DNA of 47,506 nucleotides from Planctomycetota bacterium (GTDB lineage: Bacteria > Planctomycetota > Planctomycetia > Planctomycetales > Planctomycetaceae). The translations under genes and the position numbers were made by a program. Numbering within the stretch: position 1 is the first letter of the stretch; each line of letters opens with the position of its first letter. The notes beneath the pieces are model-generated. The model made no database searches and was not told where the DNA came from. It was given only the letters and a program-made list of their open reading frames with translations. The stretch is taken from NCBI GenBank assembly GCA_003670925.1, contig QWQG01000092.1, forward strand, positions 1 through 47,506, in the 5' to 3' direction. Positions 1 to 47,506 of this stretch are shown here, one piece after another.

Positions 1-1
1 C

Positions 2-1228
2 GGAATCGTGTATCGCGGTTCGCAGTTGCCGGAACTGGTCGGCTGCTACATTTATGGAGACTATTCAACCGGCAAGATTTGGGGCGTGCGACACGATGGA
101 ACTCAAGTGATCTTTCACAAAGAGCTTGCTGACACATCGCTGCAGATCACGGGCTTTGCAACAAACAGGGCGGGAGATCTGCTGGTGCTCGATCATGCCG
201 GCGGCTTTTATCGGATCGAGCTTAGTCCTCAAGTTGAACCAACCGAGTTTCCTCGCAAACTCAGTGAAACTGGATTGTTTGAGTCGGTGCCGGACCACAA
301 GTTGCTGCCATCGGTGATTCCATATTCAGTCAATGTGCAATTGTGGTCTGATACCGCATTCAAGCAGCGTTGGCTGGCCGTGCCGGGTGAGGAAAAGATT
401 CAGTACACGTCCACCCGTGGCTGGAATTTCCCCAATGGGTCAGTGCTCGTGAAGAGTTTTGCCCTCGAACGCGAATCCGGCCAGATAGAAACTCGCCGCT
501 GGATAGAAACTCGCCTGATGGTAAGGCAGCAGAATGAATGGGTAGGGTATTCGTATCGCTGGAACGACGAGCAAACCGATGCTGAGCTGCTGGACACCGC
601 CGGAGCCGATGTCTCGTTTGAAATCATAGACCCAACCGCAGCGGATGGAAAACGCACCCAAACATGGCACTATCCCAGTCGAGCCGAATGTATGGTATGT
701 CATTCGCGAGCCGTCAACTACGTGCTTGGCCTGACAGAAAAACAGATGAACCGTTTACATGACTACGGCAACGTGAAAATGAATCAGCTCGAAATGCTGG
801 CTGACATTGGACTTTTTAAGGAACCTTTATCAAAACCCGCAAATGAGTTAAGTCGCCTCAGCGATCCGTTTGACTTGTCCGCAGATTTGAACACACGTGC
901 GACATCTTATCTGGACGCTAACTGTTCCAATTGTCATGTCGATGCCGGCGGCGGGAATTCCCAGTTCTCAACTGAGATCGAAGCCAAACCGGATCAGATG
1001 CGATTGTTCGATGCCCGTCCCGTCCATACCACGTTTGGCATTGCCGAAGCGCGACTGATCGCCCCCGGCGCTCCTGAGCGATCTCTGTTGTTAGATCGTA
1101 TGCAGCGGCGAGGCCACGGTCAGATGCCACCGATTGGAACAAACCAAATTGATCGGCCTGCCGTCGAGTTGATTCGCGAATGGATTCAGAAGATGCCCTT
1201 AAATATCGCGCAGCCGAAAACCGAGTAA
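2..1228 (+). CDS. PQQ-type sugar dehydrogenase / cytochrome c fusion protein, C-terminal part (5' end outside window)
   Basis: The reading frame is open to the left edge, so the true start lies upstream. The first residues (GIVYRGSQLPEL, YIYGDYSTGKIW) match the last blade of glucose/sorbosone-dehydrogenase beta-propellers. After a linker domain there are two haem-binding CxxCH motifs, CMVCH near residue 228 and CSNCH near residue 305 of the visible part, followed by a likely axial methionine in GQMPP. Such fusions are known in Planctomycetes, and this one is probably periplasmic, oxidising a sugar or other substrate and passing electrons to its own haems; substrate and location are inferred. 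An 18-bp unit is tandemly duplicated at about 484-519, giving IETRRW followed by IETRLM. The next gene starts 234 bp downstream, so it is probably transcribed separately. Confidence 0.8.
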   Translation, partial: GIVYRGSQLPELVGCYIYGDYSTGKIWGVRHDGTQVIFHKELADTSLQITGFATNRAGDLLVLDHAGGFYRIELSPQVEPTEFPRKLSETGLFESVPDHKLLPSVIPYSVNVQLWSDTAFKQRWLAVPGEEKIQYTSTRGWNFPNGSVLVKSFALERESGQIETRRWIETRLMVRQQNEWVGYSYRWNDEQTDAELLDTAGADVSFEIIDPTAADGKRTQTWHYPSRAECMVCHSRAVNYVLGLTEKQMNRLHDYGNVKMNQLEMLADIGLFKEPLSKPANELSRLSDPFDLSADLNTRATSYLDANCSNCHVDAGGGNSQFSTEIEAKPDQMRLFDARPVHTTFGIAEARLIAPGAPERSLLLDRMQRRGHGQMPPIGTNQIDRPAVELIREWIQKMPLNIAQPKTE

Positions 1229-1462
1229 TCCACCATCGTCGTGGAACAGCGTGATTCCGAAGTTCTTTAAAGTCAGTGCCGTTGGGCTGACTCCTGCGGC
1301 TCGCCAGTTTTTAATATCTGGGATCATCCTTGGTTCTGCATGATTGCGTCGCCGCTTGGAGGCGTTGTATGCTGCTGTCGGAATTCAAACGTTGACCGGC
1401 TTAACGCATTTTTGAACGAGCAAATGTGCCATGCTGGGTGACTATTGTTCACTAGGAATTCG

Positions 1463-2482
1463 ATGTCTGATTCAGTCGTAGAACTTACTCATCACGAAGA
1501 AGCGCGAGCGCTGTTTGGATTGCGTGACGAGCACCTGCGTCGTCTGTGCTCCGTAACCGGAGCCAAAGTCGTACTTCGCGGCAATCAGGTACGCATCACT
1601 GGCGAACAGGATCAAGTGGATCGCTGTCTTGAAACGCTAGAACAGTGGCGTAAAATCGTGCAGCGGAACTTAGAACTTGTGCCGTCAGATATTATCAATT
1701 CACTCGGGGAAGATCCCGCGAAAAAGGGAAAAATGATTCATTCTGAATTGCCGCATTCCAGTCATGCGGGAACCGGCAATTATTTTTCCGGACGAGGATC
1801 TCAGGAACTGCGGCCGGGCAAAGATCGAGTGGGGCAGATTCGTGCTAAAACAGACGGACAGAAGACCTACATGGACGCGATGCGCGACAGCGAGCTTGTG
1901 CTGTGCGACGGACCGGCGGGTTCCGGGAAAACGTATCTCGCTGTTGCCTTGGCATTAGAGGCGCTGCGTTCGGAGCAGGTGCGAAAAATAGTGCTGGTAC
2001 GTCCGGCAGTGGAAGCGGGAGAAAAGTTGGGGTTTTTACCGGGTGATATGTTTGCCAAGGTGAACCCATTCCTGCGACCACTCCTCGACGCGATTTATGA
2101 CATGCTAGATACGGAACAAGTGCGTCGTTATCTTGCAAACGACGTCATCGAAATTGTGCCTTTGGCGTTTATGCGGGGCCGCACGTTAAACGACACTTTC
2201 ATGATTTTGGATGAGGCTCAAAACACAACTTGCACGCAAATGAAGATGTTTTTAACACGGATGGGGCTGAATTCTCGAATTGTGGTGACAGGCGATTCGA
2301 CGCAAATTGACCTCGAAAAAGGTGTAGAAAGCGGGCTGAAGGACGGGATCCGGCGGCTTTCGCACATCCCTGGGGTTGCCATTGTGCGCCTAAATGGACA
2401 GGATATTGTCCGCCATCGGCTGGTTCGAGAGATTGTTTCGGCGTACGAAACTGCAGCGGATCGGGATAATTCAAAATCCTGA
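1463..2482 (+). CDS. phoH: PhoH-like ATPase
   Basis: About 339 residues. The N-terminal third resembles a KH-like RNA-binding domain (FGLRDEHLRRLC onward). The C-terminal part is the PhoH P-loop ATPase, with Walker A GPAGSGKT near residue 150 and Walker B-like MILDEAQN. The family is associated with RNA metabolism. The frame is open from a TTG at 1445, but the ATG at 1463 has an AGGA about six bases upstream, so it is the preferred start. The gene is followed after 3 bases by the HD-domain gene and then ybeY, an order conserved in many bacteria, which suggests one operon. Confidence 0.93.
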   Translation: MSDSVVELTHHEEARALFGLRDEHLRRLCSVTGAKVVLRGNQVRITGEQDQVDRCLETLEQWRKIVQRNLELVPSDIINSLGEDPAKKGKMIHSELPHSSHAGTGNYFSGRGSQELRPGKDRVGQIRAKTDGQKTYMDAMRDSELVLCDGPAGSGKTYLAVALALEALRSEQVRKIVLVRPAVEAGEKLGFLPGDMFAKVNPFLRPLLDAIYDMLDTEQVRRYLANDVIEIVPLAFMRGRTLNDTFMILDEAQNTTCTQMKMFLTRMGLNSRIVVTGDSTQIDLEKGVESGLKDGIRRLSHIPGVAIVRLNGQDIVRHRLVREIVSAYETAADRDNSKS

Positions 2483-2485
2483 TTT

Positions 2486-4867
2486 GTGAAGTTCTCTCAT
2501 GATAGCCCGCGCGTCGGACGCTCATCCGTCGGTAGTTTAATAAATATGTCGTTCTTTGGAACTCGCCGGACACGGCAGTCACAAGCTCGCGTGTTTCGCC
2601 CAACACCGTCAATTTGGGATCAGTTGATTGCTGCCTTCCGCGATTATCGCGTCTTGTCGCAGGGGATGATTGCGCTCTTGGCGTTGCTCTTGCTGCTGTG
2701 TGCAATCCAAGCGTGGAAGGCCAGCTTTCATTATCGAGCGGGTCAGTTTTCGGATGTTGGAATTCAGTCTCGGATTGACTTTGAGGTGGAGAACGTTGCG
2801 GAGACGCTGCGGATTCGCCGTGAGGCAGCAGTGGCTGCGCCGTTGGTTCTGATTCAGGAGCCAGCCGTTATCGATCGTCTTGTTTCCCAACTTCGTGCTC
2901 AGTTGAGCGAAGTATCCAACGCTGATTCCGTTGGTCAATTGTCGCAGGCGACGCTTGACGCATTCGGTTTTTCAGTGGTCGGAGAAAGAGAACGAGAACA
3001 GGCCTTCAGCCTGCTACGCAATCCCCTGCAAGATGCTGATGAGTCTTCTGGGAAGCGGCTGGACGAACTCATTGCGGAAGTCGAAATCCTGTTGGCTGAT
3101 GTTCGCAACTTGGGACTGGTTACCATTCTGGAAGCGCGCAGATTGTCTGGCGATCCGCTCGACGACCCCACGCCAGTCAATCGGAATCGAGCGATCAAAG
3201 TGGTGAGTGATCAGGGGCGACTAGTGAGTAACGGTGTGTTGGCCGACGTCTTACTGCAGGAACAACTCCGTGAGACTGGACGACTTGGGAAATTGTGGCC
3301 GACCCTGACAAAACTGGTAGTCATTAAGCCGACTCTCGAAACGTGGTTGCAGCAAAATCTAAAGAACCAACTGCAACTGGATTCAGCTGCCACAAAAGCG
3401 GAACTCCAACTGGCGTCGGATGGCGCTCAACAGAGATTTGATCGCTACCCCAAGAAGACAGTGCTTGTACCCGCCGGTGATCAATTGGCGGAAACAGAAA
3501 AAGGACTGGGGATTCTGCGACTGGAGTACGACGCCTATGCTGCAAACGTGACTCCTTGGCAGCGACTCACGCGAATCAACGGAATTGCGACGCTCGTTCT
3601 GCTGTTGGTGGTGCTGTTTGGTGTGTTTCTGAAATACTTTTCCCCGGAGATGCTCGAGGACAATTCAAAGCTCTTGGTATTTGTTGTAATGTGTTCGGCA
3701 TCAGTCTTTCTGAGTTGTCTGATGAGTGCCGATCCTTGGCGTGCGGAAATTATTCCGTTGCTGGCCACCGTGATGATTACCGCGATTGCCTATAGTCAGG
3801 TGGTGGCGATCCTGACGGCATTCCTGTTGTCATTGCTGGTTGCCATGTTCACATTGGGCGACATCGGTCATTTTCTGACACTGATGACGATTTGTGTGAC
3901 ATCAACAATTCCTTTGCGCCGCATCAAGTCTCGGTTGGTGATGGTCAAGGCTGGTTTTCTAGTCGCGACCATCTCGTTTTACGCAGTCTGGAGTACCAGT
4001 GTGATCCAAGCTGAGGGTGACGGCGACGCCTGGCGTAACTTGGCGATCGTTGTCACGGGATTGAAGTTTGCTGGATGGGCTCTTGTGTGTTGCTATCTTG
4101 TCGCGGGAAGTTTGCCTTTTATTGAACAGGCGTTTGGCATCGTGACCGACATCAGCCTCTTGGAACTCACTGGTGTCTCGCATCCTCTGTTACAGGAGCT
4201 CGCACGCCGCGCGCCGGGAACTTATAACCACTCAATGAACGTCGCGTCGCTGGCCGAAGCGGCAGCAGAAGCAATCGGTGCGAATGGTCTCTTGACGCGT
4301 GTCGGCGCCTATTTTCACGACATCGGCAAGATGCTGAAACCGGAATACTTCATTGAAAACATGACGGAAGGGTCTGAGAACCACCATAAATCACTCGCGC
4401 CTGCCATGAGTACGCTCATTATTATCGGGCATGTCAAAGACGGCTTGGAACTGGCGGAAGAAAATAATCTGCCGGAACCACTGGTGAATTTCATCGAACA
4501 GCATCACGGTACAACATTAGTGGAGTATTTCTATCACGAGGCAACTCGCAAGGCGGACGTCGATCATCGCACCGATGCGAGTGAATCTACGTTTCGTTAT
4601 CCAGGTCCCAAACCGCAATCTCGCGAAACAGCAGTGCTGATGCTGGCAGATGCAGTCGAGAGTGCAAGTCGCACCTTGAAAGAACCAACGCCAAAACGCG
4701 TTCAATCTCTGGTTCATGAGATTACCATGAAACGTCTGCTGGATGGGCAGTTTGACGAATGTAATCTGCAACTGAACGAAATCCGGATCATCGAAGAATC
4801 GTTAATTAAGTCCCTGCTGGCAGCGCATCACGGTCGTGTACGTTATCCAGGCCAGCGAACGGCATAA
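2486..4867 (+). CDS. 7TM-HD family membrane phosphohydrolase (PgpH/YqfF-like)
   Basis: Up to 793 residues. One transmembrane helix near residues 61-75 is followed by a large extracytoplasmic domain of about 280 residues, then a cluster of hydrophobic helices (roughly 365-550), then a cytoplasmic HD domain. The metal-binding residues are visible: YNHS near 581 and FHDIGK near 611. In Listeria the PgpH member of this family degrades cyclic di-AMP; whether this protein does is inference. The GTG at 2486 is almost joined to phoH, but an ATG at 2546 (MSFFGTRRTR) is a plausible alternative start; neither has a clear ribosome-binding site. The gene ends two bases before ybeY. Confidence 0.92.
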   Translation: MKFSHDSPRVGRSSVGSLINMSFFGTRRTRQSQARVFRPTPSIWDQLIAAFRDYRVLSQGMIALLALLLLLCAIQAWKASFHYRAGQFSDVGIQSRIDFEVENVAETLRIRREAAVAAPLVLIQEPAVIDRLVSQLRAQLSEVSNADSVGQLSQATLDAFGFSVVGEREREQAFSLLRNPLQDADESSGKRLDELIAEVEILLADVRNLGLVTILEARRLSGDPLDDPTPVNRNRAIKVVSDQGRLVSNGVLADVLLQEQLRETGRLGKLWPTLTKLVVIKPTLETWLQQNLKNQLQLDSAATKAELQLASDGAQQRFDRYPKKTVLVPAGDQLAETEKGLGILRLEYDAYAANVTPWQRLTRINGIATLVLLLVVLFGVFLKYFSPEMLEDNSKLLVFVVMCSASVFLSCLMSADPWRAEIIPLLATVMITAIAYSQVVAILTAFLLSLLVAMFTLGDIGHFLTLMTICVTSTIPLRRIKSRLVMVKAGFLVATISFYAVWSTSVIQAEGDGDAWRNLAIVVTGLKFAGWALVCCYLVAGSLPFIEQAFGIVTDISLLELTGVSHPLLQELARRAPGTYNHSMNVASLAEAAAEAIGANGLLTRVGAYFHDIGKMLKPEYFIENMTEGSENHHKSLAPAMSTLIIIGHVKDGLELAEENNLPEPLVNFIEQHHGTTLVEYFYHEATRKADVDHRTDASESTFRYPGPKPQSRETAVLMLADAVESASRTLKEPTPKRVQSLVHEITMKRLLDGQFDECNLQLNEIRIIEESLIKSLLAAHHGRVRYPGQRTA

Positions 4868-4869
4868 CA

Positions 4870-5373
4870 ATGTCGTTTGAGATCGATATTTCCAGTAGCC
4901 AAGACACTCTTTTAATCGACGTCAAGGGATTGACTCGGGCCCTCCAACGCGCTTTGCAGATCGAACAGGTTGCCGCAGCAGTATTGAGTATTTCGATCGT
5001 CGACAACAAGGCGATTCATCAGATCAACCGCGAACATCTGCAGCATGACTATCCCACTGACGTCATCAGCTTTCAACTAGATTTTGCATTCACTGACGAA
5101 GCCCCCAAGGATGCTCCTGCTAACCTGCGTGCTGCGGGCGCAATGATCGAAGGCGAGATTATTGCCAGCGCGGAGATGGCCGCGGAGATGGCGGTATCCG
5201 GCCAGTGGACGGCGATGCATGAACTTACGCTCTACGTGATCCACGGTCTGCTCCACATCTGTGGCTACGATGACCTATCTGCTGAAGAAAAAGTAATCAT
5301 GCGGATGCGCGAATGCGCAATTCTGAATGACTTAGGACTGAATCCGGTGTATCCAGATGATACAGCCGCGTAG
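4870..5373 (+). CDS. ybeY: Endoribonuclease YbeY
   Basis: 167 residues, normal size for the UPF0054/YbeY family of zinc-dependent endoribonucleases acting in 16S rRNA 3'-end maturation and ribosome quality control. The metal-site motif is seen as HGLLHICGYDD. The third ligand, usually His in the GYDH form, is Asp here. The upstream block PTDVISF is also typical of the family. It starts two bases after the 7TM-HD gene stop, consistent with translational coupling in a phoH operon. It converges with the DUF218 gene across a short 33-bp gap. Confidence 0.93.
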   Translation: MSFEIDISSSQDTLLIDVKGLTRALQRALQIEQVAAAVLSISIVDNKAIHQINREHLQHDYPTDVISFQLDFAFTDEAPKDAPANLRAAGAMIEGEIIASAEMAAEMAVSGQWTAMHELTLYVIHGLLHICGYDDLSAEEKVIMRMRECAILNDLGLNPVYPDDTAA

Positions 5374-5406
5374 TCGCTGCGGCACCTAATGCTTCACGGT
5401 GTGAAT

Positions 5407-6288
5407 TTACCGTCCCAAGAGGATTGCCAGATATTCTTTGGCAAACGAACATGTGGCTCCTAACGCAAAATTGTTGGGGATCATGGATTCCACCATCTGT
5501 CCCATTGTGAGGCCTTCATTATTCGCGGCGGTATGGAAATCTGCTGGCAGCGGGATTGGTTGCAGCCCGTTGCGGATCGCTAGGCGCATGGCACGCGGCA
5601 GGTGCCAAGCGGATGTGAGCAGTCCGATCCGCAACTTTGAGTTGCGAAAGCGTGCGCTCAACCCCTGCATTTCTTCCGATGTGTTTCTCCCCCCGGCCAT
5701 CTCAATTTCCGAATTCGGGACACCTAGTTTGAGTAGAATATCGCGCGACGACTCGGCCGGATCGACACCCGACGAATTCATCGACTTAATTCGCTGGCCT
5801 GTGCAGATAAATTTCGTGGCGATGTTCTGATGATACAACTGCGCAGCCAGAATCAATCGATCCCCGGATCCGTTACCTTGGAGACGACCATTCGCGGCAA
5901 GTCCCCCCCCGCCACCCAACACGATCACGACATCCAGTGGCAATTCTTGCAGTGGATCGACGGTCAGGTAGTCTGCTTCTAGTGCCGCTGCCATTTGATT
6001 GGCAATGAAGCCATTGCCCGCAACTGAAAATACGACAAAACAAACTATGGCTGCTACGGCACCAGATTGACCGGCATGATCCTGTTTTTTCTGAATGCAG
6101 AGGTGAATCGACAACGTGAGCAGCAGAATCCAGAGCAGGCCGCTAGGCATGACCAGTGCCGTCCCCACCTTTTCCAACACGCTTCTGTCTTGCGTGAGCC
6201 CCAGCACAATCAAGCCAACACCGCTCATGGCGCAGATGATGCAAAGGACTTGCAGAAACGAGGGTGGCTGTCGGTACTTCGCAAACAT
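5407..6288 (-). CDS. DUF218 (YdcF/SanA/ElyC-like) membrane protein
   Basis: About 293 residues. Two or three hydrophobic helices in the first 110 residues are followed by the DUF218 domain, with VVIVLGGGGG, FICTGQ, a DPAESSRD segment, GGRNTSEE and LLTSAWHLPRA in the expected order. Members such as ElyC and SanA are linked to envelope polysaccharide or peptidoglycan-precursor metabolism, but the reaction is not settled. The TTG at 6291 is followed directly by an ATG at 6288, taken as the start. It lies 43 bp after the glycosyltransferase gene on the same strand, suggesting a small envelope operon. Confidence 0.85.
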   Translation of the reverse strand: MFAKYRQPPSFLQVLCIICAMSGVGLIVLGLTQDRSVLEKVGTALVMPSGLLWILLLTLSIHLCIQKKQDHAGQSGAVAAIVCFVVFSVAGNGFIANQMAAALEADYLTVDPLQELPLDVVIVLGGGGGLAANGRLQGNGSGDRLILAAQLYHQNIATKFICTGQRIKSMNSSGVDPAESSRDILLKLGVPNSEIEMAGGRNTSEEMQGLSARFRNSKLRIGLLTSAWHLPRAMRLAIRNGLQPIPLPADFHTAANNEGLTMGQMVESMIPNNFALGATCSFAKEYLAILLGR

Positions 6289-6331
6289 CAAGTCTGTTTC
6301 CTTTTGGTGTCAACCCACGGAAGCGGGGCAA

Positions 6332-7558
6332 TTATGAAGTCTCGCGATGCACGCAGCGTTTCAGAATTTGTCCTAGACGCTTCGCCGCAAGCAGTGCCGA
6401 CCAATGTTGTGCTATATGTTTTTTTGCCTCTGCCGCCCGTTGTTTCGTTGGAGACGCATTCATCAGCAAGTCGGCGACGGCGTCGCGAAGTTCTTCTACG
6501 CTGCCTGTTTGAACAAGGCTCCCGTATTTGCCGCCGTCGAGGATTTCCGCTGGACCGGAACGACAGTCTGCAGCAATCACCGGAGTTCCACAGGCCATCG
6601 CTTCCAGCAATACATTTGGCATCCCTTCAACCAGCGACGGCAACACAAACACATCTGCGGACTGGTACCATGCAATCGCATGATCCTGAAATCCGATAAG
6701 TTGTACGGTCTCATTAAGGTTCAACGCGGCGATCTGCTTCTCCAGATGGCTGCGGTGTGGACCGTCACCAAGAATTGCTAGTCGAAACTCGATCTCCTGA
6801 AATTTCTGACGTAGATCCGCGACTGCATCGAGCAGCAGATGAAATCCTTTTTGGTGGTTCAAGCGACCTGCAGTCACGATCCGAAACACCGCCGACGCGG
6901 TTGGGACTTGCTTCTCACCGGTCCACCACGTATTTTGAATCGCTTGCGTTGCCTGCTGCTGAATCCAGTCCACATCGACACCGTTCTGCAGTGTTGCGAT
7001 GCGATCTCTCTGAATACCGTAAAAGCGAATCGCCGCTTCTCGCGCTCCGTCCGACACTGCCAAGACCTGCGTTGAATTGTTGTACAGTCGATGGAGGATT
7101 TTACGTTTGAACCATTGGAAGCGACCGGCAACCGGTGCGAAACCTGTCTCTGGATCGGTGACAATGGTGGATACATTTGGCACGCCGGCCTTGTGGGCTC
7201 CGGCGGCAGAAATCAACGTCATCAAAAATGTGCGGTCGTAACTGACGTCTGCTTGAACTTCCTGCAGGAATCGGGAGTAGTCTTGCACACGGCGCGCATG
7301 CATTAATCCTGGGAAATAAATCCGGGATGCTGTGACGCGGGTGTCAAACGACGTGACAGGCACGTCGGTAGGAACCTGATTCAGCAGCGGCCCGGACTTG
7401 TAAACAAGGTACAGAAACGGCTCAAATTGCTGACGATCCAGATGCCGCAGTAAGAGCAACATTTGACGTTCCGAGCCGCCACCATGCATCGCCCCGATTG
7501 AAAACACGACACGGATACGGCGCATGGCAGGAGTTGTTCTCAGAGGATGCTTGACCAT
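6332..7558 (-). CDS. Glycosyltransferase family 4 (GT-B fold)
   Basis: 408 residues. The N-terminal GT4 signature is GAMHGGGSERQ. The C-terminal Rossmann domain contains VTAGRLNHQKGF, LIGFQDH and the sugar-nucleotide motif EGMPNVLLEAMACGTPVIA with its EX7E glutamates. The family transfers sugars from activated donors to glycans or lipids; acceptor and donor cannot be read. The ATG at 7558 overlaps the upstream zinc-ribbon gene by 19 bases; an ATG at 7525 (MRRIRVVFSIG) would avoid the overlap and is a credible alternative. It sits between a small membrane protein and the DUF218 gene on the same strand. Confidence 0.9.
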   Translation of the reverse strand: MVKHPLRTTPAMRRIRVVFSIGAMHGGGSERQMLLLLRHLDRQQFEPFLYLVYKSGPLLNQVPTDVPVTSFDTRVTASRIYFPGLMHARRVQDYSRFLQEVQADVSYDRTFLMTLISAAGAHKAGVPNVSTIVTDPETGFAPVAGRFQWFKRKILHRLYNNSTQVLAVSDGAREAAIRFYGIQRDRIATLQNGVDVDWIQQQATQAIQNTWWTGEKQVPTASAVFRIVTAGRLNHQKGFHLLLDAVADLRQKFQEIEFRLAILGDGPHRSHLEKQIAALNLNETVQLIGFQDHAIAWYQSADVFVLPSLVEGMPNVLLEAMACGTPVIAADCRSGPAEILDGGKYGSLVQTGSVEELRDAVADLLMNASPTKQRAAEAKKHIAQHWSALLAAKRLGQILKRCVHRETS

Positions 7559-7848
7559 TCATTGCAATAATTGCAGCGGATTTTTCCGTCGGCGGAAAGC
7601 TCGGCTGTACTGTCCACGGTTGCGTTGCAGTTTCCACACTTGATCGCTGCAGTGTGCAGCGGTATCTGGGACACGATGTCCAGCACGCGACGTTTCCCAT
7701 CCAATGCTGATTGAGCGTGATGGCGCCCGAGGATATGAGAGCCATGCGTTGTGGTCTTGGAAAATCTGACAAACAGGAAGCCTGCAACAGCCAAGCTGAC
7801 GAGCGTCGCGACGCTAAAAATGAGGGCGAAAAAAATATTGATTGACAT
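7540..7848 (-). CDS. Small membrane protein with C-terminal zinc ribbon
   Basis: 102 residues. One hydrophobic helix spans about residues 5-28 (FFALIFSVATLVSLAVAGF). The cytoplasmic tail ends in a paired CxxC module, CGNC then CNYC, spaced as in a zinc ribbon. I do not recognise a named family. It begins the minus-strand set leading into the glycosyltransferase and DUF218 genes, and its 3' end overlaps the glycosyltransferase start, so co-expression is likely. A regulatory or scaffolding role is possible but unproven. Confidence 0.72.
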   Translation of the reverse strand: MSINIFFALIFSVATLVSLAVAGFLFVRFSKTTTHGSHILGRHHAQSALDGKRRVLDIVSQIPLHTAAIKCGNCNATVDSTAELSADGKIRCNYCNEWSSIL

Positions 7849-8113
7849 GGCTTGAGAACCAAAGTAACGAGATTGCCATCATCCTGTGAAAGGAGCGTCA
7901 CCCTGCCGAACATTATACCAGTCGCCCCGTTTTTCGCATGGTACTCGGACTCGCCAAATTCCGGATATACCAAAGAACGCTCAGTTTTCATCTGGGTCTG
8001 CAGCAGCACCCGCGGTGTTGTTCCGTTGGTTGAGGTGTGAACGGGTGTCGGGTAAACTCTGACTGTGGTTTATCCTGAATTCCTTTTTCCCGCCCACTTG
8101 GAGAATTATTGAA

Positions 8114-9466
8114 ATGTCCGGTTCCCACCTCGGCCAAAGACTTGGTCGTCGCCAATTTTTGACATCAGCGGCTTCGCTGGCAGCGACTGCGACGGCAATT
8201 TCCTATTTCCCATGGACAAATTCCGCGTTTGCAAATCTATCACCGAGCGACCGGCCGCGAATTGGTTGTATTGGCGTGGGAGGTATGGGGCGTGGCGATG
8301 CTTACGAGCACAAACAGTTTGGCGATATTGTCGCAATTTGCGATGTAGACAAGGAGCATGCCGACAAGGTGAATGCTGAAGAAGGGGTCGCATCCGGCAA
8401 GGCTGATGTCTATGGTGATTATCGAAAGGTCCTTGAGCGATCGGATATTGATGTTGTGAGTGTTGTGACTCCGGATCACTGGCACGTGAAAATTGCAATC
8501 GAGGCATTGCAGGCAGGCAAGCATGTGTTCTGTCAAAAGCCCCTGACTCTGACTCTGGAAGAAAATCAACTTATTCGCAACGCCTGTCGCAAACATGCGG
8601 ATCGCATTTTCTTCGTGGGGACGCAACAACGGAGCGATAATGAACGCTTCTTGCGTGCGGTGAATCTAGTTCGCAAAGGGCTGATTGGTGACGTGCAAAA
8701 GATTACGGTAGGGATCAACGGCGGCGACGTGGGCGGCCCGTTCGCCAAGTCCGATCCACCAGCAAATCTGGACTGGAACATGTGGCTAGGGCAAGCACCT
8801 TTGGTAGATTACGTGGAGCAACGCTGTCACGGAAATTTCCGCTGGTGGTATGAATACTCGGGTGGAAAATTCACAGATTGGGGCGCACATCATGTTGATA
8901 TCGCGCAATGGGCCATCGGCGAAGACGGCGAAGGGTCCGGGCCTGTCGAAATCGACGGTACCGATGCAAAACATCCTGTGCCATTCGAAAACGGGTATCC
9001 ACTGAAGGATGATTCCTTCAATTCGTCGCACGATTTCAACGTCATCGCACGTTATGCCAGCGGAGTTGAAATGCACATCACCAGTCGCGGTGACAACGGA
9101 ATCCTGTTCGAGGGCTCGAAAGGCCGATTCTTCGTCAACCGTGGAAAAATCTCAGGTCAACCGATCGAAGAAAACTGGGACAAGGACCAGTACGGTCCCG
9201 AACAACTGATGGAACTCTACAAAGGGAAGCCGTTCGAAGGCCATAAGCAGAATTTCTATCGGTGTCTCACTGAAGGTGGTTTGCCGGTGTCTGACGTTTA
9301 TTCCCACGTGCAAACCATGAATACCTGCCACCTCGCCGCGATTGCTGCGCGTTTGAATAGGGTGATCAAATGGGATCCAAAAGCAGAAAACATCGTGGGT
9401 GATGATCAAGCAGCAACATTCTTTGCGCGAACGCCTCGGGAAGGATTTGAGATTCCTCGCGTCTAA
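8114..9466 (+). CDS. Tat-exported Gfo/Idh/MocA family oxidoreductase
   Basis: 450 residues. A twin-arginine signal (GRRQFLTSAAS) opens the protein. The NAD(P)-binding Rossmann motif IGCIGVGGMGRGD follows at about residues 52-64, then CDVDKEHA and the family lysine in CQKPLTLT. The C-terminal half is the usual alpha/beta domain, with GAHHVDIAQWA. The family oxidises or reduces sugar and polyol hydroxyl groups. Exported members are very common in Planctomycetes; the cofactor is probably tightly bound, as in glucose-fructose oxidoreductase. Substrate unknown. It stands alone, divergent from the zinc-ribbon gene across 265 bp. Confidence 0.92.
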   Translation: MSGSHLGQRLGRRQFLTSAASLAATATAISYFPWTNSAFANLSPSDRPRIGCIGVGGMGRGDAYEHKQFGDIVAICDVDKEHADKVNAEEGVASGKADVYGDYRKVLERSDIDVVSVVTPDHWHVKIAIEALQAGKHVFCQKPLTLTLEENQLIRNACRKHADRIFFVGTQQRSDNERFLRAVNLVRKGLIGDVQKITVGINGGDVGGPFAKSDPPANLDWNMWLGQAPLVDYVEQRCHGNFRWWYEYSGGKFTDWGAHHVDIAQWAIGEDGEGSGPVEIDGTDAKHPVPFENGYPLKDDSFNSSHDFNVIARYASGVEMHITSRGDNGILFEGSKGRFFVNRGKISGQPIEENWDKDQYGPEQLMELYKGKPFEGHKQNFYRCLTEGGLPVSDVYSHVQTMNTCHLAAIAARLNRVIKWDPKAENIVGDDQAATFFARTPREGFEIPRV

Positions 9467-9880
9467 ATTGAACGTCAGGTGCGACCAGCGTTTCCGCAAC
9501 CGCGTTGGTCCCCCTTGGTTCAAATCGGCATTGAAGTACAGGTTTTAGCCTACCGTGTTGATTTCACAAGGCCAAGGCCTGTACTTCAATGTGTTATAGG
9601 TGTCACAACCGGAGTCACCTGTTCCGGGTCAGGCAGAAGATCGGGATTCCGACCGTCAACCCACCAAAAAATACATTCAACAGCCTTGCCTTTCGGCAAT
9701 TCTTGCATTTGAAGACCGTCAAGCGTCGAAAATGAGCTATGTTTGGTCGCTCGGAGACCGTCGCGTCTTCGAAGGCCATCGGGATTTAGCTATGCGGACC
9801 GCTGCTCCTCGTTGGATCAGCATAAGAAAATCAGGTCAGGCAGCAATCATTCAAGACGAAAGATTGACCAAGGACTGGAC
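9467..9880. other. Intergenic stretch before csrA
   Basis: No convincing coding sequence. It holds the long hairpin at 9529-9591 and a short hairpin TTGCC-TTTC-GGCAA at 9686-9699. An upstream extension of the csrA frame to 9743 has unlike composition and is not needed for the protein. Confidence 0.6.
9529..9591. repeat. Long inverted repeat (hairpin) after the Gfo/Idh/MocA gene
   Basis: Arms CATTGAAGTACAGG (9529-9542) and CCTGTACTTCAATG (9578-9591) are perfect reverse complements over 14 bp. Pairing can continue inward through a GCC/GGC core with U-G wobbles, to about 22 bp in total. There is no T-tract on either side, so a simple intrinsic terminator is not clear. It could be a mobile hairpin element or an mRNA 3'-end structure. 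Confidence 0.75.
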
Positions 9881-10069
9881 ATGTTAGTACTCAGCCGGAA
9901 GAAAGACGAGAAAATTGTAATTGGCGATTCGATCACCCTGATGGTGATTGAAATTCGCGGCGATAAAGTCCGACTTGGGATCGAGGCTCCACGTGATGTC
10001 TCAGTTCATCGCGAAGAAGTCTACGAAGCGATTAAACGCGAAAACGCGGCCGAGAAAAGTCCCGAATAA
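9881..10069 (+). CDS. csrA: Carbon storage regulator CsrA
   Basis: 62 residues, the normal CsrA length. It starts with the family N-terminus [12 protein letters not shown] and contains [13 protein letters not shown] and [10 protein letters not shown]. CsrA is a homodimeric RNA-binding protein that recognises GGA motifs in mRNA leaders and alters translation or stability. AAGGA lies six bases before the ATG. The frame is open from 9743, but the preceding residues are not family-like. No fliW or flagellar gene is nearby, so the usual antagonist is not seen here. It converges with trmB. Confidence 0.95.
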
Positions 10070-10077
10070 CGCAAACG

Positions 10078-10103
10078 CGGTGACCATGCACGCACCGTCA
10101 CCG
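10078..10103. terminator. Hairpin between convergent csrA and trmB
   Basis: CGGTGAC (10078-10084) and GTCACCG (10097-10103) form a 7-bp stem with a 12-base loop, nine bases after the csrA stop. It has no T-run, so terminator function is a guess based on position. Confidence 0.35.
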
Positions 10104-10151
10104 GCATGTGAGTTGTTCATGTTGGGTTCATGCGTCTTGATCGCTGATGGG

Positions 10152-10775
10152 TCAGCGTCGCTGCCATAATCCACGGTAAATCGGCAACCCCAGCTTGCGT
10201 TTCTTGCGTTCGAAGCTGGTGTGGTAATCCATGTCGCTCGCGGCTTCGCGTTCCGCAGGCGTCGGGCATCTGGTGAAATCTGGGTGATGGTCCAGTAGAC
10301 CCTGTGACATTTGGAAGTAATCAGCTACGTCCGTCCAGTGATGGACCAAGCCTTCCGGCCGCAAAATTCGCGCCAACATCACTGTAAATTCGTCGTTGAA
10401 CAAACGACGCTTGTGATGGCGTTTCTTCCACCAAGGGTCGGGGAAATAGACGTGCGCGGCCTGCACAGATCCCGGGAAAATTCTTTCTGTCAGCAACGCT
10501 TTGCAGTCACCACCAATCACCCTCGCGTTGGGGAGATTTTGTTTCATCAGACGCGTCGCCGTGCGTCTGCCCTCATGGTAATCAATTTCGAGGCCGACAA
10601 AATTAACTTGTGGCGTCGTCAAAGCTGCGTTGAACAGAAAGAGACCGCGGCCACAACCGATATCGAGTTCAACGGGCTGATCGTTGCCAAAAAATTCGGA
10701 CCATTTGAGTGACGAACCAACGTCCTCAATGGTTTGAAACCAAGGCTTCATCGGCTTGATCGAGGCGATAGGCAT
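10152..10775 (-). CDS. trmB: tRNA (guanine-N7-)-methyltransferase
   Basis: 207 residues. The SAM-binding motif is [12 protein letters not shown] at about residues 37-48, followed by FVGLEID and the TrmB signature [16 protein letters not shown]. The enzyme methylates G46 in the variable loop of tRNA using S-adenosylmethionine. The ATG at 10775 is preceded by only 23 bp after the FabZ-like gene on the same strand, so the two are probably co-transcribed. Confidence 0.94.
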
Positions 10776-10798
10776 GTGTCAGGCTTTATTTAACCGGC

Positions 10799-11287
10799 TC
10801 AAGCTTTGTTAACCGTGACACCCAACATCTGTCCTTCAAACATCAATTCACCATTGACCCAGCCTTGAAAATTGAACTGTGCCAAGCGGCGCGCCATCAC
10901 ACGCGTCACTTTAGCGATAAGATCAAGCCGTGTGCCTGGATAAATTGGTTTACGAAAACGGACATCGTCCATTCCCCCGAAGCCCAGATAATCGCCGCCG
11001 ATCAGATCATACTTCCGCGCATAGAAGCCTCCTAACTGGGCAGCCGCTTCGCATTGCACAACGCCGGGCATCAAAGGAAAACCGGGCATGTGTCCGCGCG
11101 CCCAGAACTCATTGTCGGACAATTGCTTGTATCCGACGATCAGATGCTGTGTTTTATCCACGTGAACGATCGCTGAAAGCTGTTCCATTTCAAACCGCTG
11201 TGGGTTGATTTCCCGAATCTGCTCGAGCGTGAACAAGGGTTTGCCGAAATTCAGCGATTTCAAATCACAGATCGGTTCTGACGCCAT
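10799..11287 (-). CDS. FabZ/FabA-like 3-hydroxyacyl-ACP dehydratase (hotdog fold)
   Basis: About 162 residues from the ATG at 11287. Family blocks seen are FWARGHMPGFPLMPGVVQCEAAAQL, with the catalytic-type His in GHMPGFP and the acidic residue in QCEAAAQL, then GMDDVRFRKPIYPGTRL. Family members dehydrate 3-hydroxyacyl-ACP in fatty-acid synthesis. The frame stays open to a TTG at 11413, but the ATG at 11287 has a GGAGAG about 10-15 bases upstream and gives the expected family length; another ATG is at 11317. Several FabZ-like paralogues are usual in Planctomycetes, so the exact pathway is uncertain. Confidence 0.87.
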   Translation of the reverse strand: MASEPICDLKSLNFGKPLFTLEQIREINPQRFEMEQLSAIVHVDKTQHLIVGYKQLSDNEFWARGHMPGFPLMPGVVQCEAAAQLGGFYARKYDLIGGDYLGFGGMDDVRFRKPIYPGTRLDLIAKVTRVMARRLAQFNFQGWVNGELMFEGQMLGVTVNKA

Positions 11288-12036
11288 TGACGATTCTCTC
11301 TCCACGACGAACGGCATCGCCGCTGTGTCTTCAAGGAATTTCACTTCTGCTGTTTTTGGGATCTCATTCGTGGAGAACCCTACCGGGATTTGTGTCACAG
11401 TGGCGAATTGCAATGCGAATGGTCAAGTCTCGCAAGTCCATAACGGTGCCAGACAGGACATTTTTTCAGTTCAAGGCATTTTTTTCCTCGAAGGAGGTAT
11501 GAACCTTTGCTCAATTCCCAAAAATGCCGTTTTAGCAGGGCCCTTCAACCCATCACGGGCGTAGGCACGTGGCTCGTCACTCTGTGGGCACAATTCAACC
11601 TAGCGCTCTGTTAAGACAACGAATTTGGGGTTGAATCGTGAGGCGGGACCAAGCGGAACGACGCTCCACGTGCTTCGACTCGCCCCAATTTAGGTGTTGA
11701 CGAGGCACGAGTATTGGATTCACCCGCAACCCACGTTGAGATTGTGGGGCCTTCATGCAGTGAAAAATCGCCTCGAACTCATTAGTAAGGGACGCACAAG
11801 ACGCTTTGGATTGTTGTGGAAACCGACTTGGTGAAAACTGATGAGTTATTCCAAAAGAATGGGAAAAGAATGTATCACAGTGCCCGTCACAGTGTCGTAA
11901 TCGTCCCCGTATCGTAACCATTACAGGAACCGCAGCGGTCGTTGATTGAGTCTGCAGATCACATGTGTAAGCTAATCCCACCTTAACGCAACGAACCGCG
12001 AGCATCTCGTGACATCGCAAAAATTATTCGGCATCA
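11288..12036. other. Divergent intergenic region without a supported gene
   Basis: About 750 bp between the FabZ-like gene and the DUF2132 gene. Open frames here look unlike proteins. It contains an 8-bp inverted repeat ATTCAACC / GGTTGAAT near 11590-11626 and a perfect Shine-Dalgarno-like AAGGAGGT directly abutting an ATG at 11499. I see no clear promoter or RNA gene. Confidence 0.5.
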
Positions 12037-12297
12037 ATGCATATGGTTCGACGGCGTCCACTGAATCCACTGAACGGCATTACGCTGGAAATGATGCTCG
12101 AGCAACTAGTCGCACATATGGGTTGGGAAGCGATGGGAGTGGAAGTTCCGATTCGTTGCTTCAGTCACGAACCCAGTGTGCGGTCGAGCCTTAAGTTTCT
12201 GAGGAAAACACCGTGGGCTCGAACCAAGGTGGAATGGCTTTATCGCAATCGTCAGAAAAAGATGAACTTGCCACTTGAGGACGCAACCGACGGTTGA
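12037..12297 (+). CDS. DUF2132 (VF530-like) small protein
   Basis: 86 residues. It matches the VF530/DUF2132 pattern: PLNGITLEMMLEQLV, MGWEAMG, IPIRCF-type segment VPIRCFSHEPSVRSSLKFL and RKTPWARTKVEWLY. The family has a known small alpha-helical fold but no settled function; DNA binding has been suggested. Start is the ATG at 12037; a second ATG is at 12043. It stands alone, with a hairpin about 90 bp downstream. Confidence 0.85.
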   Translation: MHMVRRRPLNPLNGITLEMMLEQLVAHMGWEAMGVEVPIRCFSHEPSVRSSLKFLRKTPWARTKVEWLYRNRQKKMNLPLEDATDG

Positions 12298-12383
12298 TGA
12301 GGGGGCGTGAACCAGATCCGTTGTCGCTGGCAAATATGAAACCCATTGCGATCTCTGCTTTGTTTTGCGGCCATGCCCGAACC

Positions 12384-12402
12384 CCGCGTTTCAAAAACGC
12401 GG
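12384..12402. terminator. Hairpin downstream of the DUF2132 gene
   Basis: CCGCGTTT (12384-12391), loop CAA, AAACGCGG (12395-12402): a perfect 8-bp stem. It is followed by CGAATTTA rather than a clean T-run. Position supports transcription termination. Confidence 0.45.
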
Positions 12403-12590
12403 CGAATTTATGGCTGGTCGCCTGCCGTGAATCACGATTTCTGTGAAATCAGTGGCTGATTCTTGACGAATCGAGCGGCACGCATCATTCTGACTGGACT
12501 TCACCTGAAAATATGAGACTGTCAGATCACACTACGTAGGGCCTCACGAAACTTGGCTCACCGCAGGTTATTTCATGCAGGAGATCGACA

Positions 12591-13046
12591 TTGTCGGACA
12601 GCACTGTTCAGCCGCTCCCTCTTGATGCTAATCGACCATGCAAACCGGCCATCTCTGACGTGGGCAAGCAGTCAGATTCGCACGTTGTGCTGGGATTTCG
12701 GCTGCAGGATCGCCGCATTATGGTCGTTTTAATGTCCGGCCTTTTATTCTGGTTGACGCTTGAATGGCTGGTTGTTGCCACGCGCCGTCCGGATCCCTTG
12801 TCGGTTCAGCGGGGTTCAGCGTTTTTGGAAAAATTTCGGCTCAATGTGAACGAAGCGACTTGGGTGGACTGGATGCAACTGGACGATATTGGCCCTGCGC
12901 TGGCTCAGCGGATTGTCACAGATCGCAGTCTGAATGGCCGGTTTTCTTCGATCGAAGACGTTGCCCGAGTTCCCGGAATCGGGCCAGCAACTCTCGACCG
13001 CATCCGCCCGTGGCTTACAATGGGCCATGATGCACAAAAACCCTGA
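12591..13046 (+). CDS. Membrane-anchored helix-hairpin-helix (ComEA-like) protein
   Basis: 151 residues. One hydrophobic helix lies at about residues 44-61 (VVLMSGLLFWLTLEWLVV). The C-terminus carries two helix-hairpin-helix motifs, LDDIGPALAQRIV and VARVPGIGPATLDRI, as in ComEA and other DNA-binding HhH proteins. The start is a TTG preceded by AGGAGA at good spacing, so the non-ATG start is credible. Its 3' end overlaps the start of the ABC exporter by about 20 bases, suggesting coupling. ComEA binds incoming DNA in competent bacteria, but no other competence gene is visible here, so DNA uptake is only a possibility. Confidence 0.8.
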   Translation: MSDSTVQPLPLDANRPCKPAISDVGKQSDSHVVLGFRLQDRRIMVVLMSGLLFWLTLEWLVVATRRPDPLSVQRGSAFLEKFRLNVNEATWVDWMQLDDIGPALAQRIVTDRSLNGRFSSIEDVARVPGIGPATLDRIRPWLTMGHDAQKP

Positions 13047-15048
13047 TCCGCAAAAATCAACAGACAGCCCCCAGCAATCGCAGAGCTTGCAACAGACAAG
13101 GGGTAGCCGGCAGCGCTTTAATGCTTACCGCAACAAGGTGCAGCAAAAGCAACTTCCGAAAGGCAGTATTCATTCCACTGGTGACTCGCGCGCGGCAAAG
13201 GATCGCGTTCGTTCGTCATGGCAGCTGGTCCTGCGGTTTTTCGGATTGCTGAGGCCTTATCGCCGCCCTGTGTTTTTTGCCCTGCTGACCGTGACCGTTT
13301 CCACTGTCCTCGGACTATTGCCTCCAGCGGGAACAAAGTTCGTAATTGACTTTGCCTTGGATGGCAAACCACTGCCAACTTGGTTTAGCCGGTTGTTTCC
13401 ATCTCTGACGACACCAACTCGCATTTTGGCGGCGGCCGTGATGGTCGTCGTGATCGTGTCGCTCCTGAAGATTGTAATCCATATTCAGGGGCGCTGGTAC
13501 GCAACAAAAATCTCCAAGCAGATCCAACTTGCCGTTCGTCGCCGGGTCTTTGATCACGCGGTCAGACTTCCGTTGCATCGCGTTCACGAATTGCGATCCG
13601 GTGGCGTGGCATCTGTCCTGCGCGAAGATGGCGGTAGTGTGGGTGAACTTGTTTTCGGGATGCTCTACAACCCGTGGCGTGCCGTAATTCAATTACTGGG
13701 AAGTTTGGCCGTGTTGGCATGGGTAGATTGGACGCTGCTCTTGGGCGCCCTAGTTTTACTGCCGACCGTGTTTATCACGCACCGCGCGTGGATCAATAGT
13801 ATTCGTCCGCAGTTTCGCGCTATTCGTAAGCAACGTGAATCCATCGATGCGGGGGCGGCGGAGACATTTGCCGGAATGCGGATTGTCCGTGCGTTCAGTA
13901 GGCAAAAGCGTGAAGCCGTGCGCTTCTCCGAAGAAAACAATCTCATGGCTCGCCAAGAACTGTATGCGTGGTGGTGGATGCGGGTCGTGGAGATGGTTTG
14001 GGAAACATTGATCCCGATCGCCAGTGCCGGCCTGTTGTTCTACGGCGGCTCGCGCGTCATCAGCGGACATATGTCGCTTGGTGACCTGATGATGTTTCTC
14101 GTCTATCTCCTGATGCTGTTGGAACCACTGGCCGCGTTGGCATCGAGTGCGACTCAGTTTCAAAATAGTCTCAGCGGACTGGACCGCATTCTCGATCTGC
14201 TCGAAGAACCTCGTGAAATGGAATCGACACCGGACAGCATTCGTGCAGATCGGAGCAGCATTCACGGAGACATGACGATCGAAGACGTCACGTTTCTTTA
14301 TCCCGGAACACAAACGGCCGCACTCCACGAGATGCGTCTGAGCGTTAAGGCCGGCCAGACCGTTGCTCTGGTTGGTCCAAGTGGTGCTGGAAAAACGACA
14401 CTCTGCAATCTGGTGGCACGGTTCTATGATCCAACACAAGGGCGGGTCACCCTAGATGGTCGCGATCTGAGAGACTACGACGTGGAATCCTTCCGCGCCC
14501 TGTTAGGTGTGGTCGAGCAGGATGTGTTTCTCTTCGACGGCACGATCGCGCAGAACATCGCGTATTCGTGCAAGCAGGCCACATCCTCCGAGATTCGTGG
14601 GGCTGCAGAAGTTGCCAATGCGCTCGAGTTCATTGATCGGCTACCGGACGGCATGAACTCCCTGATCGGCGAGCGTGGCGTTCGTCTGAGCGGTGGGCAA
14701 CGCCAGCGACTGGCTATCGCGCGGGCCGTACTGGCGGATCCGAGGGTGCTGATTCTGGATGAGGCCACCAGTAACCTCGATACCGAAAGTGAGCAACTCA
14801 TTCAGCAAAGCTTGGGACGGCTGATGAAAGGTCGCACAAGTTTCGTGATTGCGCATCGCCTGAGCACGATTGCTGGCGCGGATCTGATTGTGGTGATTGA
14901 AAACGGGCGAATTCTACAGACTGGAACGCATCACGAACTGATGGAACTTGGCGGCAAGTATCGCATGATGGTCGAACAGCAGGTGAAAATGACGCTTGGA
15001 AGCGTCAAACCCATGCCGTCTCGTTCCGGCTCGCTGCATCACGGGTAA
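13027..15048 (+). CDS. ABC transporter, fused permease-ATPase (MsbA/exporter type)
   Basis: About 673 residues from the ATG at 13027. A polar tail of about 55 residues precedes a six-helix ABC type-1 membrane domain (about 60-350). The ATPase domain has Walker A GPSGAGKTT near 449, signature LSGGQRQR near 553 and Walker B VLILDEATS near 574, all intact. Half-transporters of this type export lipids, peptides or drugs as homodimers; the substrate cannot be read. The frame extends upstream to 12934, but that part only overlaps the HhH gene. No partner subunit is adjacent. Confidence 0.93.
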   Translation: MMHKNPDPQKSTDSPQQSQSLQQTRGSRQRFNAYRNKVQQKQLPKGSIHSTGDSRAAKDRVRSSWQLVLRFFGLLRPYRRPVFFALLTVTVSTVLGLLPPAGTKFVIDFALDGKPLPTWFSRLFPSLTTPTRILAAAVMVVVIVSLLKIVIHIQGRWYATKISKQIQLAVRRRVFDHAVRLPLHRVHELRSGGVASVLREDGGSVGELVFGMLYNPWRAVIQLLGSLAVLAWVDWTLLLGALVLLPTVFITHRAWINSIRPQFRAIRKQRESIDAGAAETFAGMRIVRAFSRQKREAVRFSEENNLMARQELYAWWWMRVVEMVWETLIPIASAGLLFYGGSRVISGHMSLGDLMMFLVYLLMLLEPLAALASSATQFQNSLSGLDRILDLLEEPREMESTPDSIRADRSSIHGDMTIEDVTFLYPGTQTAALHEMRLSVKAGQTVALVGPSGAGKTTLCNLVARFYDPTQGRVTLDGRDLRDYDVESFRALLGVVEQDVFLFDGTIAQNIAYSCKQATSSEIRGAAEVANALEFIDRLPDGMNSLIGERGVRLSGGQRQRLAIARAVLADPRVLILDEATSNLDTESEQLIQQSLGRLMKGRTSFVIAHRLSTIAGADLIVVIENGRILQTGTHHELMELGGKYRMMVEQQVKMTLGSVKPMPSRSGSLHHG

Positions 15049-15127
15049 TTCTAGTACCTCGGCGCGCGGTAGAAATGAATTTACCGTCGCTGAATTCGCA
15101 TGGATTCAGACCGTCCGTGGCAAGCAC

Positions 15128-15159
15128 TGAATTCTTGCGAATCAGGCGACACGCTACTT
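15128..15159 (-). repeat. Dispersed repeat, partial copy B
   Basis: On the minus strand this reads AAGTAGCGTGTCGCCTGATT followed by CGCAAGAATTCA. It is nearly identical to the first third of the copy at 46779-46872 and related to the copy at 23824-23918. The rest of the element has diverged or is absent here. Confidence 0.7.
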
Positions 15160-15342
15160 GTGCCTGCGCGGGCCTGCCTAGGAATCGTTCAATTCTTTGT
15201 AGCTTCTGCAATCAGACGAATCCCCCCAGTACCCAAACTGCATCGTCGCCATCGGCAGTGTTTTATGTGTCTCGTTGGTTAGTTGTCATTTTGAGTACAG
15301 GCCGTGTCACGATGAAGGCGCGGTCATCGACTTAGGTTGAGC

Positions 15343-15429
15343 ATGTCGGCAGACTTTGCTGCTGTAGAGTTGAGCCAGAAACGAAGTCTGCTCAGGATTT
15401 ACAGCTTTGCCGAAGAAATCTGCCGACAT
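15343..15429. repeat. Nested, mutually exclusive inverted repeats
   Basis: ATGTCGGCAGA (15343-15353) pairs with TCTGCCGACAT (15419-15429). The overlapping GCAGACTT (15349-15356) can instead pair with AAGTCTGC (15384-15391). Two alternative hairpins are therefore possible in a transcript. Confidence 0.55.
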
Positions 15430-15680
15430 TGACGATTGCTTGGCACGAAGGATGCCAGTAGGACTTAGATCAACATCAGTCGGACATCCCGAACGCGATA
15501 CAAGGCTTAAGAAATTATCGTTCTTGAACATATGATTCAGGACGAGGCCCCACGCGAAAGGTTGTTGCTGGCGGATGCTGACGCGGACCTCAATGAGGTT
15601 CAGACAATTCTGAGAATTGCGAGAACCTTGATTTGTTTCAGAACATCCCCCTGCTGACATGCCCATGAAAGGAATTGATC

Positions 15681-15884
15681 ATGTCGATCAACAATCTCCA
15701 GCTCGAACAGCAACTCCTTGATTCCGATGCTGGCCGCGCTGTTTATGATGCACTTATCCAAGCCAACATTGATCTGCGATGTGTCACGCTTGAACTGGTG
15801 AAAGACATGCTCAATGCCGAATACCGCCATCGCCACCGCATGGGTTGGCCCAATAGTCAAGGTTGCCTTGCGGCGCGAGTCTGA
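15681..15884 (+). CDS. Possible small protein of unknown function
   Basis: 67 residues, beginning MSINNLQLEQQLLDSD. The ATG at 15681 has AAAGGA seven bases upstream. The first 50 residues look like amphipathic helices (LEQQLLD, AVYDALIQAN, LELVKDML), while the end is less protein-like. No family recognised. A 7-bp hairpin follows at 15918-15938. The opposite strand is also open over 107 codons, so this call is tentative. Confidence 0.35.
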   Translation: MSINNLQLEQQLLDSDAGRAVYDALIQANIDLRCVTLELVKDMLNAEYRHRHRMGWPNSQGCLAARV

Positions 15885-15917
15885 GTTCACGGCGGAGCCC
15901 TTCCACTCCCACCTTGG

Positions 15918-15938
15918 CCTCACATTGTTGGTGTGAGG
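15918..15938. terminator. Hairpin before the kinase-fold gene 3' end
   Basis: CCTCACA (15918-15924) and TGTGAGG (15932-15938) form a 7-bp stem with a 7-base loop, 13 bp beyond the minus-strand stop at 15951. No T-run on either side; termination is inferred from position between converging genes. Confidence 0.4.
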
Positions 15939-15950
15939 TAAGCAGTCAGG

Positions 15951-18269
15951 TCATTTTAGTTGTGGCAATCTTGCGACAACAATTCCCGGCATCAGCGTGG
16001 TAAGCTTCGGGCCTTCGAAATCGACGAGGGATGAATTGATCCAAGGAGATGTCGAGTCTGCCAATGTGATATCAGATGCGACTGCGGCCGACGAGGTTTC
16101 ATCAAAAATCAGATCTGCCAGCAGCACACCAGCGTTTTTTAACTGAGTTTCAGGCAGACTTACGGGCTGTCTCAATGCTTTGTCGATGTAGACTGCCGTC
16201 GTAACAGTCGGTGGCACCACTGCTGGAATGCCGGTTTCACCACCGTGGACCTGCACCCGCATCACCTCAGGTCGCCATGCTGCCGGAGGCTGCAAACGTA
16301 CAATCGCCATTTGCGGTGAGAACACAGATTCTGTGACTGTCAGATTGAGATTCAAGCGAGCAATACCACCACTATGCACGATGGCATCTACCACGCTGAA
16401 TCCAAATCGTTGCGTGACATTCGTGCAGAACATATCCCATAAATCGGAGTCACCTTTGCGGAATTCACATAGGATGCCACTGCCGCGATTTGCGAGCAGC
16501 ACGTTGTCCAGTTCGCAACGTCGCGGAGGATGATTGAAGGACGCCGCATAGCCGCCGCCGGCAAACACGCTGTTCCGAATCATCACACTGCCCTCTGTTC
16601 CCGACAACTGATGCCATGCGAGCCCCACGAAATTGTCGTCGATTGCTGGCGACTGGATTACACATCCGTCGATCGTCAATGCACCACATTGGACTGCAAG
16701 CAGATGCGACGTGACCGGCTGGTTGGGAATTTCAGCAGCGACTGCATTCGATTGTTGGGACACCCTGATCCCATGCAGTTCCAGCGTGCGGGCCTGCAAC
16801 ACCCATTGCTGACCGACCGGCACGACAATATCCGCGGGCGGTGACGCATCACTTTCAATTCGCAGAGCGCCGGGGAATTCACGGCGTTCCGCTAGATACG
16901 TCGTGCCAGATTTCAGCTGAATCACGCCGTTGGCATCCACTGGAGGTAGCGAGATTGGCCCAGAAATGCTGGGAATATAACCTTTCTTCCGAATTTCTGT
17001 TGTCTCGTTGCCCATCGAATTAGAGCTAGATGCCAGCCGCAATGTTTGCGGCAGGATGCCGTTTCGGGCGGCGAGGAATACGAGCATTCCCAGCACGGAA
17101 ACTGCAGCCGTCGGCCATCGCCACGATAAATTGTTGCGACCTAGCCGCACGCGTGGTCGCACGCGATTGCGGATAGCATGATCGGGCATCCGTCGCGCCA
17201 ACGCGCGGCTCTGGTTCAGGCTGTTTCCAGACGCGGCTTTCCATACCTTCAGAACTTCCGTACTGCTACCGGGACGGAGTTCCGGTGAGCGGCGAGTCAT
17301 TGACTGAATCAACCGCGACATCCATTCCGGACAATCAGGTACCAGATCTCGGACATCGACGAGATCGTGATCTTTCTGATGCATCAATCGTGTGACGGGA
17401 TCGGCACTCAGCACAATCGGGCGACTTGTGAGTAGCTGCCAGAGCAAGCAGCCTAAGGCATAAAGTTCACTGCGGGCGTCGGCCGCGCGGCCTGTGCCGA
17501 CTTGCTCCGGAGCAATACCATCACTGTCTCGCAGCGTCAGTTGATCAGTGAGTGCAAACGCGGGCTGGCCAAGTCGTCGTGAGAACGGATCAACGAGATG
17601 AATGCCTCCTCGGCTGTCAAGTCGCACGTTACGCAAGACAAGATCCCCATGCAGCAATCGAACGGATTCAAGCCAAGTCAGTGCGCAAAGAAGTTCACGG
17701 CCAACTTCTGCGACCACCTCCCATGGCAATCGCCCACCCCGAATTAGCAATTCTTCCATCGACCAGCCATGGACAAATTTCGACACAAAAAAATGAGCGG
17801 ACGTCGTCGTCCCTGAGTGATCCGAATCGTGATTCTGTGCTGAGGCACACACCGCGATTTCCTGAGGCACCGTCAACGCTGCTGGAATCGTACTACGGAG
17901 ACGATCAATTGCTGCCAGTAATTCTTCGATGCATTGTTCCTGTGATGCGTTCATGCCAGTTGTCACTTGACGTAAGACAAACTGCTGACTCGGCTTTTCA
18001 TCAATGGCCAGATAGGTTGATCGACCGAGAGCTCGTTGACGCTGAAATCGTCCCACAACGACAGCATGCACGGTGTCGGTCTGAAGCTGATCAGCCTGCC
18101 ATGCGGTCAGACATCTTTGCTGGACGAGTGCATCCAGCCAGACAGAATCAAAGTCCGGCAAATCATGGCAGAGTCGCCTGACGTGAGGCTCACAATTCAG
18201 TAATTCTGCCTTGGTGCAGAGGTTTTGCTGCGTGAGGATTTTCGTGAGTCGATCTGAAGGTTTCCGCAT
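15951..18269 (-). CDS. Ser/Thr kinase-fold membrane protein with beta-helix extracytoplasmic domain (atypical or pseudokinase)
   Basis: About 772 residues. A kinase-fold domain occupies roughly residues 70-330. It keeps HGDLVLRN in place of HRDxxxxN, an APE-like IAPEQ and SELYALGCLLW. However, the DFG position reads DPF, the glycine-rich loop is not recognisable, and the VAIK lysine position reads VLRQV. A transmembrane helix follows near 381-405 (AAVSVLGMLVFLAARNG). The remaining 360 residues look like a secreted right-handed beta-helix (LELHGIRVSQQ, LTIDGCVIQS, MIRNSVFAGGG). Kinases with sensor-like outer domains are common in Planctomycetes; whether this one phosphorylates is doubtful. An ATG at 18269 is chosen over a TTG at 18284. 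Confidence 0.82.
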   Translation of the reverse strand: MRKPSDRLTKILTQQNLCTKAELLNCEPHVRRLCHDLPDFDSVWLDALVQQRCLTAWQADQLQTDTVHAVVVGRFQRQRALGRSTYLAIDEKPSQQFVLRQVTTGMNASQEQCIEELLAAIDRLRSTIPAALTVPQEIAVCASAQNHDSDHSGTTTSAHFFVSKFVHGWSMEELLIRGGRLPWEVVAEVGRELLCALTWLESVRLLHGDLVLRNVRLDSRGGIHLVDPFSRRLGQPAFALTDQLTLRDSDGIAPEQVGTGRAADARSELYALGCLLWQLLTSRPIVLSADPVTRLMHQKDHDLVDVRDLVPDCPEWMSRLIQSMTRRSPELRPGSSTEVLKVWKAASGNSLNQSRALARRMPDHAIRNRVRPRVRLGRNNLSWRWPTAAVSVLGMLVFLAARNGILPQTLRLASSSNSMGNETTEIRKKGYIPSISGPISLPPVDANGVIQLKSGTTYLAERREFPGALRIESDASPPADIVVPVGQQWVLQARTLELHGIRVSQQSNAVAAEIPNQPVTSHLLAVQCGALTIDGCVIQSPAIDDNFVGLAWHQLSGTEGSVMIRNSVFAGGGYAASFNHPPRRCELDNVLLANRGSGILCEFRKGDSDLWDMFCTNVTQRFGFSVVDAIVHSGGIARLNLNLTVTESVFSPQMAIVRLQPPAAWRPEVMRVQVHGGETGIPAVVPPTVTTAVYIDKALRQPVSLPETQLKNAGVLLADLIFDETSSAAVASDITLADSTSPWINSSLVDFEGPKLTTLMPGIVVARLPQLK

Positions 18270-18582
18270 CCTTGCCTGCCCCAAAAGTGTTCATGCGGCC
18301 GGCATCGTGAGTCCCTGACTCAATGCACCGCTTCCCCATCCCCACATTGTCCCAGAAAGCGGTGCTCCGCGACAAGGCGGCTTTTGGAATGGGGGGAGTT
18401 GACTACGCAACGCAGCACGGCTAGGAGTGAATCAGGCTCCCTGGCTGCGGGAGAGTCTCCGGTAACAGGTTGATTGCGGTTGTGTTTGGCAGAGCGGCTG
18501 CGTATGACTCTGCCGCACGCGGCCTTTGAGAATTCGCGTGCCAGCCCTTTTTTCGCCACTTTCCCAACTGAATTCCTGCAAG

Positions 18583-20187
18583 ATGACCTCGCTCGATCCT
18601 GTCGTTGCTCGTGAAGCCGCTCGCCGACGTACGTTTGCTATTATTTCGCATCCGGACGCAGGTAAGACGACGCTCACCGAAAAACTGCTGCTCTATGGTG
18701 GCTGTATCGAAACCGCGGGAGCTGTGCGGGGCCGCAAGAATCAGCGTGGTGCCACCTCCGACTGGATGGCGCTCGAACGCCAACGCGGGATTTCTGTTAG
18801 TTCTACCGTTCTTGCATTCGAATTCGAGGGCTGTCAGATCAATCTGCTGGACACGCCCGGGCACAAAGACTTCAGTGAAGACACTTATCGAACACTGGTT
18901 GCCGCCGACTGCGCCGTAATGGTGCTAGACCTTGCAAACGGCGTCGAAACTCAAACAGAAAAACTTTTCAACGTTTGCCGAATTCGCAAGATTCCGGTGC
19001 TGACGTTCGTGAACAAAGTGGATCGCCCCGGCAAAGAGACGCTGGAAATTCTGGAAGACATTGAATCAAAACTTGGGATTATCCCGGTGCCCGTCAACTG
19101 GCCATTGGGCACCGGTTTTGATTTTCGCGGAGTGATTGAATTGGCAACTCGCCAAGCCGCTGTCTTCGAAACTCGTGACAACATGCACCGCCTCGAAGCT
19201 CGTGTGCAGCCGTTGGCAGAGATTGACCCAGCGACTATGCCGCCCGGAATTGTGGCCCAAGCTCAAGAGGAAGTTGCACTTTTAGAAGCCGCCGGTGCCA
19301 GCTACGACCGCGCGCGATTTCTACGTGGCGAAGTCAGCCCTGTGTTCTTCGGAAGTGCTTTGACAAACTATGGCGTGGAGCAGTTTTTGCGAGGCTTTTT
19401 GGGCCTGTGTCCCACGCCACGTGATCGCAACAGTGATGTGGGATTTGTGCCGGCGACGCGGCCTGAGTTCTCCGGCTTTGTGTTTAAGATTCAGGCCAAT
19501 CTTGACCCTAAGCATCGCGATCGAGTCGCGTTTGTACGTGTGTGCTCCGGAACCTTTCGCCGGGAAATGGAAGTCTTTCATCCGCGAACCGGTAAGAAGA
19601 TCCGACTGCGGCGCGCCCATAAGCTGTTCGGCCAAGAACGCGAAACGATGGATGAAGCGTTTCCAGGGGACATCATCGGATTGGTCAATCCTGGCGAATT
19701 TATGCTCGGTGATACGATCTGCGAAGGTCCGCCGGTCGTGTTTGAGGCGTTGCCTCAGTTTTCGCCGGAGTTCTTTGCGACCATGATCTGTTCCGATACG
19801 GGGCGCCGCAAGCAGTTTGAACGAGGCTTATCGCAACTGCTTGAAGAGGGCGCGATTCAGATATTTAACTCACCACATTCTTCGATCCGCCAGAACATCA
19901 TGGCGGCCTGCGGTGAACTGCAGTTTGATGTCGTGAAATTCCGGTTGCAGGCCGAATACGATACCGAAACAGAAGTCCGGTGGCTCAACTATAAAGTGGC
20001 TCGCTGGGTCGTCCTGAAACCAGGAGGCAAGGCCGAACTGCAGTTGCTGTCGTCCTGTCGCGAAGTCGTCGATCAGTACGACCAACGAGCGGTGCTGTTC
20101 CTGTCCAACTGGGAGGCACAACATTGCCAAAAACAGAATCCCGATTGGGAGTTTCAAACGATGCGTTTCAGAACGACGGCAAAATAA
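18583..20187 (+). CDS. prfC: Peptide chain release factor 3
   Basis: About 534 residues, close to the E. coli length. The GTPase domain shows G1 HPDAGKTTL (about 22-30), the ISVSST region, G3 DTPGHKDFSED and G4 NKVDR. The pattern RGRKNQRGATSDWM is typical of RF3 rather than EF-G. RF3 is a GTPase that recycles RF1/RF2 from the ribosome after termination. The frame is open from 18526, but MTSLDPVVAREAARRR at 18583 matches the family start. The next plus-strand gene begins about 220 bp downstream. Confidence 0.95.
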   Translation: MTSLDPVVAREAARRRTFAIISHPDAGKTTLTEKLLLYGGCIETAGAVRGRKNQRGATSDWMALERQRGISVSSTVLAFEFEGCQINLLDTPGHKDFSEDTYRTLVAADCAVMVLDLANGVETQTEKLFNVCRIRKIPVLTFVNKVDRPGKETLEILEDIESKLGIIPVPVNWPLGTGFDFRGVIELATRQAAVFETRDNMHRLEARVQPLAEIDPATMPPGIVAQAQEEVALLEAAGASYDRARFLRGEVSPVFFGSALTNYGVEQFLRGFLGLCPTPRDRNSDVGFVPATRPEFSGFVFKIQANLDPKHRDRVAFVRVCSGTFRREMEVFHPRTGKKIRLRRAHKLFGQERETMDEAFPGDIIGLVNPGEFMLGDTICEGPPVVFEALPQFSPEFFATMICSDTGRRKQFERGLSQLLEEGAIQIFNSPHSSIRQNIMAACGELQFDVVKFRLQAEYDTETEVRWLNYKVARWVVLKPGGKAELQLLSSCREVVDQYDQRAVLFLSNWEAQHCQKQNPDWEFQTMRFRTTAK

Positions 20188-20410
20188 CTCCCTCACGATG
20201 CATGGACTTTTGACGGCGTGTGATTCCGCGCAAACGTGCGGATCTGGCGCGCGGACTTGCGAATGCACCCGGACTCTATCCGCAACTTGCAATCTGGGCT
20301 GTTGCTGGGTAACTTCAAGCAGGGTTGAGACGAGCCCGCTAAGTCTTCAGAGATTGGGGCTCATGGCATCGCAACTTCAGGGACTTGTGCAAGGCCGAAG
20401 GGGGGCTATC

Positions 20411-21352
20411 ATGGCAACCAAAAATCTGTCACGTCGTGATTTGTTGCAGACCACAGTGGCTGCCACCGCGGTGGCTTCCATTGCATCACATCCATTAACT
20501 ACTTTCGCTGCTGCTAAGGAAAATATTATGAAGGGCAATATCAAACACTCCGTCGTCTTCTGGTGCTTCAATGTGGCTGGGGAGAAATGGGATATCGAGA
20601 AGACCTGCGAAATTGCTAAAAGTCTGGGATGCCAGTCGGTGGAAATCTGCGGTCCGGAAGAATGGCCGACCATCAAGCGGCACGGTCTGACATGCGCAAT
20701 CGCTTCAAACGGGATGCCGGGGGCACCATTTATGAAGGGCCTGAACAATCCCGCTTATCAGGCGCAGGTAATCGAAGTCACCTGCAAAATGATCGACGAT
20801 TGTGCGGCAGCCGGCGTCCCCAATGTCATCGCGTTCACGGGCTATAAGTGGAAAGACGCTGAAGATCCAACCAGCGGTGAAATTTCGCTGTCGGAAGGCG
20901 CGGACAACTGTGTCGCGGCTCTTAAGAAACTCGCCGTTCATGCAGAGAATAAGGGCGTCACTGTGTGTCTCGAGCACTTGAATACCAGAGACGGCTCTCA
21001 TCCCATGAAGGGGCACCCTGGTTATCAGGGCGATGACATCGACTACGTGGCCAACATTGTGCGGCGAGTCGGTTCACCTCGGGTAAAATTATTGTTCGAC
21101 ATTTACCACGTCCAGTTGATGAACGGTGACGTGATTCGTCGCATCGAAGAATGTAAGGATGTGATTGGCCACATTCATACGGCCGGCAATCCGGGACGTG
21201 CCGAACTCGACGACAACCAAGAGATCAACTTCCCACCGATCATGCGGAAGTTGCTTGAGATTAAATACACTGGTTTTGTGGGCCACGAGTTCATCCCGAC
21301 GCGCGATCCTCTGGCTGGCTTACAGCAGGCGATTCAGCAGTGTGACGTCTAG
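20411..21352 (+). CDS. Tat-exported xylose-isomerase-like TIM-barrel protein (hydroxypyruvate isomerase-like)
   Basis: About 313 residues. A twin-arginine signal LSRRDLLQTTVAA opens the protein. The AP-endonuclease-2/xylose-isomerase-like barrel follows, with likely metal or catalytic residues in VCLEHLNTR, FDIYHVQLMNGD, GHIHTAGNPGR and VGHEFIPTRD. The last two blocks resemble hydroxypyruvate isomerase. Normal Hyi is cytoplasmic, so export suggests a different sugar substrate. The ATG at 20411 has a GAAGGGGGG stretch just upstream and the Tat motif directly after; the frame extends to 20198 but that part is not signal-like. Confidence 0.87.
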   Translation: MATKNLSRRDLLQTTVAATAVASIASHPLTTFAAAKENIMKGNIKHSVVFWCFNVAGEKWDIEKTCEIAKSLGCQSVEICGPEEWPTIKRHGLTCAIASNGMPGAPFMKGLNNPAYQAQVIEVTCKMIDDCAAAGVPNVIAFTGYKWKDAEDPTSGEISLSEGADNCVAALKKLAVHAENKGVTVCLEHLNTRDGSHPMKGHPGYQGDDIDYVANIVRRVGSPRVKLLFDIYHVQLMNGDVIRRIEECKDVIGHIHTAGNPGRAELDDNQEINFPPIMRKLLEIKYTGFVGHEFIPTRDPLAGLQQAIQQCDV

Positions 21353-21401
21353 TTGCACGCGTTGCCTTGGGGATTTTCTGTTTCTGAACAGTTTAACCAA
21401 G

Positions 21402-21444
21402 ATGGCGAGTTCGACTACTTCTCATGAAGAGTTGAACTCGCCAT
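21402..21444. terminator. Bidirectional hairpin terminator between the TIM-barrel gene and dnaK
   Basis: ATGGCGAGTTC (21402-21412) and GAACTCGCCAT (21434-21444) are perfect 11-bp arms. An inner CTTC-TCAT-GAAG hairpin closes the loop. The right side runs into TTTCTATT. Its place between two converging stops fits a shared terminator. Confidence 0.65.
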
Positions 21445-21471
21445 TTCTATTGGTTTGTGATGTTGCTTGAA

Positions 21472-23367
21472 TTATTTCTTTTCGAACTCGGCATCGATCA
21501 CATCGTCATCGCCGCTTTTGGCACCGGCGGCATCGCCGCTGTCTGCGGCGGTATTACCTTTGTTCTCAGACACATGCTGGGCCAACGCCTGAGACGCCTG
21601 CATCAATTCATCACATGCAGCCTTGATCGTCGCAGCATCGTTCCCCTCGGCGGCTTTCTTCACCTTTTCCATTGACGCTTCCACGGCAGACTTCGACGAC
21701 GCATCCAGTTTATCGGCGTGCTCCTTCAGTGTCTTCTCCGTCTGATGAATTAACGCCGATGCTTGGTTTTTCGTGGTGGCAAGATCCTGCTTCTGCTTGT
21801 CCTCTTCAGCGTGAGAGTCCGCGTCCTTGCGCATCCGATCGATCTCTTCGGGCGACAAACCACTGGACTGTTGGATCTGAACTGAATGCTCTTTACCGGT
21901 CGCTTTGTCTTTGGCTGACACATTCAAAATGCCGTTCACATCGATGTCGAACTTGACTTCAATCTGAGGCTTTCCGCGTGGCGCAGCAGGGATTCCGTCA
22001 AGATTAAATTCGTCCAGTAAGCGGTTGTCCGCCGCCATTTTACGTTCGCCTTGAAAGACGCGAACGTTCACCGCAGGTTGATTATCCGCTGCCGTGGAGA
22101 ATGTCTCGTTCTTTGTCGTCGGGATGGTGGTGTTGCGTTCGACGAGCACCGTCATGATTCCGCCTTCAGTTTCAATCCCGACGGACAGTGGGGTCACATC
22201 AAGCAATACGATATCTTTAACGTCGCCACTGATAATCCCGCCCTGAATCGCAGCACCCAGCGATACCACTTCATCCGGGTTCACGCCCTGATGTGGTTCC
22301 TTGCCAAACATTTCACGCACAAGTTTTTGCACTTTAGGAACGCGAATCGAACCTCCCACCAGCACAATTTCCTGAATGTCGCTAGGTTTCAGCTTTGCGT
22401 CCTTCAAAGCATTCAGCACCGGTTGACGGCAACGTTCAACTAACGGATCAATCAACTCTTCGAATTTGCTCCGCGAGATACTCAGTTGCAAATGCTTCGC
22501 TCCACTGGCGTCGGCTGTAATGAACGGAAGATTGATGTCCGTCGCCTGTTGCGACGACAATTCTTTCTTCGCCTTTTCTGAAGCTTCACGGAGACGCTGC
22601 AAAGCCATGGGATCTTTCCGCAAGTCGATGCCTTGTTCCTTTTGGAATTCTTTGGCGATGTAGTCGATTAATACTTCGTCAAAGTCATCGCCGCCCAAAT
22701 GCGTATCGCCGTTTGTGCTCAAGACTTCAACAAGTTCATCGCCGACTTCCAAGATAGACACGTCGAACGTCCCACCACCAAGGTCGAAGACACAGATTTT
22801 TTCTTCTTTCTTTTTGTCCAGACCATACGCCAAAGCGGCGGCGGTCGGTTCGTTAATGATCCGCGCAACATCCAAGCCCGCAATCTGTCCCGCGTCTTTC
22901 GTGGCTTGGCGTTGAGCGTCGTTGAAGTAGGCCGGCACTGTGATCACGGCCTTGTTGACCTTGTGGCCAAGATAGTTTTCTGCAGCTTCCTTAAGTTTGC
23001 GCAAAACCAACGCCGAAATTTCCGGGGGCGTGTATTCTTTTCCGTGGACGTCAACCTTCACATAATCCGTGACGCCGCCCACAACCTTGTAAGACACCAA
23101 CTTTTCTTCCGACTCCACTTCGCGATGACGGCGACCCATAAAGCGCTTAATCGAATAAATAGTATTTTGCGGATTTGTGACCGCTTGACGTTTGGCTGGT
23201 TCACCAACCAGTGTTTCGCCCTTGGTCGTAAAGGCAATCACGCTGGGGGTCGTGCGACTACCTTCTTGATTCGCAATCACACGAGGCTCGCCACCTTCCA
23301 TGATCGAAACCACTGAATTTGTAGTGCCTAAATCGATACCAATGATTTTCTCGCCTGAGACAGCCAT
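21472..23367 (-). CDS. dnaK: Chaperone protein DnaK (Hsp70)
   Basis: 631 residues from the ATG at 23367. The ATPase domain contains [48 protein letters not shown] and [15 protein letters not shown]. The substrate-binding domain and a charged helical lid follow, and the end carries the acidic [10 protein letters not shown] tail, matching the usual DnaK terminus. It folds and protects proteins with DnaJ and GrpE, neither of which is nearby. AGAGGGA precedes the ATG; the frame extends to 23388 but the DnaK-type start is MAVSGEK. No CIRCE element was seen upstream, but palindromes lie at 23531-23555 and 23602-23619. Confidence 0.97.
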
Positions 23368-23530
23368 GACGATGATCCCTCTTTCCAATTCTTTCGGTCG
23401 CAGACTCCGTCACTCCAGAAAGCGACACTCTGCGGTTTTCTTGTGATAGCGGCTCACGGTGATTTGCCCAAGGCAAGGAGCCAGTAAAATTTCGGGCCGC
23501 AACAAATACGGGTGAAGTGCCAAACCAATG

Positions 23531-23555
23531 GACACCTACGTGTCAAGAACTGACA
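23531..23555. promoter_or_regulatory. Overlapping palindromes upstream of dnaK
   Basis: GACAC-CTAC-GTGTC (23531-23544) overlaps TGTCA-AGAAC-TGACA (23541-23555). They lie about 165-190 bp before the dnaK start. A TTGACA-like -35 is present on the minus strand, but no good -10 was found at 17 bp. Possible operator. Confidence 0.35.
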
Positions 23556-23601
23556 AGCACTATCACGACTTAGCAGGTTCTATGCCGATCTGTAAAATTC
23601 A

Positions 23602-23619
23602 ATAAAACATGTGTTTTAT
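23602..23619. promoter_or_regulatory. AT-rich palindrome upstream of dnaK
   Basis: ATAAAACA-TG-TGTTTTAT is a perfect 8-bp inverted repeat with a two-base centre. Its size fits a dimeric repressor site better than a terminator. The regulated gene is uncertain, since it lies 235 bp from dnaK. Confidence 0.35.
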
Positions 23620-23823
23620 GAGGTGTTTCACTCTCAGTAACGGATAACAACGCCACAGAATATGCCAGAGTGGCAGGCTTGCAGGCTCCCGGGAGATTGC
23701 CGTGCTATGTCTAATTGGCAGTAAACGAGCGGTTGTCGATTTTATGCCATTCTGGCGTTTCCCGACATCTCACTCACTGTGACGCCAGAGCCTTGTTTTC
23801 TTGGGTGTATTCTGTGCAGACCG

Positions 23824-23918
23824 AAGTGGCGTGTCGCTGGATTTTAAAGGATTCGGCGGCGAGCAAGATTCATGGCCGAATTCGGACGAAATTCGGCTCC
23901 CACAATTCATCTCAAGCA
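23824..23918 (+). repeat. Dispersed repeat, copy A
   Basis: 95 bp starting AAGTGGCGTGTCGC and ending GGCTCCCACAATTCATCTCAAGCA-like. It aligns end to end with the copy at 46779-46872. The outer blocks are nearly identical and the middle is variable. Confidence 0.75.
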
Positions 23919-24325
23919 GGCCCGAGCGGAGTATCGCTGTGTTTTCAGGCCGAGGCTGGCATTGAGGTGTTCGCGTCTGCATATCGCAGGGTGTTAAGTC
24001 CAGCAGGCCGAGTCATCATCGGGCTTCTGTTGCTCAACTTTTGTGGCTGCGGCAGATACGCTGGCGAAGATCTGATAAAACCGTAAGATTTTCGAGACAA
24101 TCGGTGGGCTGCTTGACAGGGAAATCCCCCGTTTGTACAAGCCGAGACTAATTTTTGGCGGGATGTCGGATCCTCACTCCGTAGCCTTGTGTTGCAGAGT
24201 GTCGTTGGCCGGGTCTGGTTTCGCGGTCGAGTTCACTCGAGGTCACGTGAGGTCACGGACGAACACCGGTGAGCAAGTCTGAGTCCTCTCTTGGCACGCA
24301 CAAACCGCTAGGGCTAAGTAAGCTA

Positions 24326-25618
24326 ATGGCAAAGAAACCGATTGCAAAATCACCCGTTCAGACTTTGGCCAAGAAGGCCCCAGAAAAAACTGCAGTAAAG
24401 GCACGTCCTGCGCCCAAGTCTGCACCTGCCGCCAGTAGCCTAGCCGCAAAAAAGGCAGTCACCAAAAAGGCGGCCAAGCCGGTTGCCAGAGACACAGATA
24501 ACGTTGCGCGAGTCAAGCGTGCGGGGTTGGCGGAGCGTGTCGCACCGGCTCCACTTCCACCGGAAGTTGAGCTAGGGAATGTGGATGAGCAATTGGTGGC
24601 TTTAGTGAACAAGCGAGCATCGCTCTATTTGCAGAAGATGAAGGGTGTCGAAACACCCTCAAAGATTATCTTCAGTGATCTGGATCAGCAGCAAGTCTGG
24701 GGGATGATTGAACGTTGCAATGAGGGGCCGCTGACATCTGCTGAGATCAAGACAATTTTTCGTCCCTTAATGAGTGCAGGCCGCCAGCGTATCAAGAGTA
24801 TTCGGGTGGCGTATCTCGGGCCAGCCTATAGCTTCACGCATCAGGCCGCGATTGCAAGATTTGGTGAGGGTGCCGATCTCGTTCCTGTGAGTACGATTGC
24901 GACAGTGTTCGAAGAGGTGAATCGCGGGCATGTGGACTTCGGTCTTGTCCCCATCGAAAATAGTACCGACGGGCGGATCGTAGATACGTTGGACATGTTT
25001 ACACGGCTGCCGCTGAGGATCTGTGGCGAGGTGCAACTGCATGTGCATCATTATTTGCTGGCCCGTTGTGATCGCAGTGAGATTACCGAGATCTATAGTA
25101 AGCCACAGGCATTGTCACAGTGTCGTGACTGGCTTGCTAAGCACATGCCGCAGGCTCGGCAGATTGAAGTGACGAGCACATCCACGGCGGCGCAATTGGC
25201 ACGCGATAAACCAAATGTTGCTGCCGTTGCGAGCCATCAAGCGGCGATTCAGTACGATGTTCGGATCGTTGCCGAATGTATTGAAGACAATCAGAACAAC
25301 ATCACACGCTTTGCGGTGATTGGTGACAGTGTTGCAGCGCCGACTGGGTGTGATCGCACAGCCATTTTGTTGCAGATTCCTCATCGCCCGGGTTCGCTGT
25401 CAGATGCTTTAGAAACATTTCGGCGAAATAAGATCAATCTGACTTGGATTGAATCGTTCCCCTTGCGGCAGCCTGCGATCGGGTATCTGTTCTTCCTTGA
25501 TTTTGAAGGGCATGTCTCAGAGCCTAGGATTAAGAAGGCACTTAAGGAATTGGAGACCCTTCCTCCCGACCGTCTCGAAGTGTTAGGGTCTTATCCTCGG
25601 AGCGAACCACTGAAGTGA
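24326..25618 (+). CDS. pheA: P-protein-like prephenate dehydratase with chorismate-mutase-like and ACT domains
   Basis: About 430 residues. A Lys/Ala/Pro-rich tail of roughly 60 residues precedes an AroQ-like helical region ([15 protein letters not shown]). The prephenate dehydratase domain has [26 protein letters not shown] and the catalytic-type [12 protein letters not shown]-terminal ACT domain follows ([22 protein letters not shown]). The enzyme makes phenylpyruvate for phenylalanine synthesis and is usually inhibited by phenylalanine through the ACT domain. Positions equivalent to key E. coli mutase residues appear replaced, so mutase activity is doubtful. The ATG at 24326 is preferred; a GTG at 24269 in frame would add 19 residues. 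Confidence 0.9.
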
Positions 25619-25748
25619 TGCACGCTGCAGATTTCGCAATCCATCTGCGATCGATGTGCGTGTCGCGATCATGAACTTGCGAAACCATGGACCACCCCTG
25701 AAGAACTCATCCCAAAATTAGTTTATTGCAAGAAAGCCATTTTACCTC

Positions 25749-26525
25749 ATGCGTCGTTTTTTAATCGCTGGTAACTGGAAGATGAACACAACTCGGCAAT
25801 CCGGAGTTGCCTTGGCTGGGGAACTGGCCGCTGTGGCTGCGAACTATGACCCGGCCGTCGAAGTTTTGGTATGTCCGCCGCACCCCTACCTTATTCCTGT
25901 TGCTGAGAAACTGGGGGGCAGTGCCGTTCAGATAGGGGCTCAGGATTGTTACTTTCAAGCACCGGGTGCGTTCACGGGGGAAGTTGCTGTTGAGATGCTC
26001 AAAGACTGCGGTTGCCGCTATGTCATTCTGGGACATAGTGAGCGGCGGCATGTGCTGGGTGAAACTGACGAGATCATCAATCGCAAGACGCGGGCCGCAA
26101 TTTCAGGCGGTCTGCATGTCATATTGTGCGTCGGTGAATTGTTGAGCGAACGTCAAGCAGGCCAGACGGAAGAAGTGCTGGACCGGCAAATGCAGGGTGG
26201 TTTGTCGGGGGTTACCGAGGCGGAAGCGGAGCATCTTGTGATTGCCTATGAACCCGTGTGGGCAATTGGCACTGGAGTCACTGCAACGCCGGAGCAGGCG
26301 GAATCTGCCCATGAACACCTTCGCAACTGGCTTGCTAGTCGCTATACTCCAGCGTTTTCAGAACGTGTCCGGATTTTGTACGGTGGAAGCGTGAAGGCAG
26401 ACAACGCCGAAACGCTGCTGGGGCAGGCAAACGTGGACGGAGCCTTAGTTGGCGGTGCCAGCCTGAAAGCTAGTACATTTGTCCCGATCATTGAAGCGGC
26501 TTGCAAGTTGTCGACTAGGACATGA
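25749..26525 (+). CDS. tpiA: Triosephosphate isomerase
   Basis: 258 residues, typical size. Active-site blocks are all present: the lysine in AGNWKMN, the histidine in ILGHSERR, the glutamate in [11 protein letters not shown] and the phosphate-binding LYGGSVK. The enzyme interconverts dihydroxyacetone phosphate and glyceraldehyde 3-phosphate in glycolysis and gluconeogenesis. It heads a same-strand run with secG, yicC, gmk, rpoZ and the coa genes. The gap to pheA is 130 bp. Confidence 0.97.
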
Positions 26526-26637
26526 TCACCGGCCGTCTGAAGAGCACCGCAGGGTGATCTATGAGCGTCAACAAACGCAATGTATTGTCGGAATTTTCTG
26601 TGTTTAAAATGTTCTTTGCTGTGAAACGGATTGGCAG

Positions 26638-27231
26638 ATGTCGTTCTTGATTGGAACATTGAGTTTTGTGATGGTAGCGATCAGCCTGTTCATGATCCTG
26701 CTAGTGCTGATTCAGCGCGGGCGGGGCGGCGGGCTTGCGGGCGCGTTCGGCGGCATGGGCGGCCAGAGCGCATTTGGAACGCGAGCGGGCGATATGTTCA
26801 CGCGGATCACAATCGTGCTTGCTGTGGTGTGGGTGCTGCTCGCTGGTGGTCTCGGCATGATGATGCGGCGGGACGCCGAAGCTGCTAAGACGGGTAAGGA
26901 CAAGGGCGGCTTTGAGCAGGGGGCAGAATCCAATAAGAAGCAGGACGACGCTGGCAACACACCTGAGAGCAGTTTAAAGTCAGACGATGCAGCGAAAACC
27001 AAGTCTGAAGTACCTTCAAAATCTGAAGATGTGGTTCCGTCGGATGCATTGACTCCAGCGGAACCGGATGTTCCGGCTCTGGATGCCGAGAAGGCAGACG
27101 CGAGCGAAGTTGAAAAATCAACACCCGCTGAAAACACTGACACACCGCAAGAAGTGGAGCCTGTAAAAGAGGTTCCTGCCGATGTCCCAACGCCGGGTGT
27201 GGAAACACCTGCAACCGAACCAAGTCCTTAG
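26638..27231 (+). CDS. secG: Preprotein translocase subunit SecG with long acidic C-terminal tail
   Basis: 197 residues. The first 85 match SecG: two hydrophobic helices ([19 protein letters not shown] and [18 protein letters not shown]) separated by [23 protein letters not shown]. SecG is the auxiliary membrane subunit of SecYEG. The remaining 110 residues form a low-complexity tail rich in Glu, Asp, Pro, Ser and Lys, well beyond the usual SecG length. It follows tpiA, a gene order seen widely in bacteria. A tandem AGTCCTT-type heptamer overlaps its stop codon. Confidence 0.92.
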
Positions 27232-27248
27232 TCCTTAGTGCTTAGTGC
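27223..27248 (+). repeat. Short tandem heptamer repeat at the secG stop
   Basis: AGTCCTT AGTCCTT AGTGCTT AGTG: three and a half 7-bp units, overlapping the TAG stop of secG. A related AAGTGCTTAGAGC sits after yicC near 28220. Confidence 0.6.
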
Positions 27249-27263
27249 AAGTCGTGTGGCCGG

Positions 27264-27284
27264 AACGCAGCCTTCAGGCTGTTC
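27264..27284. terminator. Small hairpin between secG and yicC
   Basis: CAGCCT-TC-AGGCTG (27268-27281), extended by flanking GAAC/GTTC. No T-run; it could be a processing or attenuation structure instead. Confidence 0.3.
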
Positions 27285-27334
27285 TGTGCTCCAACTGGCA
27301 ACCAAGATTGACATTTCTGTAAGGTAGTTCAAGC

Positions 27335-28213
27335 GTGCTGCTTAGCATGACCGGATTTGGAAACGCCTCATATGATTCCGACAACGTGCATGTCAGTTCG
27401 GAAATCAAATCTGTCAACAATCGCTATCTGAAATTGTCGGTGAGAATGCCGGACTCAGTCGCGAGATTTGAAGCGGACATCGAAAAACTGATTCGATCGC
27501 GGGTTGCACGCGGATCGATTCAGGTCTCGTTACGTGTCCGCTTTCATGGTGGGCAGAGTGAATATCGCATTGATTCAGACCTCCTCAGATCCTATCAGAC
27601 GCAACTTTCGGCGATCGCTACGAGTGACGGTAACCGTCCGCACCTTGGCCATTTGCTGCAATTGCCGGGTGTTGTCACACAAACAGAATTGCCAGATGAC
27701 CTTGTGAATTCGCTCTGGCCAGCCGTGGAGAAATGTCTGACTGAGGCATTGGATCACTTTGATGACTTTCGCCAGCGCGAAGGTGAATCGATGCGGCAAG
27801 ATATGGAACGTCAATGCGAAGTGATTGAAACTGAAGTGAAGCAGGTAGCGAGATTGGCACCGCAGGTTGTCAATGAATACCGGGATAAGATTTTGGAGCG
27901 TGTGCGTCGGTTGATATCCGATGCATCAGTCACGCTCGGCGAAAATGATGTCATCCGCGAAGTTGCTGTATTTTCCGACCGCTGCGATATCAACGAAGAG
28001 ATTACTCGGCTGAGAAGTCACACGGAACAATTCCGTCGCATGCTGAACGGAAATTCTTCGCAGGGGCGGAAGCTTGAATTTATCGGTCAGGAGATGTTCC
28101 GCGAAATCAATACGACAGGTTCCAAGGCGAATAATGTGACGATTGCATTGAGTGTGGTAGAGATGAAAGCGGCAATCGAGCGCATGCGTGAAGTGCTGCA
28201 GAACGTCGAATAA
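27335..28213 (+). CDS. YicC family protein (stress-related endoribonuclease)
   Basis: 292 residues, the usual length. The N-terminus MLLSMTGFGNAS and the C-terminal blocks EEITRLRSHTEQFR, GRKLEFIGQEMFREINTTGSKAN and VEMKAAIERMREVLQNVE are diagnostic of YicC. E. coli YicC is described as an endoribonuclease acting on small RNAs. The GTG at 27335 is the start that fits the family. It lies 35 bp upstream of gmk, the same neighbour as in many bacteria. Confidence 0.93.
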   Translation: MLLSMTGFGNASYDSDNVHVSSEIKSVNNRYLKLSVRMPDSVARFEADIEKLIRSRVARGSIQVSLRVRFHGGQSEYRIDSDLLRSYQTQLSAIATSDGNRPHLGHLLQLPGVVTQTELPDDLVNSLWPAVEKCLTEALDHFDDFRQREGESMRQDMERQCEVIETEVKQVARLAPQVVNEYRDKILERVRRLISDASVTLGENDVIREVAVFSDRCDINEEITRLRSHTEQFRRMLNGNSSQGRKLEFIGQEMFREINTTGSKANNVTIALSVVEMKAAIERMREVLQNVE

Positions 28214-28248
28214 CATGCGAAGTGCTTAGAGCAGGAAGATAGGAGTCA

Positions 28249-28839
28249 ATGGTTCAGTCCGGGTCGGAACGGATCATCGTGTTGTCTGGTCCTAGTGGCA
28301 GTGGAAAAACAACACTGGTCCGGGAACTGGTGACATTCGCGGAGGTTATCTTGGTGAAATCAGTCTCTGCCACGACTCGTCCACCACGGCCCATGGAGGT
28401 TCACGGGGACGACTATTGGTTCCTCACAGACGCAGAATTTCAAGGAAAAATGCACAATGGTGCGTTTCTTGAACATGCCGAAGTGTTTTCTTCGGGTTAT
28501 TTATATGGAACATTGCGGTCCGAACTGGACCGAGCGTGGGAGCAGAATGGTTGGGCATTCTTGGAAATCGATGTCCAAGGAGCACTGAAGGTCATGCAGC
28601 AGTACCCAAATGCTGTTACGATTTTCCTTAAGACGCCGTCCTCCGCAGAATTTGAACGTCGCCTCAGGGCTCGGGGAACGGAATCGGAAAGTATAATTCA
28701 GCGTCGACTAGCGACAGCAGAGCGAGAGCTGCAGCTGGCAGACAGATACAAATATGTGATTGTGAACGATCAGCTGGAAACCGCGGTCAGCGAGATCTGT
28801 GTGATACTGAAGGCGGAGGAGATGGCTCGAAATGCTTGA
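28249..28839 (+). CDS. gmk: Guanylate kinase
   Basis: 196 residues. P-loop [10 protein letters not shown] at about residues 13-22; GMP-binding and lid residues in [21 protein letters not shown], then [10 protein letters not shown]. It phosphorylates GMP to GDP in purine metabolism. AGGAGT sits four bases before the ATG. The 3' end overlaps rpoZ by eight bases, so the two are translationally coupled. Confidence 0.97.
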
Positions 28840-29119
28840 TGAATTCCGTGAAGATGCAATTGCCCGTAAAGTTGGCGGTCGATTCAAACTGACTGCAATG
28901 ATTCAAAAGCGCATGGTTGCGTTGAATCGTGGCGCGCGACCACTGGTCGATCTGGGCACCAAGGATCTGATGCAGATCGTCGTGGCTGAGATCATGGGTG
29001 ACAAAATCTACCTTGACACAACCGGCAACGTAAAAACCGTCGCCGACGATTCTCCGCTCGTTGATAAACTCGATCGACTACTAGCTGACGACGGTGGTCC
29101 GAATCTCAGCGATCTGTAG
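28832..29119 (+). CDS. rpoZ: DNA-directed RNA polymerase omega subunit
   Basis: 95 residues. Family features are [25 protein letters not shown], the segment that packs against the beta-prime subunit, and the following [17 protein letters not shown]. Omega assists assembly of RNA polymerase and is often next to gmk, as here. Start ATG lies inside the last codons of gmk. Confidence 0.92.
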
Positions 29120-29163
29120 CGTGCATCGGCGACTGACGCTGTACTGCTTATGAAGACTTGCAC

Positions 29164-29727
29164 ATGTCTAGTCCACTTAGCAATCGCGAGATTTTGCTCG
29201 GCGTCTCCGGGGGAGTTGCGGCTTATAAAGCCGCGGACCTCTGCAGTCGCCTTGTGCAGGCTGGCGCGAAGGTGACGGTGATCATGACAGACGCTGCGCA
29301 TCAGTTCATTGGTGCAACGACGTTTGAAGCGCTCACGGGACGTCCTGTGTACACTCATGTGTTTAAGCCTCAGGAACATTTTCAGGGCGAACACATTGGT
29401 CTTGCGCGGAGGGCCTGCCTCGTGGTGATCGCACCGGCAACTGCACAGACAATCGCACGGTTAGCGCATGGCATGGCGGATGACCTGTTGAGTACGACGG
29501 TGTTGGTGACGACGGCTCCTGTGATTGTTGCTCCGGCGATGAATTGCGAAATGTGGGCTAAGCCAGCGGTTCAGCGGAATGTGGCCCAACTTGTGAGCGA
29601 CGGCTATCACATGATTGGGCCGGAAGCAGGCTGGTTGAGTTGCGGTCAGGTTGGTGCCGGTCGGATGGCAGAACCCGGAATGATTGTACGTGAGATGGAA
29701 ACCGTGTTGGCTGGCGTCAAGGAATAG
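29164..29727 (+). CDS. coaC: Phosphopantothenoylcysteine decarboxylase (flavoprotein, CoaC)
   Basis: 187 residues from the ATG at 29164 (a TTG at 29158 is also in frame). The flavoprotein family motif GVSGGVAAYKAADLC opens the protein. FMN and substrate contacts are seen in VIAPATAQTIARLAHGMADDLL and the conserved APAMNCEMW, with the cysteine-containing loop LSCGQVGAGRM. It decarboxylates 4'-phosphopantothenoylcysteine in coenzyme A synthesis. Unlike the fused CoaBC of most bacteria, the synthetase is a separate gene 55 bp downstream. Confidence 0.92.
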   Translation: MSSPLSNREILLGVSGGVAAYKAADLCSRLVQAGAKVTVIMTDAAHQFIGATTFEALTGRPVYTHVFKPQEHFQGEHIGLARRACLVVIAPATAQTIARLAHGMADDLLSTTVLVTTAPVIVAPAMNCEMWAKPAVQRNVAQLVSDGYHMIGPEAGWLSCGQVGAGRMAEPGMIVREMETVLAGVKE

Positions 29728-29782
29728 ATTTCGCGGACTCGGACGACCGAGCCGATCTGTGTAACCCCAGCAATTTGATCCC

Positions 29783-30421
29783 ATGAGAATCCTGATTACT
29801 GCCGGACCGACTCGCGAATACATCGATGACGTTCGCTTTCTTTCCAACGCGAGCAGCGGACGTATGGGATATGCTCTGGCTGCGGCGGCGATTGCTGCGG
29901 GCCACGAGGTGGTGCTCGTCACTGGACCGGTGGAGCTGGCCCCGCCGGAGGGGTGTGATGTTTATCGAATCGAAACAACTGACGAATTGCGGGAGCGTTG
30001 TCTCGAACTGTTTCCATGCTGCGATGGCGTGATCGCCACAGCCGCCGTCTGTGATTATCGTCCTCGGACACGCGTCACCGGCAAGATCACAAAGACAGGT
30101 CAGCCGATAGTGCTGGAACTTGTGGAAACATCCGATGTGCTTGCCCAGCTTGGCACGCAAAAGGAGCATCGCTGGATTGTCGGATTCGCCCTTGAATCCC
30201 AAGATCCGCGGAATAACGCCATGCGAAAGTTGCGCATGAAGAACTGTGACTGCATTGTGCTGAACGACACATCTGCCATCGGGGCGTTGACCAACGCGGT
30301 AGAGATTCTGTCACCGGAGGCTGAGACGATTGCTGTCTACAAGGGGACGAAACAGCATGTGGCCGAACGGCTACTGGAATTAATTAAAGATTCGATTCAC
30401 GCCAAGCCCAGACGCGCGTAA
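29783..30421 (+). CDS. coaB: Phosphopantothenate-cysteine ligase (CoaB), stand-alone
   Basis: 212 residues. Diagnostic blocks: ILITAGPTREYIDDVRFLSN, ASSGRMGYALA, a TAAVCDYRP segment, KITKTGQPIVLELVETSDVL and GFALES. The enzyme couples phosphopantothenate to cysteine using a nucleotide. Together with coaC upstream it covers two consecutive CoA steps that are usually on one polypeptide. It converges with the TolC-like gene, with only 13 bp between stops. Confidence 0.92.
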   Translation: MRILITAGPTREYIDDVRFLSNASSGRMGYALAAAAIAAGHEVVLVTGPVELAPPEGCDVYRIETTDELRERCLELFPCCDGVIATAAVCDYRPRTRVTGKITKTGQPIVLELVETSDVLAQLGTQKEHRWIVGFALESQDPRNNAMRKLRMKNCDCIVLNDTSAIGALTNAVEILSPEAETIAVYKGTKQHVAERLLELIKDSIHAKPRRA

Positions 30422-30434
30422 ACCGCATTCGGTA

Positions 30435-32591
30435 TCATTCCGCAGCATCGACTCTGTTCCCCGTGTCCTTCGCTGGCGTTTCCGGTATGGTCTCCGGATG
30501 AGGGTGTTCTTCAGCCTGATTAAACTTTGGTGTCAGCAGTTCAATCTGACCGACAGGATGCGGCGAGGCGAATTCGGTTGGCTCTGTCTCCAAATGCGGA
30601 TTGTCGACTGCATGGGTTCTTTCCTGAGCCCGCAGGATCGCATCATCGTACGCTGCGGGACACCATTTGCCTTCCTGCAGATAGATATTATTGAATTCTA
30701 GGAGTCGGCCCGTGGCTAGATTCAGGCTGGTAATTGCTTTGTTATAAGCCACGATCTGCTGGTAGTAGGAATTTTCGGAATTCGCGAAGCTCTCTTGGGC
30801 TCGCAATTCAAGATCCGCAGTTGCAGTCCCGCCAATTCTTTGTTCGCGAAAGATTCTTACTCGTTCATTTGCCGCTTCGCGTCGATTGAGAGTCGATTGA
30901 GCGGCTGCGTAAGTCGCCGTGACATCTTGAATGGCATTCGCAATGTCGTGGGCAATATTACGTTCCTGCGCTGCGAGCAGGGCATTGGCTTTAGCGACCT
31001 GCAGTTCGTAGTTCCGAGCTTGGCTGCGCGCCTGACGGAGACCAATCGGCATATTGAACTGCATCCCAACGTTCCACGCATTCAAGTCGTCACGCGACAT
31101 GGATCCAAATGCACTATTTGTCGGATTACTGGTACCTTGACTCACCAGTTTGTCGCCAAAACCGAGGATATTATAACCCGCCACGGCATTCAGGCTTGGC
31201 CGCACAAGGTTGCGTGCCGCATCCAACTGTAGTTGTAGGCTTTTGATCTGCCACTTTTGGCGTCGCAATTCCACGCGATACGTCAAGCCATCGACCAGAC
31301 TTGACTGCCAGTCAGGACGCAGTTCCGCCATGATCGGGTCTTCTGCCGGTCGCAAGACAGTGCCGTCATTCATTGGAAGTCCCACCAGTCTTCGCAATTC
31401 CGATTCTGCTTGGTACAACTGGTTCAGCGCAAGTTCGAGGTTGGCTTTGGTTTCGTAAAGTCGATCCCGCGCCTGCGGTTCTTCGCCCTTGATCCCGGTT
31501 CCCACATCTTCTTTGTCCTTCAGCACCCGCCACGTCCCGAAAGCGCTTTCGTGCGCTGTCACGCTGGTGTCGTATAGGTGATACGCGAGATACAGATCCC
31601 AATAGGAATTTTCGATATCACGCAACGCAGTCCGCACGGCAACTTCAAAATCTGCCAGTGAAATGTCCTGATTGATGCGTGCAATGGCGACACCTTGGCT
31701 GACCCCCGTGATCGGTCCAAATGCCGGATTCGTCGTGCCTGCGACGCGGGTGAATTCTACGCCGCTTCCCGCCAGCAGAGGCTGATTAATCTGGGCTCCA
31801 AGGACACCCTGATAGGCTGAGGGATAACCCATCGAATTGCTTGCCGAAGCCTCTGACCAATTGCTAATCACCGAAACATTGGCTCCGGTCGCCAACGCTT
31901 TGCTGAGTGATGTATTAAAAACTCCGCCCTCATTCTGCACTCTACCGTAAGGAGAAATATTAGGTCGATTGTCCTGCCCTGAGAGGATTAAACTGGATGC
32001 CAAGCGCGCGTCAAAGTCCGAAAGTGCGGCATCCATTCCGCGGCGACCGAACAGAATGCCTGTTTCCTGAATAGCCGAATCATAAACCGACGCGACGCCA
32101 CCCGGATTTGTCAGCACGACTTTGGAACCAATCCCACCCAACGCGCTGGTTTCAATAATTTCGTTATGCGATAATGCGGTCAGAATCATTTCATGCAGGG
32201 TCACATCCTTGACTTCGTCATCGGCGCTTCGCTGCAGATTGCGGGGCTCGCCGCTGAGTTGCACGGCGCGGGCCGTGACGTTTTCCAAGGCTGGGTGTTC
32301 GATCGCGGTATTATAGCCTCGATATGCCGTGATTTGTTTGTCACCGTCCGCATAGTGAAGTTCGCTTGGTCGTTTCTTACGCGACATCGAACAACCCGAT
32401 AACAGCAATGATGATGTCAACGCAGCCACGATGAGCAGATTCGGAAGCCGCGTCCGCAGACCTGTTATAGGTCGCAGACATCGGGCCTTTTGTTTCTGAC
32501 GAAGTACACGCGGATCATGAATTGATTCCACAAGTGCTGCAACCAATTGGCTGAGGCGAATTGCAACCTGACTCAATGCGAACGATTTCAT
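30435..32591 (-). CDS. TolC-like outer membrane efflux protein (probable lipoprotein)
   Basis: About 718 residues. After an unusually long N-terminal lead of some 50 residues comes a signal-like stretch LLIVAALTSSLLLSGC, whose final Cys near residue 67 forms a lipobox. The rest shows OEP-family helices: ALRDIENSYWDLYLAY, AELRPDW and NVGMQFNMPIGLRQARSQARNYELQ, then AEQRIGGTATADLELRAQ-like heptads. OEP proteins form trimeric outer-membrane channels for efflux pumps or type I secretion. No membrane-fusion or inner-membrane partner is adjacent. The ATG at 32591 follows AAAGGACAGGGA; the frame extends to 32672 without a better start. Confidence 0.85.
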   Translation of the reverse strand: MKSFALSQVAIRLSQLVAALVESIHDPRVLRQKQKARCLRPITGLRTRLPNLLIVAALTSSLLLSGCSMSRKKRPSELHYADGDKQITAYRGYNTAIEHPALENVTARAVQLSGEPRNLQRSADDEVKDVTLHEMILTALSHNEIIETSALGGIGSKVVLTNPGGVASVYDSAIQETGILFGRRGMDAALSDFDARLASSLILSGQDNRPNISPYGRVQNEGGVFNTSLSKALATGANVSVISNWSEASASNSMGYPSAYQGVLGAQINQPLLAGSGVEFTRVAGTTNPAFGPITGVSQGVAIARINQDISLADFEVAVRTALRDIENSYWDLYLAYHLYDTSVTAHESAFGTWRVLKDKEDVGTGIKGEEPQARDRLYETKANLELALNQLYQAESELRRLVGLPMNDGTVLRPAEDPIMAELRPDWQSSLVDGLTYRVELRRQKWQIKSLQLQLDAARNLVRPSLNAVAGYNILGFGDKLVSQGTSNPTNSAFGSMSRDDLNAWNVGMQFNMPIGLRQARSQARNYELQVAKANALLAAQERNIAHDIANAIQDVTATYAAAQSTLNRREAANERVRIFREQRIGGTATADLELRAQESFANSENSYYQQIVAYNKAITSLNLATGRLLEFNNIYLQEGKWCPAAYDDAILRAQERTHAVDNPHLETEPTEFASPHPVGQIELLTPKFNQAEEHPHPETIPETPAKDTGNRVDAAE

Positions 32592-32772
32592 GTGACATCC
32601 CTGTCCTTTGTGAATTGTCACACGTCGTCGCGCAGCTGAACGGCATGAAATGCTTGTCCACGCAAACGGCATTGTCGTCTATGAATTAGGAACGTCCTTG
32701 CCCCAAACTTCACGACAAAACGGGCGAAGTCCTGTGATCCGCAGATTTCGCCAATGTGACAAATCAACCATA

Positions 32773-33078
32773 TTAGGTATCGTCGTTTTCTTCGGCATTG
32801 CTTGAGCGACCAACACGAGGACCATATTCGGTATAGACCATTCCTAGCTTCTTCTTGAAAAAGACAACCTCACCTGCGTCATTTCCCTCAACGGCATGAC
32901 CGGCAAATTGCAAAAAGTAGCCACCAAAAAAACAGACACATGGCCACCAAGGCGCCGCTCCTGCCAAAATAGTCCATGCAGTCCCCCCAAACGTCAGCGG
33001 AACTCCGATGAAATGCAGCCCCTGATTGATGCGATTTCGATGTCGCGGTAAATAGTTTTTCAGGAACGCCTTGAACAT
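32773..33078 (-). CDS. DUF962 / Mpo1-like membrane protein
   Basis: About 101 residues. Family features are HRNRINQGLHFIGVPLTFGG, a short transmembrane pair and YFLQFAGHAVEGN. Yeast Mpo1 of this family is an iron-dependent 2-hydroxy fatty-acid dioxygenase; the conserved histidines seen here fit, but bacterial function is inferred. The ATG at 33078 is preceded by AGGGGA at six bases, which favours it over the longer frame to 33129. It lies on the same strand as the TolC-like gene, 181 bp apart. Confidence 0.82.
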   Translation of the reverse strand: MFKAFLKNYLPRHRNRINQGLHFIGVPLTFGGTAWTILAGAAPWWPCVCFFGGYFLQFAGHAVEGNDAGEVVFFKKKLGMVYTEYGPRVGRSSNAEENDDT

Positions 33079-33384
33079 CACAAATCCCCTAAAGGAATGA
33101 TGAAGCGGGGAATGAGCGGTCTGGAACAAATCGTGCGAAGCCCACTTCAGGCCATTTGGCTATTGGTTTCTGTCCCATTCTCCTAAGCCAACGCAAGCGA
33201 ACTATTCCAGACGTCCCGCACAGCTTACCTCATCGGAATTGATCATGGGAATCAGCAGGCCTCCCAATTGGTCGATCCCATTGGAATCCGCCGTCATTAC
33301 TTATACAGTGAACCTAGAAACAATAGGCCGTGATTCTTTTTAGACATTTCCCGGCGGGACTCCCCGGCGATTGGTGATAAAAAC

Positions 33385-34704
33385 ATGACAACAACTGAAA
33401 CGGCCACGACTACCGAAGTCGGCAGCTACTTCATCTCCAACTATCCACCTTTCTCGCAGTGGAAGTCTGAATTGGTTTCCCATGCACTCGAGGCGTTGGA
33501 CTCTGATTCGGGGCAAACGTCCAAGACTCCGCTGGGTCTCTACATTCACATCCCTTTCTGTCGCAAACGTTGCAAGTTCTGCTACTTCCGGGTGTACACA
33601 AATCAGAACGCCCAAGCGATTGAAAACTATGTCCAAGCTTTGATGCGGGAGATTGAACTCATCAGCCAGCGCGCCGCTATCGGAAACCGCGAGCTGAAAT
33701 TCGTCTACTTCGGCGGTGGCACGCCCAGCTACTTAAGTTCCCGCCAACTTCGATCACTCCGCGATCGAATGAGCGAATTCATTTCCTGGGACCGCGCGGA
33801 AGAAGTTACCTTCGAATGTGAACCGGGCACTTTGAATCTGGAGAAACTGGAAACTCTTCGTGACATGGGTATCACGCGCATCTCACTGGGAGTCGAAAAC
33901 TTTGACGATCGCATTTTGGAAGAAAACGGCCGAGCGCATTTATCTCCGGAGATCATGCGGGCGTATGACTGGATTCAGCAGGTCGGGTTTCCGCAGGTCA
34001 ACATCGACCTGATCGCGGGGATGATTGGGGAGACCGACGACAACTGGCATCGGTGTGTCGAGAAGGCGGCTGAAATGCAGCCTGACAATATTACGATGTA
34101 CCAGATGGAACTCCCTTTCAACACTGTGATCTCAAAGGAGATGCGTGAAACGGGAGTCGCGTCGCCGGTGGCAGACTGGCCAACGAAGCGTCGTTGGGTG
34201 AGTGAAGCGATGGATCGATTGCTCGCTGCGGGGTATCACGTTTCAAGCGGCAATGAGATGATTAAAAATCCGGCCACCGATCACTTTGTGTACCGAGATC
34301 ATTTGTTCCGAGGCAGCGATCTGATTGCCACGGGCGTTTCGAGCTTCGGACATTTCCAGGGTGTTCATTACCAGAATCTCGATGGCATCGAAGACTACAT
34401 GGAAACCGTCAATCGCGGCGAACTGCCGATCAACCGTGCCTTGCGACCGACAGTCAAGCAGATGTTGATTCGGGAGCTCATCTTGTTGCTAAAGGAAGGC
34501 CGTGTAGATCTTAGCTGCATCAATAAAAAATATAACATCCGAGTTCAAGAAGAATTTGCCGCGCCTTTTCGAAATCAGCAGGCTGCCGGATATCTGACCA
34601 TTGAAGGTGACCAACTCCAACTGACACGCAAGGGCTTGCTGCAGGTCGACAGCCTGCTCCCGGAATACTTCGAACCTCAGCATCGCGCGGTAAGGTATAC
34701 TTAG
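33385..34704 (+). CDS. HemN/HemW-like radical SAM protein
   Basis: 439 residues. The radical SAM cluster motif is [10 protein letters not shown] (CxxxCxxC), preceded by LYIHIPF as in HemN and Hem[39 protein letters not shown] and [12 protein letters not shown] follow the family order. A HemN C-terminal-like winged helix occupies the end. The last position of the extended motif is Phe rather than the fourth Cys of HemN, so it may be a haem chaperone-like or other methyl/porphyrin-modifying enzyme rather than coproporphyrinogen oxidase. It stands alone and converges with the beta-helix gene. Confidence 0.85.
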
Positions 34705-34725
34705 AACCCGGCGTTTTGGTTTATT

Positions 34726-36414
34726 TCAGATCGGCGTGAGAATCCCGAATAGATTTTTATTGCTGGTCGAGGCACGGTTTCCTTGCGGCGAAGATCCACT
34801 CACGTTGAACGTGCCCAGTGTGTAGATGCCGCCGCCGATACCCTGACCCGTGGTCCCACCAGTCGCGGAGTTGGCCACAATTCTACTGCCGCGTATTGTG
34901 GCAACCGGCACGATGCCTTCAATGGTGTTCCCGTTATAGATGCCGCCGCCTAGCCCGTTACCATCGGAACGCCCCTGTGCATGGTTTCCAACGACGGAAC
35001 AATTATTAAGATTCAGCGTGGCCGGCACGTTGTTGAACGACTCACCATTAAAGAAGCCTCCTCCGAAAGCATTGGCACCGTTCCTTGTCTGAGCCGTGTT
35101 ATTCAGAATGCGGCATTGGCTGACATTCATCTGGCCAAAGGAGTTATCTAAAGCGCCCCCGGCAGCCTGTCCCCAATGATCGCCTGCAGCTCCGCCGATA
35201 ACGCGATTTTTCGAAAAGATGCTGGTATTGATGGTGGTCACCGGGAGATCCGTGGAACTCAGAGCCGTAGCCTGAATCGCACCGCCAGAAGCCTTTCCTC
35301 CGGCGCCGCCGCCTTGACCACCGATGGCTTGGTTGCAGATGAAAAGACTCTGATCGACGGTGAGATGCGATGCGATGCTATAGAGTGCGCCGCCACCGCT
35401 GTCTCCGCCTGTCTGAGCGTCGCCCGTATCACCCCCCAAGGCTTGGTTACCGATGAATAGACTGTCTGCGATCGTGGTAATGCTTCCTGAATTAACTATC
35501 GTTCCCGGGCGAGTTGCAATGGCACCACCAAATGCTTTTTTCACTGAACCTGTCAGGTTAGTCAATCCGCGAGCCACATTGTTGCGGAAAGTGCAGCCCG
35601 ATACGGTTAACTGACTACTGCCGAAATTCCCGATTGCCCCGCCGTAGCTCGTAGTACCACCCTTAGCCTCATTGCTGACGAAGATGCAGCCTTGGATATC
35701 CGCAGTGGAATTCGTCACGTTTGCGATAGCGCCGCCGAACGCGTAATTGCGGCCTCCGCTGGCGACGTTCCCGATGAACAGGCAATGCGTTGCGGTGAGT
35801 GCTGCATGGCCGCTGTTGACGATTGCTCCCCCGCCAACAACATCAGACGCGGGGGTGTCTTCACCTGAGTCGATGGTTTGGTTGTGACGCATTGTCACGC
35901 GTGAAAGTCGGAGAACGCCTCCGTTATTCAGAATTCCACCGCCCCGGGTAAGGATAATTCCGGCGTGGTCTTTGAGCGTGTTTCGACCGTTGGCGATCGT
36001 CAGATCGTCGATCGTCACATCCGTCTCTGCTCCTCCCATTTTGAAGATCCGGCTGGCGTTGTTTCCGCTGATAGTTAATCTCTGAGCTCCCGTTCCTTGG
36101 ATGGTCAGGTCGCCCGTGATTTCCATCTCACCGCTGGTGAGCGTGATCGTCCCGCGAAGTCCCCGCTGAAAATCAATGACGTCGGCCCCTGGATTCGCGT
36201 TCGCAGATGTAATAGCATCCCGCAGCGACCCTTGGCCGCCGTCGCTGAGGTTAACGACGGTAAAGGCGCTCAGTACCCTGCGGTCTTCAACGACTTCCAC
36301 GAAGGTCGATACGGTCGAAAATTGCCGTCGCCGACTGGACCGACACTTAGCCCCAAGCTGACTGAGCGTGAACCACAGTCCGCGGTTAGAAACCTGCAGA
36401 GAAGGTGATGGCAT
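34726..36414 (-). CDS. Beta-helix surface protein with Planctomycete extracellular N-terminal motif
   Basis: 562 residues. A basic lead (about residues 20-32) precedes the motif FVEVVEDRRVLSAF, which resembles the Planc_extracel LEDRRLLSA-type signature. The remainder is a series of right-handed beta-helix coils with recurring ADIQGCIFVSNEA-like, VSGCTFRNNVA-like and GGAI repeats. These proteins are inferred to be exported and surface-associated; no enzymatic residues can be named. No ribosome-binding site was clear before the ATG. The gene has no same-strand neighbour, and it shares a 21-bp gap with the radical SAM gene. Confidence 0.85.
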   Translation of the reverse strand: MPSPSLQVSNRGLWFTLSQLGAKCRSSRRRQFSTVSTFVEVVEDRRVLSAFTVVNLSDGGQGSLRDAITSANANPGADVIDFQRGLRGTITLTSGEMEITGDLTIQGTGAQRLTISGNNASRIFKMGGAETDVTIDDLTIANGRNTLKDHAGIILTRGGGILNNGGVLRLSRVTMRHNQTIDSGEDTPASDVVGGGAIVNSGHAALTATHCLFIGNVASGGRNYAFGGAIANVTNSTADIQGCIFVSNEAKGGTTSYGGAIGNFGSSQLTVSGCTFRNNVARGLTNLTGSVKKAFGGAIATRPGTIVNSGSITTIADSLFIGNQALGGDTGDAQTGGDSGGGALYSIASHLTVDQSLFICNQAIGGQGGGAGGKASGGAIQATALSSTDLPVTTINTSIFSKNRVIGGAAGDHWGQAAGGALDNSFGQMNVSQCRILNNTAQTRNGANAFGGGFFNGESFNNVPATLNLNNCSVVGNHAQGRSDGNGLGGGIYNGNTIEGIVPVATIRGSRIVANSATGGTTGQGIGGGIYTLGTFNVSGSSPQGNRASTSNKNLFGILTPI

Positions 36415-36839
36415 ATGCAGAGAAGCACTTTCTGTCCCGTCACAAACCTGCTGAGGGACCGTTTTGAAGATTCATTCAGGTAAAATAAACCACAGCATGG
36501 TTGCTCACACGCTATCCTGCAATCCCTGTGGCTGCGTCTTTATTTGCTTCACCTTCGGCATTTTTTTGAGGAAGCGGCTGGTGCTGGCGGTTTCGGCACG
36601 CCGTATTCAAGGTTAAACCGGAAGTTGGCGTCAAATTAGTCCCTGAAGATTACGTCGAGTTTCAGTAGGCGTTGGCAAAAATTTGGCCCAGTATTTCGAA
36701 TCGAAGCGTCTGCTGGAATTCCCAACCCGCAGCCCGAACGGTACGATCATTACTCGTGGCACAGGATTCAGTGCATTTTGTGTCATCCCATGTTTTATGC
36801 GGCAGAATACCGCCGCATTTCAATTCAAGGAATTTCCTG
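36415..36839. other. Divergent intergenic region
   Basis: About 425 bp between the beta-helix gene and the aldehyde dehydrogenase. A longer frame of the dehydrogenase reaches 36672 but its added residues are not family-like. No other gene, repeat or clear promoter seen. Confidence 0.5.
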
Positions 36840-38351
36840 ATGTCGACGTCTTCGATCGAGCAAACCACGGATACCCAACTGCCACCTGCTGTTGCGCAGT
36901 TTCTGGCCGCGTCTGTGCATAAGTCTTTTGTTGGTGGACGGTGGGTTGAAGCCGCAGATGGGCTGACTTTTGATGTGCTCAACCCGGGGTCGGGTGACAA
37001 GTTCGCGACTGTAACCAGCTTGAAAAAACCGGACGTTGATCGGGCAGTTGATGCGGCAGTCGATGCATTCCACAACAGCGGTTGGGCCAAGATGCAGGTT
37101 GCCGAACGGGCTGCGTGCTTGCATCGTATCGCGGACGCTGTCGAAGCTCGTCGTGACGAATTCGCCACGATCGAGGCCTTGGACTGTGGCAAGATTTATA
37201 CGCAAGCCGTCGGCGACGTGCAGAATTTCATTGATACTTTCAGATACTTTGCCGACCTGTCGCAAGCGGTAAATTATCGTCAGGTGATCGCGGTCAAAAA
37301 TCACGAAGCATGGGTTTCACGTCATCCGTGGGGTGCTTGTGGTTTTATTATTCCTTGGAACTTCCCATTCTTGCTGGCAGGTTGGGGACTTGCCCCGGCG
37401 TTGGCTGCTGGCAACACCTGCGTCCTAAAGCCTGCGGAAGACACACCGCTTTCGGCGCTGTATCTGTGCAAGGTCATTCAGGAACTGGAACTGCTGCCAG
37501 GTGGTGTACTGAACGTGGTCACTGGTCTTGGCGAAACGGCCGGTGCGGCATTGTCCCAGAATCCGAAATTGCGGCGCATGAGCTTCACTGGTTCACCGGA
37601 GGTCGGTCGTCTGGTGGCCGAAGCCGCTGGACGCAACCTGATCCCTGTCAAATGTGAACTCGGCGGCAAGGGTGCAGCCGTGATCTTTAATGACGTGGAT
37701 ATCCCGGAAACTGCAGCCAAGCTGGTCCAAGCAATCACGTTCCATAGCGGACAAGTTTGCTGCGATGCGACGCGGTGGCTGATTCAACGCGATATCTACG
37801 ACGACTTTGTTGACGAGTGCATCACGCGCATGAAGTCGGTGCAAATCGGTTACCAGATGGATCACGACGCGCAGATGGGACCCCTCGTTAGTGCTAAGCA
37901 GCGAGATCGTGTCTTGAGCTACCTCCAGAAGGGTGTTGAGGGGGGAGCTGACTTGATTCTGGAAGGCGGAGAGGCTCAAGTTCCTGGCAAGAAAGGTTTC
38001 TACGTCAAACCCGCGCTGTTGGCAGGTTCGCTTAACAACGTGGCAGCCCGCGAAGAAATCTTTGGCCCGGTCGCTTTCCTTGCCCCGTTTTCGAATGAAG
38101 AAGAGGGTCTGCGGTTGGCGAATGACACCGAATACGGGCTTGGGAATAGTGTCTGGTCGCGCGACCTGCAACGCTGTGCTCGAATTGCTGAAGCCTTCAC
38201 AGCAGGCAACGGCTGGATTAACGCACACAACGTCATTGTTCACGGCGTGCCGTATGGTGGTGTTGGGAAAAGCGGTATGGGCGGTGGTGTGATCAGCCCA
38301 GATACGCTGAATGATTACTTGCGGCCGATTTCTGTCGTGCGACCTTTGTAG
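36840..38351 (+). CDS. NAD(P)-dependent aldehyde dehydrogenase
   Basis: 503 residues. Family signatures are IIPWNFPFLLAGWGLAPALAAGN and KPAEDTPLS (cofactor site), FTGSPEVG, CELGGKGA with the catalytic-type Glu near 272, and SGQVCCDATRW with the nucleophile cysteine near 304. The class is closest to betaine/gamma-aminobutyraldehyde dehydrogenases, but substrate cannot be read. The ATG at 36840 follows AAGGA at about eight bases; an upstream extension to 36672 is not supported. Confidence 0.94.
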   Translation: MSTSSIEQTTDTQLPPAVAQFLAASVHKSFVGGRWVEAADGLTFDVLNPGSGDKFATVTSLKKPDVDRAVDAAVDAFHNSGWAKMQVAERAACLHRIADAVEARRDEFATIEALDCGKIYTQAVGDVQNFIDTFRYFADLSQAVNYRQVIAVKNHEAWVSRHPWGACGFIIPWNFPFLLAGWGLAPALAAGNTCVLKPAEDTPLSALYLCKVIQELELLPGGVLNVVTGLGETAGAALSQNPKLRRMSFTGSPEVGRLVAEAAGRNLIPVKCELGGKGAAVIFNDVDIPETAAKLVQAITFHSGQVCCDATRWLIQRDIYDDFVDECITRMKSVQIGYQMDHDAQMGPLVSAKQRDRVLSYLQKGVEGGADLILEGGEAQVPGKKGFYVKPALLAGSLNNVAAREEIFGPVAFLAPFSNEEEGLRLANDTEYGLGNSVWSRDLQRCARIAEAFTAGNGWINAHNVIVHGVPYGGVGKSGMGGGVISPDTLNDYLRPISVVRPL

Positions 38352-38702
38352 TCAGTTGATGCGAACCGAGCGTCAGCCGAATGGCACTCGATTTCTTCTA
38401 TCAGCCGGTACGCGCTAGCGGGATGTTGATTTAGGGCGATTATTGGGGGCTCCAGTCATACAAACCCGAAGCGCCAGCGAGGAATTCAACGATTACGGCC
38501 TCGCTGGCGCTTCGGGTTGGTATTAAATCGACAACCCGCTAGCGCACTGCGGCTGAGACAATTTGAATCAAATTGAGTGCCATTCAGCGTCAGCCCCCCC
38601 CGAACTTGTCGTATATTGAGAAGGCCAATTTTCGCAACCGCTTTGCTGCATGCTGCGGGCGGTTCTGCGTTTCATGGCAGATTCATGCAGGAATGACTTT
38701 CG
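38352..38702. other. Aldehyde dehydrogenase-cupin intergenic region
   Basis: Most of this 350-bp gap is filled by the palindromic element at 38369-38595. The rest shows no gene. Confidence 0.6.
38379..38585. mobile_element. MITE-like nested palindromic element with flanking direct repeats
   Basis: Three nested inverted repeats share one centre. Outer: GAATGGCACTCGATTT (38379-38394) with AAATTGAGTGCCATTC (38570-38585), one mismatch. Middle: 33-bp imperfect arms 38401-38433 and 38524-38556, sharing GCGCTAGCGGG. Inner: perfect 20-bp arms 38463-38482 and 38499-38518, AACCCGAAGCGCCAGCGAGG. The 10-bp sequence AGCGTCAGCC lies directly outside both ends (38369-38378 and 38586-38595), as expected for a target-site duplication. 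No coding potential. Confidence 0.75.
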
Positions 38703-39074
38703 ATGGCTGAACAGCCTCCCTCGACAATTCGCCGCTGGAAACAGGCCGACTTTGCAGACATCGCAGGCGTGCCGTGTCCGTGTGGAACTGCCCGGCGCGC
38801 ATTTACCGATGTCGCCGAATTTCCAGGGACAGTTCATGTTACAGAAATCGCGGAAAATGCTGAGAGACATTACCACAAGACGCTGACGGAGACCTATTTC
38901 TTTCTCAAGTGCGAAGACGACGCTCAGATGGAGCTGGATGGCGAGATGATTCCCATCCGCGAGCACCAGTGCATTGTCGTCCCTCCCGGCGTCCGTCACC
39001 GCGCGGTGGGCCGCATGACGGTGCTGATCATCGTGCTGCCGAAGTTCAATCCGGAAGACGAATGGTTCGATTGA
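38703..39074 (+). CDS. Cupin-domain protein
   Basis: 123 residues. Conserved cupin motif 1 is seen as HYHKTLTETYFFL, motif 2 as IVVPPGVRHRAVG; likely metal ligands are the histidines and glutamate there. Cupins of this size are sugar-phosphate isomerases, dioxygenases or ligand-binding proteins; activity unassigned. ATG at 38703 with AGGA about ten bases upstream. It is separated from the dehydrogenase by the palindromic element and from clpC by 505 bp. Confidence 0.85.
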   Translation: MAEQPPSTIRRWKQADFADIAGVPCPCGTARRAFTDVAEFPGTVHVTEIAENAERHYHKTLTETYFFLKCEDDAQMELDGEMIPIREHQCIVVPPGVRHRAVGRMTVLIIVLPKFNPEDEWFD

Positions 39075-39579
39075 GCCTGCGGAAGGTAGGGGGTGACGCG
39101 CCATGGGAAAGCTCTTTGACGGCAATTTTCCCATTCGCATAGCCGATAACGCCTTCGTTTTTTAATCAAAACTCGGGAAACCTACACCCGAGTCACCGGC
39201 TAAACTCAACAGTTGTCTTGTCGTAGCGGAATAGTAGTCCTAGAATTCGGCACGCTATTCGCTGCCAGAGTACAAATTGCGAAGTTCGGCTTTGGACTGT
39301 CAAGGTGGCATCTTAGCAGGGAGGCTGCTGTCAGAGCGTATCCGCAGGAAATCTGCGGATGTAAACCGTGTTTTCACTGAATCAGGCGCTAGACTAATAG
39401 GAACGGACAGATTTCTGGCGTTTTCAGTTTAATTGATTTTTCGTAGCGTACGGCTGTTGGAATGTGATCAGACTCGGGGGGGATACTCTGAGAATGGATT
39501 TTCCGGCAGGGTCATGCGTTGTGCATGGCTTTAAAATTCGCTGCAGGTGTTGAAGGACTATTCGAAGCGAGGAAGTCGA
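39075..39579. other. clpC upstream region
   Basis: 505 bp without a supported gene. It contains a candidate promoter at 39218-39246 and a hairpin at 39340-39360 (ATCCGCAG-GAAAT-CTGCGGAT). No CtsR-type heptamer operator was recognised. Confidence 0.5.
39218..39246 (+). promoter_or_regulatory. Candidate sigma-70-type promoter for clpC
   Basis: TTGTCG (39218-39223), a 17-base spacer and TAGAAT (39241-39246). It would give a leader of over 320 nt to the clpC ATG, including the 39340-39360 hairpin. Confidence 0.3.
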
Positions 39580-42123
39580 ATGTACGAACGGTTCACAGAT
39601 CGTGCTCGGAAAGTGATGCAGCTGGCCAATCAAGAGGCTCAGCGGTTTAACCACGAGTACATTGGCACGGAACATATTCTGCTGGGACTAGTCAAGGAAG
39701 GCTCAGGCGTAGCAGCCAATGTGCTCAAAAACCTTGATGTGGATCTGCGGAAGATCCGGATTGAAGTAGAAAAAATAGTCCAGACCGGACCAGACATGGT
39801 GACGATGGGCAAATTGCCTCAGACACCCCGCGCGAAAAAGGTCATCGAATACGCGATGGATGAAGCGCGGAATTTGAATCACAATTACGTCGGTACCGAA
39901 CATTTGCTGCTCGGCCTGTTGCGCGAGCAGGAAGGCGTTGCGGCTCAGGTACTCATGAATTTGGGCTTGAAACTCGAAGATGTCCGCGATGAAGTTCTGA
40001 ACCTGCTAGGACATGGGATGGAATCTGCTGAAGCCGGTTCCGAAGAACGGGGTGGCAACCCGACAGCACCTCCGGGTCAGAAAAGCGCGAGTCGCAGCAA
40101 GACACCGGCGTTGGACAGTTTTGGGCGCGACCTCACAGAATTAGCCAAGCAGAAAAAATTGGACCCGGTGATTGGGCGCGAACCTGAAATTGAACGAGTG
40201 ATTCAGATTCTGTGCCGGCGGCAGAAAAACAATCCAGTTTTGTTGGGGGAAGCCGGTGTTGGCAAGACAGCCATCGTTGAAGGTTTCGCGCAGATGGTGG
40301 TAGACGGCCTAGTACCCGATATTTTGGCAGATCGTCGCATCATTGTGCTGGATCTTGCGATGATGGTCGCTGGGACCAAGTACCGCGGTCAATTCGAAGA
40401 ACGCATCAAGGCAGTGATGAACGAAGTGCGACGGGCTCGGAACACGATCCTGTTCATTGATGAGTTGCATACCTTGGTTGGGGCTGGCGGGGCCGAAGGT
40501 GCGATCGATGCCTCAAATGTGCTGAAGCCTGCCTTGAGTCGTGGTGAAATTCAGTGTATTGGGGCCACGACGCTGGATGAATATCGAAAGTACATCGAAA
40601 AAGATGCGGCATTGGAACGACGCTTCCAGACCGTGATGGTCGAACCGCCATCCGCCAAACAGGCCGTGGAAATCCTGCGAGGTCTTCGAAGTCGCTACGA
40701 AGAGCATCATCGTGTGCAGATCACGGATGATGCATTGGAATCCGCTGTCGAAATGTCGAACCGCTATATCTCAGCGCGTTGTCTTCCAGACAAGGCGATC
40801 GACGTGATCGACGAAGCCGGTGCTCGTGTGCGGCTGAAGTCGATGGTACGTCCGCCGGATTTGAAGGAACTGGAAGAAGAAATTCAGCGTCTGAACACTG
40901 CCAAGGAAGAAGCTGTCGCCGAACAAAAGTTTGAAAAAGCGGCTTCATTCCGCGACCAAGCAGACAAATTGCGGAAGAAAAAAGATCAGCTCACCGAAGA
41001 ATGGCGTGAAAAATCGCGTCAGACTGACGGCGTTGTCGACGCCGAAGTCATCGCCGAAGTCGTCGCCAAGATGACGGGGATTCCGTTGACCCGGCTGTCC
41101 AGCGAAGATGCTGTACGGTTGCTTCAGATGGAAAGCGAACTGCACAAACGAGTGATCAGTCAGGATCAGGCGATCACTCAGGTTTGTAAAGCTGTTCGAC
41201 GCAGTCGGAGTGGTCTAAAAGATCCCAAGCGACCGACCGGTGTGTTTCTGTTTTCCGGCCCGACTGGGGTTGGCAAGACGTTACTCGCGAAGACCCTAGC
41301 CGAATTCATGTTTGGTAATCAGGATGCTTTGATTCAGATTGACATGTCTGAATACATGGAGAAGCACAATGTCAGCCGTCTGATCGGAGCACCTCCAGGA
41401 TATGTTGGTTATGAAGAAGGCGGCCAGTTGACGGAAAAAATCCGCCGTCGTCCGTACGCGGTCGTGCTGCTCGACGAAATCGAAAAATCGCACCCCGACG
41501 TGTTCAACATGTTGCTGCAGATCATGGAAGAAGGCCATCTGACCGACAGCTTTGGGCGACGCGTGGACTTCAAGAATGTGATTCTCATCATGACGACCAA
41601 CGCCGGTGCTAGTAAAATGGCTCATGGCGGAAGTATGGGGTTACACACGTTGCGTGAACGCGATCAAGAAAAGTCTTACGACGACATGAAGGTCAATCTG
41701 ATGCACGAACTGCAGCGTCAGTTCAAGCCGGAGTTCCTTGGACGTCTGGATGAAGTTGTCGTGTTCCGTAAGTTGACGCGTGAAGAACTGAAAATGATTG
41801 TGGATATCGAGCTGGAAAAAGTTTACGCGCGCCTGAAAGAACGGGGCAAGCGGCTGGTTCTTAGCGATGAGGCACGCGGCTTTATCATCGACAAAGGGGA
41901 AGTGGATGATGGCCTAGATTATGGTGCTCGTCCACTGCGACGCAGCGTCGAGCGGTTTATCGAAGATCCTCTGTCCGAAGAACTACTGCGAGGCTCGTTC
42001 GATGGACAAAATGTGATTCGAATCGACCTGATCGAAGTGGCCGACCAAAAACAGTTGACTTTTAATGGCAGCACGGATGATCCCGTAGCAGAAGAAAATG
42101 CCGCCACGGTTGCCACAGCTTGA
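39580..42123 (+). CDS. clpC: ATP-dependent Clp protease ATP-binding subunit ClpC
   Basis: 847 residues. Two N-terminal Clp repeats ([16 protein letters not shown] and [13 protein letters not shown]-type) precede the first AAA+ domain with Walker A GEAGVGKT near 223. The UVR-like middle region ([20 protein letters not shown]) lies near 441-467. The second AAA+ domain has Walker A GPTGVGKT near 560 and [27 protein letters not shown]. ClpC unfolds proteins for ClpP. The ATG at 39580 has GAGGAAG upstream at good spacing; the frame extends to 39547 without support. A strong terminator follows. Confidence 0.96.
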
Positions 42124-42139
42124 TGCGGGCTCGCACAGT

Positions 42140-42171
42140 CCCCCCGAGGATCACTCGGGGGGATTTTTTTT
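42140..42171 (+). terminator. Strong intrinsic terminator after clpC
   Basis: CCCCCCGAG (42140-42148), loop GATCA, CTCGGGGGG (42154-42162), then A and eight T. A textbook rho-independent terminator, 16 bases after the clpC stop. Confidence 0.92.
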
Positions 42172-42199
42172 CTCATTGAATTGATGGAGACTTCTGACG

Positions 42200-42346
42200 A
42201 TGACTGGATACACCGTCCATACGGGAACAAGCAAGAAATTTATTTCCGGCTGGGACCGAGTATTTTCCAGCAAGGCTGATACGAAAGCTGGAGGAGTATC
42301 AGACCCGAAGTCTGCGAATTCTTCGAAGAAGAAACAGAAGAAGTAA
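42200..42346 (+). CDS. Tiny lysine-rich protein of unknown function
   Basis: 48 residues, from the ATG at 42200. It begins MTGYTVHTGTSKKF and contains a GWDRVF segment; the end is very basic (SSKKKQKK). GGAGA lies about ten bases before the start. The protein composition and position after the clpC terminator argue for a real gene with its own promoter, though it might be read-through. I do not recognise the family with certainty; an RNA- or ribosome-associated role would be guesswork. Convergent with the DUF1501 gene. Confidence 0.6.
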   Translation: MTGYTVHTGTSKKFISGWDRVFSSKADTKAGGVSDPKSANSSKKKQKK

Positions 42347-42385
42347 GACGCAGCAGTCACTTTCGTTCTTAACTGTTTTATTTTT

Positions 42386-42407
42386 GTCCCCCAAAATCCT
42401 TGGGGAC
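42386..42407. terminator. Hairpin between the lysine-rich gene and the DUF1501 gene
   Basis: GTCCCCCAA (42386-42394) pairs with TTGGGGAC (42400-42407) with one bulged C. A T-rich stretch precedes it on the plus strand. A shared 3'-end structure for the two converging genes. Confidence 0.45.
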
Positions 42408-42476
42408 TGTTGTCCTCTACGGCACGCAGTTGGCATTCTAAAATGGCAGTTCCGTTGTGCCCTAGCGAACACGCGA

Positions 42477-43916
42477 CTAGGCAAGGATATCCTTCGCAAC
42501 AACTCCCGCCACATCAGTCAGTCGAAAGTCCCGACCTGCATAGCGGAACGTGACACGTTCGTGGTCAAGTCCCATAATGTGGAGAATCGTGGCATGCAGG
42601 TCATGCACGTGCATTTTATTTTCGACGGCGTAGTAGCCATATTCGTCCGTCGCTCCGTAAGCCATGCCTGATTTGACACCGCCGCCCGCCATCCACATTG
42701 TGAATCCATGCGGATTGTGGTCGCGACCATCGGTCCCTTGAGCAGTCGGCGTGCGTCCAAATTCGCCGCCCCAGATAACCAGTGTGTCTTCCAGCAGGCC
42801 GCGAGATTTCAAGTCTGCCAATAATCCAGCTATCGGTTTGTCCACTTCAGCCGCATTCTTCGTATGGCCAAGGTACAGATTGCTATGCTGGTCCCACTGG
42901 ACCTCGCTGTCGCTGTGAGTTACTTGCACAAAACGCACATCGCGTTCAAGAAACCGTCGCGCCATCAGGCACTGCCGACCGAAGTCTTCAGTGACAGGAT
43001 CATCTGTGCCGTAGAGTTTATGCGTTGCGGCAGACTCTTGCGACAGGTCTTGGACTTCGGGCATCGTAGACTGCATTCGAAATGCCAGTTCAAACGAATT
43101 CAGACGTCCTTCAAGCGCCTGATCCGCATCAGATAATTCTAGATGCTCCTGATTGATCATGCGCAGCAGATCCAACTGTTTGCGCTGCGTGCCAGAATCA
43201 ATCCGGGGGTTTTGAATGTGTTTTACGGTCGAGTTGAGTACTCCGATACTCGCGTTGCCGATCGGGGTTCCCTGACAATACGCAGGCAGAAATGCAGATC
43301 CCCAATTGTTGACGCCTCCATGTGCCAGTGTCGGGCAGATCGTGACAAATGCCGGTAGATTTTGGTTCTCAGTCCCCAGTCCATACGTCACCCACGCTCC
43401 TAGACTGGGCCGCACAAACTGATCGCTGCCGGTGTGCAGTTTGAGCAACGCACCGCCGTGCGCGGGATTCGTGCCGTGGACCGATCGCAGCATGCACAGA
43501 TCATCGACATGCTGGGCGACATGCGGAAACAGTTCACTCACCGGCAATCCACTTTCGCCATAGCGATGAAACTTCCACGGTGACCTCAGGAGATTTCCCT
43601 GCTGTGCAAAAGTCACACGCGGAAGTGCAAACGGCAATGGATTTCCGTGATCGCGTGTCAGTTGCGGCTTTGGGTCGAACGTATCTACATGCGATGGCCC
43701 GCCCTTCATAAACAAAAAGACGGCTCGCTTCGCTCGAGCCGGGAAATGAGTTATCCGTGCGGCCAGCGGATCAGTCGAAATTCCCGCGGCTTTTGAACTG
43801 TCAGTAGTAGCGCCAGCATGTCCTTGGAGCAATGCGCTGAGCGCCAGTTGACCAAAGCCGATCGCAGATGTCTTGAGGAGTCGGCGGCGGTTGTGAAGTT
43901 GATGAATTAGAGTCAT
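42477..43916 (-). CDS. DUF1501 protein with Tat-like signal
   Basis: 479 residues. A twin-arginine-like lead NRRRLLKTSAIGF begins the protein. The DUF1501 (sulfatase-like fold) body has FLFMKGGPSHVDTFDPKP, MLRSVHGTNPAHGGALL, VQVTHSD and WGGEFGRTPTAQG, in the usual order. Proteins of this family almost always sit next to PSD1/DUF1549-DUF1553 proteins in Planctomycetes, as here; exported and of unknown reaction. The ATG at 43916 lies ten bases after the upstream gene stop, so the pair is an operon. A TTG at 43925 is also in frame. Confidence 0.92.
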   Translation of the reverse strand: MTLIHQLHNRRRLLKTSAIGFGQLALSALLQGHAGATTDSSKAAGISTDPLAARITHFPARAKRAVFLFMKGGPSHVDTFDPKPQLTRDHGNPLPFALPRVTFAQQGNLLRSPWKFHRYGESGLPVSELFPHVAQHVDDLCMLRSVHGTNPAHGGALLKLHTGSDQFVRPSLGAWVTYGLGTENQNLPAFVTICPTLAHGGVNNWGSAFLPAYCQGTPIGNASIGVLNSTVKHIQNPRIDSGTQRKQLDLLRMINQEHLELSDADQALEGRLNSFELAFRMQSTMPEVQDLSQESAATHKLYGTDDPVTEDFGRQCLMARRFLERDVRFVQVTHSDSEVQWDQHSNLYLGHTKNAAEVDKPIAGLLADLKSRGLLEDTLVIWGGEFGRTPTAQGTDGRDHNPHGFTMWMAGGGVKSGMAYGATDEYGYYAVENKMHVHDLHATILHIMGLDHERVTFRYAGRDFRLTDVAGVVAKDILA

Positions 43917-43926
43917 TGAGAGCAAC

Positions 43927-46725
43927 CTACCTCACATAGATAAATTCATTACAGGCTAGGAGAGTCTGGCAGAACAACGACCATGCCCGAAGTTCTGCCA
44001 GCCTTTGACATTCCTCAGTGACATCCGTGGCCCCACCTTGCGTCGTCATCTGGAGGATAAAATCTAGGGCGAGCTGTGTTTCTGTGTCTGTCGGGGGTCT
44101 AGAAATTGCCCGATCATAGCCCAGTTGAATTCGGTGGATAGGATCGCTGCGATCATTGATCAGGCTGCGTGCCATCTCATCAGCCGAATCGATCACCAAT
44201 TCCGAATTCATCATCAGCAGAGCCTGCGGAGCCACCACAGTGGTATTTCGACTTCCTGTGGGCATCGTCGGATCCGGAAAATCGAACTGTTCAAACATGG
44301 TGTACAGGTTATTGCGAATCACCGGGAGGTAAATGGCTCTCCGCAGGCTGCTATATTTTGTGTGATCAATCGATGTGTGATCAAATACGAACTGCCGATT
44401 GCGAAGCGGCACAGTTTTACCACCAAAAGTTCTGTCCAGCCGCCCGGAGACTTGTAGAATGGAGTCACGTATCTGTTCCGCATCAAGACGTTGACGTCGA
44501 AATCGCCAGAGGAATTCGACTTCCGGATCAATCACTGAAAATTCCGACGAACGTGGATGCTGCGAATCCATCTGATACACACTGGACGTCATGATCAGGC
44601 GGTGCAGAGACTTGATCGACCAGCCTGTGGTCGTGAAATGATTCGCCAGCCAGTCCTGCAGCTGTGGATTGGACGGCTGATCACCGAGGATTCCGAAGTT
44701 GTCCGTCGATGCGACCAATCCTCGCCCAAAATGCCAACGCCAGATTCGATTCACGATCACACGTGACGTGAGTGGATGATGTGGAGAGACCATCCATTCC
44801 GCCAGTTGCAAACGACCACTTTGATTTTCCGGCAAGGTGACAGGCGTTGCGCCCTCCAGCATTACAGATGGAAATGCTCGAGGAATTGCATCACCAAGAT
44901 TGCGATGATCGCCCCGCACGCAGATGGGTAAACTGGTCAGCACCGCGCCATCGGCGACACTCATTGCCGACGCTTCATCCGCCGCGCTACTTTCCAGCAC
45001 ACGGGCAATCTCAGCAAGGCGATGGTATTCCACGAGGGTGGTTTCATCAAAAGCGAACTCGGGCTTGGGCGGGATCGCCAAAAATCCTGATGTATCGTCC
45101 AACGCCTCGCGCACTGCATCCAAGGCCGCGTCACCAGAATTGGTGGCTGCAGCATTTGTTGTTTTCGCTGTAGCGAGTGCTGCATCAGCAGCAGCAAACA
45201 GAGCTGCATAGTGCTCCCGGATGCCGTCGCTGTCGCCGACAGCCTGCAGCTCACGCCATTTCAGAAACAAAGGATCATCGGCATGGAATTTCAGATGATG
45301 ACGGCAGTGATGCAAGATCCGCGGATGCAGGCCGAGTGGTTCCGCGAGAGCCCGCAGATCGATCAGCGATGTGTCTGGATCAATCCCCGCCGCAGTCGCG
45401 AGGTAAATCGCCGCTTTGGTGCGGACTTCAATGCGAAGGCGAGTCGTCGCTTCGGCCTTGAAGGTTGACGCCGCCGCTTTCTTGGCGGCAATCTCTTCAT
45501 CGATCGTCTTCAACGACGCTTTCTCGGCCTCTGTCGCGAAGGAATACTCATTCCAATGTTTAATTGCCCCGTAGTTGGTCTCGCCAAATGTTCGAGTGCT
45601 TTTAAAGATCGCGGCAAGGCCGTAATAGTCCGTTTGCTTGATTGGATCAAACTTGTGGTCGTGGCAGCGAGCACACCCCAGCGTCATCCCCAGAAAAGCC
45701 TTCCCAGTCGAATCAAGTTGCTCGTCAATTGTATCCATGTCAAGTTTTTCACGATCTGGTTCAGCCAGTACTTTTGCTCCCAGTACCAGAAACCCAGTGG
45801 CAATCCGCGATTGAACACTGACATCTGGCATTAAGTCTCCGGCAATTTGCTCCTGAAGAAATCGATCAAACGGTTTGTCGTTGTTGAAGGCATCGACCAC
45901 GTAGTCACGGTAACGCCACGCACTGCCGAACGCTAGATTTTCATCCAGCCCGTTGGAATCGGCGTACCGCGCGACATCCAGCCAATGGCGTCCCCAGCGA
46001 ACGCCGTAATCCGGCGACTCCAGCAGGCGATCCAGCAACCTATCATATGCGTCTACCGAATCATCAGCGACAAACGCGGCGACATCAACAGGCGAAGGTG
46101 GCAGGCCAGTCAGATCAAGTGTCGCACGTCGAATCAGCGTCCGCCTGTCCGCGCGAGGTGCAGGTTGCAGACCCTTGGATTCTAGCTTTGACATGACAAA
46201 AGCATCAATGGGCGTCCGCGCCCAGTCGCGCATGGATGGCTGAGGAATCTCGGGAACCTGGACAGGAACGAATGACCAGAATCGTCTACCATCCTCTACA
46301 CTCATGCCCTTTAACGCAGGCTGCGTTGCCGTCGTGACATCTGTTCTGGGGTCGGTCGCGCCTTGTTCAATCCATTGTTCGAACGTTTGGATATCCTCAG
46401 GACGCAGCTTACCGGTCGGCGGCATTTGTAAATCTTCGTTACGATACCGGACTGCTTCAATCAGGCGGCTCGAATTCGGCTCATGCGGCACAATCACAAC
46501 GCCGGAATCTCCGCCGTTCTTCCATCCTTGCGCGGAATCAAGGTGCAGTCCGCCTTTAATTTGTTTGGCGGAATGGCACTCGTAGCAGTGCTGCACCAAG
46601 AGCGGACGGACCCTCTTTTCGAAGAATTCCAGCTGCGAAGACGTAGTTGCTTCATCACAGACCGCAGTCGCAGCCAGCCCCGTGAGTAAAATCGCCGCGA
46701 TCAGGAAGGTGGAGCAATTTCGCAT
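43927..46725 (-). CDS. Planctomycete cytochrome C / PSD1 (DUF1549-DUF1553) protein
   Basis: About 932 residues. A signal peptide STFLIAAILLTGLAATAVC is followed by the cytochrome-like domain with one haem motif, CYECHSAKQIKGGLHLDS near residue 50. DUF1549 (PIDAFVMSKLESKGLQPAP, GRHWLDVARYADSNG) and the C-terminal DUF1553 (HPLTSRVIVNRIWRWHFGRGLV) complete the usual architecture. These large proteins are highly expanded in Planctomycetes, and the activity is unknown. A coiled, Ala-rich linker lies in the middle. The ATG at 46725 is chosen; the frame runs to 46911 through a dispersed repeat. The DUF1501 gene follows in the same operon. Confidence 0.93.
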   Translation of the reverse strand: MRNCSTFLIAAILLTGLAATAVCDEATTSSQLEFFEKRVRPLLVQHCYECHSAKQIKGGLHLDSAQGWKNGGDSGVVIVPHEPNSSRLIEAVRYRNEDLQMPPTGKLRPEDIQTFEQWIEQGATDPRTDVTTATQPALKGMSVEDGRRFWSFVPVQVPEIPQPSMRDWARTPIDAFVMSKLESKGLQPAPRADRRTLIRRATLDLTGLPPSPVDVAAFVADDSVDAYDRLLDRLLESPDYGVRWGRHWLDVARYADSNGLDENLAFGSAWRYRDYVVDAFNNDKPFDRFLQEQIAGDLMPDVSVQSRIATGFLVLGAKVLAEPDREKLDMDTIDEQLDSTGKAFLGMTLGCARCHDHKFDPIKQTDYYGLAAIFKSTRTFGETNYGAIKHWNEYSFATEAEKASLKTIDEEIAAKKAAASTFKAEATTRLRIEVRTKAAIYLATAAGIDPDTSLIDLRALAEPLGLHPRILHHCRHHLKFHADDPLFLKWRELQAVGDSDGIREHYAALFAAADAALATAKTTNAAATNSGDAALDAVREALDDTSGFLAIPPKPEFAFDETTLVEYHRLAEIARVLESSAADEASAMSVADGAVLTSLPICVRGDHRNLGDAIPRAFPSVMLEGATPVTLPENQSGRLQLAEWMVSPHHPLTSRVIVNRIWRWHFGRGLVASTDNFGILGDQPSNPQLQDWLANHFTTTGWSIKSLHRLIMTSSVYQMDSQHPRSSEFSVIDPEVEFLWRFRRQRLDAEQIRDSILQVSGRLDRTFGGKTVPLRNRQFVFDHTSIDHTKYSSLRRAIYLPVIRNNLYTMFEQFDFPDPTMPTGSRNTTVVAPQALLMMNSELVIDSADEMARSLINDRSDPIHRIQLGYDRAISRPPTDTETQLALDFILQMTTQGGATDVTEECQRLAELRAWSLFCQTLLACNEFIYVR

Positions 46726-46778
46726 GATGACTCGCGAATAAAACTTAGCGTCGTGGTCGTTAAATCCCGCGGGTGCCC

Positions 46779-46872
46779 AAGTGGCGTGTCGCCGGATTCG
46801 CAAGAATTCAAAGCCGTAGCTTATGTATGGCCGAACTCTGACGAATCTGGCTCCCACAAAACATCTCAAGCA
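46779..46872 (+). repeat. Dispersed repeat, copy C
   Basis: 94 bp reading AAGTGGCGTGTCGCCGGATT at the left and GGCTCCCACAAAACATCTCA at the right. Nearly identical outer blocks to copy A. It lies 54 bp upstream of the PSD1 start. Confidence 0.75.
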
Positions 46873-46989
46873 AAACTCTGCCGTGGATAAATCAAACCGC
46901 GAGTGTGTCACATTCGAACGCTGAAGTCAATTTATTCGCGGGAGTTCCTGCCTCCCTCGGCAAAGGGTGCAGTCGCCGATTTGGGTGGA

Positions 46990-47200
46990 ATGTCTTATCC
47001 GGCGTTCCTGTAATGTTTCCAGTGATCGCTGTAGATGATCGAGCAAAGCCCCCGCCATGCGGTTGACTCGGCGGACTTTCCAGTGGGTACCGGTTGAATT
47101 CAGGCCCCCCGATCAGATGCTTCCAGGCACCTTCGATCTGGCCACTCCCGATCAGCGTTTGGCGGGCTTCAGGATCAATCATCTGGCCGAATGGTATCGT
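46990..47200 (-). pseudogene. Transposase C-terminal remnant with two frameshifts
   Basis: On the minus strand, GSGQIEGAWKHLIG (about 47153-47112) is followed in a second frame by GLNSTGTHWKVRRVNRMAG and in a third by CSIIYSDHWKHYRNAG. Put together these match a common transposase C-terminus of the type GSGxIEGACKxxIGxRLKxTGxxWxVRRVNRMA. Two frameshifts show it is inactive. The family (ISKra4-like is one possibility) is not certain. Confidence 0.7.
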
Positions 47201-47393
47201 CGTTGCGGAAGTCATCCGCTGGCCGTTGGACTGGCGATGCTTCATGCCCTTCGATGTCTGGTCGGCCGATTGCCATGTTCCGAACGTTTTGCCCCCCCTT
47301 GTGGCAAAAAAAGCACATCTGTGGAAAAAACTCACCCAAAGCAGGCTCGGTAGGCTTGCATTAAAGGGGGGGGGGGATCAAGGCCAGCGCACA

Positions 47394-47506
47394 CTAAATA
47401 GCTTTGATACCAAGGACTTGCATCAGGAAGTCATCATTCCAGCCGCAGATTCTTCGTTTCATGGCGAGGCTGTCCTTGCCGGGATGTTGTTTCAGCAGGG
47501 ACAAAG
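47394..47506 (-). CDS. Transposase, C-terminal end (continues beyond window)
   Basis: The last 36 residues before a TAG at 47394-47396 read SLLKQHPGKDSLAMKRRICG then WNDDFLMQVL. This resembles the C-terminus of ISAs1/IS4-type DDE transposases. The rest of the gene, its integrity and its ends lie outside the window. It is in a separate reading unit from the remnant at 46990-47200. Confidence 0.6.
   Translation of the reverse strand, partial: LSLLKQHPGKDSLAMKRRICGWNDDFLMQVLGIKAI

Follow-up and report, generated by a model that had tools for sequence, protein, structure and literature searches.

The window analysed here is a stretch of 47,506 nucleotides (contig QWQG01000092.1) from the draft genome of a planctomycete (5.78 Mb, 259 contigs, 99.5% complete). 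Between two co-directional genes, which an earlier, sequence-only reading had correctly recognised as encoding an aldehyde dehydrogenase and a cupin, lies a near-palindrome of 207 bp (Table 1). Exactly the same 10 bp, AGCGTCAGCC, are found on both of its sides and, without mismatch, nowhere else in the window (with one mismatch, they occur at eight places vs. 3.2 expected). Because these direct repeats are flush with the ends GAATGGCACTCGATTT..AAATTGAGTGCCATTC, leaving no gap as noted in that reading, the element comprises positions 38379-38585. The three inverted repeats listed at the same time were all found again, i.e., an outer pair (38376-38394/38570-38588; arms of 19 nt, 89% identity), a middle pair (38396-38433/38524-38561; 38 nt, 79%) and an inner pair (38458-38482/38499-38523; 25 nt, 96%, with a perfect core of 20 bp). 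They were thought to share a common centre, which is nearly the case; however, the centres lie at approx. 38482, 38478.5 and 38490.5, respectively, and a loop of 24 nt (38434-38457) is present on one side only of the inner palindrome. As single-stranded DNA, positions 38365-38600 fold into the one very long hairpin that had been foreseen (-74.7 kcal/mol, z = -11.0), a stability reached by none of 200 shuffles. The ORF list of the window contains no frame of at least 80 aa inside the element, again as described earlier, and a minus-strand frame of 190 aa overlaps its last 18 bp. A known structured RNA was ruled out, with no Rfam match at gathering score in the whole window.

Table 1. Features of the 207-bp element and its flanks (window coordinates).
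Feature	Position	Strand	Basis
Aldehyde dehydrogenase gene, flanking	36672..38351	+	ORF as listed, true start may be further in; PF00171
Left 10-bp target-site duplication, AGCGTCAGCC	38369..38378	+	Exact match with 38586-38595; within-locus 10-mer agreement in 20 copies
Left terminal inverted repeat of M layer (IS4-type MITE), GAATGGCACTCGATTTC	38379..38395	+	Similar ends on IS copies in G014, G047 and G023
Left part of REP-like repeat T2, TCAGCCGGTACGCGCTAG	38401..38418	+	T2 motif at 38402-38420; T2-type palindromes flank a RAYT clade in relatives
CTAG left of B layer	38415..38418	+	Suggestive 4-bp duplication only
Left terminal repeat of B layer, CGGGATGTTGATTTA	38419..38433	+	B-bounded units of 117-120 bp in 14/18 short units
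Remainder of B loop, offsets inner palindrome	38434..38457	+	Similar sequence in own C48, C196 and C233 and in G001 copies
Left arm of REP-like pair T1, ATACAAACCCGAAGCGCCAGCGAGG	38458..38482	+	T1 pairs flank RAYT genes
Right arm of REP-like pair T1	38499..38523	-	Inverted repeat; genome-wide T1 pattern matches
Right terminal repeat of B layer, TAAATCGACAACCCG	38524..38538	-	Motif map
CTAG right of B layer	38539..38542	+	B-unit comparison
Right part of REP-like repeat T2, CTAGCGCACTGCGGCTGAG	38539..38557	-	Inverted repeat; motif map
Right terminal inverted repeat of M layer, AAATTGAGTGCCATTC	38570..38585	-	Inverted repeat; motif map
Right 10-bp target-site duplication, AGCGTCAGCC	38586..38595	+	Exact match; within-locus test
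Cupin gene, flanking	38703..39074	+	Cupin_2, PF07883

Motifs were mapped in 43 stretches taken from matches (the window, 40 stretches of its own genome, C155 and C85; G, C and L numbers denote genomes, contigs and loci), and the module order of the window is M> T2> B> T1> <T1 <B <T2 <M. A 227-bp query returned the self match followed by many partial matches that cover different parts, and the outer part of the element belongs to repeat families other than T1. Judged by these families, each of the nested palindromes is an element of its own, with T2 inside M, B inside T2 and a pair of T1 repeats inside B. The label of a MITE-like element given by the sequence-only reading is therefore apt for the outer layer, an IS4-type MITE with a target duplication, but not for the whole, which is not one MITE with three nested arms. 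In particular, the perfect inner arm is not an arm of the MITE but belongs to another repeat family, and the genome contains the transposase gene cognate to that family. The same reading saw decayed outer arms around a perfect inner arm of 20 bp. The inner arm is indeed perfect, whereas much of the mismatch in the middle arms is a normal asymmetry of the repeat, because both forms recur in sister copies. After CAGCCG, the left middle arm continues with GNAC and the right one (as reverse complement) with CAGT; by eye, the right form is also present in C193, C256 and C142, and the left form in C193 and C256. Arm identities (0.97 for T1, 0.81 for T2, and 0.88 for M) are unusable for dating the layers relative to one another, because asymmetry is inherent to T2 arms. 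Over 58 arm pairs, within-pair identity is 0.82 vs. 0.72 after shuffling (maximum 0.76), a covariation in which relatedness is uncontrolled and which is no proof of selection.

The 207-bp palindrome is most likely a small non-autonomous transposon that inserted between the two genes and duplicated 10 bp of its target. In the source genome, the M end pattern has 31 matches with at most one mismatch (one for the reversed control). It was found in 14 of 59 genomes, of which only the own genome (31), G001 (10) and G014 (10) are well above chance, because the reversed control has a single match in 11 of the 59. Every pair matching the end pattern in the mapped own-genome stretches was compared (n = 20, two probably false). 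Within a locus, the 10-mers flanking these M-bounded pairs share on average 8.1 of 10 bases, whereas 10,000 shuffles have a mean of 5.74 and a maximum of 7.1; the two 10-mers are the same in seven pairs (0.65 expected, shuffle maximum 5), and their middle four bases coincide in 12 (1.66 expected, shuffle maximum 7). The low scorers are L244 (6), L269 (6) and L274 (0), the latter two being probably false pairs. The common form of the target is GGCNNNNGCC, and the 10-mers vary from locus to locus, with matching examples such as GGCTGCTGCC, GGAACTGCCC and GGCTCACGCC (each present twice at its own locus), GGCGTGAGCC and, in the window, AGCGTCAGCC. Among seven further M-bounded stretches, the 10-mers are identical in four (L303, L312, L313 and L314), agree at 8 of 10 positions in L298 and L301, which are identical to each other, and score 6 in L304. 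Matching within loci while differing between them, the 10-mers beside the M ends are, by this comparison, target duplications. L298 (G003:C463) and L301 (G009:C295) contain an identical M-bounded element with identical 30-nt flanks in genomes listed as different species of the genus, which may reflect a shared locus, very close kinship or cross-contamination; the interior of this element folds much less regularly.

The direct repeat could, alternatively, be a part of the outermost repeat family, since the core of T3, GGGCGTCAGCCC, is nearly its own reverse complement and its halves would flank an element centred in it. Indeed, T3 palindromes beside T3-type RAYT genes contain GGCGTCAGCCC, the two flanks of one MITE (L244 on C98) are inverted rather than direct, and the flanks of several full-length IS copies are inverted or match poorly. 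Nonetheless, 10-mers that are not of T3 type match within loci (GGCTGCTGCC on C232, GGAACTGCCC on C137, and T2 cores in G001 L312 and L313), the match is destroyed when partners are shuffled, and two full-length IS4 relatives carry such duplications. The within-locus matching of non-T3 10-mers and the shuffle test overturned AGCGTCAGCC as a mere part of the T3 family, and this explanation appears improbable. The same observations answer a doubt voiced in the sequence-only reading itself, namely that the direct repeats might simply belong to the palindrome family.

The target preference of IS231 was the initial pointer to the IS4 family. A candidate parent is found in G014 (L296 on C108), in which two M-type ends, with the terminal inverted repeats CAATGGCAGTCACTTTG..TAAAGTGAGTGCCATTG, lie 1.5 kb apart around an ORF of 384 aa, which exceeds the cutoff of the NCBIfam IS4 model (118.4 vs. 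115 bits) and also matches DDE_Tnp_1. The end form of subgroup IS4, -AATR--------WTW, is fitted by both GAATGGCACTCGATTTC of the window and CAATGGCAGTCACTTTG of G014. By eye, the YREK region of the G014 transposase, YQRRYDVEHDIRDLQ, has Y, R and E, with Q at the last position; the fragment from the own genome has K at this position and lacks Y. The own genome holds a single decayed copy of the transposase (G000:C226, two fragments, 90 and 93% identity), so that a transposase with similar terminal repeats, as envisaged earlier, exists both there and in G014. Relatives of this transposase, some of them partial or broken, occur in seven of the 59 genomes at E ≤1e-20, G014 and the own genome included. 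Among eight distinct full-length IS copies with two ends, the duplication is 10/10 in G047 (L318) and 9/10 in G023 (L320); the unshifted flanks of the other six score 6 (G014), 5 (own C226), 4 (L323), 3 (L327), 2 (G050) and 2 (G049). When shifted, 11-mers agree by eye at all 11 positions in G049 and at 9 in L327. In L323 and the G050 copy, the flanks are, by eye, inverted and not direct, as would be expected for copies at a palindrome centre without a clean duplication. The window element thus combines the lack of a transposase with dispersed copies and a parent IS with similar ends, as is usual for a MITE. Judged by its ends and by these relatives, the outer layer M is an IS4-family MITE, and its interior holds elements of other kinds.

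Two of the inner layers, T1 and T2, are REP-like repeats. The inner arm CCCGAAGCGNCAGCGAGG is found at 50 sites of the genome with ≤1 mismatch (none for the reversed pattern), which bears out the expectation that the sequence is not unique in the genome. The exact T1 pattern was found in 20 of 59 genomes (reversed control, 0) and the T2 pattern, with ≤1 mismatch, in 16 of 59 (reversed control, single matches in four). T1 pairs flank a Y1 transposase (RAYT) gene on both sides in the own genome (L033 on C136) and flank RAYT genes in relatives, e.g., in G024 (61% identical), and T2 palindromes flank, in relatives, a clade of RAYT genes distinct from the T1-flanked ones. For typing, palindromes within 450 bp were considered for 46 RAYT-like genes from the fetched loci, a subset of all RAYT matches, and none of the 46 has palindromes of more than one type. 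The RAYT tree comprises 39 of these 46 rows (L143, L145, L147 and L149-L152, which are short, weak or without a typed palindrome, were left out); eight of the 39 are labelled 'other', including L209, with one T2-like match on one side only. The own Y1 genes on C170, C158 and C85 are outside the tree, having no match to the query used. T2-flanked genes form one clade (100/99) given that L209 is untyped, and not one clade if L209 is counted as T2; T3-flanked genes form one clade (96/93), and T1-flanked genes are clustered without forming one clade (5 changes; 12.5 when shuffled). Over all labels, the tree needs six changes vs. a shuffled mean of 19.9, with none of 200 shuffles as low. The Y----Q motif is present in 15 of 16 T1-flanked and 3 of 5 T2-flanked RAYT genes, and matches to the HUH pattern applied were obtained in 13 of 16 and 4 of 5, respectively; the own RAYT contains YIQEAQ and HVH. 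A PDB sequence search with the RAYT gave no match. The T1 consensus ACTAACCCGAAGCGCCAGCGAGG lacks the canonical foot GT[AG]G, and T1 is therefore not a canonical GTAG REP; it contains CCGA, which is compatible with a CnGA foot.

Within the T1, T2 and T3 groups, the only RAYT genes found in the own genome are of T1 type (C136 and C155), the other three Y1 genes having different flanks by eye. This fits the suggestion of the sequence-only reading that the inner part may be newer, but it is no proof, because drafts often miss mobile genes and other genomes keep T1 without the gene: G001 and G003 have 59 and 39 pattern copies, respectively, without a match to a T1-type RAYT, and G004 has 59 T1 copies and a RAYT that is only 46% identical. 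Several T1-related or RAYT-related loci of the own genome have peculiarities of their own. Two of the Y1 genes, L031 (C170) and L034 (C85), adjoin, by eye, palindromes of their own, of GGCCCGGAGGGC and TGCGGCAGCCCTGCTGCCGC type, respectively. At L033 (C136; 1342-1480), the frame of the T1-type RAYT runs into the downstream repeat, an arm of which has short tandem copies (a repeated VSEG peptide). T1 pairs lie in frame within long ORFs at L009 (C242; 1501-1566) and L030 (C155; 1501-1600); by eye, these ORFs resemble a type I methyltransferase and a helicase, and the added peptides include TLTRSASEA..SLALRVG. Homologues of the methyltransferase-like gene were found in nine of 397 genomes, the own included, and the linker at this place is too variable for a boundary test.

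Units bounded by the remaining layer, B, have the ends CGGTCTGTTGATTTA, are of near constant length over all loci (117-120 bp in 14 of 18 short units) and are located in the CTAG-like cores of T2 arms. The 4-bp repeats beside B are identical in 8 of the 18, a number reached by 256 of 10,000 shuffles, and two copies have matching repeats other than CTAG (CTGG and CTTG), which is only weakly suggestive of a target duplication by B. No parent IS for B was found among the loci fetched. The terminal repeats are clear, and they suggest that B is a second MITE-like unit.

Around the 23 complete T1 pairs, modules point inward in 26 of 27 cases on the left and in all 27 on the right; M is present on both sides of 15 pairs, and six have no module on either side. 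Other module orders occur as well, such as T3 M T1 T1 M T3, T2 M T1 T1 M T2, M beside T2, and B around T2. Copies of the same order are not independent events, because they might descend from one composite. A T2/T3-like 8-mer half-site (one mismatch allowed) lies at most 41 nt outside M in 13 of 20 copies, vs. 5 of 48 pairs of equally sized control windows lying another 120-220 nt outward (Fisher p = 1e-5); that of the window overlaps its own 10-mer and is weak. With a looser M end pattern, which includes many false pairs, the half-site was found in 24 of 51 pairs (control, 15). Half-sites beside M, together with the varied palindromic interiors, argue that MITEs enter REP cores and that palindromes occupy the loops of MITEs. 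It might be objected that the whole nest is one old composite, spread by the RAYT pathway alone, whose IS4-like ends are incidental. T2/B/T1 cores do recur in the closest relative, G001 (13 copies fetched, the longest listed matches to this core), as does, in the own genome, the combination of M and T1 with a 31-nt loop. However, M ends are also found around different interiors (T2 on C256 and C142; other palindromes on G001 C28, G001 C160 and own C176), the B/T1 core is also found without M ends (own C48 and most of the 13 G001 copies), and the M ends are the only layer that coincides with a 10-bp duplication. A composite of this kind is, thus, quite improbable.

To place the element among relatives, 30 cupin loci (own included) and a further eight, partly the same places, were compared. 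Besides the own locus, an aldehyde dehydrogenase gene lies upstream of the cupin gene in G001 (L118), G014 (L119) and G012 (L120), whose cupins are 89, 79 and 77% identical and whose intergenic gaps measure approx. 94, 167 and 107 bp, respectively, vs. 351 bp in the window. The element is absent at all three syntenic loci. Orthologous loci without the element, as the sequence-only reading had anticipated, therefore exist, although the insertion junction is not readable to the base in them because the intergenic sequence has diverged. The element is probably selfish DNA that is tolerated between two genes. That the nest is kept because its hairpin serves the host, e.g., as a transcription terminator or mRNA stabiliser, is highly improbable. 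In its favour are the exceptional stability of the hairpin (z = -11), the shared direction of the flanking genes and, by eye, the imperfect form in the window of a terminator-like stem that relatives have between the genes; against it, three relatives do without the element and a consensus scan of 38300-38760 found no terminator-like or promoter-like site.

It is, thus, likely that the element is an insertion of an IS4-type MITE with a duplicated target, the interior of which is a nest of T2, B and T1. What the sequence itself shows is the layered build, duplicated targets at M ends, IS4 and RAYT genes whose ends or flanks match, and the lack of the element in relatives. M would have entered the gap between the two genes, and the simplest timing is after the split from the three relatives that lack the element. 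In the probable mechanism, an IS4 transposase acting in trans would cut the M ends and insert them into the GC-rich, quasi-palindromic GGCNNNNGCC, sites of which would occur at the cores of REP repeats; B would have chosen the CTAG cores of T2 in a similar manner. RAYT enzymes, i.e., single-strand HUH/Y1 nucleases, would have copied REPs such as T1 and T2 into the loops. The order of insertion could be read from M, which is the layer flanked by the duplicated target of this locus, and the result would be concentric because each newcomer enters near a palindrome centre. In a wider and still tentative model, which we consider possible but somewhat doubtful, MITEs and REPs of these planctomycetes would be reciprocal hosts: MITEs land in REP cores, REPs of different RAYT families refill the loops, and the composite, bearing ends recognised by two unrelated systems, can be spread by either enzyme (DDE cut-and-paste or single-strand HUH). 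Within this context, concentric palindromes can arise by ordinary means, as palindromic cores are preferred targets and mobile elements therefore pile up at one another's centres. Such a nest lets part of the order of events be read and raises the testable question of whether two unrelated transposases are able to move a single short DNA. It would also account, in genome annotation, for a class of structured intergenic repeats in Planctomycetota.

It is already known that insertion sequences can target REPs and that REPs can lie inside longer palindromes, whereas no description of an alternating nest of MITEs and REPs was found in the open-access literature, to which the search was mostly confined. 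Members of subgroup IS4 are described as elements of 1400-1650 bp with ends of the form -AATR--------WTW----, direct repeats of 10-13 bp and possible MITEs, and some of them have strong insertion preferences (PMC2266710). The M ends fit this form, the 10-bp duplication is in this range, and the G014 transposase passes the NCBIfam IS4 cutoff; unlike the full elements of the subgroup, the window element has no transposase and an interior full of REP-like repeats (PMC2266710). Class 3 TnpA-Y1 genes, which carry a Y----Q motif, are associated with atypical REP-like repeats and are found mainly in Planctomycetes (Quentin et al. 2018, PMC6006769). The RAYT genes considered here resemble them in Y----Q, HUH, flanking multi-copy palindromes and planctomycete host; for the own RAYT, this likeness is one of motifs and description rather than of a class-3 profile, and the CCGA of T1 is compatible with a CnGA foot (PMC6006769). 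In contrast to the class 3 repeats as described there, the T1 unit forms a long hairpin as a pair (PMC6006769). Insertion sequences entering REPs have been published, e.g., ISRm22, which, like the element proposed here, belongs to the IS4 family (PMC1525189); here, however, REPs are also found inside the MITE, in several alternating layers (PMC1525189). REP dimers inside longer palindromes, comparable to the T1 pairs enclosed by another palindrome, are reported for A. variabilis, T. roseum and H. neapolitanus (PMC3733652). In the relevant part of that report, consensus sequences represent the outer palindromes, to which no element is assigned, whereas here different palindromes occupy the outer layer, which in the window consists of IS4 ends with target duplications (PMC3733652).
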